Assembly (NCBI RefSeq): GCF_019879105.1
Contig: NZ_CP082249.1
Span: 1,364,001-1,428,000 of the forward strand
Direction: 5' to 3'
DNA: 64,000 nt
From: Natrinema sp. SYSU A 869
GTDB taxonomy: Archaea > Halobacteriota > Halobacteria > Halobacteriales > Natrialbaceae
The translations under genes were made by a program, and so were the position numbers. The notes under the pieces are model-generated. The model made no database searches, was not told the origin of the DNA, and saw nothing but the letters and a program-made list of their open reading frames with translations. Positions 1 through 64,000 of this stretch are shown here, piece after piece; within the stretch, counting starts at the first letter, position 1; the number at the start of each line of letters is the position of its first letter.

Positions 1-471
1 GTGATCCCGATGCTGCTCATCGCGCTCGGGTTGACGTTCATGGCTCGATCAGACCTCGGGATGATCCTGATCGCGATCCGCGAGAACGAAGCGGCGGTGT
101 CCGCCGCCGGGATCAATCCGACGAAGTTCAAGCTCTGGTCGTTCATGCTCAGTTCGGTCCCGATGGGGATCGGCGGCGTACTCTTGGTCGGCTTTACCGG
201 GAACGTCGATCCGAGCACCTTCGTCATGGTCGACAACAGCATCGAGATGATCGCGATCGCCGTCATCGGCGGCATGAGTTCGATTCTCGGGCCGCTCGGC
301 GGCGCGTTCCTCTTCGAGATCCTCAACCACCAGATCCTCCACGGCTACTCGACGCCGGTCCGGTATCTCTTCCTGTGGTTGATCGTCTTGCTGGTGCTCG
401 TGTTCGCGCGGGACGGGCTGTTCAGAGCGATCTGGCACCGACTCGGTGCCGTTCGAGGTGATTCCGAATGA
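1..471 (+). CDS. livM: Branched-chain amino-acid type ABC transporter permease, C-terminal part
   Basis: This is the C-terminal 156 residues or so of an inner-membrane permease of the LivM type; the gene begins before the window, so the GTG at base 1 is only the edge. The visible protein has several hydrophobic segments and the family motif around 'GGMSSILGPLGGAFLFE' (residues about 90-106), which couples permease to ATPase. It overlaps the next ATPase gene by four bases (ATGA), so livM, livG and livF are one operon. The substrate (branched-chain amino acid, amide or urea) cannot be read from this fragment. Confidence 0.9.
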   Translation: MIPMLLIALGLTFMARSDLGMILIAIRENEAAVSAAGINPTKFKLWSFMLSSVPMGIGGVLLVGFTGNVDPSTFVMVDNSIEMIAIAVIGGMSSILGPLGGAFLFEILNHQILHGYSTPVRYLFLWLIVLLVLVFARDGLFRAIWHRLGAVRGDSE

Positions 472-1196
472 GCGTGCTCGAAGTCGACAGTCTCACGAAG
501 ACGTTCGGTGGCCTCGTCGCCGTCGACGACTTCTCGTTCGAAGTCAACGAGGGCGAGATCGTCGGTCTGATCGGCCCGAACGGGTCGGGCAAGTCGACGG
601 TGTTCAACTGCATCATGGGTATATATGACGTGACCGATGGCGAAATCCGGTTCAACGGGGACGACATCACGCCGGATTCGACCCATCAGATCGTCAACAA
701 GGGGCTCTCGCGGGTCTCACAGGAGTCGAATCCGATCGACCTGTACTCTGTCTCGGGGAATATCAAGCTGTTCACCCTGCCGAACAGTATCCGCTCGCTC
801 CACGGCGGCGCGAGCGACGAGGAGATCTACGAGTACGCCGCGCGCATCGACATCGAGGACAAGCTCGACGAGATGCCGGGCGAGCTCCCGCACGCGGACG
901 TCCGCCGGCTCGAGATCGCCAAGTCACTGGCGACCGAGCCCGAGATGATGCTGCTTGACGAGCCCTTCGCCGGGATGAATCAGGCCGAGATCACGGAACT
1001 GGCCGACCAGATCAAGCGCTTCCGCGAAGAAGGGATGACGATGATTGTGGTCGACCACAACATGGGCGGCCTGATGGATCTCGTTGATCGAATCGTCGTG
1101 CTCAACAACGGTGTCAAACTCGCCTCGGGGACGCCCGAGGAGATCGCCGAGAACGAAGCGGTCCAGGAAGCGTACCTCGCTGGGGAGGGATTATAA
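468..1196 (+). CDS. livG: ABC transporter ATP-binding protein, LivG type
   Basis: One of the two ATPases that drive the branched-chain type importer. It shows a Walker A motif GPNGSGKST at residues 36-44 and a Walker B region MMLLDEP at 160-166, followed by an H-loop (VVDHN). Its length of 242 residues is usual. The ABC signature, normally LSGGQ or LSYGQ just before RRLEIA, reads LPHAD here (residues 140-144). That is an odd change, and it suggests a degenerate composite ATP site with LivF. The start overlaps the end of livM by four bases, and the stop overlaps the livF start. Confidence 0.93.
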   Translation: MSVLEVDSLTKTFGGLVAVDDFSFEVNEGEIVGLIGPNGSGKSTVFNCIMGIYDVTDGEIRFNGDDITPDSTHQIVNKGLSRVSQESNPIDLYSVSGNIKLFTLPNSIRSLHGGASDEEIYEYAARIDIEDKLDEMPGELPHADVRRLEIAKSLATEPEMMLLDEPFAGMNQAEITELADQIKRFREEGMTMIVVDHNMGGLMDLVDRIVVLNNGVKLASGTPEEIAENEAVQEAYLAGEGL

Positions 1197-1915
1197 TGTC
1201 CGACACGATCCTCGACATCGAAGACCTCAACGTCTATTACGGCAAATCACACGCACTGAAAGGCGTCTCGCTGTCCATTCAGAAAGGTGAGATCTACGGC
1301 GCTATCGGCCCGAACGGGGCCGGGAAGACGACGATGTTGAACGCCATCGCCGGGTTCATCGACTACGAGGGAACGATTCGCTATAAAGGCCAGGACCTCT
1401 CACAGACCAAACCGAAAGAGATCGTCGAATCGGGACTCATCTACTGCACCGAGGACCGGGACCTGTTCCCGTACTTTTCGGTCCACGAGAACCTCCTGAT
1501 GGGGGCGCAGTTCCGCGACGACCGCGCCGCCGTCGAGGACGACCTCGAGATGGTCTACGACCTGTTCCCGCGGCTAGACGAGCGCCGTGAACAGGAAGCA
1601 GAGACCATGAGCGGCGGCGAACAGCAGATGCTCGCCGTCGGCCGCGCGCTGATGAGCGATCCCGAGATGCTGATGCTGGACGAGCCGACGCTCGGACTCG
1701 CACCGGTCATCATCGAGGACATCGGAAATGCGCTCGCGACGCTCCAACAGGAAGAGGAGCTAACGATCCTGCTGGCCGAACAGAACTCGACGTTCGCGCT
1801 GAACCACGCGGATCGACTCTCGCTGATCGAAACCGGCGAGATCGAGCTGTCGGGCCCACACGACGAGTTCACGGACAACGAGTACGTCCGCGAGGCGTAC
1901 GTCGGCGTCCACTGA
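1196..1915 (+). CDS. livF: ABC transporter ATP-binding protein, LivF type
   Basis: Second ATPase of the importer, 239 residues. Walker A is GPNGAGKT at residues 38-45, the signature MSGGEQQ at about 138-144 is intact, and Walker B (MLMLDEP) follows at about 158-164. The start codon shares a base with the stop region of livG, showing translational coupling. The intact signature contrasts with the altered one in LivG, so one of the two composite ATP sites should be canonical. A run of six T follows 15 bases after the stop. Confidence 0.94.
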   Translation: MSDTILDIEDLNVYYGKSHALKGVSLSIQKGEIYGAIGPNGAGKTTMLNAIAGFIDYEGTIRYKGQDLSQTKPKEIVESGLIYCTEDRDLFPYFSVHENLLMGAQFRDDRAAVEDDLEMVYDLFPRLDERREQEAETMSGGEQQMLAVGRALMSDPEMLMLDEPTLGLAPVIIEDIGNALATLQQEEELTILLAEQNSTFALNHADRLSLIETGEIELSGPHDEFTDNEYVREAYVGVH

Positions 1916-1930
1916 CGGCATTCTCGCGAC

Positions 1931-1936
1931 TTTTTT
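1931..1936 (+). terminator. Oligo-T terminator of the liv operon
   Basis: Six consecutive T bases follow the livF stop by 15 bases. Oligo-T without a strong hairpin is the usual haloarchaeal terminator. The next gene is on the opposite strand, so a terminator is expected here. Confidence 0.45.
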
Positions 1937-1969
1937 CGCAGTCGTCCCGACGAACCGAGCGCGACGGCA

Positions 1970-2446
1970 TCAGTCGTCGCTTTCGAGGCCACCCTGGAAC
2001 GCCGCCACTGCCTCCCGGAAGTCGTCCGGGACGGTGATTGGCTCCTCGGTCTCGAGGTCGACGGCGACGTGAGTGACGGAGCCGTCGGCGAGCAGTTCGT
2101 CGTCACGCTTCCGCATCGCGCGGTAGTCGGACGTGAAACTCGAGGACCCCATATCGGTGACGCGCAGTTCGTTGACGATGGTGTCCTCGAACTCGGCACC
2201 GGCGTGGTAGTTCAGTTCGGCGTTGACGACGTGGGTCTGCCAGCCCCGGTCGTGCATCGTCTCGTACCGATAATCGAGTTCCCGGAAGAACGCGGAGATC
2301 GCCTCGTCCTGGAACGTGAAGTATTCGCCGTAAAAGACAATCCCCTGCTGGTCGGTCTCGGCGAACCGAACGCGGTTCTCGAGGACGGGCTGAAAGGCGG
2401 GGCGCTCCGAGTTCCGATCCGGATCGCTTGTCTCAGTGTCTCCCAT
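1970..2446 (-). CDS. Acyl-CoA thioesterase, 4-hydroxybenzoyl-CoA thioesterase (hotdog) family
   Basis: Predicted soluble hotdog-fold thioesterase of 158 residues that would hydrolyse acyl-CoA esters. The diagnostic segment 'ETDQQGIVFYGEYF' (about residues 28-41) matches the family catalytic region (D-x-x-G-x-x-x-x-x-x-Y-F), where the aspartate is catalytic. An open frame extends further upstream, but the extension has the composition of out-of-frame sequence, so I chose the ATG at 2446. It converges with livF and stands alone. Confidence 0.85.
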   Translation of the reverse strand: MGDTETSDPDRNSERPAFQPVLENRVRFAETDQQGIVFYGEYFTFQDEAISAFFRELDYRYETMHDRGWQTHVVNAELNYHAGAEFEDTIVNELRVTDMGSSSFTSDYRAMRKRDDELLADGSVTHVAVDLETEEPITVPDDFREAVAAFQGGLESDD

Positions 2447-2537
2447 ACAGGCAACGCCGCCGCGACGTGCAAAACCGTATCGGCCACGGCAGGCAGCCGG
2501 ATTCGGCCCCAGTGATCGGGGAGAGGGAGACCGGCGC

Positions 2538-2774
2538 GTGACTGAGAAAGTGGATGAACTCGAGGCCGTTGCAGACCCGCCGGTGGTCGCAGTGGACGGC
2601 CTCTCATTCGAGATCACCGTCGAAGTCGCCGCGGACGGGGGCGTCCTCATCGGCTGTGACGCTTTCGGAGGCGCGTTCGGCCCGCTTCGCGGACGAATAT
2701 CGGCGTGTCGGTGCCCTCGACCGCTCGGTCTGCAGTCGGATTCCGGACCGATTCGGTGGTCGAAGGAACTGTGA
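2538..2774 (+). pseudogene. Possible degenerate small gene
   Basis: From a GTG at 2538 the frame reads like a genuine soluble haloarchaeal protein for about 52 residues (for example 'DPPVVAVDGLSFEITVEV' and 'GGVLIGCDAFGGAFGP'). It then turns into low-quality arginine/serine-rich sequence and stops at 2774. Around 2686 a protein-like continuation ('FADEYRRVGALDRSV') appears in another frame and has no stop of its own before the next gene. This looks like a broken short gene upstream of the dehydrogenase operon. I do not recognise the family, and it may be chance. Confidence 0.25.
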
Positions 2775-2826
2775 CACGCAGTCGCAAGTATATCCACTAT
2801 TCTATCCCTCGGCGTCCGTCGCCTGT

Positions 2827-3885
2827 ATGTCAGACGATGACAACCCAGCGTTCGACTTCACACGAGACCTCTCTCGGCGGAAGATCATGCAGGCCGGCGG
2901 CACGCTGGCCGTGTTCGGTATCGCCGGGACGGCGGAGGGGTTCGACCCCGAGCAGTTCGACGTGGCACCCCTCGAGCAGGTCGAGGAAGTCGAGGTCGAG
3001 CCACAGGGGCTCGAGTATTTCACGATTCAGCAGGCACGGGTCGTTCACGACCTGACGGCGCGGATCTATCCCTCCGATGACAACGGACCGGGTGCGCCGG
3101 AGGCCGGTGTCGTCTATTTCATCGACAAGCAGATGAACTCGGCGTGGGGTCGCGGGGATCGGTGGTACATGCAGGCGCCGTTCGCCGGAAAGGACCCGAC
3201 CGAACCGTTCGAGGACGATGCGGAACGACCCGAGGATATCGAGACCGATGTCGAAGTCCCCTGGGCGGAAACGAACCCCTCGGAGACGCAGGGCTGGCAG
3301 TACGCGCTCACTCCGAACGAGGCCTACGATCAGGGTATCGCGGCAATCGAAGAGTACGTGGCGGCGGAAGCCGACGACGCAGAGTCGTTTACGGAACTAG
3401 ATGGCAACCAGCAAGACGAGGTCGTCTCCGCGCTCGAGGAGGGCGCGGTTGAGACGTTCGAGGACACCGACATCGATCCGGACGGCTTCTTCCTCCTGAT
3501 TCGACAGAACACCATAGAGGGGATGTTTAGCGACCCGATGTACGGCGGCAACCGCGAGATGATCGGCTGGCGGCTAAAGGGGTTCCCCGGAACGCCTGGC
3601 GCGCTCGGCAGCTATCGGGGGCTGCTTCAGGAGGGCGAGTACATCGAACTCGAGGAGGGAGATTTCCGACAACTGGCCGACGACGTCGAGTCGCTCGGGA
3701 TCGGCGGTGAGAACGAGCAGCCGGCGAACGAACAGAGCGAGGAAGGACACGCGCACGTCCACGACGCGGCCGAGGCGGACTACCCGAACGTCGTCGACGA
3801 GCAGGCGGCTCGCGGGGACGCTGATGGTGACTCAGTGCAGGCAGATCTCGACGATGAGGCCGCCGACCACGGAGGTGAGCACTGA
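2827..3885 (+). CDS. Gluconate 2-dehydrogenase subunit 3 family protein, Tat-exported
   Basis: Small-subunit partner of a GMC-type dehydrogenase, 352 residues. The N-terminus has a Tat motif (SRRKIMQAG, about residues 16-24) followed by a hydrophobic stretch, so it and probably its folded partner are exported by Tat. The segment 'VHDLTARIYPSDDNGPGAP' is typical of the subunit-3 family. A histidine/acid-rich tail follows (about residues 300-352). The upstream open extension lacks protein character, so the ATG at 2827, just before the Tat region, is preferred. Its stop overlaps the start of the catalytic subunit by a base. Confidence 0.88.
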   Translation: MSDDDNPAFDFTRDLSRRKIMQAGGTLAVFGIAGTAEGFDPEQFDVAPLEQVEEVEVEPQGLEYFTIQQARVVHDLTARIYPSDDNGPGAPEAGVVYFIDKQMNSAWGRGDRWYMQAPFAGKDPTEPFEDDAERPEDIETDVEVPWAETNPSETQGWQYALTPNEAYDQGIAAIEEYVAAEADDAESFTELDGNQQDEVVSALEEGAVETFEDTDIDPDGFFLLIRQNTIEGMFSDPMYGGNREMIGWRLKGFPGTPGALGSYRGLLQEGEYIELEEGDFRQLADDVESLGIGGENEQPANEQSEEGHAHVHDAAEADYPNVVDEQAARGDADGDSVQADLDDEAADHGGEH

Positions 3886-5648
3886 TGGCACAACAGCTTG
3901 ATCCCGTCGATGTGGTGACTGTCGGCGCGGGCTGGACCGGCGGCATCATTGCCAAGGAACTCGCACAGGAGGACTATCAGGTGGTGAGCTTGGAGCGGGG
4001 CGGCGAGCGCGAGACGGAGAACTTCTTTACGGTCCACGACGAGCTGGGCTATGCACTCCGGTACAAGCTGATGCAGGACCTCTCGAAGGAGACAATTACC
4101 TTCAGAAATACGGTCGACGATACGGCTCTTCCGATGCGCCGGTTCGGCGCGTTCCTCCCGGGCTCCGGCGAGGGCGGGGCGGGCGTCCACTGGAACGGCC
4201 AGACCTGGCGGTTCCTCCCCTACGACTTCCAGATTCGGTCACAGACGATCGACAAGTACGGCGAGGAGAAGATCCCCGAAAACATGCAGCTCCAGGACTG
4301 GGGGATCAGCTACGACGAACTCGAGCCCTACTACGATGCGTTCGAGTACACCGCTGGTATCGCGGGTCAGGCGGGGAACATAGCGGGCGAGATTCAGGAC
4401 CTGGGCAATCCCTACGAGGGTCCCCGGTCGCGGGAGTACCCGCTCCCGCCGATGATTGAAACACCGGTTCTCGAGCGGTTCAAGGAGACGACCGCGGAGC
4501 TCGGATACGAACCGTTCCAAGCGCCTTCGGCTAACCTCACGGAGCAGTACACGAACCCGGACGGCGTCCAGCAGGGACAGTGTCAGTACTGCGGTTACTG
4601 CGAACGCTTCGGCTGCGAGTGGGGCGCGAAGGCCTCGCCGATTACAACCGTCCTGCCGGCCGCCCGGGAGACAGGCAACTTCGAACTGCGGACTCACGCT
4701 GACGTGGTCGAACTGCTGTACAACGAGGACGAACAACAGGTCGAGGGCGTTCGGTACATCGATCGGAAGACCGACGAGGTGTACGAGCAACCGGCCGACG
4801 TCGTCGCGCTCACTGCCTACGTGCTGAACAACGTTCGGCTCCTGTTGCTGTCGGAGATCGGCGAGCCATACGACCCCGAGACGGGCGAGGGAACCGTCGG
4901 GAAGAACTACTGCTACCAGAACTTCCAGGCCAGCGCGACCGGGTTCTTCGATGACGAGGAGTGGAATCTCTACATGGGCGCTGGAGCACTGGGCGCGTCT
5001 ATCGACGACTTCAACGGCGACAACTTCGATCACTCGGGTCTGGATTTCCTCCACGGCGGGAACGTCGCCTTGAACCAGACCGGCGACCGGCCGATCGCCA
5101 ACAACCCCGTCCCGGAGGGAACACAGTCGTGGGGCTCGGAGTTCAAGGCCCAGAGCATCGACAACTATCACAGTTCGATCTCGATCGCCGCCCAGGGAGC
5201 CGTCCTCCCGTTCCAGAAGAACTACCTCGACCTCGACCCCAACTACACCGACCAGCACGGGCAGCCGCTCCTGCGGATGACATTCGACTGGCGCGAGCAG
5301 GACCGAAACATGGTCAAGTACATCGGCCCCTACCTCGAGGAGATCATGGAGGAGATGGGGGCCGACACGGTCGACGCGAGCGCGAGTCTCGAGGGCAGCT
5401 TCGACATCACGCCCTACCAGTCGACGCATAACACCGGCGGCGCAATCATGGGGTCGGACCCCGAGGAGTCCGTGGTGAACAACTACCTACAGAACTGGGA
5501 CGCACACAATCTCTTCGTCCCCGGTGCCTCGGCGTTTGCCCACAACAGCGGCTACAACCCGACGGGGACGGTCGGCGCGTTAGCGTTCCGCGCGGCGGAG
5601 GGTATTCAGGAGTACCTTGACAGTCCTGACCTGCTCGTGAGTCCGTAG
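3885..5648 (+). CDS. GMC family oxidoreductase (gluconate/alcohol dehydrogenase catalytic subunit)
   Basis: FAD-dependent dehydrogenase of 587 residues. The N-terminal dinucleotide fold has the motif VGAGWTGG (residues 13-20), and the C-terminal GMC domain ends with 'NSGYNPTGTVGALAFRAAEG', the conserved FAD/active-site segment. A cysteine-rich patch (QCQYCGYCERFGCEWG, about residues 229-244) is typical of the membrane gluconate/sorbosone dehydrogenase branch. It has no signal of its own and is presumably carried out by the Tat signal of the upstream subunit, with which it overlaps (ATGA). No cytochrome c gene follows, so the electron acceptor is unknown. Confidence 0.9.
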   Translation: MAQQLDPVDVVTVGAGWTGGIIAKELAQEDYQVVSLERGGERETENFFTVHDELGYALRYKLMQDLSKETITFRNTVDDTALPMRRFGAFLPGSGEGGAGVHWNGQTWRFLPYDFQIRSQTIDKYGEEKIPENMQLQDWGISYDELEPYYDAFEYTAGIAGQAGNIAGEIQDLGNPYEGPRSREYPLPPMIETPVLERFKETTAELGYEPFQAPSANLTEQYTNPDGVQQGQCQYCGYCERFGCEWGAKASPITTVLPAARETGNFELRTHADVVELLYNEDEQQVEGVRYIDRKTDEVYEQPADVVALTAYVLNNVRLLLLSEIGEPYDPETGEGTVGKNYCYQNFQASATGFFDDEEWNLYMGAGALGASIDDFNGDNFDHSGLDFLHGGNVALNQTGDRPIANNPVPEGTQSWGSEFKAQSIDNYHSSISIAAQGAVLPFQKNYLDLDPNYTDQHGQPLLRMTFDWREQDRNMVKYIGPYLEEIMEEMGADTVDASASLEGSFDITPYQSTHNTGGAIMGSDPEESVVNNYLQNWDAHNLFVPGASAFAHNSGYNPTGTVGALAFRAAEGIQEYLDSPDLLVSP

Positions 5649-5767
5649 CCGGTCTCGGTTCCGGCTTCGGTCCCACGATTTCGCGACTCGAGACCCGAAC
5701 TCCCGAACCCGTCATCCGGCGTAGTGCGGGTCCCGGTACCGAAGCGTCTCGAGCGGCGTCGTGTTCA

Positions 5768-5905
5768 TCACTTCCCCATCAGTACCCGGAGTGCGATTCC
5801 GATGAGGATAACGGCGACGCCTCCGAGCGCGCTCGCGATCGGCGGAATCGGGAAGAACAACATCACCACGCCGGCGAGAATCACGATCGTCGAGAGCTTG
5901 ACCAT
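5768..5905 (-). CDS. Small two-helix membrane protein
   Basis: A 45-residue very hydrophobic protein: two membrane segments (about residues 5-20 and 24-42) separated by a proline turn (FPIPPIAS), and a basic C-terminus. The longer open frame upstream contains no protein-like sequence, so the ATG at 5905 is taken as start. Tiny proteins of this kind are common in haloarchaea, and I do not know a function. It lies between the dehydrogenase operon and a divergent flavoprotein gene. Confidence 0.65.
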   Translation of the reverse strand: MVKLSTIVILAGVVMLFFPIPPIASALGGVAVILIGIALRVLMGK

Positions 5906-6093
5906 ATCTCCCGGACGACGCGACGACGGATAGAATGACGGCACGCATTCACAGCGGGCCACTCCAAAACGGTTCCGCCACTCCGGGAGCGAGAGCCGAG
6001 GACGACGCTCCTCGAGGGAGCCACCTGCCACGATCGAAGCGGCCTGCATTGTTGGGTCCACGATTTTATTCGTCGCCGTCCGGACGTTCGCCC

Positions 6094-7449
6094 ATGCGCT
6101 CGACTCCGCAGGTCGTCGTCGCTGGTGGTGGACTCGCCGGACTGGTCGCCGCGCGGCACCTCGCCGGCGGCGGCGTGGCTGTGGCGCTGGTAGAACGCCG
6201 AGAGACGGTCGGGGGCCGCGTCCGAACCCTCGAGCGCGACGGCTATCGCTTCGATCGCGGCTTTCAGGTCCTCTTTACCGCCTATCCGGCAGTCCGGAAA
6301 GAACTCGATATCGAGGCACTCGACCTCCGCAGGTTCGAACCGGGTGCCACTGTCGCCGGGCCGAACGGGCGATCAACGCTGGCGGACCCGCGTCGGGAGC
6401 CGGGGACCGTCCCCTCAATGCTGTCCAGTCCGTACGTTTCCGTCGGCGACGCGCTCCGGATTGCCCAGCTCTGGTGGGACCTCCAGCGGACCGAGCCGGA
6501 CGAGCTATTTGCCGGCGACGACGAGCGCATCGACGCGTTCCTCCGCGAACGAGGGTTTTCCGAGAATTTCATCGAGGGCTTCATCGCACCATTCTACGGG
6601 GGCATTACGCTCGATCGGTCGCTGGCGACCTCCAGACACGTATTCGAGTACACCTTCCGGATGCTCGCGGCGGGCGAGACGGTGGTTCCGGCCGCCGGCA
6701 TGGAAGCGATCCCGTCCCAGCTCGCCGCCCGCGTTCGCGAGGCCGGTGGGACGATCAGGACGGGCGTCGAGGTCGAGTCGGTCGTAACGAACGGTAGTGA
6801 CTCGAGCGGTGACGACCGCGTCGACGGCCAAGTCACAGTGGAGACCGACGAGGGAGCCGTCGACGCCGACGCGGTCGTCGTCGCGACCGATCCGCCGACC
6901 GCTCGCGACCTCACCGCCGTCTCTTCGATCCCGACCGACGGACGGGGCTGTGTCACCCAGTACTACGCGCTGCCGGCAGACACCGACCTCGAGACCGGAC
7001 GCCGACTCCTGTTGAACGCGACCGAGCGGGGGCCGAACCACGTCGTGCCCCACAGCGCGGTCGCGCCCGAGTACGCCCCCGAGGGGACGACGCTGCTCAG
7101 CGCGACCTACCTCGACGAGCAGTGCGAGGTTCGCGGGCCCCCGAACCGGAGCGATGCCGGCTGCGGCGCAGACGAGAGCGACGCCGAACTCGCCGACCGC
7201 ACTCGAGAGGCCCTCGAGTCGTGGTATCCCGAGCAGGGGTTCGACGGCCTCGAGACGCTCCACACCGAGCGCGTCCCGTTCGCACAGTTCAACCAGCCGC
7301 CGGGGATTCACGACCGGCTCCCTGACGTTCGCGCTCCCGCCGGCCCCGTCTATCTGGCCGGCGACTATACGCAGTGGTCGTCAATTCAAGGGGCGATGGA
7401 GAGCGGCCGACAGGTGGCCAAAGCCGTGATCGACGACCTGTCGCGGTGA
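6094..7449 (+). CDS. FAD-dependent amine oxidase / protoporphyrinogen-oxidase-like protein
   Basis: Flavoprotein of 451 residues. It opens with a Rossmann FAD motif VVVAGGGLAGLVAARHL (about residues 7-23) and the second motif 'GGRVRTLERDGYRFDRGFQV' (about 42-61), as in amine oxidases and phytoene-desaturase-like enzymes. The C-terminal 'VYLAGDYTQWSSIQGAMESG' is the FAD-closing motif. The exact substrate is unknown; haloarchaeal members are often linked to carotenoid or amine oxidation. The start is the ATG directly before the Rossmann motif. Residues about 345-365 look like a short non-conserved insertion (see the hairpin at 7128-7147). Confidence 0.85.
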   Translation: MRSTPQVVVAGGGLAGLVAARHLAGGGVAVALVERRETVGGRVRTLERDGYRFDRGFQVLFTAYPAVRKELDIEALDLRRFEPGATVAGPNGRSTLADPRREPGTVPSMLSSPYVSVGDALRIAQLWWDLQRTEPDELFAGDDERIDAFLRERGFSENFIEGFIAPFYGGITLDRSLATSRHVFEYTFRMLAAGETVVPAAGMEAIPSQLAARVREAGGTIRTGVEVESVVTNGSDSSGDDRVDGQVTVETDEGAVDADAVVVATDPPTARDLTAVSSIPTDGRGCVTQYYALPADTDLETGRRLLLNATERGPNHVVPHSAVAPEYAPEGTTLLSATYLDEQCEVRGPPNRSDAGCGADESDAELADRTREALESWYPEQGFDGLETLHTERVPFAQFNQPPGIHDRLPDVRAPAGPVYLAGDYTQWSSIQGAMESGRQVAKAVIDDLSR

Positions 7450-7608
7450 CCATACTTGAGTGTAACTCGAGTCGGCGGGCTCTGTAATCGCGCCGTGATG
7501 TTGCCGCCTCCACGCTCGCTATGTTCTTCGTACGACGACAGTCTCCGAATAGTGGGAAAATACTAACTTCCGCTCGTCTCCTCACCTCGAGACACGGACA
7601 GAATCGCT

Positions 7609-7830
7609 ATGGCCATGGACGAATTCCTCGAAGGGACGGCGTTGACCGGGCGACAAGCGGCGATCATTTTCTTCACCTTCCTCGTTTTGATCATCATCGC
7701 AGCAGTCTTACTGATCATGTTCAGCGATTTCTTCAAAAACCTGGTGGCGTCCGCCGACGCGACCGGCGTTCGAGTCGGCACGCTGTGGCTCGTCACCGCA
7801 CCGACGGCCAGTGGACTCAAGGGTTGCTGA
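7609..7830 (+). CDS. Small single-helix membrane protein
   Basis: A 73-residue open frame starting with ATG. It has an acidic start, a strong membrane helix (IIFFTFLVLIIIAAVLLIMF, about residues 20-39) and a short tail. The last 25 residues look less protein-like. In the same frame after the TGA a protein-like stretch continues to 7962. No family is recognised. The helix quality supports it as real, but the C-terminus may be disrupted. Confidence 0.5.
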   Translation: MAMDEFLEGTALTGRQAAIIFFTFLVLIIIAAVLLIMFSDFFKNLVASADATGVRVGTLWLVTAPTASGLKGC

Positions 7831-8025
7831 CTTCGAACGCCGCCCCACCCAAATAAGAGAAGGTCCGTCGACCGGACGGTCCGCAACTATCTGGTGGACG
7901 ACTCCGTCGTCGTGGCCACGGACGAGGGGTTCGACGCGCTGGCTCACCAGGATACGCCGTAATCGGTCCCCACTGCGATACTCTCCCGAAGCACGGTTAC
8001 TCGTTCTTCGACTGCGTTCCGACGG

Positions 8026-8742
8026 TTACAGCAACCGCCGTAGCTCCCCCAGCGGCGGAAACCACAGGGTCTCGCCGCTCGAGTCGTCCCTGACTGCGGG
8101 ATGAAACGCGTTGGCGGTCCGGACGAGCGGTGTCTGGAAGTCGCGACCGGACATCCCGTTGACCGTTGATCCGGCGGCGAGGCGCGTAAACGCCGGAAGG
8201 ACGAGCACGTCTGCGCCCTCGTAGCACGCCGGCCCGTAGAGGAAACACGGCAGTTTGCGGCCCTCAATCGCCAGCGCCGGATGGTCGTGACCGACGACGT
8301 AGCGCTCGGCCGCCGCGTCGGGGCGCTCGTGGCCGTGACAGACCACCGTCTCGCCGTCGTCCAACCGGTACTCTCCGACGGTCGTGCCCGGAAACACGTC
8401 CTCGAGCATTGTGTCGTGGTTGCCGGGCGTGACGATCAGGTCGGCACCGACTGCGTCGACGGTCTCGATGAGCCACTCGAGATCGCGCTCGACCCCCCGC
8501 GGAATCCGCGAAAACGAGTGTAACAGATCACCGGCGACCACGACGGTGGCCGGCTCGGTATCCGCGAGGAGCCCCTGAAGCCGCTCGATGGCGTCGCTCC
8601 CGTCATCGATCGGTGCCTCGACGTTCGAGGCGGCAGCCTTGCCGAGGTGGATATCGGCGAGGACGAGCGTCTCGGCGGCGGGGAAGACGACCGCGCGATC
8701 GCGGATCGAGAACGGAACGTCGACGGCAGTGTCGTCAGTCAT
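8026..8742 (-). CDS. Metallophosphoesterase (calcineurin-like)
   Basis: Predicted cytosolic metal-dependent phosphoesterase, 238 residues. It carries the family motifs in order: DIHLGK (about residues 29-34), GDLLHS (about 69-74), TPGNHDTM (about 99-106), GHE and GHDH (about 136 and 149). These supply the two-metal centre. The ATG at 8742 was chosen because it starts just before 'DDTAVDVPF', common in this group. It overlaps the archaeosortase gene by eight bases, so the two are probably co-transcribed from one promoter near 9830-9959. The substrate is unknown. Confidence 0.88.
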   Translation of the reverse strand: MTDDTAVDVPFSIRDRAVVFPAAETLVLADIHLGKAAASNVEAPIDDGSDAIERLQGLLADTEPATVVVAGDLLHSFSRIPRGVERDLEWLIETVDAVGADLIVTPGNHDTMLEDVFPGTTVGEYRLDDGETVVCHGHERPDAAAERYVVGHDHPALAIEGRKLPCFLYGPACYEGADVLVLPAFTRLAAGSTVNGMSGRDFQTPLVRTANAFHPAVRDDSSGETLWFPPLGELRRLL

Positions 8743-9829
8743 CGTCGATTTCGGGATCGGACGCGGCGTCGGGCCCGGCTGTTGCGCCTGAATCAGGCGA
8801 CTGTGTCGAGTCGGACTGCGACGCATCCGTCCCGCCGTCGGCGCGCATCCCCTCGCCGAGTGCGGCCTTGAGATCGTACTCGGAGCCGGTCAGAATGTAG
8901 AGGACATCCTCGAGGGGTTCGAGAACTTCCGGGAGGACGCGAACGACGAGATAGGTGATGCCCAGTAGGGCGACGATCGACAGCGTCTGGGCGATGAAGT
9001 TGTGCGCGACAATGTAGGAGGTTCGACTCGCAGGGGCACCCATCAGGTCGCTCGCGATGTAGACGAACACGTCCTGCTGGAACCAACCCCATGGAGAGGC
9101 AATCCCGATGAAGACGTTTCGAGAGAGGTTGAGAAACCAGATGATGCCGATCGCGCTCGCGAAGGCGATCGCTTTCCGCTTGAGCGGTGCGTTGACTGCG
9201 GCGATGAGGCCACCGAAGATAGCCATGCTGCCGATCCCGGTACAGGCCATGATGATGTAGGTCGTCCGCCCGGTCACCGTCTTCTCGGAATCGAAGTCGA
9301 ACTTGCTCAGGTAGCCCTCTGATCCTTCGGTCAGTCCGGGGCTGTGTCCCAGCAGCTCCATCCCGAAGTGGGTCTGTGCCGCGGTCGTTTCGATCAACCA
9401 CGTGCGAACGATCGGAATCGTCTCGGCGGGCAGGTAGATGAGCCCCATGAACGCGACAGCTTTTGAGAGCAAGAGGAGCGACTCCCGACCCTTGACGAGG
9501 AGGAAGCTAGTGTAGAGACAGAGTGGCAGTGCGGCGAGTGCCAAGAGCGTCTCCAGCGGACTCTGGAGTTCGCCGTAGTAGTACGGCACCAGCATGATCC
9601 AGTAGACCCCGAAGACGGCCCAGGCCGCTGCGGCGACGTACCGTGCCCGATCGGTAGCGCCGGACCACTGGAGAGCCATCGCTACAACGAAGGTACTGAT
9701 CGCAATCCAGGCGAACCAGTCAGATAGTCCGAGCGAGCCGAGGACTGCCGAGGCGGTCGACATCGTCCCCGTCGCCGCGAGATCGACATCCGTCGCGGCT
9801 GCGGCAGTCGTCACTGGGAGGGCCGACAT
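8735..9829 (-). CDS. artA: Archaeosortase A
   Basis: Integral membrane cysteine transpeptidase-like enzyme that processes PGF-CTERM proteins and links them to archaeal lipid. The 364-residue protein has about eight membrane helices. The catalytic set is visible: Cys196 in ACTGIGSM, Arg237 in LNLSRNVF and a third conserved region around Arg269-His276 (SRTSYIVAHN). A soluble acidic tail follows from about residue 325. The ATG at 9829 is used because the longer frame upstream is not protein-like. Two likely substrates with VPGF C-termini lie in this window (45536-46354 and 60711-61526). Confidence 0.93.
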   Translation of the reverse strand: MSALPVTTAAAATDVDLAATGTMSTASAVLGSLGLSDWFAWIAISTFVVAMALQWSGATDRARYVAAAAWAVFGVYWIMLVPYYYGELQSPLETLLALAALPLCLYTSFLLVKGRESLLLLSKAVAFMGLIYLPAETIPIVRTWLIETTAAQTHFGMELLGHSPGLTEGSEGYLSKFDFDSEKTVTGRTTYIIMACTGIGSMAIFGGLIAAVNAPLKRKAIAFASAIGIIWFLNLSRNVFIGIASPWGWFQQDVFVYIASDLMGAPASRTSYIVAHNFIAQTLSIVALLGITYLVVRVLPEVLEPLEDVLYILTGSEYDLKAALGEGMRADGGTDASQSDSTQSPDSGATAGPDAASDPEIDDD

Positions 9830-9959
9830 ACTCACGTGAATCCGATGAACTCTCTTGCTATCAACTTGACGCCTCGGAACGCTCAATCGATGGGAGGCCC
9901 GCAACCGGCGACCGGCCGACCGCGTACCTTTTTCCGTCGCTCGAGAAAACGCTAGCTAT

Positions 9960-10739
9960 ATGGTCGACGTCCTCGATAACAAGCGGGCCGCGACGCGGTT
10001 CCGGATCCTCGTCCAGATCGCCGAGCGCCAGCCCGCAGTCAGCCAGGGGGAAATCGCCGGGGAGGTCGGCGTGACGAGCCAGGCCGTCAGTGAGTACATC
10101 CGCGAACTTGTCGACGACGGCCTCGTGGAGAAGGAAGGCCGATCGCGCTATCGCGTCACCCGCGAAGGCGTCGACTGGCTCTTCCGGGCGGCCGACGATG
10201 TCCGCCGATTCGCCGACCACGTCACCGGCGACGTGCTCGGTGCGATGAGCGAGGACGCCTACATCGCGACTGAGGACATCGAGGAAGGTGAGACCGTCTC
10301 GTTGACGGTGAAAGACGGCCTGCTCCACGCCACACCGAGTAGTGACGGTCCCGCGACCGGCATCGCAACGACCGACGCCGAGGCCGGGACCGACGTCGGC
10401 GTCACGAGTTTCGAGGGCGTCATGGAACTCGAACCCGGCTCCGTCACCGTCCTGCAGGTCCCCTCGATCCGCACCGGCGGGAGCCGCGCGATCGACGACG
10501 GAACCGTCACCGATGCCTGCGACGAGGTCGATATCGTGGTCGCCACCGGCGTCGAGGCCGTCGTCGCCTGTCGGCAGGCGGGCACCGATCCCGACGTCAC
10601 CTTCGCCGTCGGCGACGTCGCGGCCGACGCCGCGAATCACGGCCTCGAGGTCACCGCCGTCGCGACGACCGATGCCGTCGGCCGAGTCACCGACGCGCTC
10701 CGGGACGCCGATGTCTCCTACGAAGTGCTCGAGGGCTGA
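9960..10739 (+). CDS. Winged-helix transcriptional regulator (MarR-like N-terminus, DUF7839-type)
   Basis: 259 residues. The N-terminal 70 residues form a winged helix ('SQGEIAGEVGVTSQAVSEYI' is the recognition region, about residues 28-47). The remaining part is an acidic alpha/beta domain without an obvious ligand motif. It is a widely conserved haloarchaeal protein, divergent from artA with about 130 bases between the two, so it may share or control that promoter region. Function is inferred from the DNA-binding domain only. Confidence 0.82.
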   Translation: MVDVLDNKRAATRFRILVQIAERQPAVSQGEIAGEVGVTSQAVSEYIRELVDDGLVEKEGRSRYRVTREGVDWLFRAADDVRRFADHVTGDVLGAMSEDAYIATEDIEEGETVSLTVKDGLLHATPSSDGPATGIATTDAEAGTDVGVTSFEGVMELEPGSVTVLQVPSIRTGGSRAIDDGTVTDACDEVDIVVATGVEAVVACRQAGTDPDVTFAVGDVAADAANHGLEVTAVATTDAVGRVTDALRDADVSYEVLEG

Positions 10740-10872
10740 CTCGATTGACCGGGAACAGTCGTTTGCTCGGTCAAACACTCGATACGATCGACAGCGACCG
10801 CTATCGTAGTACGCGTCAGATCCGAAAATCATCTGCAGCCCGAACGCACGATGCCGACCGTCGGTACCGTCG

Positions 10873-11640
10873 TCAGCCGATATACCGCAGATCGTCGTCC
10901 GTCGGTACGTCCATCTGCTGTTGTTGCTCCATTTCCTCGATCTTGCCGATGACCTCCTCCATCTCATCGGCCCGCTCGTCTAAGGATTCGTACTCGAGTT
11001 CGAAGCCGAGTACGTCCTCGAGCACCTCCAGTACCGCGCGGGCGCTCTTGGGATCGACGAGATAGCCGCTGGTCTCGCCCATCAGGCAGGTCGCCTCGAA
11101 GCCGCGGCGATCGCCGAGTCCCAGCAGGAGCCCCGAGACGCCGACGATGCCGCCAGCGGGTTCGTCCTCGCGGAACTCGACGCCCGCGTCTTCATGTGTC
11201 TCGAGCATCGACTCGTCGCTGACGGCCCCGACGACTGCGTACTCCTCGATGAGTTCGCCGGTCGGGACGCCGCCAAGCGCGTACACTTCGGTCGCGCCAA
11301 ACTCCTCAGCGATGTCGAGGAACGCGTCGGTCAGCGTATAGTGGCCTGCGTTGCTCTGGGCCTGATGATCGCCGGTCAGGAGGAGGAGATCACGGCCTTC
11401 GGGAACGTCGACGGCGTAGATCTCCGCACAGGTCAGTTCCGAGACGCCGTCCTCGACACTCACCTGAGGTGGGAGCTCCCGAGAGTAGATCCGTCGGACG
11501 AGCGTGCTCTCGCCCTCGAGTTCCTCGAGCAAGTGCTCGACGGCGAGGGTGCCGACGTGTCCAACTCCCGGCAACCCCTCGACGAGGACGGGGTCGTCCA
11601 GTTCGACCTCGGCGACTGCGTCGATCTCGAGTTCGTCCAT
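10873..11640 (-). CDS. PAC2 family proteasome assembly chaperone-like protein
   Basis: 255 residues. PAC2-fold protein related to eukaryotic proteasome assembly chaperone 2. Recognisable segments include 'DPVLVEGLPGVGHVGTLAVE' (about residues 16-35) and 'ALGGVPTGE' (about 140-148), and a glutamate/glutamine-rich coiled C-terminus follows (about residues 215-245). It is the last gene of the conserved ribosomal/translation operon and starts six bases after nop10. Archaeal members are presumed to be ATP-grasp-like or chaperone proteins; the actual role is not established. Confidence 0.9.
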   Translation of the reverse strand: MDELEIDAVAEVELDDPVLVEGLPGVGHVGTLAVEHLLEELEGESTLVRRIYSRELPPQVSVEDGVSELTCAEIYAVDVPEGRDLLLLTGDHQAQSNAGHYTLTDAFLDIAEEFGATEVYALGGVPTGELIEEYAVVGAVSDESMLETHEDAGVEFREDEPAGGIVGVSGLLLGLGDRRGFEATCLMGETSGYLVDPKSARAVLEVLEDVLGFELEYESLDERADEMEEVIGKIEEMEQQQQMDVPTDDDLRYIG

Positions 11641-11646
11641 ACCGTA

Positions 11647-11826
11647 TCAGCGGCTGCGACGTTTAAGAGCGCGTCGGTACTCTCCGTGTGGATCGTTCGG
11701 ATCGAACGGTGCTGGGGCGCTGTTTTCCGCCGCGGCACCGCAGTCGGGGCAGGTGTCAGAAAGGGTATAGACCGGGCTGTCGTGGGCCTCGCGCCACGCC
11801 GAACACACCCGGATATCCGATTTCAT
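11647..11826 (-). CDS. nop10: H/ACA RNA-protein complex protein Nop10
   Basis: A 59-residue protein: [11 protein letters not shown] at the start, a zinc-binding CPDCG (residues 26-30), 'APAPFDPNDPHGEYRR' (residues 37-52) and a basic end. This is the archaeal Nop10 signature. It is part of the box H/ACA pseudouridylation complex with Cbf5, L7Ae and Gar1. The start codon overlaps the aIF2-alpha stop (TAATG), and the stop lies six bases before the PAC2 gene, as in other euryarchaea. Confidence 0.95.
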   Translation of the reverse strand: MKSDIRVCSAWREAHDSPVYTLSDTCPDCGAAAENSAPAPFDPNDPHGEYRRALKRRSR

Positions 11827-12626
11827 TACTCGTCGTCGGTGCGGCGCTCACGGTGGTACTCGCCTGTGCCATCGTGGCCTTCGATCGCCGTTACCGCTCG
11901 CTGTGCGCTCTCCTCGAGCTGGGATTCGGCGGTCTTGTAGTTCGGTGCCTTCACTTTGATTCGGTACTCGGGTGCGCCGACGTAACTCACTTCGAGGTCG
12001 ACTTCTTCGGGTATCTCGCCGTCGCCTTCGGCCGCTTCGAGGGCCTCGCGGATCCCGTCGACGCCGGTGTCTGTCGGGTTCTCGAGGTCGACGTAGCCGG
12101 TGACGTTGACATACGGCACCGAAACGTTCTCGCGGGCCGTGTCAACGATCGAGTCAATCTCGTCGTCGTCAAGATCGGTGTCCTCGAGGGACTCTTCGCC
12201 GTGGATTGCGGCTTGCTTGAACCCTTCGTAGAGCCCGCCGTGGATGGCGATCAGTTCGTTGGCAATGGCGGTATAGTCCTCGTTGGCAATCTCCTCGCCA
12301 AAGGCCAGTTCCATCCAGTTGTCGGCCTTCTGCTCGTTTTTCCACTCCTGGATCTTGTCGGAGCGCTGGTGGTCGTTGACGTCCTTCAGCGAGAGGTCGA
12401 TCTGCTGGGACTCCTTGTCGACATCTAAGACCTTGCAGACGGCGATCTGGCCCTCGCGGACGTGATCGCGGACGTTCTTGATCCAGCCGCTCGCGACTTC
12501 GGAGATGTGGATCAGGCCGCGCTTGTCCTCATACTCCTCGAGATCGACGAAGACACCGAAATCTTCGATTTCGTCGATCTTGCCGACGACGAGTTCGCCG
12601 GGATCGGGCCAGCCGCTATACTTCAT
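11826..12626 (-). CDS. Translation initiation factor aIF2, alpha subunit
   Basis: 266 residues. An N-terminal S1 domain ('[20 protein letters not shown]', about residues 10-29, then '[13 protein letters not shown]' at about 37-49) is followed by a helical domain and a C-terminal alpha/beta domain, as in archaeal eIF2-alpha. It forms the heterotrimer that carries initiator methionyl-tRNA to the small subunit. The initiator tRNA itself lies about 1.6 kb away. The start overlaps the end of the S27e gene by four bases. Confidence 0.96.
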
Positions 12627-12796
12627 CGTGACTCGACTGTCTCGAGGATCTCGTGTTCGATCTCGGCTTTGCCACCGGTCGGTCGCACGAGCGTCGTGCC
12701 ACAGACGGCACAGGCAATCTCCGAGGAGGCCTTGCCGAAGACGGTCTGTTCGTTCTCGCAGTCACTGCATCGAACGCTGTAGAATTTTCCTGCCAT
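12623..12796 (-). CDS. rps27e: Small subunit ribosomal protein S27e
   Basis: A 57-residue zinc-ribbon ribosomal protein with [20 protein letters not shown] at the start and a second CxxC (CAVCG) at about residues 29-33. These four cysteines bind zinc. It starts five bases after the L44e stop and overlaps the aIF2-alpha start, within the classic archaeal gene order. The longer upstream frame overlaps L44e and is rejected. Confidence 0.96.
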
Positions 12797-12801
12797 TGGT
12801 A

Positions 12802-13083
12802 TCACTCCTGGAACTCGAGTCGGCCGGTACGCCATCCCTCGCGGAGGTGGGCCTTGCCGCATTCGCCGCAGCGGTACTTGAGGTCGGTCTTCTTGGTGGG
12901 CTTCTCGCCGACGGGCACCTTCGAGAAGCGACCGGAGTTACCGATGCTCGAGGTGCTCCGTCGGGTTCGGCGAGCGTCCCACTTCAGGCCCGAGGAGCGG
13001 CCCGTTCGGGCCTTTTCGACTTCGTGTTCATGATGTTCGTTGCAGTGCGGACAGTACGTATTGAATCGGCGTGGCATCTGCAT
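12802..13083 (-). CDS. rpl44e: Large subunit ribosomal protein L44e
   Basis: A 93-residue basic zinc-binding ribosomal protein. It starts [20 protein letters not shown], and the second zinc pair is [15 protein letters not shown] (about residues 70-84). It is the first gene of the L44e-S27e-aIF2alpha-Nop10-PAC2 operon. The promoter should lie in the 149 bases between it and the divergent gene at 13233. Confidence 0.96.
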
Positions 13084-13232
13084 AGTTATCTCACTTGCCG
13101 TGGGCTAAGATAGCGCCGTTTATAACCCGTTTGGTTCGTCGTCGCTCGTTATCGCCGGCTGTCGTTTTGACCCCGATCGGAGAGACTCCCGGGTCCGAAG
13201 CGTTTAATCCGCTCTCCTGTGAACTTCCGCCC

Positions 13233-13511
13233 ATGAAGCAGCTCATCATCCACGGGGACCCCGGGATCCGTAACGGAGCCATCGTTCGGTACGAGGGGGA
13301 CGACGGGGAATCCGAGGTAGTCTGTTTCGGGATCAACAGAAACGGCGAGTACCACGGTCCAGATCGGGTTCAGCTCTGGTGTACCGTCGGTTCCGAAGAC
13401 GAGTACGAGGACTACGAGAAGCGAAACTTCACGCCGCACTTCCTCGATGTCGACCGCGTCGACGCCGACGATGTCGAGGTCGTCCGGGCGAAGAGCGATC
13501 TCGCAGTCTAA
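13233..13511 (+). CDS. HAH_0734 family small protein
   Basis: A 92-residue protein conserved across haloarchaea: MKQLIIHGDPGIRNGAIVRY at the start, 'CFGINRNGEYHGPDRVQLWC' at about residues 31-50, and an acidic end. The ATG at 13233 matches the conserved start. The function is unknown. Its position divergent from L44e suggests a link to translation, but that is only context. Confidence 0.85.
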   Translation: MKQLIIHGDPGIRNGAIVRYEGDDGESEVVCFGINRNGEYHGPDRVQLWCTVGSEDEYEDYEKRNFTPHFLDVDRVDADDVEVVRAKSDLAV

Positions 13512-13717
13512 CCGCATCGTCTCCGATCGGTCGTCGACCCGCTCCTCGAGTCATCTCCGAATGTTTTTCTTTCCGCGGATGGCAGGCAGTCGAATGAGTC
13601 CCCGCGAACGGGCACCCCATCTCGTGACTCCGTTCGGAACGATGCGTCGTTCGGCAACCCCGAACCGAAACTCGGAAGCGACGACAGTGATTGAGACGGA
13701 TGAGATCGAACACGACG

Positions 13718-14164
13718 ATGAGTGATTCCCTGTCAGAGGCTGTCCGGACGCGGACACGTGCGCTGCTTTCGACAACACGGTTTACCCAGTTCGTCGGCGT
13801 GGGGACTGTCGGTGCGACCGTCGACACCCTGGTGCTCGTATTACTCGTCGAAGCTACCGGTCTCGGACCGATCGTTGCGAAGATCCTCTCCTGGGAGCTC
13901 GGGATCGCGATTATCTTCGCGATCAACGAACGGTGGACGTTCGCGGACTACGGACGGGTCGGACTACGCCCGCTGGGGAGGCGATTCCTCCGCTCGAACG
14001 TGGTCCGGTTCGGCGGGTTTCTGGTGACGCTGGCCGTACTGGGCGTGTTGGTCAGACAGTTCGATGTCTGGTATGTGGCCGCAAACGTGATCGGAATCGG
14101 TGTCGGCTTCTTCGTCAACTACACCTGTGAGAGCCTCTATACTTGGCAGGTCCACCAGGAGTAG
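13718..14164 (+). CDS. GtrA family membrane protein
   Basis: 148 residues with four membrane helices (about residues 19-41, 46-64, 90-108 and 115-135). 'FTQFVGVGTVGATVDTLVLV' is the typical GtrA start, and the end 'FFVNYTCESLYTWQ' corresponds to the family's N-Y-x-x-x-x-x-x-W-x-F tail. GtrA proteins are linked to transfer of lipid-linked sugars across the membrane. Starts at 13691 (TTG) or 13700 (ATG) are possible; I prefer the ATG at 13718 (MSDSLSEA). It is directly upstream of the initiator tRNA. Confidence 0.85.
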   Translation: MSDSLSEAVRTRTRALLSTTRFTQFVGVGTVGATVDTLVLVLLVEATGLGPIVAKILSWELGIAIIFAINERWTFADYGRVGLRPLGRRFLRSNVVRFGGFLVTLAVLGVLVRQFDVWYVAANVIGIGVGFFVNYTCESLYTWQVHQE

Positions 14165-14230
14165 CGGTAGAAACCCGCATACGGCGACCGGATCGCAACC
14201 CTTAACTAGTGCACTCGGGTATGATATGGT

Positions 14231-14305
14231 AGCGGGATGGGATAGCCAGGAGATTCCGGCGGGCTCATAACCCGCAGACCGGTAGTTCAAATCTACCTCC
14301 CGCTA
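14231..14305 (+). tRNA. Initiator tRNA-Met (CAU)
   Basis: A 75-nt cloverleaf. The acceptor stem AGCGGGA/TCCCGCT includes the A1-U72 pair, which marks archaeal initiators. The anticodon stem GCGGG/CCCGC holds three consecutive G-C pairs beside the loop CTCATAA, another initiator hallmark. The T arm is GGTAG-TTCAAAT-CTACC, and the discriminator is A. CCA is not encoded. There is no intron, and four T follow within the next bases. It is the partner of aIF2, whose alpha subunit is encoded nearby. Confidence 0.97.
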
Positions 14306-14306
14306 C

Positions 14307-14368
14307 TTTTCAGGGATTCAACAACGAGCGTCGAACGTAGTGTGACACGAGTTTGAAATCCCTGAAAA
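14307..14368. repeat. Inverted repeat directly after the initiator tRNA
   Basis: The arms TTTTCAGGGATTCAA (14307-14321) and TTGAAATCCCTGAAAA (14353-14368) are complementary apart from one extra A, and about 31 bases separate them. A transcript running through the tRNA would fold into a long stem here. It could be a terminator, an RNA-processing signal, or an end of an integrated element. Confidence 0.6.
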
Positions 14369-14406
14369 TCTATCTCTCGTATACTTTTTCCGAGAGCGCC
14401 GAGTAT

Positions 14407-14481
14407 AGCACGGTGGTCGGTTGGACCAGACGACACCCAGACATTACGAGGTGACGGTGTATTCGAATTCACCTCTCGCTA
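14407..14481 (+). pseudogene. Decayed relic of the initiator tRNA
   Basis: A 75-nt stretch, exactly the tRNA length, begins AGC and ends with CACCTCTCGCTA, close to the tRNA end TACCTCCCGCTA. Ungapped, 34 of 75 positions match the tRNA, mostly in the first 10 (7) and last 25 (17). CAT sits at the same anticodon position. The T loop is TTCGAAT and a D-arm-like GGTC-GGTTG-GACC is present, but the anticodon stem no longer pairs and the acceptor stem has mismatches. It is probably a dead duplicate or the scar of an element that used the tRNA as its target. Confidence 0.45.
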
Positions 14482-14579
14482 CGTTTTAGGACGGTGCGTT
14501 CGTCAGGATTTCAGCCGCCGCTGTAGTGACGACTCGAGGCAAGATGGGGATATCGAGGGAGCGGGAACGCGAAGCGAGG

Positions 14580-15110
14580 TCAATCTCGGATCTCGATCTC
14601 AGTAGAGTCGACGAGTCCTCGAGCAGCGGCGTCCGCGCGGTTGATCCCGACACCGATCGTATGGACACCGGGCTCAATGGGGTCCCACTTGTCGTCACTG
14701 ATTTGGATCCGCTGGTGCCACTGCCGCCGGAAGCGTTTGCGTTCGCGTCGAGCGAACGAGAACGCAACGGGGCGGTCGGGAACCGTTTGGGCCACCCGCG
14801 AGGCGTCGCGGAGACCGTTGACGGTCCACCGCCAGCGGTTCGGCGAGTCGGTTCGAATTCGAACCGGAAATGGGAGCCGGTTACGGAACTCAACGACTAT
14901 TTCGACCGGTTCGTCGGGCTCGTACCGTCGTTCGTCGGTCGAAACCGTGACATCGATCGCCCAGTGACGCACCGCGATCGGTGTGAACGCATGGCTGAAC
15001 GCTCCCCAGTCGATCGTGCGCGGACTGCGGTCGTCACCCTCGGTCGTCTCGGGGGCGAACGGATCGTCGTCCGCGCGCTCGAGTGCGGTGGAGTCGTAGA
15101 TTCGTTTCAT
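14580..15110 (-). CDS. Uncharacterised haloarchaeal beta-sandwich protein
   Basis: 176 residues without signal or membrane segments. The middle (residues about 50-110) reads as an Ig-like beta sandwich ('PDEPVEIVVEFRNRLPFPVR' at about 63-82), and the end has 'EPGVHTIGVGIN'. This resembles intracellular proteinase-inhibitor-type (BsuPI) folds, but I cannot assign a family firmly. It is the gene just downstream of the peptide transporter operon on the same strand (75 bases away), so it could be co-transcribed. Confidence 0.7.
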   Translation of the reverse strand: MKRIYDSTALERADDDPFAPETTEGDDRSPRTIDWGAFSHAFTPIAVRHWAIDVTVSTDERRYEPDEPVEIVVEFRNRLPFPVRIRTDSPNRWRWTVNGLRDASRVAQTVPDRPVAFSFARRERKRFRRQWHQRIQISDDKWDPIEPGVHTIGVGINRADAAARGLVDSTEIEIRD

Positions 15111-15185
15111 TGCTGATCGTCTCGCATCCGTCGGTCGATGCGGGTAGTCCGGGTGTCAGTATCGTCGTCCATCGTCATAACTGGT

Positions 15186-16505
15186 CTACTGGTCATGTGC
15201 TGGGGTTCGGTCCGCGTCGAACTCGTGGTCGGTGTCGAACCGATCATCGAATCGGTGGCAAGCGATCGGATGGTGATTTGAACTACCCTGTAGTTCCGGC
15301 TCCGTCGTCTCGCAGGGCGTCTCGAACGCCGACGCGAGACGCCGTCGTGCCCCCTCGAGGTCGCCAGCGACGGCCGTCTCGAGCGCATCCGAGAGGACGG
15401 CGTCCGCGTCCAGATCGTGGAGCGACTCGGGAATGCCGTGGACATTGCGGATCGCCGCGGTGAGATCCGCTCTATCGTTGGACTGCGAGAGCAGCGCCTC
15501 GAGCCCTGCGTCGGCGTCCGCCTCGGTCAGACGGGTCCGAAGCGACATGATCCCGCGGAAGGCGTCCGCCTCAAGGTCGTACGCCGCAGGCGGGATGATC
15601 TTCGGACAGCGAGTGTGGAATCGGCAGCCGGCGGGCGGATCGGTCGGCGACGGCACCGACCCCTCGAGGACGATCCGGTCGCCCTCCCAGCAGGGGTCGG
15701 GTTCGGGGATCGCCGACAGCAGCGCTTCCGTGTAGGGGTGGGAGGGATCGTCGAAGACCCGGGCAGTCGGTCCGGTTTCGACGATCTCGCCGAGATACAT
15801 CACGGCCACGCGGTCGGCGACGTGCTCGACGACCGAGAGGTCGTGGGCGATGAACAGATACGAGAGCCCAAACTCATCTTGGAGATCGGACAGCAAGTTG
15901 AGGATCCGGGCCTGCACCGAGACGTCGAGCGCGGAGACCGGCTCGTCGCAGACGACGAGTTCGGGTTCGACCGCGAGCGCGCGGGCGATGCCGATCCGCT
16001 GGCGCTGGCCGCCCGAGAACTCATGGGGGAACCTGCTTGCGTGGCCGGCCCGCAGCCCGACCGTCTCGAGCAGGTCGCGGACGCGCTCGTCGCGGCGGTC
16101 TGGGGGCACGATATCGTGGACCGCGAGGGCTTCGCCGACGAGTTCGCCGACCGTCAGTCGCGGATCGAGGCTGGCCGTGGGGTTCTGGAAGACATACTGG
16201 ATTTCGGTCCGTACCTCCCGCAGTTCCGATCGCGAGCGGTCCGTCAACTCGGTGCCCCGGTACGTGACCGAGCCGCCGGTCGACTCGAGCAACCCGAGGA
16301 GCGTTCGGCCGAGAGTCGTCTTGCCACAGCCGCTCTCGCCGACCAGCCCGAGCGTCTCTCCTGCGCGAATCTCGAGGTCGACACCGTCGACCGCCCGAAC
16401 CGTCTCGTCGCGCCCGAGCAGCCGATCGAGGAACCCGTCGGCGGTGGAGTAGTACGTCTCGAGGCCCTCGGCCCGGAGGAGTGGAGCGTCGTCGGCCGTC
16501 GTCAC
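15186..16505 (-). CDS. Peptide ABC transporter ATP-binding protein, DppF/OppF type
   Basis: 439 residues. Walker A is GESGCGKT at residues 56-63, the signature FSGGQRQRIGIARAL is present, and Walker B is VVCDEP, followed by the oligopeptide-transporter C-terminal domain with the cysteine motif CRFHTRCP. A further tail of about 110 residues, rich in acidic and alanine residues, goes beyond the usual family length of about 330. It overlaps the DppD gene by four bases (ATGA). It is the last gene of the dppABCDF operon. Confidence 0.92.
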   Translation of the reverse strand: MTTADDAPLLRAEGLETYYSTADGFLDRLLGRDETVRAVDGVDLEIRAGETLGLVGESGCGKTTLGRTLLGLLESTGGSVTYRGTELTDRSRSELREVRTEIQYVFQNPTASLDPRLTVGELVGEALAVHDIVPPDRRDERVRDLLETVGLRAGHASRFPHEFSGGQRQRIGIARALAVEPELVVCDEPVSALDVSVQARILNLLSDLQDEFGLSYLFIAHDLSVVEHVADRVAVMYLGEIVETGPTARVFDDPSHPYTEALLSAIPEPDPCWEGDRIVLEGSVPSPTDPPAGCRFHTRCPKIIPPAAYDLEADAFRGIMSLRTRLTEADADAGLEALLSQSNDRADLTAAIRNVHGIPESLHDLDADAVLSDALETAVAGDLEGARRRLASAFETPCETTEPELQGSSNHHPIACHRFDDRFDTDHEFDADRTPAHDQ

Positions 16506-17608
16506 CGCGTCTCACCCCGCCGGTTCCTCGATTCCCGTTCGTGACACGGATCGTCCACCTCGTCCTCGCTCTTGGCGTCTCGCACCTGCACCTCGTAGTC
16601 CAAGCCGTCCTCGAGGTCGCCGGTGTACTCGAGGCAGGCGGCGAGATGTTTGTCGAGACCCGTATTGGCCGCTGGCGTCCCCGACTCGGTCTCGACGAGC
16701 GACGGGTCCTGCCGGGCACACGTGTCCTCAGCGTAGGGACAGCGCGGATGGAACCGACAACCCGTCGGCGGGTCAATGAGGTTCGGCATCGTCCCGGATA
16801 CCGTCGTGAGCCGTTCGCGATCGTCGCCGAGGCGGGGGATCGAAGCAAGCAGCCCGGCAGTGTAGGGATGTTTCGGGTCGTAGTACAGCTCCTCGACCGG
16901 CGCGCGTTCGACGATCTGACCGGCGTACTGGACCAGCACCCGATCACAGAGCTCCGCGACGATGCCCAGATCGTGCGTGACAAGCTGAATCGCCGTCTCG
17001 GACTCCTGGGCGAGGTCCGCAAGCAGTTCGAGGATGCTCGCCTGGACGGTGACGTCGAGGCCCGTCGTCGGTTCGTCACAGAGCAGGAGGGCGGGATCGC
17101 AGGACAGCGCCATCGCGATGACGACCCGCTGTTGCATTCCGCCGGAGAACTCGTGAGGATAGTCGGAGTACCGCACGGTCGCGTCCGGGATTCCGACCTG
17201 CTCGAGGAGGGCGATCGCCCGGTCGCGGGCCTCGCGGTCGGTGACGTCTTCGTGGGCGCGAATCGCTTCGCCGATCTGTTCGCCGACGGTGTAGACGGGG
17301 TTGAGCGCAGCGTCGGCGTCCTGAAACACCATGGCGACGTCGTTGCCGCGGATCTCCCGGAGTTCGTCGGCCGAGCACTCGAGGATGTTCCGCCCGTCGA
17401 ACCGGATCTCGCCGCCGACGATCTCGCCGGGCTCGCGGATCAGACGGAGGAGCGCGAGGGTGGCGACGCTCTTGCCGGCCCCGCTTTCGCCGACCAGTCC
17501 CACCGTCTCGCCCTCACGGACCTCGTAGCTGATGCCGTCGACGGCTCGGACCACGCCGTCATCGGTGTAGAACTGAACGACGAGGTCCTCGACCTTGAGC
17601 AGCGCCAT
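16502..17608 (-). CDS. Peptide ABC transporter ATP-binding protein, DppD/OppD type
   Basis: 368 residues. Walker A is GESGAGKS (about residues 39-46), the signature is FSGGMQQRVVIAMAL, Walker B is LLLCDEPTTGLD, and the C-terminal domain carries CRFHPRCPYAED. It pairs with the neighbouring DppF to power dipeptide or oligopeptide uptake. The first codon overlaps the DppC stop, and its own stop overlaps the DppF start. Confidence 0.93.
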   Translation of the reverse strand: MALLKVEDLVVQFYTDDGVVRAVDGISYEVREGETVGLVGESGAGKSVATLALLRLIREPGEIVGGEIRFDGRNILECSADELREIRGNDVAMVFQDADAALNPVYTVGEQIGEAIRAHEDVTDREARDRAIALLEQVGIPDATVRYSDYPHEFSGGMQQRVVIAMALSCDPALLLCDEPTTGLDVTVQASILELLADLAQESETAIQLVTHDLGIVAELCDRVLVQYAGQIVERAPVEELYYDPKHPYTAGLLASIPRLGDDRERLTTVSGTMPNLIDPPTGCRFHPRCPYAEDTCARQDPSLVETESGTPAANTGLDKHLAACLEYTGDLEDGLDYEVQVRDAKSEDEVDDPCHERESRNRRGETR

Positions 17609-18768
17609 CAGCGCATCCGCCTCCGGTCGTCACTCGCGTCCCGGTGGGGGTCGAGCGCGTCGTTGACGCCGTCACCCACGAGGTTGATCGCCAGCACGAA
17701 CAGAAAGATTGCGGCCCCCGGGAAGACGGTAACGTGCCAGTGGCCCTGGACGAGCGAGTCCCGGCCTCGAGAGAGCATCGCGCCCCACTCGGCGGTGCCG
17801 GGCTCTAGGCCCAGTCCGAGGAAGCCAAGCGCCGCCGCCGTGAGGACGACCGTGCCGACGTTGAGGGTCGCCTGTACGACGACGGGTGTGATCGCGTTCG
17901 GGACGACGTGGCTGCGGACGATCGTTCGGTCGGGGACGCCGAGCGCTCTGGCCGCCGTCACGTACTCGCGTTCGCGGACGGAGAGGACCTCGCCGCGCAA
18001 CAGTCTAGCGTAGCCGATCCAGCCGGTGACGACGAGTGCCAACACCAGTTTCCAAAAGCCCCGTCCGAGGATCGCAACGATCCCGATCGCGAGGATCAAG
18101 AACGGAAAGGCGTACAGCACGTCGACGAGTCGCATGATGATTTCGTCGATCCAGCCGCCGAAATAGCCGGCGATCGCGCCGAGCGGAACCCCGACACACA
18201 GCGCCAGCGAGACGGCGATGAGACCGACACTCAGCGTGTAGCGGCCGCCGACGAGCACTCGAGAGAACTGGTCGCGGCCCGCCCAGTCAGTGCCGAAGGG
18301 ATGGTCCCACGACGGCGGGGCATTCGCCGGGCCGACGAACGTCTGGGCGGGATCATACGGGGCCAGCGACACGGGCTGGAGCGTGACTGTGTACTCCGCC
18401 GTCGAGACCTCGATCGGGCGAGCGAAGACCGCGAGCACCGCCATGATGACGATAATCGTCAGCCCGACCATCGCCGTCCGATTCCGGCGGAACCGGTGCC
18501 ACGCCTCCTCGAGCCGGGGGCGTCCCGGTCCCTCGGACGCAGTTTCCGTCGTCCCCATCGTCGCCGTCGGTGTCGGTTCCGTACGCGACCTCGGGTCAAT
18601 GTTCGCGTTCCCAGTGGCGGTGCGCTCGGCCGGTGGCCCGGTATTCGCTGTCGGTGGGTCACCGTCGTCGCTGTTCGAGTCCGCGTGGCTGCGGGCGTCC
18701 GAGTCCGCATCGTCGAAGCCGACGATGCGAATTCGGCCGCGGTCGGTGGTAGGGCGTCGGTCACTCAT
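17608..18768 (-). CDS. Peptide ABC transporter permease, DppC/OppC type
   Basis: 386 residues. About 85 hydrophilic low-complexity residues, rich in Asp, Ser, Thr and Arg, precede the first membrane helix (about residues 105-123). The canonical permease then follows with the EAA-type motif 'EYVTAARALGVPDRTIVRSH' (about residues 274-293) and six helices in total. The N-terminal extension is long for the family. The ATG at 18768 is the first plausible start, and the frame upstream overlaps DppB. Confidence 0.9.
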   Translation of the reverse strand: MSDRRPTTDRGRIRIVGFDDADSDARSHADSNSDDGDPPTANTGPPAERTATGNANIDPRSRTEPTPTATMGTTETASEGPGRPRLEEAWHRFRRNRTAMVGLTIIVIMAVLAVFARPIEVSTAEYTVTLQPVSLAPYDPAQTFVGPANAPPSWDHPFGTDWAGRDQFSRVLVGGRYTLSVGLIAVSLALCVGVPLGAIAGYFGGWIDEIIMRLVDVLYAFPFLILAIGIVAILGRGFWKLVLALVVTGWIGYARLLRGEVLSVREREYVTAARALGVPDRTIVRSHVVPNAITPVVVQATLNVGTVVLTAAALGFLGLGLEPGTAEWGAMLSRGRDSLVQGHWHVTVFPGAAIFLFVLAINLVGDGVNDALDPHRDASDDRRRMR

Positions 18769-18775
18769 GGATGGA

Positions 18776-19723
18776 TCAGTATCGAATGCGTGGGTCGAGT
18801 ACCGCGTAGACGATATCGACGAGCAGGTTCGCGAGGACGATCGAGACGGCGATGAGTAGGACGCCGGCCTGAATGACCGGGTAGTCCCGCTGCAGGATCG
18901 ACCGGACCAGTAGCCGCCCCATGCCCGGCCAAGAGAAGATTTGTTCGACCACGACAGCACCGTCGACCAGAAACGCGAGCTGGAGGCCGGCGACCGTCAC
19001 AACCGGGAGCAAGGCGTTCCGCAGGACGTGTTTCAGGATCACCGTCCGCTCGCGTAGCCCCTTCGCGCGCGCTGTCCGAACGTAGGCCGCGTCGAGTTCC
19101 TGTCGCATCGACGACCGCAGTAGCCGGGTGACGAGCGCGGCCGAGGCCGTTCCGAGCGTGATCGTCGGCAAGATCATGAACTTCGCCATCGCGAGACTCG
19201 CCAGTGGCGCGTCCGGCGGGATCACCCGAACCCAGCCGAGTCGGACGCCGAAGACGAGCAAGAGGACGAGCCCGAGCCAGAAGTTCGGCGTCGCGATGCC
19301 GGCGAGCGCAGCGAGCCGACTGAGTTCATCGGCCGGCTCGCCGTGCCTGACCGCAGCGACGATACCGGCGGGAACGCCGATCGCGAGCGCGAGCAGCCAC
19401 GCGGCCCCGCCGAGAGCGAGTGTCGCGGGCAGCCGCCGGCCGACCGTCGCTGTGACGCTCCGCCCGGTGATCGGCGACTCGCCGAACTCGAGAAAGAGCG
19501 CGTCCCGCAGCCAGAGAAGGTACTGTTCCCAGATCGGCCGGTCGAGATGGTATTCGGCCCGGATCGCGGCCTCGGTGCCGGGGCTGACGTTTCGGAACCC
19601 GACGAGCGCGTCGATCGGGTCGCCCGGGAGCGCGTGGACGAACGAGAACGTCAGTGCGGTGACGCCAAGCAGGACTGGAACCGTGACCGACACCCGCGTG
19701 AGGACGTAGCGACCGAGCGACAT
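18776..19723 (-). CDS. Peptide ABC transporter permease, DppB/OppB type
   Basis: 315 residues, six membrane helices. It opens with LTRVSVTVPVLLGVTALTF, has 'FVHALPGDP' at about residues 28-36, and the EAA loop 'DAAYVRTARAKGLRERTVIL' (about residues 212-231). It pairs with DppC to form the channel. Seven bases separate its stop from DppC, and thirteen separate its start from the binding-protein gene stop. Confidence 0.93.
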   Translation of the reverse strand: MSLGRYVLTRVSVTVPVLLGVTALTFSFVHALPGDPIDALVGFRNVSPGTEAAIRAEYHLDRPIWEQYLLWLRDALFLEFGESPITGRSVTATVGRRLPATLALGGAAWLLALAIGVPAGIVAAVRHGEPADELSRLAALAGIATPNFWLGLVLLLVFGVRLGWVRVIPPDAPLASLAMAKFMILPTITLGTASAALVTRLLRSSMRQELDAAYVRTARAKGLRERTVILKHVLRNALLPVVTVAGLQLAFLVDGAVVVEQIFSWPGMGRLLVRSILQRDYPVIQAGVLLIAVSIVLANLLVDIVYAVLDPRIRY

Positions 19724-19736
19724 TGGTGGGAGTGAG

Positions 19737-21383
19737 TCAGGATGAGCGGACGTACTCGTCGGCGATCCGTTCTCGGAACGCCTCGTCGGTATACGCCTCG
19801 GCCAGCGGCGAAATAGGCGTGTATGCCGGTCGGCCGAGCCCGTGATATACCTCCTCGACGATGTGCTCGCGGGGAATCAGCATATTACACCCCCGGCGAA
19901 CGGCGTTATTGGAAAACGGATCGTGATAGAGTGGATAGATCAGCATATCGAACCCGCCGCCGATGTGGCGGTCGACGCCGTACGCGTCATCGTCGTCCAG
20001 TTCCGTGAGACTCGCCGACGGCACGCCGTCGCTGAAGTCGGTATTCCCGGCCTCGAGTGCACCCTGTCGTGACGCCTTCTCGGTGATGACCTCGAGTCGG
20101 ACGGTTTCGATCGGTGCCGTCGCCGGGACCGTCTCCGAGCCCGCGAACCAGTAGTCCTCGAACCGTTCCAGTCGCCAGTCGTCGCCCGCTTGGTAGTCGA
20201 CGAACTGATAGGGGCCGGTTCCGATCGGTGTCGACTCGAGGTCGAGGTCGCCGTTGATCGCCGCTATCGGGACGATCGGGACGTTGAACAGCCGCTGTTC
20301 GAAGGGACCGTACTCCCGCCAGCAGTGGATGTCGATCGTATAGTCGTCGACGATCTCACTGTCATCGTACCAGTCGAAGACGTCGGATTCCCGCGGTTTG
20401 CCCTCGTAGCGTTCGAACGAGCCCTTGACGTGTGCGGCGGTGAGCTCCTCGCCGTTGTGAAACTGGACGCCCTCTTGGAGTGAAAACCGATAACTCGTCG
20501 CATCGAGTCGCTTCCATCCGTCGGCCAGGACCGGCTGAAGCTCACCGTCGAAGTCGATGCCCACGAGTCCCTCGTAGATGAGTTGGACCGCCTGACTCGA
20601 GGGGGAGTCGTTCATCGAGACGGGATCAGTAGTCGAGATATCATTTCCGAGATCGCCCACGAACTCGTCGCTCCCCTCGAGATTCGTATAGACGTCCGCC
20701 CAGGGGGCATACACCGCACTATACGTGCCCGGCTGGAGCGGATACGTTTGCCAGCCGCTGACGACGTCGGCGTTCCAGGCGTGTGCCGTTTCGCTGAATC
20801 GAATGAACGATACCGGGGAGTCGGCGACTAGCCGTTCCTGTAGCTGTCGGTAGATATCGACCCGTTCGTCGGTGACTGTCTCCTCGAGTCCGCTATCGAT
20901 GTATTTGTCGACGGTCTCGTTGGTGTAGTGGTTGACGTTGAGCCCCTCGGGGGTATGGTTGTCCGAGTGAAACAGCATGTTGACGTAGTCGTCAGGATCC
21001 CAGCCACCGGTCCAACTGGCGATGAAGAGGGCGTTTTCGCCCTTGTCAGCCGCCGTGGTTAGCAGGTCGAGATAGGTCGTCCACTTGTATTCCGCAATCG
21101 AGATATCGAAGAAGCCGGTGTCCTCGAGCTCGGCCTTGAGGAGTTCCGCGAATCGGCTTCGTTCGGTGTCTTCGGCGACCGCGATCGTCGTTTCAAACGG
21201 TGGTTCGATACCGGTCGCCGCGAACCCCTCCTGAATCAGTTCTTCGGCCGGGCCGTCGGCTTCGATACTATTGCTGCGGATACAGCCGCCCAGCCCGGCG
21301 ATCCCTGCCGTACCCACACCCTTCAGTAGTGAACGCCGCCGTAGTGCACGGCGTTCACCCGACCCGACGCTATGCCCTGACAT
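19737..21383 (-). CDS. Peptide ABC transporter substrate-binding lipoprotein, circularly permuted
   Basis: 548 residues of the SBP_bac_5 (DppA/OppA) family, anchored outside the cell. A Tat signal (RRRSLLKGVG) leads to the lipobox LGGC with Cys34. The order of the fold is swapped. Residues about 45-235 are the usual C-terminal lobe ('SWTGGWDPDDYVNMLFHSDN' at 123-142). Residues about 245-548 are the usual N-terminal part ('YEGLVGIDFDGELQPVLADG' at 270-289, then 'EGVQFHNGEELTAAHVK'), ending at ADEYVRSS, where normal homologues continue into the segment found here at residue 45. It heads the operon. Confidence 0.9.
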   Translation of the reverse strand: MSGHSVGSGERRALRRRSLLKGVGTAGIAGLGGCIRSNSIEADGPAEELIQEGFAATGIEPPFETTIAVAEDTERSRFAELLKAELEDTGFFDISIAEYKWTTYLDLLTTAADKGENALFIASWTGGWDPDDYVNMLFHSDNHTPEGLNVNHYTNETVDKYIDSGLEETVTDERVDIYRQLQERLVADSPVSFIRFSETAHAWNADVVSGWQTYPLQPGTYSAVYAPWADVYTNLEGSDEFVGDLGNDISTTDPVSMNDSPSSQAVQLIYEGLVGIDFDGELQPVLADGWKRLDATSYRFSLQEGVQFHNGEELTAAHVKGSFERYEGKPRESDVFDWYDDSEIVDDYTIDIHCWREYGPFEQRLFNVPIVPIAAINGDLDLESTPIGTGPYQFVDYQAGDDWRLERFEDYWFAGSETVPATAPIETVRLEVITEKASRQGALEAGNTDFSDGVPSASLTELDDDDAYGVDRHIGGGFDMLIYPLYHDPFSNNAVRRGCNMLIPREHIVEEVYHGLGRPAYTPISPLAEAYTDEAFRERIADEYVRSS

Positions 21384-21489
21384 CAGTGTGCGATTCAGAT
21401 CGTGGCAACATATTCCTTGTGATGAATATGCACAGATCGGTTAGGAGATCGGATATAGTGGCCGAAAAACGTCGTATTACCGGAGCTAC

Positions 21490-22059
21490 TTACTGGTCGC
21501 CTTCCTCGTCAACGATGACGACCTCGCCGTCAACCACATCGACGTTGATCAGGGTCTTGACGTTATAGCCTGCGTCGTCGACCTTGTTCTCCCCGCCGAC
21601 CTTCTTGATGACTGCAACGGTATCCACGACCTCCGCGCCGATCTCGTCGAGTGCGGCGAGCACCGAGGCGAGCGTACCGCCCGTCGAGAGGACGTCGTCG
21701 AGAACGAGTACGCGCTCTCCCTCGCGCACGTCGTTGATGTACATCTCGTTTTCCGAATACCCCGTCTTCTGGGAGATCGCGACCTCGTCGTCGAGGCCGT
21801 ACTGGCGCTTGCGGATGACCGTCAGCGGAATATCGGTCATCAGCGAGACTGCAGTCGAGATGTGAATGCCCATCGCTGCGGGGGTGACGATCCGGTCAAC
21901 CTCATTGAGTTCCGCCTTCCGGATGATTCGAATGACGATCTCGCGCAGGAGGGTGGGGTCGAGCTTCGGGACGCCGTCGCTGATGGGATGAACGAAGTAA
22001 TGATAGCCGTTCTTCTCGATGATCGGCGCCTCGAGGAGCGACTGTTTCAACTGATCCAT
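21490..22059 (-). CDS. hpt: Hypoxanthine/guanine phosphoribosyltransferase
   Basis: 189 residues. Purine salvage enzyme of the archaeal HGPRTase type that joins hypoxanthine or guanine to PRPP. The PRPP-binding motif is [13 protein letters not shown] (about residues 121-133), and the N-terminus '[20 protein letters not shown]' is characteristic of the archaeal branch. The ATG at 22059 matches the conserved MDQLKQSL start; the upstream frame is not protein-like. It is a single gene. Confidence 0.93.
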
Positions 22060-22245
22060 GTCGTCGGTGGGACGGTAGCGGAGTAAAAGTTGACGATACG
22101 GCCGGGACGATCGCCGAATGCGAACATCACCCATCCCGCCTGTCGGTTCGGACCAATCGATCAGACGGTCGGAACGGTCCACACCGTCGCTGCTGGCATG
22201 TTGGCCGGGCGTTCCCGCACGTCAATCGTCAGTCGTCGGTCGCCG

Positions 22246-22890
22246 TCAGTCGTCGGTCCCGTAGCTGAGCTCGGGCGGCTGATCACCGTGACCAAGGCGC
22301 ATGTTCCGTTCGTGATAGATGTGTGCGACCGCGGTCACCGTAAACATGACCGCGACGACGGCCGTCCAGGTCAGGTTCGACAGGTGCACCAACGGATAAA
22401 TATCCAGCCAAAGTGCGGCGACGAGTGCGCAACTAATCGCACCCAGCGAGAGATACAGCTCCCGCCAGGCGAACTCCCGACCGGGGACGATCTCGAGGTA
22501 GACGCTGATGTCCCGCGTTCGCTCGGTCGCCTCGATGACGCCCTGATCAGAGTCGAATCGAAGGATACCGGACCCGTCCATCTTCGGGAGGTGTGTCTGC
22601 TGGAGCGTCGTGTAGACCCGCTTTCGCTGTTCGGGCGTCACTCCCTCGAGCGTTGTCTCGTACTCCCAGGCGGCCACTTGCTGAGCCAGATCACCGAGTT
22701 CGACGGGCCGATCGTCCTGCTTGAGATACTGCAAGACGTAACGCCGTCGCTGGTTCCGGAGTACCTCGAATATTTCACCTTTAGAGAGCGGGTCGCCGGT
22801 ATCGGCGTCTCCGTCCCCATCGTCGGCATCGGCAGCGCCGTCGGTTCGCAGTCGTTGCCCCACCTTGATCACCTCGAATTGCCGGCCCAC
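22246..22890 (-). CDS. DUF7344-type winged-helix protein with two C-terminal membrane helices
   Basis: 214 residues. An acidic linker is followed by a winged helix ('KGEIFEVLRNQRRRYVLQYL', about residues 37-56), the hallmark of the haloarchaeal DUF7344 family, and two hydrophobic helices near the C-terminus (about residues 145-163 and 171-188). It is therefore a membrane-tethered putative DNA-binding regulator. Targets are unknown. Its gene stands alone between hpt and coaBC. Confidence 0.82.
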   Translation of the reverse strand: MGRQFEVIKVGQRLRTDGAADADDGDGDADTGDPLSKGEIFEVLRNQRRRYVLQYLKQDDRPVELGDLAQQVAAWEYETTLEGVTPEQRKRVYTTLQQTHLPKMDGSGILRFDSDQGVIEATERTRDISVYLEIVPGREFAWRELYLSLGAISCALVAALWLDIYPLVHLSNLTWTAVVAVMFTVTAVAHIYHERNMRLGHGDQPPELSYGTDD

Positions 22891-22987
22891 ACCGGTCCCC
22901 CCAAAACCGTAAGATCCGATCGTCTATCCATTATCCCGGTCGGATGTACCCCACCCATATAATTCTCCTGACGCGCTCGAAATTCAG

Positions 22988-24160
22988 TTACGAATCTGTT
23001 ATGTTGGTGGCCAGTACCGCTGCGATCGAGTCGGCGATTTCACCGCCCAGTCCCGTTTTCGTCCCTTCGTACCGGGCGGCATCGTTCGCGTGGACCAGCA
23101 GGGCCTTCGTTCGCTCTGCGCCCATCACGCTCGCGTCGTTCGCGACGACGAAGGCGAGCTCCGCCCGCTCGAGTGTCTTCCTGGCCTGGTCGATCATCGC
23201 GTCCTCGTCGCCTGAGGTTTCGGTCTTGAAGCCGACGATCGGGAGGTCGGGGTACTGGGATCGGATCTCGTCGATGAGCTTCGGTGTCGGCTCGAGCTCG
23301 AGCGTGAGCTCCTGGCCCGAGCGAATCTTCTCCTCGTTCGTGTCGACGGTGTAGTCGCCGATCGCCGCCGCCGAGACGAGCGCGTCGGCGTCCTCGCAGG
23401 CCGCGCTCGTTGCCGCGAGCATCTCGCGGGCGCTCTCGACGTCATGAACGTCGGCGAAGGGCACGTCCGGGCCGTCGTGGACGAGGGTCACGTCCGCCCC
23501 GCGGACGTAGCAGGCCTTCGCGACGGCGCGCCCCATCTTGCCCGACGAGCGGTTCGTGAGGATTCGGACGGGATCGATCGACTCGCTAGTCGCCCCGCTC
23601 GTGACCACGACATGCTCGCCCTCGAGCGGCCGGTCGCTGGCCGCACGGGCAACGTCACAGACGATCGCCTCCTCGCTGGCGATCTTCGCTTTCCCCTCCT
23701 CGATGCGAGGATCGACGAAGTCGACGCCCCACTCCGCGACGGTGTCGATGGCCTCGAGGACGCCGGGATGATCGTACATCGGTTCGTGCATCGCCGGGGC
23801 AATCACGAGTGGCGTGTCGGCACCGAGCGCGGTCGTCGCACAGGTCGTCACCGGTGTGTCGTCGACGGCACCGGCAATCTTACCCACGGTGTTCGCCGTC
23901 GCCGGCGCGATCAGGAAGACGTCCGCCCAGCCGTCGTACCCACAGAGATCGACGTGTTCGACGCTCCCCGTGATCTCCGTGACGACTTCGTTCTCGGTCG
24001 CAAACTCGACGGCCCACGGATGAATTATCCCACCTGCGCTGTCGGTCATCACCCCGCGAACCGCGGCACCCTGCCGTCGCAGCTCGTGGGCTAGTTCGAC
24101 CGTCTTGACGGCAGCGATCGATCCAGTCACTCCGAGCGCGACGTTGACTCCCTCGAGCAT
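22988..24160 (-). CDS. coaBC: Bifunctional phosphopantothenoylcysteine decarboxylase / phosphopantothenate-cysteine ligase
   Basis: 390 residues. Two steps of coenzyme A synthesis in one protein. The N-terminal flavoprotein decarboxylase shows 'VALGVTGSIAAVKTVELAHE' (about residues 7-26) and the active-site-like 'APAMHEPMYDHP' (about 126-137). The C-terminal synthase shows 'SGATSESIDPVRILTNRSSG' with 'GKMGRAVAKACYVRGADVTL' (about 188-227). The length is normal. The gene is followed on the same strand by a DUF7344 gene. Confidence 0.94.
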   Translation of the reverse strand: MLEGVNVALGVTGSIAAVKTVELAHELRRQGAAVRGVMTDSAGGIIHPWAVEFATENEVVTEITGSVEHVDLCGYDGWADVFLIAPATANTVGKIAGAVDDTPVTTCATTALGADTPLVIAPAMHEPMYDHPGVLEAIDTVAEWGVDFVDPRIEEGKAKIASEEAIVCDVARAASDRPLEGEHVVVTSGATSESIDPVRILTNRSSGKMGRAVAKACYVRGADVTLVHDGPDVPFADVHDVESAREMLAATSAACEDADALVSAAAIGDYTVDTNEEKIRSGQELTLELEPTPKLIDEIRSQYPDLPIVGFKTETSGDEDAMIDQARKTLERAELAFVVANDASVMGAERTKALLVHANDAARYEGTKTGLGGEIADSIAAVLATNITDS

Positions 24161-24242
24161 TCAGCGCTCACTTCGCGCGTGGCCGGTTTATCAGTACCGC
24201 CATGGCAGCTAAGACCCGACTGCCGATCCGTCGTGTCGACTG

Positions 24243-24510
24243 CTACTCGCTGTCGTTCCGTGATGCCTCGCGATTTCGGCGCTCGGCGGCTCGGATGCCT
24301 CCGACGGCGTCGCAACGCGGTTGTCGCGAGAGAGCGCCCTCGAGCGAGACGACGAGCCCCGCGCCGACGGGGACGAGCCCGCCGGAGACAGCGAAGGCGA
24401 TCGAGCCGAGCTCCAGGCGGCGAGCCAGCGGTCCGTCAGTACCGTCTCCTCGGTTGCGAACGGGTAAACCGTGATGAGAGTTCGGCTCGAGTCATCGAGG
24501 CCCGTGACCG
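24243..24510 (-). pseudogene. Possible degenerate membrane-protein fragment
   Basis: Downstream of the VTT gene, two frames carry protein-like pieces that would join if one base were added in 'gccgcc' near 24415. The first piece is 'RTLITVYPFATEETVLTDRW' and the second is 'RLELGSIAFAVSGGLVPVG' with a hydrophobic core. It ends in a TAG at 24245. No start codon is visible, since the first piece runs back to the VTT stop. I do not recognise the family, and this could be a decayed gene or chance. Confidence 0.25.
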
Positions 24511-24526
24511 AACCGGCGGGGGACTC

Positions 24527-25096
24527 TCAAAACACCGTTACGAAGCCACCGAGGAGGCCAAGCGTAACGACGAGCCGGCCGAGACTCCCGAGAAACGTCG
24601 CCAGCGCGAATTTCGGGTAATCCTTCTCGAGGACGGCGAAGGCATAGATCGAAATCGTGTCGGGAAAGAAGGGGACGGAGAGGGCAATCGCGAGCCCGCC
24701 GTAGCCGTACCGTCGCGCCAGTTGGACGGAGCGTTTCTCCGACCACGCCAGCACGTTCCATCTGGACTGGCGCAACCATCGGGTTATCGGCCCGGACTGT
24801 TTGACTTCCTGACCGAGGTGAAACGCGACCACGCTGCCGGCGGCCTTCCCAATCGCGCTCACGAGCATGATACTCGAGAGCTGCAGCCACGACGGGAAGC
24901 CGAGATCGAGTGGTGCGAGGAGGACGACCTCGCTGGGGCCAGGGAGCACGAACGCGATTAGAAACGAGTAGACGAAGACGATTCCCATGCCGGCCCAGCC
25001 GGTTGCCGACTCGACAATCGCCTCGCCGCTCCCGACGAGGAGATTAGTTAGCATCTCGAGTACGAGAAGCGCTGATAACGAAAGAGTGCCGTTCAT
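24527..25096 (-). CDS. VTT-domain (DedA/SNARE-associated type) membrane protein
   Basis: 189 residues with about five hydrophobic segments. The central motif 'IAFVLPGPSEVVLLAPLDLG' (about residues 47-66) and the later 'GYGGLAIALSVPFFPDTIS' (about 131-149) fit the re-entrant loops of the VTT/YqaA family, whose members move lipids between leaflets or support membrane homeostasis. It is 94 bases upstream of nothing else on its strand except the GtrA-sulfatase pair, so a shared role in surface lipid chemistry is possible but unproven. Confidence 0.75.
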   Translation of the reverse strand: MNGTLSLSALLVLEMLTNLLVGSGEAIVESATGWAGMGIVFVYSFLIAFVLPGPSEVVLLAPLDLGFPSWLQLSSIMLVSAIGKAAGSVVAFHLGQEVKQSGPITRWLRQSRWNVLAWSEKRSVQLARRYGYGGLAIALSVPFFPDTISIYAFAVLEKDYPKFALATFLGSLGRLVVTLGLLGGFVTVF

Positions 25097-25191
25097 TGTG
25101 AGTCAGGTAATAGAGTGTTCCCAGTTCTTTCGGACGGGGCGACCGACCGTCAGTTGCGGGGGTTCACGTCCGATCGAGATGGGGCCGATCA

Positions 25192-25617
25192 TCACGACCC
25201 CCATGTCCACCGCGCGTCGAGTACGTATCGATACACACCACTGAGAACGATAGCAATCCCGTTGGCTACCAGATACGGAAGGTGTCCCCACTCGACGAAG
25301 CCGAAGAGGAAACCGATCTGGATTGGTACCGCCGTCCCCCGGACGACGTTCGTCTTGAGTAATCCGACGAGATACTCGATAGTGCCGGTATTCTGCGTCG
25401 CCTGAAACGTCCACGCGTTGTTGAGCACGTACGAGAAGATAATCGTAATCTCGATGGCGATCACTGCACCGACCAGATAGTGTAATCCGACATTGTCGAC
25501 GAACGCCCACAGTAATACGATCTGTACCCCCGCAGCGACGGTCCCGACGATAGCGAACCGTCGGAGTTGGCGGGCAAACGGGCCGTCAACGAGACTGCGG
25601 AGGAACGATCGGATCAT
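25192..25617 (-). CDS. GtrA family membrane protein
   Basis: 141 residues, four membrane helices, with 'RRFAIVGTVAAGVQIVLLWA' near the N-terminus, 'IIFSYVLNNAWTFQ' at about residues 58-71 and the GtrA end motif 'YRYVLDARWTWG'. It starts on the base next to the sulfatase stop codon (ATG at 25617, TAG at 25620-25618), so it is translationally coupled to the sulfatase. A role in transferring a lipid-linked sugar is inferred from the family. Confidence 0.85.
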   Translation of the reverse strand: MIRSFLRSLVDGPFARQLRRFAIVGTVAAGVQIVLLWAFVDNVGLHYLVGAVIAIEITIIFSYVLNNAWTFQATQNTGTIEYLVGLLKTNVVRGTAVPIQIGFLFGFVEWGHLPYLVANGIAIVLSGVYRYVLDARWTWGS

Positions 25618-27050
25618 CTATCGGTAGCCCAGTGCCGACAACCGCGCCTCGAGATCCTCGTCAACGTCCTCGTCATCGGTCGTTTCGGAGTCGTGTTCCC
25701 GAATCGCGCTGGCGTGCTCTGCGACGAGTGGTGCGAGCGATTCGATCACGTCCGCTTGCTCGGGCGTCGGATCGGTCGCGAGGTTCGTTTGTTGCCGTGG
25801 GTCATCGGGTCGGTAATACAGTTCGGACTCGGTCGTGTCGACGTTTTCGATATAGGTCCAGTCCCGGTTCCGAGCACTGACGAGGAGGTCTCCGTCGGTG
25901 AGCGACCGCGGAATCGGTTGGTTCGTCACCGATTCGTCACGAACGGTGACCGAGACGACCGGATCGTCGGTCGGCTGCTCGTCGCCGGTCACGCTCGGAA
26001 CGAGCGTGTCACCGGTCCACGATTCCGGAGCCTCGACGTCTAGGAGGTCGGTTACCGTCGGTGCGATCGAATCGAGACCGACCTGTCCGTCCACCCGCCC
26101 CCCTCGGAGCCGGGAACGTCGACGATCAGCGGGACCTGAATGAGTTCGTCGTAGAGCTTCGGATAGTGCGCGAGGTGACCGTGTTCCTGGAACTCCTCGC
26201 CGTGGTCGCCCGCCAGAACGACTGCCGTCTCGTCGTCGAGATCGTTCGCCGAGAGTGTCTCGAGGAGTCGCCCGATGCTCGCGTCGACCTGCCGGACCGA
26301 CGCCTGATAGAGCGTTCGAAGGTCCGAGAGGGTTCGATCGCTGACGCCCAGCCCCAGCCCGGTCTTGGTGTGGGCGAGCAACATTCTGTGCGTGCCGACC
26401 CGGTTGTCCGAGACCTCGCGAATGTAGCGGGGCGCGGGGACGTACGGCGTGTGGGCGTCCATGTAGTGGATCCAGAGAAAGAACGGCGACGACGTCTCCT
26501 CGACGAACTCACTCGCGGCGTGCTCGACATCGAACATTCGAGACATGTCCAAGAACGGTCGATCGTCCGTTTCGCCGCGGAGCCACGAGCCGGCGCGGCG
26601 GACGGGCGAGGCGGCCAACTGGAGCCAAGCCTCGACGGTCGGATGTGTCGCGAGATAGCGGCTGTAGACGCTCGATCCGACGTTCGCGACGAACGATTCG
26701 AACTCGTCGAACCCGTCTTCGTACCCCCAATGCGTCGTGAGGAATCCGTTCGCGGCGTTGAAGCCACCGGTCGCAATGTCTGCGTCCGAGACGGTCTCCG
26801 CGAGCGTCGGGGATTCCTCGACGCCAATCCGTCCGTTATCCGCGAATACGGGGCGTGAGGACAGGATCGACGGGAATGAGAACGGCGTCCAGTTCCCGGT
26901 CGCGAAGGCCCGATCGAAGACGGTCCCACGGTCGGCGAGGGAATCTATTACCGGCGTATGACGGTCGGTATCGTACGGGCTGACCGCGTCCGACCGCAGC
27001 GAGTCAACCGTAACGAGTACAACGTTCGAAACTGATGTGTCAGATCCCAT
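25618..27050 (-). pseudogene. Sulfatase family protein, interrupted by a frameshift
   Basis: The first piece (27050 down to about 26098) has the sulfatase start 'NVVLVTVDSLRSDAVSPYDT' (about residues 9-28), 'MDAHTPYVPAPRYI' and the metal-site 'VVLAGDHGEEFQEHGHLAHY'. The second piece (about 26098 down to 25618) continues with 'VDGQVGLDSIAPTVTDLLDV'. The two lie in different frames, and the change falls at a run of six C at 26098-26103. One added base restores a single frame of about 477 residues. There is no signal peptide. Its neighbour is a GtrA gene, so polar-lipid or glycan sulfation turnover is a guess. Confidence 0.8.
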
Positions 27051-27520
27051 CCTTTTCTAGATCTCCCGTCGGTTCGCTTCGATTCCACCAAACGATAGTG
27101 ACAGGGATGTTAGGTGTCGGCCCCACGCTGACCCGTTCGAACTGGTGGAATACGACGTTGGAACCGAATCGGTTAGTTATCGAAATGAGGGTTTCGGTAT
27201 TGTCGAAATGATAGAAATATGTTGATATCATCCATCTCTCAAACAGCCAGATTGGAATTTGATACAACTAAATCAAAACTTCATTTTAATGTGTCTGTAA
27301 TCAGCTATTCGCTATCAGTCGCTTCGCGATCCAACCGAAATATCTCACACTCCTCGGGCACTGACTACTGACTCCGTCCGCCGTTACCGCCGACGGTTTC
27401 GTCGCACGTCTGTCGCGTTGTACTGTCGGCTGGAACTGATTTCGAAATCCGCCAAGACCGACCGACGAACCTGCTAGACGAACGATGACAATATAAGTGA
27501 CCGCTCGTCTATGTCCCGGT
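27051..27520. other. AT-rich intergenic region, 470 bases
   Basis: A long AT-rich stretch between two divergent genes. The only open frame (27040-27267, minus) has no recognisable domain and is probably not a gene. The right end holds the DUF1611 gene promoter. I see no repeats or RNA genes here. Confidence 0.5.
27490..27497 (+). promoter_or_regulatory. TATA box of the dgcN-dgcA operon
   Basis: The AT-rich box CAATATAAG lies about 27 bases before the ATG at 27521, the spacing expected for a leaderless haloarchaeal transcript starting at the start codon. Confidence 0.5.
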
Positions 27521-28540
27521 ATGCGTATCGCGATTCTCGCTCACGAGAAGTTTCCCGACCGAGCTAAGACCGCCCTCGGCGTCCTCCGGTACGCCGACCA
27601 CGACGTCGTTGCCGTGCTTGACCGAGCGAACGACGGACGGCGCGTCGCCGATTTCGTTCCCGACGTCCAGGACGCACCGATCGTCTCCGGAACGGCGGAC
27701 CTCGAGTCGGACGCCATCGATACCCTGTTGATCGGTATCTCTCCGATCGGCGGGGAGTTCGATGAGAGTTGGCGGGAAGACGTACGGACGGCCCTGAAGT
27801 ACGGCTGTGACGTGGTTTCGGGATTACACTACTTCCTCGCAGAAGACGAGGAGTTCGCCCAGTTGGCAGCTGAAAACGACTGCGAGATCCGCGACGTCCG
27901 GAACCCGCCGGCCGATCTCACGGTCGCCGCCGGCGTCGCCGATGAGGTCGACGCGGAAGTAATCCTCACCGTCGGTACCGACTGCTCGGTCGGCAAGATG
28001 ACGACGACGATGGAACTCGCCCGCGACGCTCGCGCGGCCGGCCACGACGCCGCCGTGATCCCGACCGGCCAAACCGGGATCATGATCGAGGGCTGGGGCA
28101 ATCCGATCGATCGCGTCGTCAGCGACTTCACCGCGGGCGCGGTCGAAGAGATGATCCTCGAGAAGGGCGACGAACACGACTACCTGTTCGTCGAGGGCCA
28201 GGGCAGCATCGTCCACCCGGCGTACTCGCCGGTCACGCTGGGCATCCTCCACGGATCGATGGCCGATACGCTCGTGCTCTGTCACGAGGCCGGCCGAGAG
28301 GAAATCCACGGCTACGAGTCCTTCTCGCTGCCGTCGCTCCCGACGTATATCGATCTCTACGAGAGCGTTGCCGAACCGGTTGCGGAGAGCCAGGTCGTCG
28401 CCGGCGCGCTCAATACCGCCGGGCTCGAGAACGATGAGCAAGCCCGCGAGGCGGTCGAGGAATACGCTGACGCGATCGGCGCACCCGCGACCGACGTGAT
28501 CCGCTTCGAGACGGACGAGCTACTCACGGAACTGTGCTAA
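27521..28540 (+). CDS. DUF1611 protein, D-glutamate N-acetyltransferase DgcN type
   Basis: 339 residues with a P-loop-like motif 'VGTDCSVGKMTTTMELARDA' (about residues 150-169) and a second conserved region 'EGQGSIVHPAYSPVTLGILH' (about 223-242). DUF1611 proteins next to an enolase-superfamily epimerase have been described as DgcN, which acetylates D-glutamate in a D-glutamate catabolic route found in marine bacteria and halophilic archaea. The start at 27521 leaves a leaderless transcript. One base separates its stop from the next gene. Confidence 0.8.
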   Translation: MRIAILAHEKFPDRAKTALGVLRYADHDVVAVLDRANDGRRVADFVPDVQDAPIVSGTADLESDAIDTLLIGISPIGGEFDESWREDVRTALKYGCDVVSGLHYFLAEDEEFAQLAAENDCEIRDVRNPPADLTVAAGVADEVDAEVILTVGTDCSVGKMTTTMELARDARAAGHDAAVIPTGQTGIMIEGWGNPIDRVVSDFTAGAVEEMILEKGDEHDYLFVEGQGSIVHPAYSPVTLGILHGSMADTLVLCHEAGREEIHGYESFSLPSLPTYIDLYESVAEPVAESQVVAGALNTAGLENDEQAREAVEEYADAIGAPATDVIRFETDELLTELC

Positions 28541-28541
28541 G

Positions 28542-29585
28542 ATGACCCTCGAGATGTCCTTCGAACGGCGCTCGCTCCCCCTTGAGTACCCCTTCGGGAT
28601 CGCCCGTGGAACGACGACCGAGACCGAGGTCGTGTTCGTCCGGATCGAGGCAGACGACGGGACGACCGGCATCGGCGCTGCCGCGCCCTCGTCACACTAC
28701 GGCGAGACCGTCGCGACGGTCACGGCCGTCCTCCCCGACCTGCTGGCGGTCGTCGAGCGCGTCGGCGATCCCCATCAACTCGAGCGAATCGAGCGCCGCA
28801 TGCGCGAGACGGTCCGGCAAAATCCGTCGGCCCGCACGGCAGTGAGCATCGCTCTGCACGATCTCGTCGCGAAACAGTTTGACGTCCCGCTCTATCGGTA
28901 CTGGGGACTCGACCCGACGGAGACGCTCGAGACCTCCTACACCATCGGCCTTGACGACCTCGAGACGATGCGCGAGAAGACGACGACGGCCATCGATCGG
29001 GGGTACGGCACGCTGAAAGTCAAGCTCGGGACCGACCGCGATCTCGAAATCATCCGGACGATCCGGTCGGTCGCGCCCGACGTCCGGCTGTTCGTCGACG
29101 CAAACGAGGCCTGGACGCCCCGCGAAGCGGTCGCAAAGATCGATCGGCTCGCCGAGTTCGACCTCGCGTTCGTCGAACAGCCGGTCCCGGCCGACGATCC
29201 CGAGGGGTTACAGTTCGTCTACGAGCGCTCGACGCTGCCGATCGCCGCCGACGAGTCATGCATCATGCTTGCGGATATCCCGCAGATCGCCGATCGCTGT
29301 GACATCGCGAACCTGAAACTAATGAAATGTGGCGGATTGCGTGAGGCCAGACGGATGATTAGTACCGCCCACTCCCACGGCCTCGAGGTGATGTGTGGCT
29401 GCATGACCGAATCCAACGCCTCGATCGCGGCGGCCTGTCATCTCGCACCGCTACTGGATTACGCCGACCTCGACGGCTCACTGCTTCTGGCCGACGACCC
29501 CGCCGATGGCATCCCGATGCCCGACGGCCGGATCGACCTCGCCGGCCTCGAGCGCCCGGGAACGGGTGCGCTCCTCGAATCGTAA
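28542..29585 (+). CDS. Enolase-superfamily epimerase, N-acetyl-D-glutamate racemase DgcA / dipeptide epimerase type
   Basis: 347 residues, mandelate-racemase-like TIM barrel. The catalytic lysine motif is 'GTLKVKLG' (about residues 150-157), metal ligands appear as 'VDANEAW', 'EQPV' and 'AADESC', and the opposite lysine is in 'LKLMKCGGL'. By sequence alone it would be called an L-Ala-D/L-Glu epimerase; the tight pairing with the DUF1611 gene, one base apart, points to DgcA. Together with DgcN it would convert D-glutamate to N-acetyl-L-glutamate. Confidence 0.82.
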   Translation: MTLEMSFERRSLPLEYPFGIARGTTTETEVVFVRIEADDGTTGIGAAAPSSHYGETVATVTAVLPDLLAVVERVGDPHQLERIERRMRETVRQNPSARTAVSIALHDLVAKQFDVPLYRYWGLDPTETLETSYTIGLDDLETMREKTTTAIDRGYGTLKVKLGTDRDLEIIRTIRSVAPDVRLFVDANEAWTPREAVAKIDRLAEFDLAFVEQPVPADDPEGLQFVYERSTLPIAADESCIMLADIPQIADRCDIANLKLMKCGGLREARRMISTAHSHGLEVMCGCMTESNASIAAACHLAPLLDYADLDGSLLLADDPADGIPMPDGRIDLAGLERPGTGALLES

Positions 29586-29734
29586 GCAGCGGCTCATCAG
29601 GTTGACCGATACCGGATCGCACAAAATTCTGTATGGTTGATATATTCCCACATGATGTGAGTATATCTAGACTTATTTAGGGTTCGAGCGGAAACGGATC
29701 GGCAGTAGCGGCCCACAGCGAGCGAACTCCACAC

Positions 29735-30640
29735 ATGCCACTCGAGTCATCCCACGGTGCCCGGACGGACGCAACCGAGACGAGGCCACCCGAGACGACG
29801 CCTCGTCACGTGCTGATCGTCGAGGACGACGAGGACCTCGCGGAACTCCTGTGCGTCTGGACGCGAGATTGCTTCGGCCGAGACGCACGGATCCGCGTCG
29901 CACATTCGGTCGCTGATGGCCGGACGCAACTGGACGCTCAGGCGACGCTCGACGTGGTGCTTCTCGATCGGCAACTACCCGACGGCCCGGGGCGAGAGCT
30001 GCTCGATTCGGTAACGAGCTGGTTCGATACGATCACACTGATGATCACCGCCGTCTCGCCGGAAAGCGACATCATCGATCTCCCAATCGACGACTACCTC
30101 GTCAAACCGATCGACAAGGAAACGCTCGTCACGAAACTCTCCCTGCTCGAGAAACTCGATGCGGCTACCGCCTTAGCGCCCTACACCGATTCCCGCAAGG
30201 CCAGCCTGCTCGAGTTCCACCTCGACGCGCCCGAAGAGAACCCGCTGTTCCGGCGCTTCGCGGCCAGATGGCCCCCCAATCGCCTCGAGATCGCGGTCGT
30301 CGACGGCCACCCGGTCGTCTACGAACTGTACACTGGCGGTCAGCGGGCAGGCGACGACCGCGAGATCCACGTCTCGATCGCCGGGACGCTCGCCGCGGAT
30401 ATCGACCCGCTGCTCAAGGCGGGGGAGATCGAACCGGTCGGCGAACTGCTGCCGTCGGGCGACGACTACGCCCTGATTCAGGTCAACGACACTGACCCGA
30501 TCGAGTCCAACGATGGGGCGATCGTGATCTACGACTTCACCTGCGAGACGCCCGAACGGTACGTCACTGACGACGGCGGACGGCCGCCCGGCATGAGCGC
30601 TCGCGAACTGACGACCGTCCTCGAGTCGGCACTCGACTGA
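29735..30640 (+). CDS. Response regulator with HalX-type domain
   Basis: 301 residues. Receiver domain: acidic pocket 'VEDDEDL' (about residues 29-35), phospho-acceptor Asp78 in VVLLDRQLPD and conserved Lys124 in DDYLVKPID. Then comes a HalX-like helical piece ('EKLDAATALAPYTDSRKASL'), followed by about 120 residues of a haloarchaeal C-terminal domain with no clear output motif. It has no DNA-binding domain and no adjacent histidine kinase, so it probably works by protein contacts. Confidence 0.8.
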   Translation: MPLESSHGARTDATETRPPETTPRHVLIVEDDEDLAELLCVWTRDCFGRDARIRVAHSVADGRTQLDAQATLDVVLLDRQLPDGPGRELLDSVTSWFDTITLMITAVSPESDIIDLPIDDYLVKPIDKETLVTKLSLLEKLDAATALAPYTDSRKASLLEFHLDAPEENPLFRRFAARWPPNRLEIAVVDGHPVVYELYTGGQRAGDDREIHVSIAGTLAADIDPLLKAGEIEPVGELLPSGDDYALIQVNDTDPIESNDGAIVIYDFTCETPERYVTDDGGRPPGMSARELTTVLESALD

Positions 30641-30752
30641 CGCGCAGCCGCCCCGCTGTGCCCGAGTACTCGACGGGAGTGTCCGCTTCGGGAGACTGTC
30701 AGTCCGGCCGGCAACGGGGTTTCATACTGACGGTCGGTGTGGAACTGCTGGT

Positions 30753-31631
30753 ATGTACGACAGTGACGGCGATCGAAACGTGTCTCGACGAGCGCTGCTT
30801 CGGGCGTCGGCCGGCACGGCCGCCCTGTCGGCCATCGGGAGTGTCAGAGCCGGTGGGGACGACGGAGCGACCGGGATGGCCCAACGGATCGACCGAGACT
30901 GTCCGGAGGCCACCCTCGAGCCCGGAATGACCCCCTGCGAGGGGGCGAGTATGGAGGGGTGTGCGGACGATCATCCGGCGACGACCGAGATCCGGTCGGC
31001 GGTCTCGGAGTCCCTCGAGACACAGTATCCCAACGTGGACGCGCTGATCGACGCGGGATATAAGCCGTACTTCGATACGCTCGAGACGGGCGACGACAGC
31101 TGGTCGCACTGGCTCAATCCGGAGTTCATCGGGGACGACGAACTCGTAGACCCCGAACGGCCGGAATCGGTCCTCGTCGACAACCAGTCGTGGCGGTCGA
31201 TTGGCGTCATGTTCATCGCGACAAGTGACGGGGAGCCGGTCGAGCCGCCGGCAGTGTACGGCGCGGACGACGCCGAGCAACTGTGTTCGCCGTGGCACGC
31301 CCACATCGGTCTCCCCGGCCGGTTCGCGTGGTGGTTCTATCAGCAGACCTACGAGCGGGATTTCGAGGACGGCGACCTCGAGTTCCCCTGCCGGACGCCC
31401 TGTATGCTCCACGTCTGGACCGTCGACCATCCAGAGAGCGTCTACGCACACGACGCGCCCCCGCAGGAGTATCGCGATCTGCCGCCCGCGGACGATCCCG
31501 ATTTCGACACCGACGCAGTCCCTGGCGAGGACGAACTCGACTGGGGTGCGCTGCCGGAAGAGGTCATCCCCGATCGGCTGCCCACTGATCTCGGTCTGAC
31601 CGGCCCCTTCGGTCTCGATCTGGGGCTATAG
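30753..31631 (+). CDS. Tat-exported protein of unknown function
   Basis: 292 residues. The Tat motif is SRRALLRASAG (about residues 11-21). A cysteine-bearing acidic linker (CPEATLEPGMTPCEG) follows, then a conserved-looking body with 'DAGYKPYFDTL' and 'SPWHAHIGLPGRFAWWFY' (about residues 180-197), and then 'CMLHVWTVDHPES' (about 219-231). The clustered His, Cys and Trp residues suggest a metal-binding secreted domain. I do not recognise the family. Confidence 0.75.
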   Translation: MYDSDGDRNVSRRALLRASAGTAALSAIGSVRAGGDDGATGMAQRIDRDCPEATLEPGMTPCEGASMEGCADDHPATTEIRSAVSESLETQYPNVDALIDAGYKPYFDTLETGDDSWSHWLNPEFIGDDELVDPERPESVLVDNQSWRSIGVMFIATSDGEPVEPPAVYGADDAEQLCSPWHAHIGLPGRFAWWFYQQTYERDFEDGDLEFPCRTPCMLHVWTVDHPESVYAHDAPPQEYRDLPPADDPDFDTDAVPGEDELDWGALPEEVIPDRLPTDLGLTGPFGLDLGL

Positions 31632-32158
31632 CGATCGGTCTCCCCACGCAGAGCAGTGGCGAACCGACGAGGGTGGCGCGCGCTGGGACGCGATGATCCG
31701 ATTCGAATCGCGGCGCAAACTTGTGCAAGGGATAAGCGAACGACCGCTGGGAGTGAGCGTTAGCGCGGAACCGACGGTTCCGCGAACTATGCGAATAGTG
31801 CGGGACCGGCGGTCCCGCATACCGTGCGAACGGGCCGTCGGCCCGTGAGCAGAGGGCGCTACGCGCCCGTGAGCAGAAATTGGTTGGGGAGGGCGTGGCG
31901 ATTCCGTGTTGCCACGAGAGCAGGGCGCTTCTCTGGTTAGTTACTCTCGATCTCACTGATTGATTTATAATGGCCCTCCGTAGTTATTCTCCGCCGAGAA
32001 GTGCTCGAGCCGAAGATGTGAACGACTCTACTGATTGCAACCGACTCGAGGCCCGTTTTCGGACCGACCGCCCGGCGGACGGTGTCGACGGGGTGGTGTG
32101 GTGGTTCGATCGACACCGCCGAGCGGCCGGCTGACCGCCGGGACTCGAGGCCGAGCCC
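31632..32158. other. Non-coding stretch around the hairpin array
   Basis: No convincing gene. Open frames on both strands here are produced by GC-rich palindromes. Apart from the hairpin array (31764-31916), only a short AT-rich segment near 31950-31990 stands out. Confidence 0.5.
31764..31916. repeat. Array of five GC-rich hairpins
   Basis: Four perfect hairpins each have a 3-base loop: CGCGGAACC-GAC (31764-31784), TGCGGGACC-GGC (31799-31819), ACGGGCC-GTC (31830-31846) and GGGCGC-TAC (31854-31868). A fifth looser one, CGTGGC/GCCACG, spans 31894-31916. The linkers after the third, fourth and fifth contain GAGCAG. The same linker (as TCTGCTC on the other strand) joins hairpins inside metY and occurs in gpmI. 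It lies in the non-coding stretch after 31631. Confidence 0.85.
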
Positions 32159-32234
32159 CTATAGTAGCCGTTGAAACGAGTGACACGCTGATCGCTATGC
32201 GATCAGGTGTGCAGTGACTGTCAGTGGCTACTAG
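32159..32234. repeat. MITE-like palindromic repeat, copy 1
   Basis: A 76-bp imperfect palindrome that begins CTATAGTAGCC and ends GGCTACTAG. The right half contains GATCAGGTGTGCAGTGACT and the left half carries its imperfect complement around GTGACACGCTGATCGC. The same element occurs at 37810-37893 in the same orientation. It has no coding capacity, and its right end overlaps the last codons of the zinc-ribbon gene. Confidence 0.75.
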
Positions 32235-32406
32235 ACTCGTCGCGCTGGACCAAATTCGGCGGGACTGTACAGCCACAGGGACTCGCCGAGGCGGTCATGG
32301 GTCCGGTGACGGTGACGAATCCGACCGGCACACCGCAGCGCGGGCAGTCGGGGAGCGGTGACGAGTCGTCGCCGTCGTCGTCACTTCCGTCGGGGTCGTT
32401 ACGCAT
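32221..32406 (-). CDS. Small CPxCG-type zinc-ribbon protein
   Basis: 61 residues. An acidic start (DDDGDDSSPLPD) precedes CPRCGVPVGFVTVTGP and then CGC, which gives a candidate zinc site of the small haloarchaeal CPxCG family. The ATG at 32406 is preferred to a longer frame that runs through the promoter of the neighbouring transcript. The 3' end of the gene lies inside the MITE-like repeat, so the last residues may have been altered by insertion. Confidence 0.6.
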   Translation of the reverse strand: MRNDPDGSDDDGDDSSPLPDCPRCGVPVGFVTVTGPMTASASPCGCTVPPNLVQRDESSSH

Positions 32407-32482
32407 CCCGACCGTTCCTCGGTCGCCGCCGTTTCGGCATCGACGCTCGTCGTGTCGGGCGATTCCACTGTCGTGCGGGACG

Positions 32483-32489
32483 TTTATAT
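32483..32489 (+). promoter_or_regulatory. TATA box in front of the putative small RNA
   Basis: TTTATAT lies 22-28 bases upstream of 32511. That is the expected haloarchaeal spacing to a transcription start at or near the ATG there. Confidence 0.45.
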
Positions 32490-32510
32490 CCCGGTAGAAT
32501 GTACGCAATC

Positions 32511-32600
32511 ATGGCTCGCTAACCCTTCCGGGTTGGAAGCCAAGCCTCGGGTGTTGTGACCACCCGGGGCGTTTCGACGAAGCCCCTGATTCGAGACTCG
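32511..32600 (+). ncRNA. Candidate structured small RNA
   Basis: Downstream of a TATA box, the sequence opens with ATG-GCT-CGC-TAA (a three-residue reading frame) and then folds into hairpins: AACCC/GGGTT (32521-32534), and CCTCGGGTG/CACCCGGGG with loop TTGTGAC (32545-32569). The latter competes with GGGGC/GCCCC (32566-32585). There is no longer reading frame. It could be an independent small RNA, a leader, or the right-end scar of an IS200/IS605-type element, whose ends are similarly folded; no transposase remains nearby. Confidence 0.35.
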
Positions 32601-33002
32601 CTTCCGTTCTAATCGTTGACCCGTTGTGCCTTATATCTACTGTTACGACAGTGAAAGAGACTCGGGCTCGAGTCAGCGATTCGCCTCGAAGTGGACCAAT
32701 TGACCCGGAAGAAACGCTTCAACCCAGTTCAACTCTTGCCGAAACGCAGAGAGCGACAGATCCGGTCTCCATAGCGGTACGTACAGGTAGGACACATAGC
32801 ACGCTACGTAACGAGTTGTCCGTTCAAGAGACGTGATTTCCGAGTTTCATAGGTAACCAATCGCCGAGTATTGCCCGACTATTCCTACCAGAGCACGGAA
32901 TCCAACACTAACCACAGTGATGAAGAAGGGCGTCAACTGAGTCTCCCATTCAAGGTTGGTATGTGTCTGTGAGTATACCATTTCGAGTTATGGGAAAATA
33001 CT
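32601..33002. other. Intergenic stretch without a clear gene
   Basis: About 400 bases of moderate GC. One 70-residue open frame (32624-32836) has Thr/Ser-rich composition and no domain, so I do not call it. No repeats or RNA structures stand out. Confidence 0.4.
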
Positions 33003-33010
33003 TTTTATAT
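33003..33010 (+). promoter_or_regulatory. TATA box of the 33030 gene
   Basis: TTTTATAT sits 20-27 bases before the ATG at 33030, which implies a leaderless transcript. Confidence 0.55.
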
Positions 33011-33029
33011 CTCAAAACACACTAAGGCC

Positions 33030-33452
33030 ATGTCAATACTCGACAGATCGGTCCTCCAAGCTGTTGAAACCGCACTTGCAGTAGCCGTCCTCCTCGTCGT
33101 CACAGTGATGGTGACTAACGTCCCGTTTGAGTATCCATCAGGGCCGACACTCGGTGGCGTGCCAATCGACCCGGAACTAGTCGTTCCCGGCGCCTTCGGC
33201 GTCATTGTCCTCGTCAACGGGGCCATGGATGGCCTCGATATCTGGTCAAGTATCGTCGGTGCTATTGGCGCTATCACTGTTTTGCTGGCAAGCGGTAGCC
33301 TCTACACGCTCTACACTAGTAATCCTGGCATGTTTGCCGGTGGACTCTTCACGCTCGCCACCGGAGTCCCGCTCTCGCTTCTCATCCTCGGCCGGCGGGC
33401 TGTCGACATGGTTGCCTACCAGAGACGAAACACTATCAGTGATGCCCGATGA
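33030..33452 (+). CDS. Small membrane protein, four helices
   Basis: 140 residues with four hydrophobic segments (about 10-30, 51-67, 72-92 and 100-122) and a short basic tail. No domain is recognised. The codon choice is less GC-biased than in the neighbours, and the strong TATA box gives a leaderless start. It converges with the secreted cysteine-protease gene, and both belong to a lower-GC accessory segment. Confidence 0.7.
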   Translation: MSILDRSVLQAVETALAVAVLLVVTVMVTNVPFEYPSGPTLGGVPIDPELVVPGAFGVIVLVNGAMDGLDIWSSIVGAIGAITVLLASGSLYTLYTSNPGMFAGGLFTLATGVPLSLLILGRRAVDMVAYQRRNTISDAR

Positions 33453-33518
33453 AAGAACCTCGTCCTTGAGAACTGTGAGAAAAGGGAGAGATGCTTGATT
33501 ACTCGATCTTAGCGGTAG

Positions 33519-34736
33519 CTACTGTTTCGTGATTCGAGTGACGAAGGCATCTGTCCAGTTACCATTACTGACTCGGTCTGGCGCGGTGTTGTAGCCGTTG
33601 TGTACCTTGTGGTAGAAATAACCGCTCCCATTTCTGTAACCAACGACAGTGACACTGTGACCATTGATCCATTCGCTGTCTTTGGAATATGGTCCGTTCG
33701 TCATGTTTAGCATCGGTGGATTGTTGTTAGCAACGGCGTCTTCGATATTTCCTTTGATCAACCAGTGGTTGTTGTTTCCATTATAGGAATACGTCCCCTC
33801 TGCGTAGTTCGAGATTCCATTGTCGATATCATTGAAATCCGAAATTCCGTCTGAGTCTGTGCCCATATCGTCATGGAGCCTGTCGATGAGTGCCTCGCGT
33901 TCATCGGCATCGTCCCACTCATCGATACCTTCGTGGTAGCCGATGGCCATCGAACCAGCGATTGGTGAACACCCATCCCACTCGTCCCAAGTGTCATCTC
34001 CTGATCCGTAAGAAGTAGTGCTCGCCCCGCCATCGTCGTACGATTTCCAGTTCGGAACGTTAGAGATAGAGTCGTCTGTACCACCCTCCCAGTCGGGTGC
34101 GTTCAGGTCGTCCCCTTGCAGTGTAAACTGGTCTTCCTTTGTTTGCTTGTTACCCTGTTCGGTCGGATCGTGGGTCGGTTTTAGGTTATCCGCATTGCTG
34201 ACAGCGGGTAGCGGTAAAATTCCGTCCCCACGCAGATCGATCATACGTCGGTCGGTCGTTTCGATACCGAACTGGACGCCGCCTTGGTAGAGGAACCGGT
34301 CGTGGATGGAGACGCCGTTTGCCTTGGCCACTTGGCTGGCACGGTCCACCCGTTTGTGGGGCGCTTTCGATCGCCCAAACGCAAGGACAGGGGTCACTAA
34401 CTGGTCCGCGTCAATAGTGATGTAACCAACATCATCGCCGCGGTTTTCAATCGCAAACACCCACGCTCGGGGCACATACTCAATCGAGTTCTCGCTCTGG
34501 ACTTTCCCGTAGTACAGTTGCGGTGCCCTGACTTCTTCCGGTTGCCAGTCGTCGAACTCCGAGTCTTTACTAATCTGCTTGACGGCGTTTTTTGCAATTT
34601 GTCGAGCCGTCTGTCTGGGAACGTATTCGTCGCTTTGTGCTGATGTGGTGCCTACGGAAGACAAAAGTGTTCCAGTGATGCTTGCTGCTCCGATACCTTT
34701 TATCGCTTTCCGCCGGGTTATTAATTTTCTATCCAT
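33519..34736 (-). CDS. Secreted C39-like/papain-like cysteine peptidase, Tat-exported
   Basis: 405 residues. The Tat signal is TRRKAIKGIGAASITGT (residues 7-23). A propeptide-like region ('WVFAIENRGDDVGYITIDAD' at 92-111) resembles streptopain-type prodomains. The catalytic domain has Cys256 in DEWDGCSPIAGSM and His360 in INGHSVTVVGY, the C39/papain pair. It would be a secreted protease activated by removal of the proregion. Codon use is clearly AT-richer than in flanking genes, suggesting recent acquisition. An ATG at 34751 is an alternative start; the 34736 ATG gives a normal Tat signal. Confidence 0.8.
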   Translation of the reverse strand: MDRKLITRRKAIKGIGAASITGTLLSSVGTTSAQSDEYVPRQTARQIAKNAVKQISKDSEFDDWQPEEVRAPQLYYGKVQSENSIEYVPRAWVFAIENRGDDVGYITIDADQLVTPVLAFGRSKAPHKRVDRASQVAKANGVSIHDRFLYQGGVQFGIETTDRRMIDLRGDGILPLPAVSNADNLKPTHDPTEQGNKQTKEDQFTLQGDDLNAPDWEGGTDDSISNVPNWKSYDDGGASTTSYGSGDDTWDEWDGCSPIAGSMAIGYHEGIDEWDDADEREALIDRLHDDMGTDSDGISDFNDIDNGISNYAEGTYSYNGNNNHWLIKGNIEDAVANNNPPMLNMTNGPYSKDSEWINGHSVTVVGYRNGSGYFYHKVHNGYNTAPDRVSNGNWTDAFVTRITKQ

Positions 34737-34877
34737 GAGACCATACCACATTAAAACTATATAAATAAGTTTCCACCATTACAACCACCAAACTATATAT
34801 GTATAACCATCCAAATATCTGGGCGTTCCTGTGAGATTTTTTATGGTCACGAGTCACTGCCGTCGGGAGGAACCGAC

Positions 34878-35324
34878 TCACTCGAGCCAGCCGCTACTCG
34901 CAGCCAGAATCCGATCGGCCGCCTCGTCGGGCCCATACTCGTCGGTATCGATCTCGAGGTCGGTATCAGGGTCGTCGAACTCCCGGTAGACCACGTGGAC
35001 ACCCTGCTCGTCGATCGGCTCCGCCCGACGGCGATTGCGTTCGAGGCAGGTCTCGAGGCTCGCGGTCACGAGGACGAACCGAACGTCACCCAGCGTCCGA
35101 AAGTTCGTCTGCCACGCTCGCTGATAGAACGTGCCGTCGACCAGCGTGACCCCGGCGTCGGGCGCGTCGGCGACCTGTTCGGCCAGTTGCTCGTATGTCC
35201 GACTCGAGAAGTCGTCGGAGTGGACCGACCGAACCGGCACGTCCCGCGCCGCGAGCCGAGCGCGGACACGGGCCGCGATCGTGGTCTTGCCTGCCCCCGG
35301 CGGCCCGCAGATGACGACGATCAC
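34878..35324 (-). CDS. P-loop kinase, L-seryl-tRNA(Sec) kinase-like / adenylate-kinase-like
   Basis: 148 residues. The start is set at a GTG giving VIVVICGPPGAGKTTIAARV, with Walker A GPPGAGKT at about residues 7-14. Further on are 'VTLVDGTFYQRAWQTNFR' and the lid-like 'CLERNRRRAEPI', as in AAA-type nucleotide or tRNA kinases. The longer open frame upstream is not protein-like. The substrate is unknown; no selenocysteine machinery is visible here, so a tRNA role is not supported. Between it and 35598 I see nothing. Confidence 0.72.
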   Translation of the reverse strand: MIVVICGPPGAGKTTIAARVRARLAARDVPVRSVHSDDFSSRTYEQLAEQVADAPDAGVTLVDGTFYQRAWQTNFRTLGDVRFVLVTASLETCLERNRRRAEPIDEQGVHVVYREFDDPDTDLEIDTDEYGPDEAADRILAASSGWLE

Positions 35325-35597
35325 GCCCGTCGGTAGCCGCCGAGGGCATACCAATAGCGGGGATGTCGATCGTCGACTCGAGGCCGCTCGAGCGTTCAGA
35401 TCGCCGTCGAACGCGCCGTTCTCGAGGGGAGTGCCTCGAGACACCGTCGACAGGAGGTGTCGAAGACGCTGTTCTCGGTCCGGGAGACGGGACACTGCCG
35501 TCGCGTTGTCTTGGATGATGTCGATACCGGTGCCGGTTCAGACCGGGATGGATAGTTGCGGCCCACGGCTGCAAGCTACTGTCGCTCGAGCCACTCG

Positions 35598-36635
35598 TCA
35601 CTCCCAGTCGATCTCTTCGCCGCGACTCGACTCCCGCAGGATGAACGGGCCGATCGCCAGCGTCCGTTTGGCCATCGTTGCGACCCGCAGGATGAACGCG
35701 ATCAACAGCAAGAACGGCGTGACGGCGATCGTCGACGCCAACACGACGATCCACACGAGGATATCCACGCCGAAGAACACCCCCGAGACGGCGTCCGAAT
35801 CGAAAAAGAGGAGCATCGACATCGTGACCACCAGCGACGGGACGGCGACGTACATCATCGCCCGCGAGAGGTTGATCAGCTCCCACTGGAAGTACAGCGT
35901 CTTGAAGTGCTCGCGGGCGAGGCCAAACAGTTTCAGCGACTCGAGCAGGTCGTCGTAGGCTTCGCGAGCCTCGTCGGTAAATGAGTCGGCGTGTGCGTTC
36001 TGAATCCGCTGGGCGCGGAAGATCTTCCAGGAGTAGTTGTAGTCCAGTGCCGACTTGACGACGTCGAACGTTCCGAACTGGGCGTTCTCGAGATCCTCAC
36101 GGATCGAGTCGGCGTGGGTCGTCAGATTGTCGACGAAGTCGTCGACGCGCTCTCTGAGTTCGTCATCCTGACTGTCGGAGACGGCATCGCGGAAGTCGAT
36201 GGCCCGGTCCTCCGACGACGCCACGACCGCCTGCAGGAACGAAGACGGCTCCGGCGGACTGATCGGCGCATCGATCGAGTCTTCGACGTCTTCGCGAAAG
36301 TCGAGTGCACCCTCGAGGCGCGTGCGCTGATCTTCGACGGCTCCGAGTTCCTGAGAGAGCACCAGCGAGTTGATCGTGACCACGAGGGTGACCCCGGTGA
36401 TCAGCGCGGTCGTCAGCGCCTGAAAGAGCGTCCCGGTCGGATCTTTCACTCCCATGAGCGCCCTGAGCGAGACGGGACTGAACCGTGCGGCCGCGAGGAG
36501 ACCGACGAAGACGAAAGCCATGAGGCCGGCGGTGACGACCCACCGGTTTGCGTTCAACAACAGCTGATGTTTCCACGTCGGGTCCGCGCTACGCTCGGCC
36601 ATCGTGTCGCTGGGTTGGGACCCGTCGCCGCTCAT
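35598..36635 (-). CDS. Membrane protein, paralogue 1 of a three-gene cluster
   Basis: 345 residues. Two helices near the N-terminus (about 33-51 and 73-91), a long soluble acidic middle rich in Asp, Glu and Ala (about 100-235), and two or three C-terminal helices (about 250-312). Conserved with its neighbours are 'TINSLVLSQELGAVEDQR' and 'AREHFKTLYFQWELINLSRA'. It is about 79 bases downstream of paralogue 2 on the same strand, so they may be co-transcribed. The family is not assigned; the architecture suggests a channel-like or sensory membrane protein. Confidence 0.8.
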   Translation of the reverse strand: MSGDGSQPSDTMAERSADPTWKHQLLLNANRWVVTAGLMAFVFVGLLAAARFSPVSLRALMGVKDPTGTLFQALTTALITGVTLVVTINSLVLSQELGAVEDQRTRLEGALDFREDVEDSIDAPISPPEPSSFLQAVVASSEDRAIDFRDAVSDSQDDELRERVDDFVDNLTTHADSIREDLENAQFGTFDVVKSALDYNYSWKIFRAQRIQNAHADSFTDEAREAYDDLLESLKLFGLAREHFKTLYFQWELINLSRAMMYVAVPSLVVTMSMLLFFDSDAVSGVFFGVDILVWIVVLASTIAVTPFLLLIAFILRVATMAKRTLAIGPFILRESSRGEEIDWE

Positions 36636-36714
36636 CGTTCGATCCGGACAATACCAGACGGTCTCGGAAATAGCTACGGCAAGAAGTGAACGGAATCCGG
36701 CAATGACGACCGAT

Positions 36715-37743
36715 TCAGCCCAGGTCCTCGTCGCGTTCGGACTTCCGGAGGATAAAGGGGCCCATGGCGAGAGTCCGTTTGGCGACGGTCGCGATCCGGA
36801 GGATGTAGACGATGAAGACGACGAAGGGCGCGATGCCGATGACGAACCCCGCACTGGTCAACCAGACGAGGTTGTCAACGCTTAGCGTCGTCCCAGGGAG
36901 CGCGCTGGCGTCGATGTACATCATCAGGAGTCCCATCGCCACCAGCGCGGGCACGGAAATATAGAGGAGCGCTCGCGAGAGGTTGATCAGTTCCCACTGG
37001 AAGTACAGCGTCTTGAAGTGCTCGCGGGCCGGCCCGAAGAACTTCAGGATCTCGATCATCTCGTCGAGTTCGTCGTCTGCGTCGTCGGACAGCTCGTCGC
37101 CGTAGTCGGCCCGAATTTTGCGGGCGTCGTAGATCTTCCGGGAATAGTTGAAATTGAGCGCGTTCCAGATCACGTCGAACGTGCCGAACTGGGCGTCCTC
37201 GAGGTCGTCCTTGACGACCTGTGCGTTCTCGATCGCGTCGTCGACGTAGTCGGAGACCTTCGCCTGAATCTCGTCGCCGTGGTCGTCCGCCACCGTTTGC
37301 TCGAGGTCATTCGCTTCCTCCTCGACGCCGTCGACGAGTTCGTAGAGGAACGCCGCGGGTTCCGGCGGCGTCACGTCCTCCTTCTCGAGTGAATCCTCGA
37401 TATCTTTGCGAAAGTCCATCGCGTCCTGCATGCGTTCTCGCTGGTCGCCGACCGCACCGAGCTCCTGGGACAGCACCAGCTGGTTGATCGTGACGACGAT
37501 CGACGTCCCCGTGATGATCGCACCGATGAACGCCGAGAAGATCCAAAAGGTGCCGTTGTGTTGTGCGACGATAATTCGCAGGGGCGTCAGTCCGAGCAGG
37601 CTACACCCGACCAGCACGGCGAACACAGTTACCAAGATGACCGCAGTGAAGAGCCAGCGCCCCATCCGAAGCAATACCCACAGCCGCAGGCCGCCGACGC
37701 CGGCCCGTTGACTCAACACGCCGCTCGAGTCCGAATCGCTCAT
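36715..37743 (-). CDS. Membrane protein, paralogue 2 of a three-gene cluster
   Basis: 342 residues, same architecture as its neighbour: two N-terminal helices (about 29-47 and 68-88), the shared motif 'VTINQLVLSQELGAVGDQRE', an acidic soluble middle, then 'AREHFKTLYFQWELINLSRA' and C-terminal helices. The tail 'AKRTLAMGPFILRKSERDED' corresponds to 'AKRTLAIGPFILRESSRGEE' in paralogue 1. It is the closer pair with paralogue 1. The start is the ATG at 37743 (MSDSDSSG). Confidence 0.8.
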   Translation of the reverse strand: MSDSDSSGVLSQRAGVGGLRLWVLLRMGRWLFTAVILVTVFAVLVGCSLLGLTPLRIIVAQHNGTFWIFSAFIGAIITGTSIVVTINQLVLSQELGAVGDQRERMQDAMDFRKDIEDSLEKEDVTPPEPAAFLYELVDGVEEEANDLEQTVADDHGDEIQAKVSDYVDDAIENAQVVKDDLEDAQFGTFDVIWNALNFNYSRKIYDARKIRADYGDELSDDADDELDEMIEILKFFGPAREHFKTLYFQWELINLSRALLYISVPALVAMGLLMMYIDASALPGTTLSVDNLVWLTSAGFVIGIAPFVVFIVYILRIATVAKRTLAMGPFILRKSERDEDLG

Positions 37744-37809
37744 TGAGTGTGAAAAACGGATGACAACGGCGGATAAAATACCCATGCGGGAGTGAGCAAT
37801 CCCGACGGG

Positions 37810-37893
37810 TATAGTAACAACTGAAACGATTTACACGCCGATCGCACAGCCGTCGTGCGATCGGGTGTGCAGTGACTTTCAGTGGCTACTATA
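37810..37893. repeat. MITE-like palindromic repeat, copy 2
   Basis: An 84-bp imperfect palindrome starting TATAGTAACAACTGAAACG and ending CAGTGGCTACTATA, with the central arms CGATCGCAC and GTGCGATCG around AGCCGTC. The right half matches copy 1 at 32159-32234 almost base for base (GGTGTGCAGTGACT then TCAGTGGCTACTA). It lies between paralogues 2 and 3 of the membrane-protein cluster. Confidence 0.8.
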
Positions 37894-37919
37894 GTTGTCA
37901 CTCGTCGAGCCAGAACGAC

Positions 37920-38969
37920 TTACCGCTCCTCGCCATAGGTCACGTCGAATGGCCCTTCCTCGGGATCTTTCTGGGGGATCATCGGACCGACTGACGCGGT
38001 GCGGCGTGTGACGGTTGCGGTCCGGAGGATGTAGGAGACGAGCAGCGCCAGCGGCGAGAGGACGACGACGATCAGTGCGCTCACGACAAACGGGAGCACG
38101 GCCGCACTGACGCTCGGTCCGGTGAAGTCGGCGTACAGGAGACCGACGAGGATCGCCGACAGGATCGATGGAACCCCACAGTAGATCGTGAGCTGTGAGA
38201 ACCGGGTGAGTTCTCGCTGCAGGTACGTCGTCTTGAACTGCTCTCGAGCCACACTGAACAGTTTCAGGGAGCCGATCAGTTCGTTGAGTTGCTCCGTCGC
38301 GGCCGGCGACAGCGAGTCGTGGTAGTCGTTTCGAAGATGGGTCGCGACGTACAGCTGCCAGGCCTCGTCGTAGTTGATCGCCGCCGACACGGCTGAGAAC
38401 GTGCCGAACGCCGAATGCTCGAGCGTTTCGTCCACCCGATCAGCGCGCTGCTGGACGCTGTTCGTATACTGGACGACCGTCTCGCGGACCTCGTCGTCGT
38501 GATCGGCGACGATCTCGGCAAGCTCGACGGCGTTGTGCCGGATCGATTCGATGATTAGTTCGAGCACCCTTGTGGGCTCAGTCGGGGTCGCGGGAACGGC
38601 CGCCTCGTCCGCCACGTCCTCGCGGAACGCCACGACGCCTTCGAACCGGTCGCGCGCTTTGCCCGCCGCACCGAACTCCTGAGAGAGGATGAGCTGATTG
38701 ACCGAGACGACCAGCGTCACGAGCGAGAACGTGCCCGCGATCATGCCGCTGGCAACGCGCGTCACGGAGTTTGGGTTGACGAAGTTGATAATGCCGAGCT
38801 CATGCAGTCCGACGATCAACGCGAAGATGACGACCGAGAGCAGCGCCGCGACGGCTAACCGGTTTCCCTGGATCAGGAACCACTCGTGGAACTGTGTCAA
38901 CGGCCCTGCCTGCCTGCCCACGTCGGCTCCGTAAGACTCGAGCGTCTCGTCGGTCTCGGCGGGTCCCAT
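37920..38969 (-). CDS. Membrane protein, paralogue 3 of a three-gene cluster
   Basis: 349 residues and more divergent. It keeps 'LVVSVNQLILSQEFGAAGKA' (about residues 87-106), the soluble middle and 'AREQFKTTYLQRELTRFSQL' (about 245-264), then hydrophobic helices and the terminal 'TRRTASVGPMIPQKDP'. The start is taken at the ATG at 38969 (MGPAETDE). It is separated from paralogue 2 by the MITE-like repeat, which may have split a former tandem array. Confidence 0.78.
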   Translation of the reverse strand: MGPAETDETLESYGADVGRQAGPLTQFHEWFLIQGNRLAVAALLSVVIFALIVGLHELGIINFVNPNSVTRVASGMIAGTFSLVTLVVSVNQLILSQEFGAAGKARDRFEGVVAFREDVADEAAVPATPTEPTRVLELIIESIRHNAVELAEIVADHDDEVRETVVQYTNSVQQRADRVDETLEHSAFGTFSAVSAAINYDEAWQLYVATHLRNDYHDSLSPAATEQLNELIGSLKLFSVAREQFKTTYLQRELTRFSQLTIYCGVPSILSAILVGLLYADFTGPSVSAAVLPFVVSALIVVVLSPLALLVSYILRTATVTRRTASVGPMIPQKDPEEGPFDVTYGEER

Positions 38970-39202
38970 GGCGATACGTTCCACCGACCCGACAATAAGG
39001 GCCTGCGTTGCACACACCGTCGGCACCGGTATAGACCGTGATCGACGCGGCCCTCGACGGGCACTGTCAGCACGAGTGAACTGGGACGTCCACCAGAATG
39101 AAGAGAACGGCCGCTTCAAGGCCTACACTGAAATACGTCCGCACTGTCAGTCCGGTACATGCTCAATGAGGGAACCGAGATGCAGACGATCCGTCGACGG
39201 CG

Positions 39203-39712
39203 ATGACCCGATCGGAATCGACGCATCGACGGCGAGTACTCGCATCACTCGGAACTGGGATCGCTGTCGCGGCCGCCGGCTGTCTCGGCGGCGACGGGCT
39301 CGGCGGCCAGCCGTCCTATGAGGAGGGGACTGTCAGGAGTGTCAACGCCAGCAATGTCTCAAGCAGAAATGCAACCCAGATGTCCACGGCGGCAGCACTC
39401 GCCCAGCAGCAACCCAACAACTCGGTGACACCGCTCGACCCACTAGAGTTGATCAACCACGAGTTCGTCGTCGAGGACGGCTATCTGGGGTCGACGATAC
39501 AGGGGACCGTCGCGAACACGGGAACCGATCGGATCCAGATCGTCGAAGTGCGAACGCGCGTCTACAACGACGCCGGAAACCTGCTCGGCCGCTATCTCGC
39601 CAGCACCGGCGACCTCAACGGCGGCTCGACGTGGGAGTTTCAGGTCATCGTCCTCGAGTCACCGTCGGATGTCGCTAGCTACGATATCACCGTTCTGGGA
39701 ACCCCCTCGTGA
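39203..39712 (+). CDS. FxLYD-type lipoprotein, Tat-exported
   Basis: 169 residues. The Tat motif RRRVLASLG (residues 9-17) leads to a lipobox AAGC with Cys27 followed by a glycine-rich linker. The C-terminal domain ('GTVANTGTDRIQIVEVRTRV', then 'VYNDAGNLLGRYLAS') is an FxLYD-type immunoglobulin-like fold common in haloarchaeal lipoproteins. It would sit outside the membrane. The role is unknown. It converges with the 39759 gene. Confidence 0.8.
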   Translation: MTRSESTHRRRVLASLGTGIAVAAAGCLGGDGLGGQPSYEEGTVRSVNASNVSSRNATQMSTAAALAQQQPNNSVTPLDPLELINHEFVVEDGYLGSTIQGTVANTGTDRIQIVEVRTRVYNDAGNLLGRYLASTGDLNGGSTWEFQVIVLESPSDVASYDITVLGTPS

Positions 39713-39758
39713 TCGGCGCGAGTGCCGACTCACCGCGACCGGCGGTCACGCCGGTCGG

Positions 39759-40106
39759 TCAGTCGGCCAACTCATCGAGGAGTTCGTCCGCGACCCCGTC
39801 GGAGACGGCGTCGATGCTCACGGCGAGCGTATACGCCGGCCGCCCCTTCCCGGTCGGCGACGTCTCCGCCGGCTCGACCTCGTCAACGAAACCCTCGGCC
39901 TCGAGTTGGTACAGTGATCGGATGACATCGGCCTCGGTAATCGTTCCGACGACCTCCGTATCGACCTCGGGCAGTTGCCGCTGGCAGTGCTGGCGGAGTT
40001 CGTGTGTCTGGACCGGCGTTTGGCCCTCACGGGCGAGTTCGGCGACGCCGAGCAGGATAGCCTGATTGGTCAGTGAGATGGATTCGAGCGGTGACTCGTC
40101 ACTCAT
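39759..40106 (-). CDS. Winged-helix DNA-binding protein
   Basis: 115 residues. A helical N-terminus (SLTNQAILLGVAELAREGQ), then 'TEADVIRSLYQLEAEGFVDE' as the recognition region, and a beta wing with 'GKGRPAYTL' pointing to a winged helix similar to Cdc6-associated or PadR-like regulators of haloarchaea. The ATG at 40106 is used, since the upstream extension is not protein-like. Targets are unknown. Confidence 0.7.
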   Translation of the reverse strand: MSDESPLESISLTNQAILLGVAELAREGQTPVQTHELRQHCQRQLPEVDTEVVGTITEADVIRSLYQLEAEGFVDEVEPAETSPTGKGRPAYTLAVSIDAVSDGVADELLDELAD

Positions 40107-40330
40107 AGCACATACTTGTTCGTGATCAATCGTAATCGTTTCTCTGCCATTCAGAACGGAAACCGGCAATCGGCCCAAGCAGACCGAGTCAGTACACCGC
40201 TCACCGATGGCGCGAGACGTGACTGACTGGTGATAAGTGGTGCAGCCGCGATTCGATTCCGTCTATCGGCGACTGGCGGGAACCTAGATCACCGCTCCGA
40301 TACCCCGCTATCGATTCGGGACAAATCGAC

Positions 40331-41176
40331 TTACGCGTTCTCTTCGTCCTGTAACTCCGCCAGTTCGGCCTCGACTTCGTCCTGCTCGCCGTTCTCGAGT
40401 TCCGTGAGCTCTTCCTCGTCGACCTCGGCTGCCGCGTCGGTCTCTGCCTCCTCACCGGACGCCGTCTCCGTGTCGGTGTCGGCTCCGACGTCGGACTTGA
40501 GCGTCTCGAGTTCGGCCTCGACACCACTGTCGGTCGACAGCTGCTCGAGTTCGCGGTCAATGTTGTCCTTGTCCGAGAGCACATCCTCGAACGCGCCGGA
40601 TTCGTGGAGTTCGTCCATCGCGGCGGCGCGGGCCTCCATGTCTTCCGTTTGTTCTTCGGCTCGCTCGATGGCGCGGCCGACGTCTTCGAACTCCTCGCCG
40701 GTGGCCGTCATCGCCTCCGAGACCGTGGAACTGGCCTTCGCGGCCTCGTGGCGGGCCTTCATCGTCTCCTTCTTGGTTCGGAACTCTTCGATTCGGCTCT
40801 GGAGTTCGTTCTTCTGTTCGATCAGCCGGTCTTGCTGGTTCTGGAGGTCCGAGATCTGGCGCTCGAGATCCTCGATCTGGTTCATCTTCGTCTTCTTCTT
40901 CTCGAGGGCACGTCGTCCCAGATCCTCGCGGCCCTGTTGGACGGCAGTTCGGGCCTGATCGTTGTGTTTCTCGACGTTCTCCTCGAGGCGGCGTTTCTGC
41001 ATCTCGAGGCGCTTTTTCTGCGTCGTGAGATCGGCGATGCCCCGCTTGACCTGCTGGAGCTGGTCGCGCATCTGCTCGTAAGAGTAGTCCAGCGTTTCGG
41101 TCGGATCCTCGGCCCGGTTGAGCACCGAGTTGAGCTTCGACCGGATGACGTAGGAGGTCCGAGAGAGGATGCCCAT
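40331..41176 (-). CDS. PspA/IM30 family membrane-stress protein
   Basis: 281 residues, almost entirely coiled coil. The start 'MGILSRTSYVIRSKLNSVLN' and 'DPTETLDYSYEQMRDQLQQV' are typical PspA/Vipp1. After the coiled domain (to about residue 215) comes a very acidic tail (about 65 residues). PspA proteins bind and support damaged membranes; haloarchaeal copies are salt-stress related. Its promoter should lie in the 112 bases shared with the divergent hydrolase gene. Confidence 0.9.
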   Translation of the reverse strand: MGILSRTSYVIRSKLNSVLNRAEDPTETLDYSYEQMRDQLQQVKRGIADLTTQKKRLEMQKRRLEENVEKHNDQARTAVQQGREDLGRRALEKKKTKMNQIEDLERQISDLQNQQDRLIEQKNELQSRIEEFRTKKETMKARHEAAKASSTVSEAMTATGEEFEDVGRAIERAEEQTEDMEARAAAMDELHESGAFEDVLSDKDNIDRELEQLSTDSGVEAELETLKSDVGADTDTETASGEEAETDAAAEVDEEELTELENGEQDEVEAELAELQDEENA

Positions 41177-41288
41177 ACTCGCTACGTATTGCTCGCCGCC
41201 CTTAAAATGTCACTTCAGGAATATCCAATGTCGAAACTGATCGCCGCGGCTCGTCGATTTGATTACGCGCCGCAGTGAGTATCCGTCT

Positions 41289-41912
41289 ATGACCGACGTG
41301 CTAATCCCCGGGAGCCGCGACGTTCGTGGAACCCTCGAGGAACCGACCGACGAACCGCGGGCCGTCGTCGTCGCTTGCCCGCCCCATCCCCAACAGGGCG
41401 GCTCGAGGAGCGATCCTCGCCTCGTCGCCGTCAGCGACGCCCTGACCGAGGCCGGTATCGCCTGCCTACGCTTCGATTACGGGTCGTGGGACGAGGGTCA
41501 CAGCGAGCGAGAAGACGTTCGCAACGCCGTCCGGTGGGCTCGCGACGAGTACGACGAGGTCGATGCCGACGGACTCCCGGTCGGCGTCTTCGGCTACAGT
41601 TTCGGCGCGTCGCTGGCCCTACTCGCGTCGGCCGATACCGACCCCGACGCCGTCGCCGTCCTCGCTCCGACGGCGCGGCTCGACGACGACCTCAACGCGC
41701 TCAAGACACTCGGCGGCCTTGAAGCACCGGTTCACGTCCTCTACGGCGAGCGGGATACGACCGTCGACTGGGAACCGGTAGTCGAACGAGCACGCGAACG
41801 CGGCGACGAGACCACCGCGCTAGCGGGCGACCACTTCTTCCTCGGGAAGCACGACGAGATTGCGACGACGGTACGGTCGTTCTTCGAACGGACGCTGCTC
41901 GAGGTGGCGTGA
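41289..41912 (+). CDS. Alpha/beta hydrolase (dienelactone-hydrolase-like)
   Basis: 207 residues. The nucleophile elbow is GYSFGAS (about residues 107-113), an acid region is in 'VLYGERDTTVDWEP' (about 152-165), and the catalytic His is in 'AGDHFFLGKHDEI' (about 179-191). It begins with 'HPQQGGSRSDPRLVAVSDAL', common in the CocE/short hydrolase group. The ATG at 41289 is the first good start. The substrate is unknown. Confidence 0.85.
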   Translation: MTDVLIPGSRDVRGTLEEPTDEPRAVVVACPPHPQQGGSRSDPRLVAVSDALTEAGIACLRFDYGSWDEGHSEREDVRNAVRWARDEYDEVDADGLPVGVFGYSFGASLALLASADTDPDAVAVLAPTARLDDDLNALKTLGGLEAPVHVLYGERDTTVDWEPVVERARERGDETTALAGDHFFLGKHDEIATTVRSFFERTLLEVA

Positions 41913-42059
41913 CTGGCATCGAGACCAATCAGGATCGCAAATATTCCCGAGCGGCAATCAGTCACTGCCACCCGTGAGAATCGCTTTTCCTCGCGCCGCG
42001 AGTAAGCCGGCCACTGTGGCACCGATTCAGGACCGAGCCCGGCACGGCCGTGCGAACCG

Positions 42060-42959
42060 ATGACCGCAGCCCATCCCGAATCGATCCAGCGGGCAGAGAC
42101 GTGGACCGAACTCCAACAACTGCTTTCCCAGGAGATGTGGATGGGCGACATCGGCCGCCACCGCTCGCCCTACGTGTTCCGTGGCGTCCCGGATGAATCG
42201 TTCAGCCTCGAGACGCCGATCAGTCGCTTCGTCGTCGACTCCGGACAGTGGCACCTCGAGCCCCTCTTGCTCCGGAACTTCGCTCAGTACGCGGCGGGCG
42301 AAATCGACGAACCCCAATCGATCTGGCACCTACTCTCGATCGCCCAGCACTACGGGCTGCCGACCCGGCTACTCGACTGGTCATTCTCGCCGCTCGTCGC
42401 GGCGTACTTCGCGACCCGCACCGGCGACACCGGACACGACGGCGCGATCTGGGCCGTCGACTACCGGAAACTACACGCCGATCTCCCCGATTACTACCAG
42501 GACGTCCTCGAGGTGACGGAAACCTACATGCTCGACACGCACCTCCTCTCGAACGCGACCCTCGAGTACGCCCTGCGCGAGGATACTGGTGACGGACACG
42601 GACCGACCCGAAACCTCAACGACGTCTCCCGCGTGAACGAACTCTGGCAGGAACTGTGGGCACCCGAAAACGAGCGCGACGACGAGTACGTCATGTTCTT
42701 CCGGCCGCCCGCGATCGACGACCGCATCGTCAACCAGTCGGCCGTCTTCTCGTTCCAGTCCGATCCGCGGCTCGTCTTGGACCAGTGGCTCGCGGACCGC
42801 CCCGACTGCTACCGCAAAATCGTCATCCCGGGTGAGCGCAAACTCGAGTTCCGCGACAAACTCGACCAGATGAACATCAATCACCGGACGCTGTTTCCCG
42901 GACTCGAGGGGTTGGCGACCTGGCTGAAACAGTACTATCAGCCACAATCGGGGGAGTGA
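42060..42959 (+). CDS. FRG domain-containing protein
   Basis: 299 residues. The FRG domain shows the motif YVFRGVPDESFSLETPISRF (about residues 38-57) and the second region 'YGLPTRLLDWSFSPLVAAYF' (about 98-117). FRG proteins are widespread and may be nuclease- or toxin-like, with the function mostly unproven. It is a single gene with 'IVIPGERKLEFRDKLDQMNI' at the end. No antitoxin-like gene is adjacent. Confidence 0.85.
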   Translation: MTAAHPESIQRAETWTELQQLLSQEMWMGDIGRHRSPYVFRGVPDESFSLETPISRFVVDSGQWHLEPLLLRNFAQYAAGEIDEPQSIWHLLSIAQHYGLPTRLLDWSFSPLVAAYFATRTGDTGHDGAIWAVDYRKLHADLPDYYQDVLEVTETYMLDTHLLSNATLEYALREDTGDGHGPTRNLNDVSRVNELWQELWAPENERDDEYVMFFRPPAIDDRIVNQSAVFSFQSDPRLVLDQWLADRPDCYRKIVIPGERKLEFRDKLDQMNINHRTLFPGLEGLATWLKQYYQPQSGE

Positions 42960-42981
42960 CGCGAACGGTTGAACGATGATA

Positions 42982-43416
42982 TTAGCGTCGGTTCCAGCGG
43001 TCGGTTAGCACTCCGACACAAATGACTGCCGTTATGACGTGCATCGCTCCGAGGATAGTACCGGAGACGAGGCTTCCACCGGGTTCACTGGGGATGACAG
43101 TAAAATCAGGAACTAACGATACGAGGAGGACGACCGCCGCGACGGCCGCGAACAGTCGATCGGGGTTGTCGGTGACTCGCGTGAGGATACCGTAGGTTAC
43201 AGCTGCACCGACAACGCCGAGGGTAGTGAACAACGATACTGGACCATAATTTAGTGCCATCAGACTTGGGGCAATGCCGCCGGTGTTCGCCCCAAATACG
43301 ATGAGCCAGTTGATAGCAAGTGACAGTACGAGCGCTACCGCCCCCGATAGCGCGATATCTCTGAGAGAGGCTGTCCGAGAAGATGACGATGACGAGGAGT
43401 TCGTTTCCGGTTCCAT
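42982..43416 (-). CDS. DUF6069-type four-helix membrane protein
   Basis: 144 residues. A serine-rich acidic start (ETNSSSSSSSRTASLRD) precedes four membrane helices (about 22-42, 59-79, 88-105 and 115-138), with 'LVPDFTVIPSEPGGSLVSGT' on the outer loop, typical of DUF6069. The function is unknown. It is convergent with the FRG gene. Confidence 0.75.
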   Translation of the reverse strand: MEPETNSSSSSSSRTASLRDIALSGAVALVLSLAINWLIVFGANTGGIAPSLMALNYGPVSLFTTLGVVGAAVTYGILTRVTDNPDRLFAAVAAVVLLVSLVPDFTVIPSEPGGSLVSGTILGAMHVITAVICVGVLTDRWNRR

Positions 43417-43631
43417 ATCCGCGTATACAATTCAGGCAGCGAAAAACATTCTGGACACATTCATATACTGATTGAATAGTGAAACGGGACCGTACGCGAG
43501 AGACGCATGATGTATTCACGACTCTGAGAACAGCAGTCGGAGCGGGCGAAAGCGTAGTGGTGTAGAAGCAAATCGTGAGCGGCTGTTTGGAGCGCATTCG
43601 TCCGAAAAACGTCTTGGTCCGTCCGAGAATG

Positions 43632-45479
43632 TCAGTCCCGCCCGTGCCGAGTCAGACACTTCGGAAGCCCGATCAGTTCGACGGGTTCCGAATTATCGGG
43701 CGAGTAGACGACCATCTGCCCTTTCTCCATGTAGGGCACTTTGGACTCGAGGTTACTAGGAATATTCACGCTCTTGATGGCGTCCTCGTCGCCGAGGTTG
43801 AGCACGACGGTGGTATTGATCTGCTTGAAGACGGCGTCGTGGATGTCCTGAGGATCCTGCGTGATGAGGAAGAGGCCGAGGCGCTCCTTTCGACCCTGCT
43901 TGGCGGCCTCGGTGAACTTCGTGATGACCTTCCCGGCCTGGACCGAGTCGGCGTCGGTCAGGAAGTTGTGGGCCTCGTCCATGCCCAGCACGAGCGGGGT
44001 CTCCTTGATCCGGTCGTAGTCCGGGTCGTTCGAGAGTTTCTGGTCGATGATAAGCGAGGAGACGGCGAGCACGATGGCCTCCGTCGCCCGGCTGTCGTTG
44101 ATGTGGTAGGTCGGAACGACGGTGAGCCCGCCGGGCTGGATGAAGTCGTGTACCAACTCGGTGATCGGGCGCGCGTCCTGGTCGAAAATGTGCCCGAAGC
44201 CGAGCACGCGCCGGCGGACGGCGTCGAAGGTCGCCTCGTGGACCCGACCCGACTCGTCGAGTTCCTCGCGAAGCGCGGGGTCATCGAGGAATGTAGTGAA
44301 CTCCTCGTAGGTCCCATCGCTCCCGTACTGCTTCCGAAATCGCGGCAGGAGAACGGTGGTGAGCGCGCCGTACTGGTTGTCGTTCAACCCGCTGCCCGCG
44401 ACCAGCCACGGGTTGTCGTGGACCATCGAAAAGGGAATCGTGAACTCGACTTGCTCCGCGCGGTGGTGGCCCGCCGCGTACGACGCCGAGCCGACCTTCG
44501 GAATAAAGGCGGTCGTCTCGTCGTGGCCGCCGTAGGCGATCCCCTCGCGCTCGAGACGGCGCGCGAACTCGTCGTCCAGGTCGGGGTTGTCGTCGTGCAT
44601 CTGGGCGTACTCATCCTGCGGGTCGAACTGGACGACGGCGGGGCTGACCTCGCGGCCGTCGTCCATCGGATAGGTTCGCTCCTCGGCGAGATACTGGCGC
44701 AGGATGTTCTTCGCGCCGTGGGTCTTCCCCGATCCCGTCCCGCCGGCGATCAGGGAGTGGCGGAAGACGAGCGGATCACCCGCGTCGTAGTCGTCTTTCA
44801 GCCGGTAATCGATTGTTGGTGGCGACGCGGCGGTTCGAACCTTCTCGCCGCCGACCGAGAGGTGGCCCAGAAAGACGCCGTCGTCGGGCATCTTCAGCCC
44901 GGTCTTGATCTCCTCGGTATCGTCGGCCTGCCGAATCACCGTCTGGGGTTTCGGCACCCGATCGGTCATCCGCCGTTTCAACTCGCCGTCGTCATCATAG
45001 AGGACAGCGACGGGCTCGAGATTCGCGACGAACTTGTAATCGGCCTCGTCGATCTCGTCGGTTCGCATCGCCCGTCGCGCGTGGATCTCCGTCGCGTCGT
45101 CGGCGTGGTACTGCTGGGCGTACTCGAGGCCGGTGATACGACAGAACAGCGTCTCGCCGTCAGGGTAGGGCGCGAGCAGGTAGCTTCCGATCCGGATCGA
45201 CGAGCGGTTACCGCGAGTAACGTACGCTCGCAGCGTCGTGTCGTCCTCGTCCTCGGCAATGCGCAGGCCCTGGGAGACGCAGATCGTCCCGATACCGACG
45301 TCTTCGCCACTGGGTTCGACGGTCGTGGCTTCGAAATCATCTGTTACCTCGTCGGTCGTGGAACTCGCCGTGCCCTCGGAACCCGAAGACGACGGCGACG
45401 AGCCCGCCGCGTCGGCCGCCGAGCCGTCTTCGATACCGGCGTCGGCGTCAAAATCGCCGAAGTCTCCCAGATCGCTCAT
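43632..45479 (-). CDS. herA: HerA-family hexameric DNA translocase (DUF87)
   Basis: 615 residues. A low-complexity acidic start (about 60 residues), an OB-like domain, then the ATPase with Walker A GGTGSGKT (residues 246-253), Walker B in 'LVLGMDEAHNF' and sensor 'LFLITQDPQDIHDAVF'. HerA pumps DNA to the NurA nuclease and the Mre11-Rad50 complex for end resection. The gene stands alone here; nurA lies 4.5 kb away on the same strand. The ATG at 45479 gives MSDLGDFGDF. Confidence 0.88.
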   Translation of the reverse strand: MSDLGDFGDFDADAGIEDGSAADAAGSSPSSSGSEGTASSTTDEVTDDFEATTVEPSGEDVGIGTICVSQGLRIAEDEDDTTLRAYVTRGNRSSIRIGSYLLAPYPDGETLFCRITGLEYAQQYHADDATEIHARRAMRTDEIDEADYKFVANLEPVAVLYDDDGELKRRMTDRVPKPQTVIRQADDTEEIKTGLKMPDDGVFLGHLSVGGEKVRTAASPPTIDYRLKDDYDAGDPLVFRHSLIAGGTGSGKTHGAKNILRQYLAEERTYPMDDGREVSPAVVQFDPQDEYAQMHDDNPDLDDEFARRLEREGIAYGGHDETTAFIPKVGSASYAAGHHRAEQVEFTIPFSMVHDNPWLVAGSGLNDNQYGALTTVLLPRFRKQYGSDGTYEEFTTFLDDPALREELDESGRVHEATFDAVRRRVLGFGHIFDQDARPITELVHDFIQPGGLTVVPTYHINDSRATEAIVLAVSSLIIDQKLSNDPDYDRIKETPLVLGMDEAHNFLTDADSVQAGKVITKFTEAAKQGRKERLGLFLITQDPQDIHDAVFKQINTTVVLNLGDEDAIKSVNIPSNLESKVPYMEKGQMVVYSPDNSEPVELIGLPKCLTRHGRD

Positions 45480-45535
45480 ACCAACCCCATCCGGCCCATC
45501 CCACAAACGCGTTTCCCTCCAGTCGGACGGACTGT

Positions 45536-46354
45536 TTATCCCTGGCGACGGTCACGAGCGGCTGCTAAAAGCAGTAACCCCATCGTACCGGCCGTGATCG
45601 CGAGTCCGGCCGTGAACCCTGGAACCGGCTCGCCGTCGTCGGTCGCCGCCGATTCGTTCTCGGCATCGCTCGAGGCGTTCCCTCCGCTCGAGTCGTTCGA
45701 ATCTCGCGCCAGTTCGTCGGGGTCGGGATGTTCGAACGACTCGAGCGAGTCGAGCGACTCGGTGCCGCCGTCGATCGCGACCGTCGCGGACTCGTCGACG
45801 ACGGCAATCGGCCAGTCCCCCGTGGTGTCGATCTCGCTCTCGTCGAACGAAATCGTCGTCGCGCCGACCGGCGCGTCTTCGGCGACCCGGACGGTCAGCG
45901 TCGCGATCGTCCCCACGCCGGTCGCACCGCCGGCAGCCGGCTCGCGGCGCTGCTCGAAGATCGCCGTCCCCTGTTCGTGGGCGAGCGTCTCCGTCGTCCG
46001 GATCTCAGTGTCGGTTCCCTCGAGCCACGGGCCCCGATCGATGCCCTCGATCTCGAGGTACTCGGGGTGGTACTGGGCGGTCAGCGTCACTGCGTCGATA
46101 CCTTCCCCGCCGTGACCGCCCTGACTCCGGAGGGCCACATCGATCGTGACCGTCTCGCCGGGCGCGGCCTCGACCTGCGCCCGGTCGGGCGAGACGATCG
46201 CGACCTGATCGATTGCAGCGGCCGTCCCTGCAATGGGTGCGATCGAAAGGATGAGGGCGAACAAGACGGCGAGACCAGTGCTGGCGACGACACGGTAACC
46301 GTCGGGTGCCGTCTCATCGGGCGGGCTGGTGCCATCGTCACTTGCAGTGTCCAT
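45536..46354 (-). CDS. Surface protein with cohesin-like domain and PGF-CTERM anchor
   Basis: 272 residues. A membrane-spanning signal (about residues 21-47) precedes a cohesin-like beta domain ('GETVTIDVALRSQGGHGG' with 'IDAVTLTAQYHPEYLEIEGI' at about 66-105). A Ser/Asp/Glu-rich linker follows. The end, VPGFTAGLAITAG, a hydrophobic helix and arginines, is the PGF-CTERM pattern cut by archaeosortase A. It would be lipid-anchored in the S-layer space. Cohesin-like domains bind dockerins; the partner could be the protein at 58046-60705. Confidence 0.82.
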   Translation of the reverse strand: MDTASDDGTSPPDETAPDGYRVVASTGLAVLFALILSIAPIAGTAAAIDQVAIVSPDRAQVEAAPGETVTIDVALRSQGGHGGEGIDAVTLTAQYHPEYLEIEGIDRGPWLEGTDTEIRTTETLAHEQGTAIFEQRREPAAGGATGVGTIATLTVRVAEDAPVGATTISFDESEIDTTGDWPIAVVDESATVAIDGGTESLDSLESFEHPDPDELARDSNDSSGGNASSDAENESAATDDGEPVPGFTAGLAITAGTMGLLLLAAARDRRQG

Positions 46355-46515
46355 GTCGCGACGGCTCTTCCTACGGGCGGGTCGGTCTTACCGCTTGTCG
46401 ATCACGGCGGAATCCACCGCTGGTGGACGCAATCGAACGCGAACGGACCGTTCAGGAAAGCAAGAGCGCGTCGAATCGGCTGGCAGCAGTCGGCGACCCC
46501 GGACGCTGTCGACGG

Positions 46516-47139
46516 CTACTCGACGATCGAAACGGCCTGATCGTATCGCGTAACGAGGCCGGACTCGTGATCGTAGCTGATGACGCCGATATCAGCCATC
46601 GCGGGCAGGTGGGAGTGGTGGAGCGCGACGGCCGCGCGCTCGGTGTCGGAAAACGGCTCGCCGTCGTGAGCGCTGAGTCGGCCGGCGAGTTGCTCGATCG
46701 AGAGCGGTTGGTCGTCCGCGTCGAGGACGGAGAGTAGCCGCATCCGAACGGGATCGACGAGCGTCTCGAGCAGGGTTTGCGCGTTCTCGTTATCACAGAG
46801 ATCGAGCAGGACGGAGAGATCGGCGGGGTGAACCGGCGGTTCGTCGACGAGCGCGACGCCGTCGTCGTTCCAGTCGACGATGTCGTCGTCCTCGAGTCGT
46901 GGGAGGTGATTGTGAACGAGGCTAATCCGAATGTCGTGTCGGGCCTGCCCGTTCGCGTCCGTCGTCGTCCTGTCGATCAGGGCTGTCGTCAGTTCCGAGA
47001 GGGAGAGTCGCGTCTGTCGACAGCCGAGAACCTCGAGAAGGCGAAGCCGGCGAGGATGCCGAAGGATGTCGTAACACTCCGTGGGAACGGTTGCGAGTGG
47101 GTCGGGCTTGCTGCCGCCAAGGTGAGCGTCCGAACTCAT
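46516..47139 (-). CDS. Tandem DUF7344-type winged-helix regulator
   Basis: 207 residues with two similar winged-helix halves. The first is around 'VPTECYDILRHPRRLRLLEV' (about residues 16-35) and the second around 'ENAQTLLETLVDPVRMRLLS' (about 125-144). Each ends in a wing with 'SLVHNHLPRLEDDDIVDW' or 'LHHSHLPAMADIGVISYD'. The internal repeat marks it as a two-domain member of the haloarchaeal family. It is cytoplasmic with no membrane segment. The ATG at 47139 excludes an AT-rich upstream frame. Confidence 0.8.
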   Translation of the reverse strand: MSSDAHLGGSKPDPLATVPTECYDILRHPRRLRLLEVLGCRQTRLSLSELTTALIDRTTTDANGQARHDIRISLVHNHLPRLEDDDIVDWNDDGVALVDEPPVHPADLSVLLDLCDNENAQTLLETLVDPVRMRLLSVLDADDQPLSIEQLAGRLSAHDGEPFSDTERAAVALHHSHLPAMADIGVISYDHESGLVTRYDQAVSIVE

Positions 47140-47555
47140 TACACACACCAACCTCTGCAAGGGGGATAAGGTCATTTCCAAAACGATTTGGGCCGGAAAT
47201 TCTATTATTACTCCCGTAACATCATCGTAACGCGCTGAAATGCCTATGAACGAGTGATAAGGCAATTACCGTTAGAAACCTAATTCTAGAATCTGATACT
47301 GACACTAACGCCGTAATTATACACAAACTAATAGATTGCCTAGGATATCGCACTCCTCATTTCCGATCAGTTGAATGGCCAGTTTGGCGGTAATTCGCAC
47401 GGACTACCGAATTAGGGTAATCGATCAGTTGACCGTCTCACTGGTGGAAAGACGGATGAACGAATAAAGCACCCGTCGGAACTGACCGAGTCCGATATGT
47501 CCGTGCGCTGGCCGATGCCACGACATTTTTGCGTTCGCAAAGCGTACGATAGCGT
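47140..47555. other. AT-rich intergenic region with divergent promoters
   Basis: 416 bases between divergent genes. The right end holds a short near-palindrome (TTTGCGTTCGCAAA, 47528-47541), 15 bases from the ATG at 47556. No gene is supported here. Confidence 0.5.
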
Positions 47556-47888
47556 ATGCTTATGGTACGCGGTCGTGCGGGCGGGACGGAACTCACTGGG
47601 ACGTTGTACGAACGGGGTGAGCGAGCCCCCACGTTCAGCGGCGCACCCGACGAAGACGCCGCGTATGTCTGGGTCTGCGACGAATTCTACGAGGTCGACA
47701 GCGGCGGGTCGACACAACTCGTCGACGGTCGGGAGGTCAACCTCGCCTTCGAGTCGCCCATGCCACGCGGCTTCGATACCCGCGAACAGGCCCTCGAGGG
47801 AGCCAAAGAACACGTCCGAACGCAGTTCGCGCGAATCGGGGTCGATCCCGACGACGTCTCGCTCAAGGTCGAGAAAAACGACGGCTAG
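47556..47888 (+). CDS. Small haloarchaeal protein, DUF7113 type
   Basis: 110 residues, acidic and soluble. Features are 'TELTGTLYERGERAPTFSGA' (about residues 11-30), a 'VWVCDEFYEVDSGG' segment (about 38-51) and a helical C-terminus. It appears conserved across haloarchaea, with no function known. Starts at 47556 (MLMVRG) and 47562 (MVRG) are both plausible. Confidence 0.75.
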   Translation: MLMVRGRAGGTELTGTLYERGERAPTFSGAPDEDAAYVWVCDEFYEVDSGGSTQLVDGREVNLAFESPMPRGFDTREQALEGAKEHVRTQFARIGVDPDDVSLKVEKNDG

Positions 47889-48150
47889 GACTTGCAGTGG
47901 GTAACCCGGGTACTGCCGTCTGATTCGACGGTTTCTCGAGCGGTTGCACGTGCGACTGTGTCCAACGGTGTGGTTGTCCTCGTTGTGGTCGAAGCGAGAG
48001 ACGAGACCGGCACAAAGAACCGTTCGATGACGCGACGGAATCCGCCTGCGGACTCACCGCTCCCCTCTTACTATCGTATCCGTCCAGACACTGTCCCTCT
48101 GAGCAGGGACGAAGGGCCACAACTATACCGCTGGTGTGTGTACAATTACC

Positions 48151-48960
48151 ATGATATCTAGCGTCACAAATTCGCCGCTCGACGACATCGAGTTCCTTGC
48201 ACGGTCGGAACACCGCGTGACAGCGCTCGACGCACTGGTCAGACGACCACAGAGCCGGGACGACCTCCGGGAAATGACTGGCGTTTCGAAGTCCACGATC
48301 CGACGGACGCTCCGCGAGTTCGAAGCTCGACACTGGATCAGTAGGAACGGGCACCGGTACGAGGCGACACAGCTGGGTACGTTCGTCGCGTCAGGAATGC
48401 GGGAACTGATCAGCCGGTTCGAAACTGAGCAGAAACTCCGCGATGTCTGGCAGTGGCTCCCGAACGAGGCGAGCGGTTTCTCGATCGAGATGGGGACCGA
48501 CGCGGTCGTGACGGTCGCCCGATCCGACGATCCGTACCGTCCAGTGAACCGATTCGCATCACTGCTCCGAGAGACAGACCGGTTTCGGTTCGTCGGATTC
48601 GACCTAGCCTTACTCGAGCCATGTAAGGACGAACTCGCGCGACGGATCAGTAACGGGATGGACACGGAAATCATCGATCCACCGTCCGTTGCCAAGCACA
48701 TCCTCTCGACCTACCCGGAGCACTGTTCCGGACCTCGTGAAAGCGGTCATCTCACGGTCCGACTCCACGACGACTTGCCGCCGTACGGGGTCGCTATTCT
48801 CGATCATCGAATCGGGATCAGTGGGCACAGTCCCGAGAGCGGGACAGTTCGGGTATTAATCGATACCGACACACCGGAGGCACGTGAATGGGCGGAATCG
48901 ATGTACGAGTCCTTCAGACGCGAATCTCGACCACTCACTCCCGAACTGATCGTCGAATGA
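48151..48960 (+). CDS. Transcriptional regulator, winged helix with FilR1-type domain
   Basis: 269 residues. The N-terminal winged helix has 'RRPQSRDDLREMTGVSKSTI' (about residues 26-45) and 'RRTLREFEARHWISRNGHRY'. The C-terminal 180 residues look like the FilR1 ligand domain found in many haloarchaeal HTH proteins ('LTVRLHDDLPPYGVAILDHR' and 'RVLIDTDTPEAREWAESMYE'). The ATG at 48151 is used rather than a GTG at 48136. The regulated genes are unknown; it stands alone. Confidence 0.8.
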   Translation: MISSVTNSPLDDIEFLARSEHRVTALDALVRRPQSRDDLREMTGVSKSTIRRTLREFEARHWISRNGHRYEATQLGTFVASGMRELISRFETEQKLRDVWQWLPNEASGFSIEMGTDAVVTVARSDDPYRPVNRFASLLRETDRFRFVGFDLALLEPCKDELARRISNGMDTEIIDPPSVAKHILSTYPEHCSGPRESGHLTVRLHDDLPPYGVAILDHRIGISGHSPESGTVRVLIDTDTPEAREWAESMYESFRRESRPLTPELIVE

Positions 48961-49207
48961 CAACGCGTACGCAGTGTGGTACCGAAGACGTGCTGCCGGC
49001 TACTCTAGTAGCGAAACCCGGGTCGACAGTCAGTGGTCGAGGCTGCGACGTTCTCGGCCGAAACGGCGATTCGGGAGGAGATACGTCACACGGTTCCACC
49101 TGATGACCGCAGTGCAGCGTCTGCACGATTGTCACCGACTGCACAGAAACCACTAGATGCCTACACGACCCACCGTCTCGTAGTCTCTTCTGCCGAGAGG
49201 CGAACCC

Positions 49208-49441
49208 ATGACTACCGATAAGCAATCGAAAGACAGCACGACGGGGCTCCAAGTAGCGTGCGATACAGCGGTTTCAGGCTGTGTCTTCCGCATGCGTACC
49301 GAGGCGGACGACAAGGAACGACTGCTGGAGATGACCCGCGAACACGTGAGAGAACGGCACGGAAAAGACGTCAGTCTCGACGAGATCGAAGCCCGTCACG
49401 TGGAAACGGTCGAGGTCGACCTCGAGGAAGCAGACCAATGA
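49208..49441 (+). CDS. DUF1059 family small protein
   Basis: 77 residues with the family pattern 'CDTAVSGCVFRMRTEADDKE' (about residues 18-37) and 'MTREHVRERHGKDV', a short zinc- or nucleotide-independent fold of unknown function. It overlaps the start of the next gene by four bases (ATGA), so the two are coupled. Confidence 0.82.
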   Translation: MTTDKQSKDSTTGLQVACDTAVSGCVFRMRTEADDKERLLEMTREHVRERHGKDVSLDEIEARHVETVEVDLEEADQ

Positions 49442-49977
49442 GCGTGAACCGAGCAACGGCTGACCGACATCGGACCGATTACGAACTCGAGCGTGGGGTA
49501 CGGGTCGGATCGCTCCTGATGGCGCTCGCGGGCGTCGCCTTCGTCGGATATGGGATCGTCTTCCTCGCCAGAACGTTCTTCGGGACCGGCTTCGAACTCG
49601 GCGTCGCGACCCTGAACGGAGTCACGCCGGCGGATCTCAACGCGCTCGATCCGGCCATCATGCACTACATCAACCATCTCCACGTCGCTACGGCGGCGTT
49701 TATCATCGCCACTGGGATCGCCATCGCGGCGCTCGCGTGGTACGGTGTCCGCAGTGGGCAACTGTGGGCGTGGGCGACGGCGGTTGTCGCCGCCGTGATC
49801 GGACTGGCTATCGCGCTTCCGATGCACTACGCCGATCTCTTCGCCCACAACTGGGTGACGCACCTCGGCCCCATCTACCTCGCAACGATCGTGTTCGTAG
49901 TGGGGGCCATACTCGCCTACAGAGGAATTCGATCTGGCTCTCAGACGGCAGAGCCTAGCACGAACACCGAGGCCTAG
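49438..49977 (+). CDS. Four-helix membrane protein
   Basis: 179 residues. Four membrane helices (about residues 23-47, 74-95, 104-122 and 137-158), with histidines at helix ends (HYINHLHVATA and 'MHYADLFAHNWVTHLGPIYL') that could bind haem or metal. It is coupled to the DUF1059 gene by an ATGA overlap; the longer upstream frame runs antisense to that gene's reading and is rejected. The function is unknown. Confidence 0.78.
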   Translation: MSVNRATADRHRTDYELERGVRVGSLLMALAGVAFVGYGIVFLARTFFGTGFELGVATLNGVTPADLNALDPAIMHYINHLHVATAAFIIATGIAIAALAWYGVRSGQLWAWATAVVAAVIGLAIALPMHYADLFAHNWVTHLGPIYLATIVFVVGAILAYRGIRSGSQTAEPSTNTEA

Positions 49978-50030
49978 TGGCCCCTTTTTCCGTAGTCGGC
50001 CGCATGAAGAGGGACCGGGACCAGCAGTGA

Positions 50031-51308
50031 TCAATAGGGCTGTTCGTCCCACCGATGGTCGTCATAGGTCCGATCCTGGGCCGCGTCGAACCGCTCCTCG
50101 AGCGTCTCGCGGAGCGACGCCTTCTCCGAATTGCTGATCCGGGCGAGTTCGTCGGCTTTCGCGACGATCGTCGGCGGGCCGTGAGCGACGGCGACGTCTT
50201 GGAGGAGTTGCATCGCGAGCCGCTCTCGGATTTCGGGATCCTTCGTGAATGCGTAGGGGGCCTCGATCCGGTACAGCAGGTCGTCACGGGGATCGTAGAT
50301 CACGAAAAAGGTGACCTCGTAGGCTTCGCGCTCGAGGCGACGCTCAACGCCGAGTGCGTTGCCCTCAGCCGACAACGGTTGATCGACGCCGCCCCGTGAT
50401 CGGAACCAGTTCGTGTAGGTCAGCGACGACGTGTCCCGTTCCCAGCGCTCGCCGTCGATATCGTCGACGTACTCGCCGCGCTCGAGTAGGCGGGTGAACA
50501 GCGCCGAATCGTCGCTCCATGGCACGCTGACGTCGATATCCCGTTTCGATTTCAGCGTCCGAGTGAGCACGCGCGTTGCGGGGTTTTTGACGAACCCGAC
50601 GAGAGGGACGTCCCGTTCGACGAAATCCTCGACCAGCCGGACGTAGTTCTCCAGCACCGTCGTGGGACGGGGGTCCTCGAGCAGGAAGTCCGCGAGATCG
50701 GGATGCTGGTCGGCCCAGCGCAGCAGGCCCCGCGGATAGAGCGGGCCGTCGAGGACGAGCAGATTCGAAACTGTGTCGGCGTGGTCGCGGGCGTGTTTGC
50801 TCTCGGCCAGATAGAGCGCGAGCGCGTGGACAACGCCCTCGGCAAACCGCGGCAGCGGCGGGATCTTGACTGCCCGGCTCTGGCTGTAGCCCTCGTCGAA
50901 TTTGCCCCAGGTTTCATCGACCATCATCGTCTCGTCGTTCGAGTGGACCGTCATCACGGTCGTCCGCGACCGGTGGAGGTCGAGGTCGCTCGGAGTCGCG
51001 CTCATGGCCGCCTGCGCGATGTCGATGACCAGCCCGTTTTTGAACGTCGTCGGATTGATCGTCCCCGCGTCGAGGCCGTGTTTGGTCGGGAACTCGCGGT
51101 CGCGCAGAGCGACTGCCTCGCAGTCGACAACCCGTCGCGCCTGCTCGTCGACCGGCTCGAGGACTGTCCGCCCGTCATACACCAGCGGGTCGAGAAACTG
51201 TTCCCAGACGGTTTCGGCGAACGCGCGACGGTCTCGCTCGTCGGTCCCGTGGTCGATCCGCCTCGCGAGCCGTGCGATACCGTCGAAATGGACCGGGTCG
51301 AGCGTCAT
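50031..51308 (-). CDS. nurA: DNA double-strand break repair nuclease NurA
   Basis: 425 residues, NurA nuclease family: 5' to 3' resection together with HerA and Mre11-Rad50. Recognisable blocks include 'VNAKTFKNG'-like 'INPTTFKNGLVIDIAQAAMS' (about residues 94-113), 'NLLVLDGPLYPRGLLRW' (about 196-212), where the Asp belongs to the metal site, and 'VPLVGFVKNPATRVLTR' (about 247-263). The ATG at 51308 begins the conserved MTLDPVHFDGIA; the longer frame is not protein-like. HerA lies at 43632-45479. Confidence 0.9.
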   Translation of the reverse strand: MTLDPVHFDGIARLARRIDHGTDERDRRAFAETVWEQFLDPLVYDGRTVLEPVDEQARRVVDCEAVALRDREFPTKHGLDAGTINPTTFKNGLVIDIAQAAMSATPSDLDLHRSRTTVMTVHSNDETMMVDETWGKFDEGYSQSRAVKIPPLPRFAEGVVHALALYLAESKHARDHADTVSNLLVLDGPLYPRGLLRWADQHPDLADFLLEDPRPTTVLENYVRLVEDFVERDVPLVGFVKNPATRVLTRTLKSKRDIDVSVPWSDDSALFTRLLERGEYVDDIDGERWERDTSSLTYTNWFRSRGGVDQPLSAEGNALGVERRLEREAYEVTFFVIYDPRDDLLYRIEAPYAFTKDPEIRERLAMQLLQDVAVAHGPPTIVAKADELARISNSEKASLRETLEERFDAAQDRTYDDHRWDEQPY

Positions 51309-51434
51309 GGCTGGGGGCACCCACCCGACCTGCAAAAAGCCAGTGGTCGCATCTCGAGACGATGTTAACTCGGGTACGGGTAAATTACTATCAGAAAACG
51401 TATGTATGAGCGGGTCGAGAGTCGAGATATCTCG

Positions 51435-51713
51435 ATGTCCGAGCGAGAAACGGCTGCGACCACCCGTGATGACCGTGCGATCAATTGGCGACAGACCAGT
51501 TCCGGGATCACGCTCTATGAGGAGGGAACTCCCGACGCCTGGATCCACGCGGAGTTCGAGGCCGGTGTCGCGCCGGAACATCGCCTCTTCATGATCTGTG
51601 AGGACTGTGGTGCCGTGTTCGCACAGCGAGTAAAGCCCGGGAAGGAAACCATCTGTGGCGACTGCGGAGCGACCTTCGAACACGACGGGGACGCGACCCG
51701 GCCGTCGTCCTAA
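51435..51713 (+). CDS. Small zinc-ribbon protein
   Basis: 92 residues. Two CxxC pairs, CEDCGAVF and CGDCGATF (about residues 59-63 and 74-78), form a zinc ribbon near the C-terminus. The N-terminal half is acidic with 'RQTSSGITLYEEGTPDAWIH'. A likely start is the ATG at 51435 (MSERETA); an ATG at 51402 is an alternative. The function is unknown; such ribbons often bind nucleic acid or protein. Confidence 0.75.
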   Translation: MSERETAATTRDDRAINWRQTSSGITLYEEGTPDAWIHAEFEAGVAPEHRLFMICEDCGAVFAQRVKPGKETICGDCGATFEHDGDATRPSS

Positions 51714-51853
51714 GCGATCGTCGACCGCTCGTTTTCCGACACTAGTTCCAGCTGAAATCGGTCAATAGCCGCGGAACGGGATCGTTTCAGATTACAACAA
51801 GCTTATGCCGGTTGATACGAAAGCCGAGCAGAAGAATCGATCGAGAGCAACCA

Positions 51854-53406
51854 ATGGATCAAGCCCTCCTCACAAATGGATGGAACCGATTACTGACCGC
51901 ACTGGATACCGCCTCGGAATCGTTCGCCCGACGGTTCGAGATCGATCTGCGAGCGCTCGCCGCGTTCCGTATCGCGATCGGGACGCTGGTGATCGTCGAT
52001 CTGCTGCTCCGATCGCGGCATCTCACGGCCTTCTACACCGACGACGGAGTCCTCCCGCTCGAGGCGCTGTTTTCGGACTACTCGTCGGTCCACTCCCTCC
52101 ACGCCGTCTCCGGCGAGGCGTGGGTACAGGCGCTCCTGTTTTGCGTCGCCGGACTCTTCGCTCTCGCGATGATCGTCGGCTACCGAACCAGGCTCGCGAC
52201 GATCGTCTCGTGGCTACTGCTGCTCTCGTTGCACGCCCGGAATCCGATGATCCTCAACGGCGGCGACGCCCTGTTTCGAATGTTGCTCCTCTGGGGGATC
52301 TTTCTCCCCTCGGAGAGCGCTGGGCGATCGATGCCCGCCGGATCGATCGAAACCGATCGACAGCGTTCTCTGCCGGAACGATAGCCGTCCTCCTGCAGCC
52401 GCTACTCATGTATGCGAGCAACGCCATCCACAAGCACAGAGGCGACACGTGGATGGCCGGCGATGCGGTCGTCGAGGCCTTTCGGGCCGATCAGTTCACT
52501 ATCCTGCTCGGCAACGTCATCGCGGATCAGATACTCCTGTTGCGCGCGTTCACCTACGTCTGGGTGGCCCTCCTCGTGCTCTCGCCCTTGCTCGTCCTCC
52601 TGACCGGGTATCGACGGGCGATATTCGCCTCGCTTTTCGTCGGCATGCACCTCGGCATGGTCGTCACGATTCAGGTCGGTCTCTTCCCGCTGATCGCCAT
52701 CGCCGGACTCCTCCCGTTCTATCCGCCAATCATCTGGGATGGGTTAAGCGGGCTCGCGACTCGAGTCGGAATCGCACCGCGGCTCCGCGACGGGTTGACG
52801 CGGCTGCAGCGGGACGTCCCGACACTCTCGGTGCCACTGCTTCCGTCGGCTCGGTCGATCGTGCCCTCGCTGACCGCGGTCACGAACCGCGGACAGGTCC
52901 TGTTCTCGACGATCCTTCCCGGCCTCTTTCTCGTTCTCGTCATACTCTCGAGCGCCGGAGCGGTCGGATACGACGAAATGCCTGATCGCGGCGAGAAGGT
53001 GCTCGAGACGGCGAAGGCCGAACAGAGCTGGCAGATGTTCGCTCCGGATCCGATCTGGCGGGCCAAGTGGCTCGTGGTTCCCGGCGAACTCGAGGACGGC
53101 ATGGAAACCGACATCTATCACGACTCGGCCGTCGACTGGGACAGACCGCCGTCAGTCGATGAGACTTACGAGAGTTCCCGATGGCGAAAGTATATCAGAA
53201 ACATGCGATTCGTCAACAACGAGAACCACCGCTCGTACTTCGCGAACTACCAGTGTAGTCGCTGGAATGCCACCCACGAGACGGGCGTTGAACGGGTCAC
53301 CATCTACGGCCTGTCCGATCGGGCCGCCCCGTATGAGGACCCGGATATCGCCAAATACGAACTGCTCAAGTACGACTGTTCAGGCGAGTTCATCCAGAAC
53401 GACTGA
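51854..53406 (+). pseudogene. HTTM (vitamin-K-dependent gamma-carboxylase-like) membrane protein, frameshifted
   Basis: The first part (51854 to about 52312) has 'RALAAFRIAIGTLVIVDLLL' and several helices up to LLLWGIFLP. It then goes into non-protein sequence and stops at 52384. The other frame picks up 'LGERWAIDARRIDRNR' and carries the remaining helices and the soluble end ('WQMFAPDPIWRAKWLVVPG') to 53406. One extra base in the run CCCC at about 52307-52310 restores a normal HTTM protein of about 517 residues. The family comprises multi-helix enzymes often near surface or redox genes. Confidence 0.8.
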
Positions 53407-53631
53407 CACTGTCGGACAGAAGTTACTGCAGATTTGATCCAAAGATCGTCCGTCGACTCTGGAGGCGGACGAATTCAGCGATCGATAGTCAACTAGTTCT
53501 GTCCAACAGTATGACTCCGCTCAACGGCTCCGGCTCGAACCCACCCGAACGAGGGCGACATGGACCGCGCTCGACTCCCCATTCTCTCCGACAACGACAG
53601 CTAGTTAGGCCACGCTGGAAACCGGGTACGT

Positions 53632-55215
53632 ATGGAAGCTGCGCTGATCGTCCTCGACGGCTGGGGACTCGGTGACGGCGGCAGAGATGCGGTCCAGGCG
53701 GCCGAAACGCCGGTCTTCGATCGACTCGCGGAATCGGGTTCGTACGGACGGCTCGAGGTCGCGGGCCGGCGCGTTGGCCTGCCGGACGGACAGATGGGCA
53801 ACAGCGAGGTCGGCCACCTCAACATCGGTGCCGGCCGGGTCGTCTATCAGGAGTACACGCGGATTTCGGACTCGATCGCGGACGGCTCCTTCCGGGAGAA
53901 TGACGCGATCAACACGGCCTTCGACCGGGCCACCGAGAACGACGGCCGCGTCCACTTCGTCGGCCTCGTCAGCGACGGCGGGGTACACTCGGATCAGGAG
54001 CACCTGCACGCGCTGATCGAACTGGCCGCCGACCGCGACGTCGAGGCCGTCACCCACGCGATCACCGACGGCCGCGATACGTCCCCGACCGGCGGACGGG
54101 ACTACCTCGGCCGGCTCGAGGAGGTCGTCGCCGACCACGGAACCGGCGACGTGGCGACGGTCTCGGGCCGGTACTACGCGATGGACCGCGACCAGAACTG
54201 GGTGCGGACAAAGCGGGCCTACGACGCCATTACGAACCGCGAGGCCGAGTGGACCGCCGACTCGGCCGTCGACGCCGTCGAGAACTCCTACGACCGTGAC
54301 GTGACCGACGAGTTCGTCGAGCCGACCCTGATTCGGGACCAGCCGGCGCTCGAGGACGGCGATTCGGTCGTCTGGTTCAACTTCCGCTCCGACCGCGCCC
54401 GGCAGTTGACCCGGATGCTCGCCGACATTCGGCCTGAGGACTGGGCCGACGAGTTCGAGACCAGCCCACCGGACGCCGAAGTCGTGATGCTGACCCAGTA
54501 CGACGAGACGTTCGATCTCCCCGTCGCCTACCCGCCGAACCAGCCCGAACAGGTGCTCGGCGAGGTGCTGGCCGACGCGGGACGAACGCAGCTCCGGATC
54601 GCCGAGTCCGAGAAGTACGCCCACGTCACCTACTTCCTGAACGGCGGCCGCGAGGTCGAGTTCGACGGCGAGATCCGAAAGATCGTCGAGAGTCCCGACG
54701 TGCCGACCTACGACCTGCAACCCGAGATGAGCGCGCCAGAGGTGACCGATACGGCTATCGAGACGATCGAGGGCGAGGCCCGAGCGGAGCGAGCGCCTCG
54801 AGAAAGCGAGCGGGGAGGGACGACCCGCGAGCAGAGCGACGATCCCGACGTGCTCGTGCTCAACTACGCCAACCCGGATATGGTCGGTCACACCGGCGAT
54901 TACGAGGCCGCGATCGAGGCCGTCGAAGCCGTCGATGCGCAACTCGGCCGGCTCGTCGAGGCACTCGAGAACGCTGGTGCGCACGTCCTCATCACCGCAG
55001 ACCACGGCAACGCCGACGACATGGGGACTGAGGAGGACCCCCACACCGCGCACACGTACAACGAAGTCCCGCTGATCTATCTAGGCCCTACCGGGACTAG
55101 CGGCGGCCGGACGGTCCGCGAGGGCGGCACACTCGCAGATATCGCACCGACGATTCTCGAGGTAATTGACCTCGATCAGCCTCCTGAGATGACCGGCGAA
55201 TCGCTGCTCGAGTAA
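53632..55215 (+). CDS. gpmI: 2,3-bisphosphoglycerate-independent phosphoglycerate mutase
   Basis: 527 residues. Glycolytic/gluconeogenic enzyme of the alkaline-phosphatase superfamily with two Mn sites. The start MEAALIVLDGWGLGDGGRDA has metal Asp9; the phosphoserine is Ser58 in QMGNSEVGHLNIGAGR. Later motifs are 'HAITDGRDTSPTGG', 'NYANPDMVGHTGDYEAAIEA' and 'TADHGNADDMG'. Residues about 381-405 (ARAERAPRESERGG and following) form an odd charged insertion between conserved blocks, encoded by a hairpin-rich segment (see the repeat at 54774-54836). Confidence 0.95.
   Translation: MEAALIVLDGWGLGDGGRDAVQAAETPVFDRLAESGSYGRLEVAGRRVGLPDGQMGNSEVGHLNIGAGRVVYQEYTRISDSIADGSFRENDAINTAFDRATENDGRVHFVGLVSDGGVHSDQEHLHALIELAADRDVEAVTHAITDGRDTSPTGGRDYLGRLEEVVADHGTGDVATVSGRYYAMDRDQNWVRTKRAYDAITNREAEWTADSAVDAVENSYDRDVTDEFVEPTLIRDQPALEDGDSVVWFNFRSDRARQLTRMLADIRPEDWADEFETSPPDAEVVMLTQYDETFDLPVAYPPNQPEQVLGEVLADAGRTQLRIAESEKYAHVTYFLNGGREVEFDGEIRKIVESPDVPTYDLQPEMSAPEVTDTAIETIEGEARAERAPRESERGGTTREQSDDPDVLVLNYANPDMVGHTGDYEAAIEAVEAVDAQLGRLVEALENAGAHVLITADHGNADDMGTEEDPHTAHTYNEVPLIYLGPTGTSGGRTVREGGTLADIAPTILEVIDLDQPPEMTGESLLE
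54774..54836. repeat. Decayed palindromic element inside gpmI
   Basis: A GC-rich segment encoding a charged insertion. It includes GCGGG/CCCGC arms (54810-54814 and 54824-54828) followed by the linker GAGCAGA, the same seven bases that link hairpins in the intergenic array and, as TCTGCTC, in metY. The rest is a degenerate series of GAGCG-type repeats. Confidence 0.5.
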
Positions 55216-55233
55216 CGGTTCACACGTCGCGGC

Positions 55234-55239
55234 AAAAAA
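55234..55239 (-). terminator. Oligo-T terminator of the fibronectin-III gene
   Basis: Six A on the plus strand (six T in the minus transcript) lie 13 bases after the stop of the leftward gene, in the 36-base gap between convergent genes. Confidence 0.4.
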
Positions 55240-55251
55240 TTCGCAATCGAG

Positions 55252-57192
55252 TTACGCGTCGATTTCGACCTGCTCAGTGACGACGTTGCCGGTGCCGTCC
55301 TCGACTTCGAGAATCACAGTATAGGTGTCACCAGCGCCGTGTTTCACGGATTCGTCGAGCGACCCGCTGGCGCTCGTCCCGGCGACCCGTTCATCGCTTC
55401 CGCTGATGGCCTGTCCGTCACTGTTCTCGATCGTCACTGTCACCGACGAGAGGTCGCTGTCCGTGTCGGCAACGCGCCAATCGACGAACAGTTCTGCGTG
55501 CGGGTTCGGCGAGCTATCTTCGCTGCCGGAGAGGACCTCGACGGTCGGATCGTGGTCCGTACGCTCCGTGGTCAGTGTCTCCACCGCACCCGTCTCGGTC
55601 TCGTCGGCGGCATACGCGACGGCCCGGTACTCGTAGGTCGTGTCCGGCTCGAGGCCTGACAGCGTCGTCTCGAGCGTGCCGGGCTCGGTCAGCGTCTCGG
55701 CGGCCGCTTCGGTCCACGTCCCGCCGTCGACCGCGCGGTACTCGACGGCGACGGTCGCGTCGTCCGCACCGCCAAGATCTGAGAGGGTCATGCCAACAGT
55801 CGCCAACTCCTCGCCAACGGCGGTCGCGGAACCGGTCTCGACGACGGGATCAACGGCCGTTTCGAACGCCTGCGTCGCACCGACGTCCGATTCGCCACGT
55901 TCCGTCTCGCCGACGAGGCGGAACTCATACCCTGTTCCCGGCTCGAGGCCGCCGACGGTTGTTTCGACCCGTGCGGTCGAGTCCGGATCGACCGGCTCGG
56001 TCGTCTGCCACTGGTCGGCATCGATCGATCGGTACTCGAACCGGGTCGTCACCGCGTCGCTATCGCCAAAGTCGGTGACCTCGCCGGTCAGCGTCGCTCC
56101 GCTCTCGGTGACGTCCGCCGCTGAACCGGTCTCGACAGCGAGTTCGCTCGGCGTCGCGAACGACTCGAGCGTTCCGTTGTCCGCGTCGCCAGCCGTCGTC
56201 TTCCTGACGATGCGGTACATGTATTCGGTGTCCGGCTCGAGGTCGGTCACCCGGACCGCGAGGTCGCCGGCCGCGGTCCGCTCGATCGGCTCGCTTTTAG
56301 TCACGCCGTCGGTCCCCGTCGCGCTGTACTCGAACCAGACCGTCGCCTCGTCGGTGCCGCCGAGCCCGCCGAGGTTGCCGGTCAGGACCGCGTTCGTCTC
56401 CGAGACGTTCGTCGCCGGACCGGTATCGACAGTAAACGGCGCGGTCGTTGCGAACTGCTCAGTCCCGCCGCCGTATCCGTAGCCGCGGTCGTTGCGAACG
56501 TTCGCCCGGAAGTCGTATTCGGTATCCGACTCGAGGCCGGTCACCGTCTGGGTCACGGTCCCCATCGATTCGACTGTCTGCGGGTCCGTCTCCTCCCACT
56601 CGGACGTCCACGCGTCAGAATCGGCCGGGTTGTACGAGAACCACACCTCGACATCGTCTCCGTCGCCAAGGTCGGTCACGGTGGCCGAGAGCGTCGCCCC
56701 GTCAGCGCTCACTTCGACCGCATCACCGGTCGTCACCTCGGGCCGGTCGTACGACGTCTCGAAGAGTCGGGACTCGCCGCGGTCGGTCCCGGCGGCCGTC
56801 TCCGCGACGGCGCGATACTCGTACTCGGTCGACGGCTCGAGGCCAGTCAGGTCGGAGACGAACTCGTCCGAGGTGTTTACAGTCCGCGGCTCCGTGGCCG
56901 TCCACGAGCCATCCGTCCCGTTCTCGCGGTACTCGAGTCGGACGCTCGCCTCGGACGCGTTGCCGAGATCGGTGAGGTTCGCGGCGGCCACGATAGTCGT
57001 CTCGTTGACGACGTCATACCACGACGTGCGAACCGTTGGTCCGCCGTCGTCCCCGTCGGTCGCGGTGCTCGTATCGGCACCGGTCGCGGCGGCCGCCGCA
57101 GGTGCTGCGAGCGCGGTACTCGCCGCGACGAGCGCGACGAAGACCACCCATGTTCGATTCGATCCGAGAGAAATGTCGATTGTATCCCCCAT
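55252..57192 (-). CDS. Secreted protein with five fibronectin-III-like repeats
   Basis: 646 residues. A Sec-type signal (about residues 12-36, VVFVALVAASTALAAPAAAA) is followed by a short acidic linker and five repeats of about 95 residues. Each has the pattern 'L(E/T)PDTEYEYR' near its end (for example TGLEPSTEYEYRAVAE) and starts with a T-G/D-x-A-x-x-V strand. The last 100 residues are an Ig-like domain ('DTDSDLSSVTVTIENSDGQ'). No PGF-CTERM, lipobox or C-terminal helix is seen, so it is either secreted or bound to other surface proteins. The ATG at 57192 is used. Confidence 0.82.
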   Translation of the reverse strand: MGDTIDISLGSNRTWVVFVALVAASTALAAPAAAAATGADTSTATDGDDGGPTVRTSWYDVVNETTIVAAANLTDLGNASEASVRLEYRENGTDGSWTATEPRTVNTSDEFVSDLTGLEPSTEYEYRAVAETAAGTDRGESRLFETSYDRPEVTTGDAVEVSADGATLSATVTDLGDGDDVEVWFSYNPADSDAWTSEWEETDPQTVESMGTVTQTVTGLESDTEYDFRANVRNDRGYGYGGGTEQFATTAPFTVDTGPATNVSETNAVLTGNLGGLGGTDEATVWFEYSATGTDGVTKSEPIERTAAGDLAVRVTDLEPDTEYMYRIVRKTTAGDADNGTLESFATPSELAVETGSAADVTESGATLTGEVTDFGDSDAVTTRFEYRSIDADQWQTTEPVDPDSTARVETTVGGLEPGTGYEFRLVGETERGESDVGATQAFETAVDPVVETGSATAVGEELATVGMTLSDLGGADDATVAVEYRAVDGGTWTEAAAETLTEPGTLETTLSGLEPDTTYEYRAVAYAADETETGAVETLTTERTDHDPTVEVLSGSEDSSPNPHAELFVDWRVADTDSDLSSVTVTIENSDGQAISGSDERVAGTSASGSLDESVKHGAGDTYTVILEVEDGTGNVVTEQVEIDA

Positions 57193-57398
57193 ATGACCGT
57201 TCAATTATCCGACCGGCTATAATAATCTTCAGTATCGGAACAATAATATCCGGCAGACCGCTCGACGATCCGAGTCGGTCAGCGTGGGAGTGAGAGAACC
57301 GTCTCGATAGCAGTATGATCTCCTCACGAGGGGCGTATAGACGACATATCAACGTTCAATACGGCGATCTGAAGAGTTTCAGTAGGTCGCGCTACAGT

Positions 57399-57818
57399 AT
57401 GATTCGCTCCGATACCGGCCCCCAAACCGACGGTTCGCCAGTCGATGACTACGTGCTGGGCGTTCGCATCGTCGAATCCGTTGCCGCCGACGGCGACGTT
57501 CAGTACCAGTTCGAGGCCCCTAACCACACGGAAATCGCGTTCGACAATCTTGAGGACGCCCGGCTCTACGCCGATGTCTACTTCGACGTCAACGGCTTCG
57601 TTGAGGACGGCACCGGCGAACGCGGCGTCCCACCGGAGATCGTTCAGGCAGGCAAAGACACTCTCTCGGCGTATCTCGTCACCTGTCCGTGGACCGACAT
57701 CAATTGGGTTGCCTCGTTCTACGGCGTCACACCGACCGACATCGAGCGCTACTGCTCGTGGGTCCGCGACCGTGCCGAGGAAATCCGGACCGAAGTGACT
57801 GAACGAGGCCTCGAGTAA
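57399..57818 (+). CDS. Hypothetical soluble haloarchaeal protein
   Basis: 139 residues. Acidic and soluble; 'YVLGVRIVESVAADGDVQYQ' near the N-terminus, a helical C-terminus with 'GVTPTDIERYCSWVRDRAEE' and a Cys-Pro-Trp motif (TCPWTDINWV). I do not recognise a family. The ATG at 57399 is preferred; the longer frame upstream overlaps the divergent promoter region. Confidence 0.6.
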   Translation: MIRSDTGPQTDGSPVDDYVLGVRIVESVAADGDVQYQFEAPNHTEIAFDNLEDARLYADVYFDVNGFVEDGTGERGVPPEIVQAGKDTLSAYLVTCPWTDINWVASFYGVTPTDIERYCSWVRDRAEEIRTEVTERGLE

Positions 57819-58045
57819 CTACTACCACTGCACCGGCCGCTAGTCGCGAGTGCAACTGGACTCTCTTTTCCGCCGCCGATCGTATTCCGAGAGTCGTTGG
57901 GCTCTCGCTATGGGATATATTCGACCCCACCACTCGGTACTGATAAATAGCCATCCGGACGTTCGTTTCTCACTCTATTCACTATATTTGATTTAATATA
58001 CATATTATAAAAGACCATCAGTTAACCGTGGCGTTCTCCGCTCGC

Positions 58046-60705
58046 ATGGTCGAATTCACCAGGCGGAAGCTGATGGCATCGTCAGTAGCGACGGCGATCG
58101 GCGTCGGAACGGTCGGTGTCGCGAGCGCCGACGAAGGGCCCGAAGAGCACGAGACGCTCGAAGCGCCGTACGTCGAGGGATCGATAAAACGACTCTCGAC
58201 GACGGCGTTCGGTGCGGAGGTCACCGGTCCGTTCGTTTTCGAGACAGGCGAACTCCTCTACAGCCTCCAAGGGCCGAGCAACGACAATCCCGAACCGTTT
58301 AACAAGGGTGGCGTCGGCGTCATCGACGACTTCCAGTTCACGTTCAACGGGAAGAACGACGAGTTCGACGAGCTCAAACCGCCACGGACCAACGCGGAAC
58401 AGGGAGAAGTGCAGTCCGCCGTCGGTCAGTACCGACTCCTCGTCCAGACGGGCGACGAGATTAACGGCGGGACAGAGCGGTTCGGCCACCCCCAGACGCC
58501 CGACGGGAAGGAACTCGTCGAGATCTGCGAAGACGAGTACGAAGGGATCGGCGAGCAAGCCGACATGAACTTCTTCGTCTCGACGAACGAGGAGGGAACG
58601 GAGGGCTACCTCTTTACCAACAACGAGATCCGGCCGGGCGGGATCACGCGAACGCCCCTCTACCGCGACGAGGACGGCTACTGGCAGGCCGACCTCGAGA
58701 ACGCGATGGAACTCGAGAACACCGAGGTGTTCCGCGAGATCGGCGGGACGAAGGTCAACTGTTATGGCGATCTGAGTCCGTGGGAGACGCCGCTGTCGGC
58801 CGAAGAGGAATACGGTCACCCGCGAGTCAATGGGCTCGCGACGGTCAGCGACATCGTCGAACGGGGCAGTGGCGTCGGCCTCCGCGGCGGCAGCGAGTTC
58901 TGGAACCGACCTAACATCCTCGAGGTCGACGCCTCGCTCCAGGAGATCTTCGGCGACGAGACCGAGTACCCGATGGGGCTGCACAACAACCGTAACACCG
59001 AGAAACACGCCTATCACCTCGGCGTCGACCCGATCGATCTGGCCGAGGAAGAAGTCGAAGACGGGGACGGCCTCAAGACCGTGAACACGCCCCGTCCCAT
59101 CGGCGACGAGAAATTCCCGAACCGCTACCGCTACGGGAAGATCGTCGAGATCACCGAGCCGACCGCCGAGGTGCCAACACCCGTCAAGCACCACGTCTTC
59201 GGCCGTGCCGCGTGGGAATGTCCCGAAGTGCTGCCCGACGAGCGGACGGTCTACCTCGCGTCCGACGGCGGCGCGAAGGGCATCTACAAGTTCGTCGCCG
59301 AAGAGTCGATTCCGGAGTACGACAACCGGATGGACGTCCGCGGCACGCTGTACGCCATGAAGGCCGCCGAGATCGGCGAGGGACCGGTCGCAGAGACCGA
59401 CCTCGAGGTCGAGTGGCTGGAACTAGGTACGGCCAGCAACGCCGAGATTGACTCTTGGATCGCCGACTACGACGACGTTACGCAGGTCGACTACCTTGAG
59501 ACCCACGCCGAAACCGACTGGGAGGACGACCTCGAGACCGCGCTGGCGGAAGCCGACGAGGAAGTCGCGATCAACGGCAATCAGGACTACATCACCGACG
59601 AGGAGGTCGTTGAGTGGGCCGAACAGTACGAAGAACGCGGCCCCGACGGCGTCGACGAGGAACTCCGTCGCGTCCCCTTCCTCGAGACCCGCGCGGCCGC
59701 CAAGGAAATCAATGCCAGCATCGAGTTCAACAAGGCCGAGGGGATCGACGCCCACGACGAGGCCGAGCCCGGCGACTTCATCTACTTCGGTATCTCCTCG
59801 CTCGGTGGCTCTATGACCGACGAGCGCGGCGAACTCCGCTTCGACGAGGTCGAGACCGGCGTCCTCTATCGGGCCGAACTCGAGGCGAACTACGACGTCT
59901 CCCGGCTCGAGCCGGTTGTCGTCGGCCCGAACGGGAGCGATCCCGAATCGCTGCTCGACGAGTCGCTCATCAACGTCGACAACGTCATGGTCATGGACGA
60001 CGGCCGGGTGCTCCTCTGTGAGGACAAAGGCACATTCGGACGCACGTACGAGAACGATGCTCTCTGGGTGTACGACCCGCCAGCGGTCCTCCGTGCCGAT
60101 TCGGTGGCGGTCAGCCAGGACGCGACTAGCGAGGTCGATCTGACGCTCTCGTCGCTACCGAACGGTCTCGCGGGGGTCGCATCACCGCCTCCGTCGAACA
60201 CGCCAACGTCGCCGAGATCACCGACGCAAGCTATCACGATGCACTCGAGCTCACCGCGGACCCGACGATCAGCGACGACCGGTCGACCGTCGAGTTCCGC
60301 TTTGCCGATCTCGAGGGCGAGATCCAGTCCGCTCGCGAGGAGGTCACGCTGGCGACGCTCGAACTCGAGGGCGTCGGCGGCGGGACGACCGACATCACGG
60401 TCGACGTGCACGCGCTGGACGATGACGACGGCGACGCGATCGAACCCCAGACCCGGTCCGGCGTCGTCGTGACCGGCCCGCCGCCGATCGGCAGCGGCCC
60501 GGGCGGGGCGGCCCCGACCGACCCCGACGGCGACGGCACCTTCGAGGACGTGAACGGCAACGGCCGGCTGGACTACGACGACGTAACTCTCCTCTTCAAA
60601 CATATCGAGGACGACTCGATCCAGCTCAACGTTGACGCCTACGACTTCAACGAGAACGGTCGTATCGACTACGACGACGTCACAGAGCTGTACGGCGAGA
60701 TCTGA
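58046..60705 (+). pseudogene. Tat-exported PhoX-type (DUF839) phosphatase with cohesin-like and dockerin-like modules, frameshifted
   Basis: The start carries a Tat motif (TRRKLMASSVAT, residues 4-15). The long first domain (to about residue 680) is DUF839/PhoX, with 'NCYGDLSPWETPLSAEEEYG', 'YPMGLHNNRNTEKHAYHLG', 'GRAAWECPEVLPDERTVYLA' and 'SDGGAKGIYKFVAEES'. A run of five G at 60172-60176 breaks the frame. With one added G it continues as a cohesin-like module ('NGLAGGRITASVEHANVAEI') and ends in two dockerin-type calcium loops (DVNGNGRLDYDD and DFNENGRIDYDD). The restored length is about 886 residues. Confidence 0.82.
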
Positions 60706-60710
60706 GTCCG

Positions 60711-61526
60711 ATGGGACGGCACGATCACGATGTGGCGACCGAGACGAGCTCGCGGGGACGACCGGACCGGTCGACCATGCAGACCGCGGGCGGTCGGACC
60801 GATCACGGACATCCGTGGCGGTTGCTCGCGGCCCTCGGCTGTCTCGCGGTCGGTTTGACGCTCGCGCTGGCGATGCCGGTCACGACGACGGCCGTAGCGG
60901 CAAGCGGGGAAGCGACGCCCGAAATCGCGGGCGTCGATACCGCAGCGCCGACAGCGGCCGAGAGTAGCCTCGTCGTCACCGACGCGACCACCGAACCCGG
61001 GGACACTGCGACCCATCGGCTCGTCCTCACCGAGGCACCGAACGGCCTCGCCGGGTTTGAGACAACGCTCGAGTTCGCAGACGACACCGCGACCGTCTCG
61101 AACGCCAGCTATCCCGAGGAATATAGGCCGACGACCGATCCCATCATGAGCGCCGACGGCCAATCAGTCACCGTCGAGGCTGCCGATCTCACCGATGAGG
61201 TGACGTCGGGCGCGACGAACGTCACGCTCGCGACGATCGAGGTCCGTGGGACCGACGCCAGGTCGACGGCCCTGCGAGTGACGGACGCGCAGGTCGACGC
61301 CGACGGCGGGAGCAAGATCGCGCCGTCGCTCGAGGCGGGGACGCTCACCGTCGCCGACGACGCGCTCGCTGCTTCGACCCAAAATACGGACGAGGAAGCG
61401 GGGGAAGTCGAGGAGACGGACGCAGACGATTCCAACTCGTCCGACACGGTCCCCGGCTTCGCCGTTGGAGCCGCGCTCGCCGCAATCGCCGTCCTCACGG
61501 CCGGCCTGCTCGTGCGGCGACACTGA
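60711..61526 (+). CDS. Surface protein with cohesin-like domain and PGF-CTERM anchor
   Basis: 271 residues. A membrane-type signal (about residues 38-62) leads to a cohesin-like domain: 'APNGLAGFETTLEFADD', 'VSNASY', 'MSADGQSVTVEAADL' and 'TNVTLATIEVRGTD'. This matches, in order, 'LPNGLAGGRITASVEH', 'TDASY', 'ISDDRSTVEFRFADL' and 'EEVTLATLELEGV' in the end of the PhoX gene upstream. The acidic linker ends in VPGFAVGAALAAIAVLTAGL and arginines, an ArtA substrate signal. It starts five bases after the PhoX stop, so one operon is likely. Confidence 0.85.
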   Translation: MGRHDHDVATETSSRGRPDRSTMQTAGGRTDHGHPWRLLAALGCLAVGLTLALAMPVTTTAVAASGEATPEIAGVDTAAPTAAESSLVVTDATTEPGDTATHRLVLTEAPNGLAGFETTLEFADDTATVSNASYPEEYRPTTDPIMSADGQSVTVEAADLTDEVTSGATNVTLATIEVRGTDARSTALRVTDAQVDADGGSKIAPSLEAGTLTVADDALAASTQNTDEEAGEVEETDADDSNSSDTVPGFAVGAALAAIAVLTAGLLVRRH

Positions 61527-61530
61527 CGCG

Positions 61531-61590
61531 CTCGGTCCGAACCCCGGGTGCTCGGTCCGAACCCCGGGTGCTCAGTCCGAACCCCAGGAT
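61531..61590. repeat. Three tandem 20-base repeats
   Basis: CTCGGTCCGAACCCCGGGTG occurs twice exactly (61531-61550 and 61551-61570) and a third time with three changes (61571-61590), just after the stop of the cohesin-like gene. Confidence 0.9.
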
Positions 61591-61666
61591 GACCTACGAG
61601 TCGGGGCTCGTGCCCCGGTTCGGCTCGCTTGATGGTCGCTGGCCGGAACACGTTCACCTAGTAATT

Positions 61667-61675
61667 TTACTATAT
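61667..61675 (+). promoter_or_regulatory. TATA box of metY
   Basis: TTACTATAT lies about 25 bases before the ATG at 61695, consistent with a leaderless metY transcript. Confidence 0.5.
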
Positions 61676-61694
61676 CCCGTCTGATAGTCTCAGT

Positions 61695-63032
61695 ATGATC
61701 GACGATCCGGACGACCATCGATTCGCCACGAACAGCGTCCACGCCGGCCAGGAGCCCGATCCAACCACGGGAGCCCGCGCGCCGCCGCTGTACCAGACCA
61801 CCTCCTACCAGTTCGAGGACACCGAGCACGCCGCTGCCCTGTTCGGCCTCGAGGAGGCGGGCAACATCTACTCACGGATCATGAATCCGACGAACGCGAT
61901 GCTCGAGGAGCGCATCGCGACGCTCGAGGGCGGCGTCGACGCGTTAGCCACCTCGTCGGGAATGGCCGCCTTCGACCTCGCGACGTTCATCCTCGCGGAG
62001 GTCGGCGACAACATCGTCTCCTCGTCGTCGCTGTACGGCGGGACATACACCTACCTCACCCACACCGTCGAAAAGCGCGGCATCGAGACGAAGTTCGTCG
62101 ACACGCTAGAGTACGACGCCTACGAAGAGGCGATCGACGACGACACCGCGTTCGTTCACCTCGAGACGATCGGCAACCCCGCACTCGTCACGCCGGACAT
62201 CGAACGAATCGCCGATATCGCCCACGATCACGACGTGCCGCTGTTCGTTGACAACACCTTCGCGACGCCGTATCTCTGCCGGCCCCTCGAGCACGGTGCG
62301 GACCTGGTCTGGAACTCGACGACCAAGTGGATCCACGGCGCGGGGTCGACTGTCGGCGGAGTCCTCGTCGACGGCGGTTCCTTCCCATGGGAGGAGGGCA
62401 ACTATCCCGAGATCACCGAGCCGAATCCGGCCTACCACGGCGTGAACTTCCGGGAGACGTTCGGCGACATGGCATTCTCGGTTGTTGCCCGCACGCGCGG
62501 GCTTCGCGATCTGGGGAACCAGCAGGCCCCCTTCGACGCCTGGGTTACGCTCCAGAAACTCGAGTCGCTACCCCTGCGCATGGAGAAACACTGTGACAAC
62601 GCGATGGTCGTCGCAGAGTATCTCGAGGACCACTCGAACGTATCGTGGGTCAACTACCCGGGCCTCGAGAGCCACGAGACCCACGAGAACGCGACGGAGT
62701 ACCTCGATGGGGGCTACGGCGGCATGATCACCTTCGGGCTCGAGGGCGCTGACGGGTCCGACACGGACCCGTCTGCTCGCGAGACGTCGTCTCGAACTGG
62801 CTACGACGCCGCGGAAACGGTCTGTAACGAGGTCGACCTGACGAGCCTGCTGGCCAACGTCGGTGACGCGAAGACGCTGATCATCCATCCCGCGAGCACG
62901 ACCCACCAGCAGCTCACCGAGGAGGAGAAGCTGGCGGGCGGCGTGACCGACGACCTCGTGCGTCTTTCGGTGGGGATCGAAGATGTCGACGACGTCATCG
63001 CAGACCTCGATCAAGCGATCGAGAAGGTGTAA
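61695..63032 (+). CDS. metY: O-acetylhomoserine sulfhydrylase / aminocarboxypropyltransferase
   Basis: 445 residues. PLP enzyme of the Cys/Met metabolism family that makes homocysteine from O-acetylhomoserine and sulfide. It shows '[20 protein letters not shown]' (residues 16-35), '[14 protein letters not shown]' (184-197) and the PLP lysine Lys211 in NSTTKWIHG. The end has '[20 protein letters not shown]'. Residues about 351-369 ([19 protein letters not shown]) are an extra segment, encoded by two tandem hairpins, between 'ITFGLEG' and 'AAETVCNEV'. The start has a TATA box about 25 bases before it. Confidence 0.94.
62751..62794. repeat. Two tandem hairpins inserted in the metY reading frame
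   Basis: GACGGGTCCG-ACA-CGGACCCGTC (62751-62773), a perfect ten-pair stem with a 3-base loop, is followed by linker TGCTCG and CGAGAC-GTC-GTCTCG (62780-62794), a perfect six-pair stem with a 3-base loop. The segment keeps the reading frame. The linker and loop design match the intergenic array at 31764-31916. Confidence 0.85.
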
Positions 63033-63156
63033 ATCGGCAGTGACTGCGGCCCGGACCGACCGTGGCTCGGAGTGACCGCGACCACGGCCGGACGACAATT
63101 CCAGCGCGCTGTAACTAGCCCTCGTCGTTAAGTTCTCGGCGTTCGACTGGTCGACT

Positions 63157-63546
63157 ATGCCGACCGGGCTACTCACGTCAGACGCGTCGGAACAGATCGT
63201 TACGACCTGTCGAACGGCCATCGGCGACAGTCTTCGTTCGGTCACTTACTTCACGCGCAACGACTACGAGCAGGTCTACCTCCGCGAGGACTTAGAGCGC
63301 GACGCTGACCTCTCGACGTTCATCGGCCACGAGTGGCGCGGCTTCAAGACCACCCAAACCGCCTATGAGGGGTCGGAGCTCGGCGGGTACGACTATACGA
63401 TTCGGGTCTTCGAGAACGGCTTTCTGATTCGCGTGACCAACGACAGCGAGGGCGTCCTCGCCACCACCGACGGGCTGACGGTCAAAGACTTCGAAGAAGT
63501 CGCGACGGCGCTCGACTCGTTCCTCAACAGTCGCGAGATTTCGTAG
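63157..63546 (+). CDS. DUF7522-type haloarchaeal protein
   Basis: 129 residues, soluble. It contains 'DSLRSVTYFTRNDYEQVYLR' (about residues 24-43), 'HEWRGFKTTQTAYEGSELGG' and 'YTIRVFENGFLIRV', a mixed alpha/beta fold conserved in haloarchaea. The function is unknown. Its last 23 bases overlap the convergent small gene at 63524. Confidence 0.8.
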   Translation: MPTGLLTSDASEQIVTTCRTAIGDSLRSVTYFTRNDYEQVYLREDLERDADLSTFIGHEWRGFKTTQTAYEGSELGGYDYTIRVFENGFLIRVTNDSEGVLATTDGLTVKDFEEVATALDSFLNSREIS

Positions 63547-63715
63547 CGGGGTCGTCGCTCGAGCTCGAGCGGTCGACATCGCTATCGGCCGCGTCTCGAT
63601 CGTCCTCGTCGTCGGCGTCCGCCTCGCCGATCGGCAAGCCGGAGCCGTGGTCGCCGTCCGTTCCGAGGAGGCGAGCGAAGCGACGACGTTCCGCAGCGTG
63701 TCTGTCTAGACTCAT
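63524..63715 (-). CDS. Small hydrophilic protein
   Basis: 63 residues. The start MSLDRHAAERRRFARLLGTD is helical and basic; the rest is Asp/Ser-rich and disordered. It is plausible as a small haloarchaeal gene, but no family is recognised. It overlaps the end of the convergent gene by 23 bases, which lowers confidence. Confidence 0.4.
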   Translation of the reverse strand: MSLDRHAAERRRFARLLGTDGDHGSGLPIGEADADDEDDRDAADSDVDRSSSSDDPATKSRDC

Positions 63716-63904
63716 GCCACTGCTAGAGGTTGGTTTCCCTTGTAGTAATATGGGTCGTTTTCGGTAGAAACTCGTTACTTCCCTCGTGAAACGATTCCAT
63801 CGCCGCCCCGCGGTTTCCGCCGTGTAAATAGTTTTCTACGAGCCGGACCGTGTGGCGTCGGCACAGCGTAACACCCTTTTCTGCCACGCCCGTGGGTATC
63901 TCCA

Positions 63905-64000
63905 ATGACAGATCTTCCAGACCCCGTCGCCAGCGAACTCGAGTCCCACGATGCGTTCGATCGGACCGACGACGGCTACGGCCTCACGACGACCGTCTTC
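63905..64000 (+). CDS. Start of a gene cut by the window edge, possibly DUF5813 type
   Basis: The first 32 codons are visible: 'TDLPDPVASELESHDAFDR' then 'DDGYGLTTTVF'. The beginning resembles the small haloarchaeal DUF5813 family, but too little is present for a firm call. The promoter would lie in the 63716-63904 gap. Confidence 0.5.
   Translation, partial: MTDLPDPVASELESHDAFDRTDDGYGLTTTVF

Follow-up and report, generated by a model that had tools for sequence, protein, structure and literature searches.

A circularly permuted cluster C binding protein at the head of a haloarchaeal dpp-type operon

Introduction

How can a binding protein with an ordinary export leader and an ordinary operon carry the two parts of its family in the wrong order? 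The question is raised by P0001, a gene in the 64,000-nucleotide stretch of Natrinema sp. SYSU A 869 analysed here (contig NZ_CP082249.1; hereafter the window). An initial annotation had proposed that its product is a natural circular permutation that starts with the C-terminal lobe of a DppA/OppA-type protein and continues into the N-terminal lobe. Circular permutation in nature is usually encountered as a single ancient event, seen on comparing distant proteins.

Our analysis indicates that P0001 is, as read from its sequence, a circularly permuted cluster C (DppA/OppA) binding protein. It is very probably a functional lipid-anchored component of a Dpp/Opp-type ABC importer, in which a two-lobed cluster C fold is built from a permuted chain of recurrent origin.

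Results

The segments of P0001 stand in inverted order

SBP_bac_5 is the sole Pfam match of P0001 (E 1.3e-58; score 199 bits, cut-off 32), and positions 1-257 of this profile map to residues 281-534 of the protein. The best solved chain, 5u4o, was recovered by phmmer in two strong stretches of inverted order: residues 247-534 align to 5u4o 52-339 (i-Evalue 3.8e-28), and residues 55-195 align to 5u4o 355-490 (i-Evalue 3.3e-10). A reference profile of 567 positions, made from seven standard-order haloarchaeal homologues, likewise matched P0001 as a leader followed by positions 380-564 and then 68-368, with all family segments present. Standard paralogues in the same genome served as a control and matched this profile as a single stretch in the normal order. 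Pfam, phmmer and the haloarchaeal profile all contradict a standard N-to-C order in P0001, which thus stands as a topological variant homologous to SBP_bac_5 proteins and not as an ordinary one of them. AlphaFold2 gave a mean pLDDT of 33 for P0001 with an alignment of six sequences only (the window and five Natrinema loci).

Table 1. Features of the permuted gene and its operon in the window.
Feature	Coordinates	Strand	Basis or remark
DppF-type ATPase	15186..16505	minus	Pfam/NCBIfam
DppD-type ATPase	16502..17608	minus	Pfam/NCBIfam
DppC-type permease	17608..18960	minus	ORF called mechanically; its real start is probably more internal
DppB-type permease	18776..19723	minus	Directly downstream of P0001, 13-base gap; Pfam BPD_transp_1, NCBIfam Opp2B/GsiC-like
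P0001, peptide-binding gene	19737-21383	minus	548 aa; coordinates as correctly given by the initial annotation
Front segment, residues 238-548 (domains I and II plus the front of lobe 2; ends ADEYVRSS)	19740..20672	minus	Pfam SBP_bac_5 1-257; profile 68-368
New joint TNLEG-SDE, residues 233-240 (old C-terminus to old mature N-terminus)	20664..20687	minus	Termini of uncut L089 and L096
Back segment, residues 43-237 (rear of lobe 2 and old C-terminal segment of domain I)	20673..21257	minus	Profile 380-564; 5u4o 355-490
DPExAxELL-type helix DGPAEELIQEGFAAT, with which the fold now starts	21213..21257	minus	Comparison with uncut relatives
Tat lipoprotein signal, residues 1-34, RRRSLLKGVGTAGIAGLGG/C	21282..21383	minus	Translation
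Hypoxanthine/guanine phosphoribosyltransferase gene, upstream of P0001	21490..22182	minus	NCBIfam HPT_Archaea

The cut lies inside lobe 2 and the joint in domain I

Comparison with the uncut relatives L089-L098 showed the back and front segments swapped and defined both the cut and the joint. At the cut site, L089 reads ...PISPLLDDYSSESFQAEMREKYQGY/DPERARELLADGFDALGISPPYET..., whereas P0001 ends in ...PISPLAEAYTDEAFRERIADEYVRSS and starts after its lipobox with IRSNSIEADGPAEELIQEGFAATGIEPPFET; its chain is thus opened as ADEYVRSS / (A)DGPAEELI. The DPExAxELL-type helix that now opens the fold follows, in standard proteins, the sequence that is C-terminal in P0001, and L089 runs across the start of this helix as ...EKYQGY/DPERARELLADGF... 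At the joint, WADVYTNLEG (to residue 237) is followed by SDEFVGDLGNDISTTDP (from residue 238), so that the C-terminus of L089 (...IYAPWADAYTTVGGG) and its mature N-terminus (...ELVATLGADVKNYDP) correspond to the uninterrupted ...VYAPWADVYTNLEGSDEFVGDLGNDISTTDP of P0001. A second signal, lipobox and linker are missing at this joint in comparison with the termini of L089 and L096. In the leader, RRR, SLL and C34 are invariant among the six orthologues compared.

In a cluster C relative the lower lobe comprises residues 240-488 (PMC10667598), and the cut in P0001 is placed inside lobe 2 because of homology to this protein. Both termini of oligopeptide-binding proteins lie near each other in the domain I sheet (PMC10924461), and the joint therefore requires little distortion. 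Judged from these alignments, lobe 1 would become continuous and lobe 2 would be built from both chain ends; there would still be two passages of the chain through the hinge, with the lipid anchor attached to lobe 2 and no longer to lobe 1.

Most of the initial annotation was borne out by these comparisons. The inverted order was recovered by Pfam, phmmer and the standard-order profile, including the separate alignment of the two segments that the annotation had suggested, in which each matched the family. The joint that it put near residues 235-248 was located at the 237/238 boundary, and the sequence agrees with its cut between two helices, just before the DPExAxELL helix. Its description of a C-terminal lobe followed by an N-terminal lobe holds for the order but not for the lobe border: lobe 2 is itself divided, its front part remaining C-terminal while its rear part leads the chain of P0001, together with the last return segment of domain I.

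Two other proteins permuted in the same way, L087 and L088, end in ...DEYSRYYGAE and ...TRYSRYHRDADR, a few residues beyond the cut of P0001. These extra residues may be left over from two earlier copies that overlapped.

Export signal and operon context are retained

As the initial annotation had stated, the export signal and the operon context are kept, with a Tat/lipobox leader in front and dppBCDF-type genes downstream (Table 1); both an export signal and cognate permease and ATPase genes are thus present. Peptide import by this system is predicted from the sequence relationships, and the phosphoribosyltransferase neighbour allows for a substrate other than peptides. The same type of neighbour precedes the operon in its standard form as well as in its permuted forms of groups A and B (window; L117, L118, L121, L084-L086; groups defined below), a hint of either common regulation or a substrate related to purines.

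The permutation is common to a whole clade

The window's genome was assigned to Natrinema, with named relatives 63-80% identical. Full-length orthologues of the same order were present in 23 of the 28 Natrinema congeners sampled, at 63-85% identity, and a class-wide search recovered more distant full-length homologues of the same order (44-50%) in other genera of the same family and in a second family, f4. The search of related genomes that the annotation had called for thus found the same permutation, and its presence in many independent genomes rules out chance and upholds the claim of a natural rearrangement. Beyond that annotation, the permutation is common to the whole clade, uncut relatives occur in the same operon, and several events are indicated. 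The uncut relatives belong to a neighbouring family, f5; they are 42-50% identical over the front segment and about 36-43% over the back segment, and they share the gene order and a DppB that is 60-65% identical.

In one further congener, Natrinema versiforme JCM 10478, the orthologue is split in the draft assembly: a Nextera transposase adaptor, CTGTCTCTTATACACATNC, breaks the frame at L071:6612-6630 (NZ_AOID01000005.1). This split gene was considered as a fission intermediate and rejected, the break being adaptor contamination of a public draft assembly.

Other permuted groups occur in archaea and bacteria

Permuted proteins fall into several groups. Group A, which includes P0001, is opened before the DPExAxELL helix, and groups B, C and D are opened after it. 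Group B proteins have about 650-670 aa (L028, L046, L112-114, L117, L120, L121), group C consists of L031 and its relatives, and group D is a divergent addition. With one group C query, 79 of 391 haloarchaeal species gave a match at E <= 1e-40, nearly all full length and in the same order. A permuted gene of group A or C is present in about 108 of the 391 species sampled, a lower bound that is the union of the two counts at strict thresholds. Full-length matches of the same order to the group C query were also seen outside the class but within the phylum (G565, G545, G498, G506, G487), by sequence search rather than profile.

The window's genome holds four permuted genes (P0001, L054, L056, L057) among its 14 SBP_bac_5 genes. 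L056 and L057 lie near each other on the window's own contig (G000:C3:1000772-1005229), and tandem pairs of standard order are found in the same genome (L058/L059 and L063/L064).

Bacterial spread was assessed by plasmid searches only. Single-piece matches of the same order were found on alphaproteobacterial plasmids of Nitratireductor, Microvirga, Neorhizobium, Ketogulonicigenium, Roseomonas and Maritalea; the three cases examined all stand ahead of permease and ATPase genes, and the permuted order of L143-L145 was confirmed by profile. The Ketogulonicigenium gene (L144) has hydantoinase/oxoprolinase genes around it, a possible pointer to its substrate.

A third opening, in a long loop of lobe 1 and with the same joint, was found in one metagenome-derived gene (L048:1926-3926; G050:C138:2909-4909), in whose product the initial strands of lobe 1 (DTLRLAVAENIASFDPPYSNDTTS...LASGWE) have become C-terminal. 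No second case of this type was found among the 59 genomes searched.

The permuted state arose more than once or was repeatedly reverted

To count the origins, the segments of permuted chains were rearranged into the standard order, and these chains were aligned together with unpermuted homologues. On the resulting tree of 46 rows, in which support is weak for some branches and some terminal branches are long, the permuted state requires five changes, at least three of which are forced by strong branches; a one-change history was found in 0 of 200 bootstrap trees. AU tests rejected a single clade of all permuted rows (p-AU 1.3e-73) and a union of the two nearest groups, A and B (p-AU 5.8e-13), but rejected neither group A alone (0.095) nor group B alone (0.21); because the tree was already known when the groups were named, these p-values are indicative. 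Under this model, the sequences have gone through a minimum of three events (A, B, C/D), or else through gains and returns in the same number. Separate gains are favoured because the openings differ.

Discussion

In the history that we propose, the ancestor of the Natrialbaceae-type lineage would have carried a standard-order gene, whose old C-terminus would have been fused to its old mature N-terminus, both lying in domain I. A surface loop of lobe 2 that immediately precedes the DPExAxELL helix would then have become the new opening, while the Tat/lipobox leader was retained or re-attached in front. The likely route is that tandem copies fused in frame and then lost their outer portions, and at least two further independent permutations of a similar kind would have taken place in the family. 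Duplication is a general route to circular permutation (PMC3320104), and the tandem binding-protein genes in the window's genome make it plausible here; no fused tandem intermediate was found among the homologues examined. We infer the fold, substrate binding, the duplication route and any benefit of the new tether from these relationships.

Fission of the gene into two polypeptides that were later joined in the other order is a recognised route to permutation as well (PMC3320104). We consider it unlikely here, since no natural split gene was found, the N. versiforme split being an adaptor artefact, and since the cut lies inside lobe 2, away from a domain border. It is somewhat less probable still that a single ancestral permutation was followed by several reversions to standard order. 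Permuted and standard rows are indeed interleaved within groups A and B, and several members of both groups share a locus next to the phosphoribosyltransferase gene, as reversion would have it. However, distant standard paralogues and the standard-order PDB chains argue for a standard ancestor, the exact old termini would have to be restored several times, and the openings differ in lying before or after one helix.

A chimera of back and front segments from different paralogues could account for the weakly supported differences between segment trees within group A. Nevertheless, separate trees of the two segments placed each permuted group beside the same uncut relatives, with both segments in the same subfamily in every group; the chain is therefore not a chimera of unrelated paralogues, and we regard this explanation as very improbable. 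With the function of P0001 predicted from sequence, a decaying or non-functional gene whose frame is open by chance was also considered. Against this, pN/pS is about 0.24-0.43 and alike in both segments, so that the whole chain is under purifying selection; with dN/dS well below 1 in both segments, a reading frame intact in nearly all orthologues and an intact dpp operon still headed by the gene, decay is hardly credible. An assembly rearrangement within the gene, for which no supporting evidence was found, is refuted by the same order in diverged sequences from dozens of independent genomes, including the complete chromosome L070.

Under the proposed history of separate permutations, the system would lend itself to experiment. 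Permuted and unpermuted relatives (about 36-50% identical in both segments) in the same operon make a direct comparison possible, and recurrence with openings around one helix, together with the third opening, would make the effects of topology, tether position and folding order testable. Search tools that assume one order see permuted genes as partial or broken matches. We also put forward, tentatively and as the less probable reading of this spread, that recurrent, selected re-tethering of cluster C proteins has produced a widespread unrecognised class, 'cluster Cc', in archaea and bacteria. If so, opening around one lobe 2 helix would tether the protein by lobe 2 instead of lobe 1 and alter its presentation to the permease.

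P0001 shares homology over both segments with DppA, OppA, NikA and AppA (PDB 5u4o, 1dpp, 1xoc, 8efz), and with DppA/OppA-type systems it shares Tat lipoprotein export and the head position in a dppBCDF-type operon. In contrast to P0001, all cluster C PDB chains whose alignments were inspected have the standard order. The likely route of duplication would be the one known for saposin/swaposin and DNA methyltransferases (PMC3320104), although a duplicated intermediate was not found for P0001.

No earlier report of a permuted cluster C binding protein was found in the open-access literature searched, and the cluster C case seems undescribed; natural permutation of binding proteins is already known for type I. 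The naturally permuted type I sugar-binding protein TpMglB-2 (Tp0684), for which ligand binding and closure have been shown, was proposed as 'Type Ic / Cluster Bc' (PMC4990184). Like P0001, it is a lipid-tethered, naturally permuted binding protein belonging to an ABC importer. P0001 falls outside 'Type Ic', as its Pfam assignment is to SBP_bac_5 only. In the type I fold of TpMglB-2 only N-lobe strands have moved and a fourth hinge crossing is present, whereas P0001 has a cluster C fold by homology and is cut in lobe 2; and unlike TpMglB-2, permuted cluster C proteins would have at least three origins.

Follow-up and report, generated by a model that had tools for sequence, protein, structure and literature searches.

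A triloop hairpin array in Natrinema is the variable middle of a structured repeat found across Halobacteria

The window analysed here, by which we mean the whole stretch of 64,000 nucleotides from Natrinema sp. SYSU A 869, contains at positions 31764-31916 four perfect hairpins with 3-base loops and stems of 9, 9, 7 and 6 bp (Table 1), together with a weaker fifth stem (GTGGC at 31895-31899 with GCCAC at 31911-31915) that has a longer loop and is hence no triloop. This is the densest triloop cluster in the 64 kb, and more than two such hairpins occur nowhere else in the window. When the 153 nt were subjected to 5,000 dinucleotide shuffles, 4,638 shuffles held no such hairpin, 346 held one and 16 held two, and a chance origin of the array is rejected because none exceeded two. 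Note that across the window triloop hairpins are only slightly more frequent than expected (38 versus 32 for stems of at least 6 bp, and 16 versus 8.7 for stems of at least 7 bp), indicating that the cluster itself is the anomaly. The hairpin-A motif has 17 perfect matches in the genome, A and A' counted, and all of them are on the main chromosome (contig C3). Regarding the linkers, GTGAGCAG follows the third and fourth hairpins, and GCGAAC and GCATAC follow the first and second, respectively; the array linker is a degenerate GYGARC and not a constant GAGCAG. The initial annotation had reported the four perfect stems and the weaker fifth, which are confirmed along with their departure from random expectation. 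It had also reported a shared GAGCAG linker, which is recurrent as described but is degenerate and no separate signal, since the GAGC(AG) linker is the 3' strand of a tandem-G.A helix such as GCGAAC-stem-NNN-stem-GTGAGC.

The array is not an independent unit. It forms the variable central part of a longer structured, non-coding repeat whose ends are conserved, and this copy spans approximately 31671-31930. Copies of this element commonly run in the order GGTGGCGCGCGCTG, a variable P1, GYGCGAGGGATGAGCGA, optional hairpins and the 3' block AATCGGYTGGGGAGGGYGTGG, and their length extends from a minimum of ~110 nt up to ~390 nt. Information content drops to the background level ~20 nt ahead of the 5' block and ~52 nt after the point where the 3' block begins. 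In the window copy, P2 is formed by GCGAACGACC-GCT-GGGAGTGAGC (31736-31745 with 31749-31758), which contains two tandem G.A pairs and the triloop GCT. The cassette of the window copy is expanded to ~118 nt with four hairpins by the A- and B-unit repeats given in Table 1, and in many copies it measures 61 nt with two hairpins. In copy L004 an additional hairpin, seen by eye, lies within the loop of B'. Downstream of the element there is also a long imperfect inverted repeat (arms 32068-32088 and 32110-32130) in a region that is partly conserved in genomes G001, G009 and G014.

Table 1. Coordinates of the element and its parts in the window
Feature	Position	Strand	Description and basis
Whole element	31671..31930	+	ends approximate, +/-20 nt; alignment with the best BLAST copies, C3:3085378 (94%) and C3:2837388 (90%), and other copies
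Conserved 5' block GGTGGCGCGCGCTG	31672..31685	+	near-invariant in 67 5'-anchored copies and 40 divergent copies
P1 stem-loop	31686..31716	+	e.g. CGCGAT 31689-31694 with ATCGCG 31707-31712; swap test, covariation
GTGCAAGGGATAAGCGA and P2 helix	31723..31759	+	family pattern ||oo||oo||; swap test
Hairpin cassette TTAGCG...GTGAGCAGA	31760..31877	+	exact insertion in L063/L133, L118/L145, L119/L135, L122/L147
Hairpin A	31764..31784	+	9 bp, loop GAC
Hairpin A'	31799..31819	+	9 bp, loop GGC; 35-nt tandem duplicate of A unit
Hairpin B	31830..31846	+	7 bp, loop GTC
Hairpin B'	31854..31868	+	6 bp, loop TAC; 24-nt repeat of B/GTGAGCAGA unit
Conserved 3' block AATTGGTTGGGGAGGGCGTGG (family form AATCGGYTGGGGAGGGYGTGG)	31878..31898	+	profile, exact scan, divergent copies
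3' stem GTGGC...GCCAC and tail	31895..31930	+	conserved mainly inside genus group

A BLAST search with positions 31740-31930 returned 58 matches in the same genome, all of them on the 3.9-Mb C3, with the 0.89- and 0.88-Mb contigs giving no match. A covariance model derived from 40 divergent copies, the E-values of which are rough, gave 34 matches in this genome, again all on C3. Across the class it matched 61 of 145 Halobacteria genomes, which represent 30 of 58 genera, and the richest genome has at least 26 matches. An exact scan of GTDB representatives for the 3' block returned at least 120 stretches and, among the matches listed (80), all belong to Halobacteria, with genera that include Natrinema, Haloterrigena, Natronococcus, Haladaptatus, Halorussus, Halogranum, Halococcus, Halobium, Halolamina, Halovenus and others. 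Since the GTDB scan itself selected on the 3' block, independent tests come from the 5' block and GCGAGGGATGA, both of them strongly conserved in the 40 divergent copies, and from the covariance model. Genomes of the genus carry anywhere from 0 (G012, G024) to more than 30 matches, and in the multi-replicon relatives G005, G008, G010, G018 and G021 every match listed is on the largest contig. Of 72,556 plasmid records, one, a 987-kb Natrinema thermotolerans record, carries a nearly full-length match (91% of the query), and the phage records searched for the element gave no match. This sole plasmid record (CP031304.1, 'plasmid unnamed6') has an inorganic diphosphatase gene and may be a piece of a chromosome that was entered as a plasmid. 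Searches of the open-access literature turned up no account of the repeat, and an earlier one may exist in subscription papers.

Individual copies are not fixed in position. Specifically, the window copy is missing next to the orthologous upstream gene in all 24 of the other genus genomes that have this gene, G011 (flanks 88-97% identical) and G008 lack copy L026, and G011 also lacks L012, with the flanks compared for empty sites being 3-12% diverged and the element ends approximate. The closer pair G010/G043 has most examined copies at matching positions. Copies thus appear to be inherited over the short term and turned over in the longer term; some of the absences could be deletions. A terminal inverted repeat was looked for in the element and none was seen.

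With a simple, crude gene caller, 83 of 84 copies fall outside called genes. Their setting is convergent in 32 cases, tandem-sense in 18, tandem-antisense in 15 and divergent in 8; the copies thus avoid promoters and have no strand preference. Among doublets the convergent, tail-to-tail arrangement prevails with 12 cases, against 5 that are divergent or head to head and 1 that is tandem. Tail-to-tail pairs occur at G000:C3 2807803/2808029, 1075641/1075868, 2829400/2829667 and 3146041/3146307 with a unique spacer of ~110-150 nt. In the genera Haladaptatus (L171, L216, L235), Halorussus (L233) and Halobium (L191) the doublets have the head-to-head arrangement. A recurrent neighbour gene was sought and none was found beyond ordinary shared neighbourhoods; a speB/eIF5A neighbour coincidence was rejected, as the equal position is seen in just two Natrinema loci. 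The confinement to the main chromosome, the placement at 3' ends and between convergent genes and the tail-to-tail bias of the doublets would all suit a DNA site with a chromosomal role (a boundary, a transcription road-block or a recombination site between convergent genes) whose function keeps it on the main chromosome. However, the positions tested are not conserved past close sister species, copy number varies from none to more than 30 in one genus, and promoter avoidance alone accounts for the placement, and we regard such a site as rather unlikely.

What the copies share in P1 is pairing, with the sequence being variable. Among 125 distinct P1 stems, 84% form at least six consecutive Watson-Crick pairs, as compared to 20% when arms are swapped between copies, and in RNAalifold counts up to 21 of 40 sequences have double compensatory changes at one pair. 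P2 shows the same behavior in a helix that is made of Watson-Crick pairs alternating with tandem G.A (5'-YGAR-3') and that ties the 5' half of the element to the 3' block. Here GATGAGCGAAC... pairs with ...GTGAGCGAATC, indicating that AATC of the 3' block is one P2 strand. All ten outer positions of P2 fit in 63% of copies versus 7% after swapping, and the pairs adjoining the G.A steps covary (T-A, C-G and A-T forms). Loop length was scored in 206 stems from 176 copies and is exactly 3 nt in 119 (shuffled, 5/46). The triloops are nearly all closed by C-G, with GNA present 34 times and TNC 31 times.

Strong covariation in a multi-helix architecture, with sequence blocks conserved class-wide, is what would be expected of a structured ncRNA family with optional expansion helices that is transcribed from many chromosomal loci. 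A slight, non-significant excess of G.T over A.C among isolated stem mismatches (8 versus 3, P = 0.23) would point the same way. This reading is nevertheless unlikely in our judgement. A sequence test of 158 copies found no TATA-like or AT-rich box upstream and no T-run downstream, and the lack of strand preference in tandem settings noted above speaks against a cis-acting RNA. In Rfam 15 the only match at the gathering score is the window's tRNA, with the element loci (n=4) unmatched at E up to 5. Furthermore, the loops are triloops and not the GNRA or UNCG tetraloops usual in structured RNA, and GNA is about as frequent as TNC, which suggests that either strand may fold or that loops invert. 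Most loops are triloops of the C-NNN-G type, frequently GNA or TNC, which fits a single-stranded DNA fold better than RNA, and we lean toward single-stranded DNA as the more likely folded form. C(GNA)G triloops and YGAR tandem G.A pairs are known in stable single-stranded DNA folds. AGCGA-rich DNA also forms tetrahelices (PMC5442326), and at Streptomyces telomeres there are palindromes with arrays of GNA-capped stem-loops, sheared purine-purine pairs and a single-stranded DNA fold (PMC7205883). The element would resemble the latter in these respects, but it is chromosome-internal, is present in many copies and has no suggested telomere role.

Comparison of orthologous copies indicates how the variable middle changes. 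Optional cassettes sit at fixed sites and change as units between such copies. For example, a corresponding copy in the sister genomes G010 and G043 differs by a 61-nt two-hairpin insertion directly before AATCGG. This insertion has the form TTAGCGCGG[R]ACC-NNN-...-GTGAG[Y]AGA and is exact in the four locus pairs that Table 1 lists for the cassette. The pair L120/L123 has a 49-nt cassette difference at GCGAG^GGATGAGCGA, and in L128/L152 the P1 and 3' block are near-identical with all between them different, an entire arm swap. Cassettes that were swapped, gained or lost between sister species measure 49-63 nt, and strain pairs provide material for watching hairpins being gained, lost and swapped. 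The initial annotation had noted that stem sequences vary with geometry and linker kept, and had proposed selection on shape or a copying mechanism. Conservation of shape is borne out by the P1 swap test, and a copying mechanism by the cassette changes between sister genomes.

Extragenic, palindromic repeats dispersed in dozens of copies are well represented by the RAYT-associated REP/BIME/REPIN families of bacteria, and the element shares with them these traits as well as a mosaic make-up, frequent inverted doublets and promoter avoidance. It could therefore be a member of such a family, mobilised by a RAYT (Y1) transposase. It is, however, much longer, has two blocks and optional cassettes, is found here in Halobacteria only, and is present without a Y1 transposase. 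Specifically, genomes G004, G006, G008, G020, G021 and G043 have more than 20 element matches and no Y1_Tnp match, and in G012, G016 and G024 the Y1_Tnp matches number 3-7 and those to the element 0-1. This lack of co-occurrence with copy number refutes RAYT/Y1 mobilisation for Y1 enzymes detectable by PF01797. Membership in the REP/BIME family thus seems extremely improbable; the element works like that family and by the tests done is not a member.

The explanation that we favor, and hold with about even confidence, is that the array is the variable hairpin domain of a non-autonomous, intergenic, chromosomal repeat of Halobacteria whose hairpins are exchanged between copies. Selection would act on a single strand in its folded form, with DNA more probable than RNA. 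Cassettes would pass from copy to copy through recombination or gene conversion, with the conserved blocks priming the exchange, new hairpins might arise or invert via template switching in palindromes, and whole copies may rarely spread as a foldback element whose conserved blocks are recognised by a putative factor. A search for the mover gave no recurring neighbour gene and no Y1 transposase whose presence tracks copy number. Confinement to the main chromosome is uncommon among mobile elements and counts against this explanation. More tentatively, the element may be a new class of chromosome-restricted foldback element that evolves by whole-hairpin cassette exchange between dispersed copies without a Y1 transposase, with folded single-stranded DNA (G.A-zipped helices and GNA triloops) as the conserved object. 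A class-wide archaeal repeat in which the fold is kept, the sequence is free and helices are exchanged as units amounts to a natural experiment in nucleic-acid structure evolution. Should the folded form be DNA, the repeat would also offer a rare example of selection that acts within chromosomes on the shape of single-stranded DNA.

Cassettes are also found without the element blocks, as a solitary module on C3 near 2,076,500 and on plasmids, where some adjoin TnpB. This bears on the possibility that the element is a PATE or omega-RNA-like remnant of IS200/IS605-TnpB transposons. Indeed, on Halostagnicola and Natronorubrum plasmids the double hairpin is found alongside TnpB genes, and in the Natrinema genome one TnpB gene has a GCGAACGGC-GTC-AGCCGTGAGC hairpin at its 3' end. 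The element also lacks coding capacity and showed no terminal inverted repeat, in keeping with such a remnant. However, neither the 5' nor the 3' block is present at the 17 TnpB genes of this genome (best E 0.03, non-significant), 12 of these 17 genes are on contigs C1/C2 where the element was not found, and several element-rich genomes have no Y1 transposase. Membership is thus largely refuted, as the hairpin module is common to some plasmid TnpB flanks and the element blocks are not, and we consider an IS605 or PATE origin quite improbable. The PATE, MITE and SMR repeats of Haloquadratum walsbyi (PMC3119063) are similar to the element in being transposase-free haloarchaeal repeats with near-end palindromes and small repeats nested into palindromes; they have no obvious target duplication. 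They differ in that PATE palindromes resemble those of IS605 transposons (PMC3119063), whereas the element showed no similarity to IS605 ends here, conserves pairing with a free palindrome sequence in P1, is on the main chromosome only in the genomes examined and exchanges cassettes at fixed sites. No known family tested accounts for the element.

A hairpin module also seems, judging from the sequence, to have entered a coding gene in frame. The metY gene (O-acetylhomoserine sulfhydrylase; window 61695-63032, + strand) has a 17-residue insertion relative to solved homologues that is encoded, at ~62750-62800, by two triloop hairpins joined by TGCTCGC. The array had been suggested as the source form of this metY element. 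That suggestion is supported in part, in that metY has the two-hairpin insertion and solitary modules exist elsewhere; direct derivation from the array is only a possibility. The metY case is like that of Rickettsia palindromic elements, which are short hairpin modules in frame inside protein genes, the difference being that the element in its main form lies between genes and has conserved blocks at its ends. The element would account for the GAGCGA-rich hairpins that recur in the intergenic DNA of haloarchaea, in TnpB flanks and even in coding genes. Finally, in the Halostagnicola and Natronorubrum plasmid loci L319, L321 and L322 the TnpB-flanking double hairpin occurs without element blocks, and in two of these records it is located between CCCACCCT and TGGGG arms; this TnpB-flanking module may represent one arm of the transposon end or else the guide RNA of the transposon.
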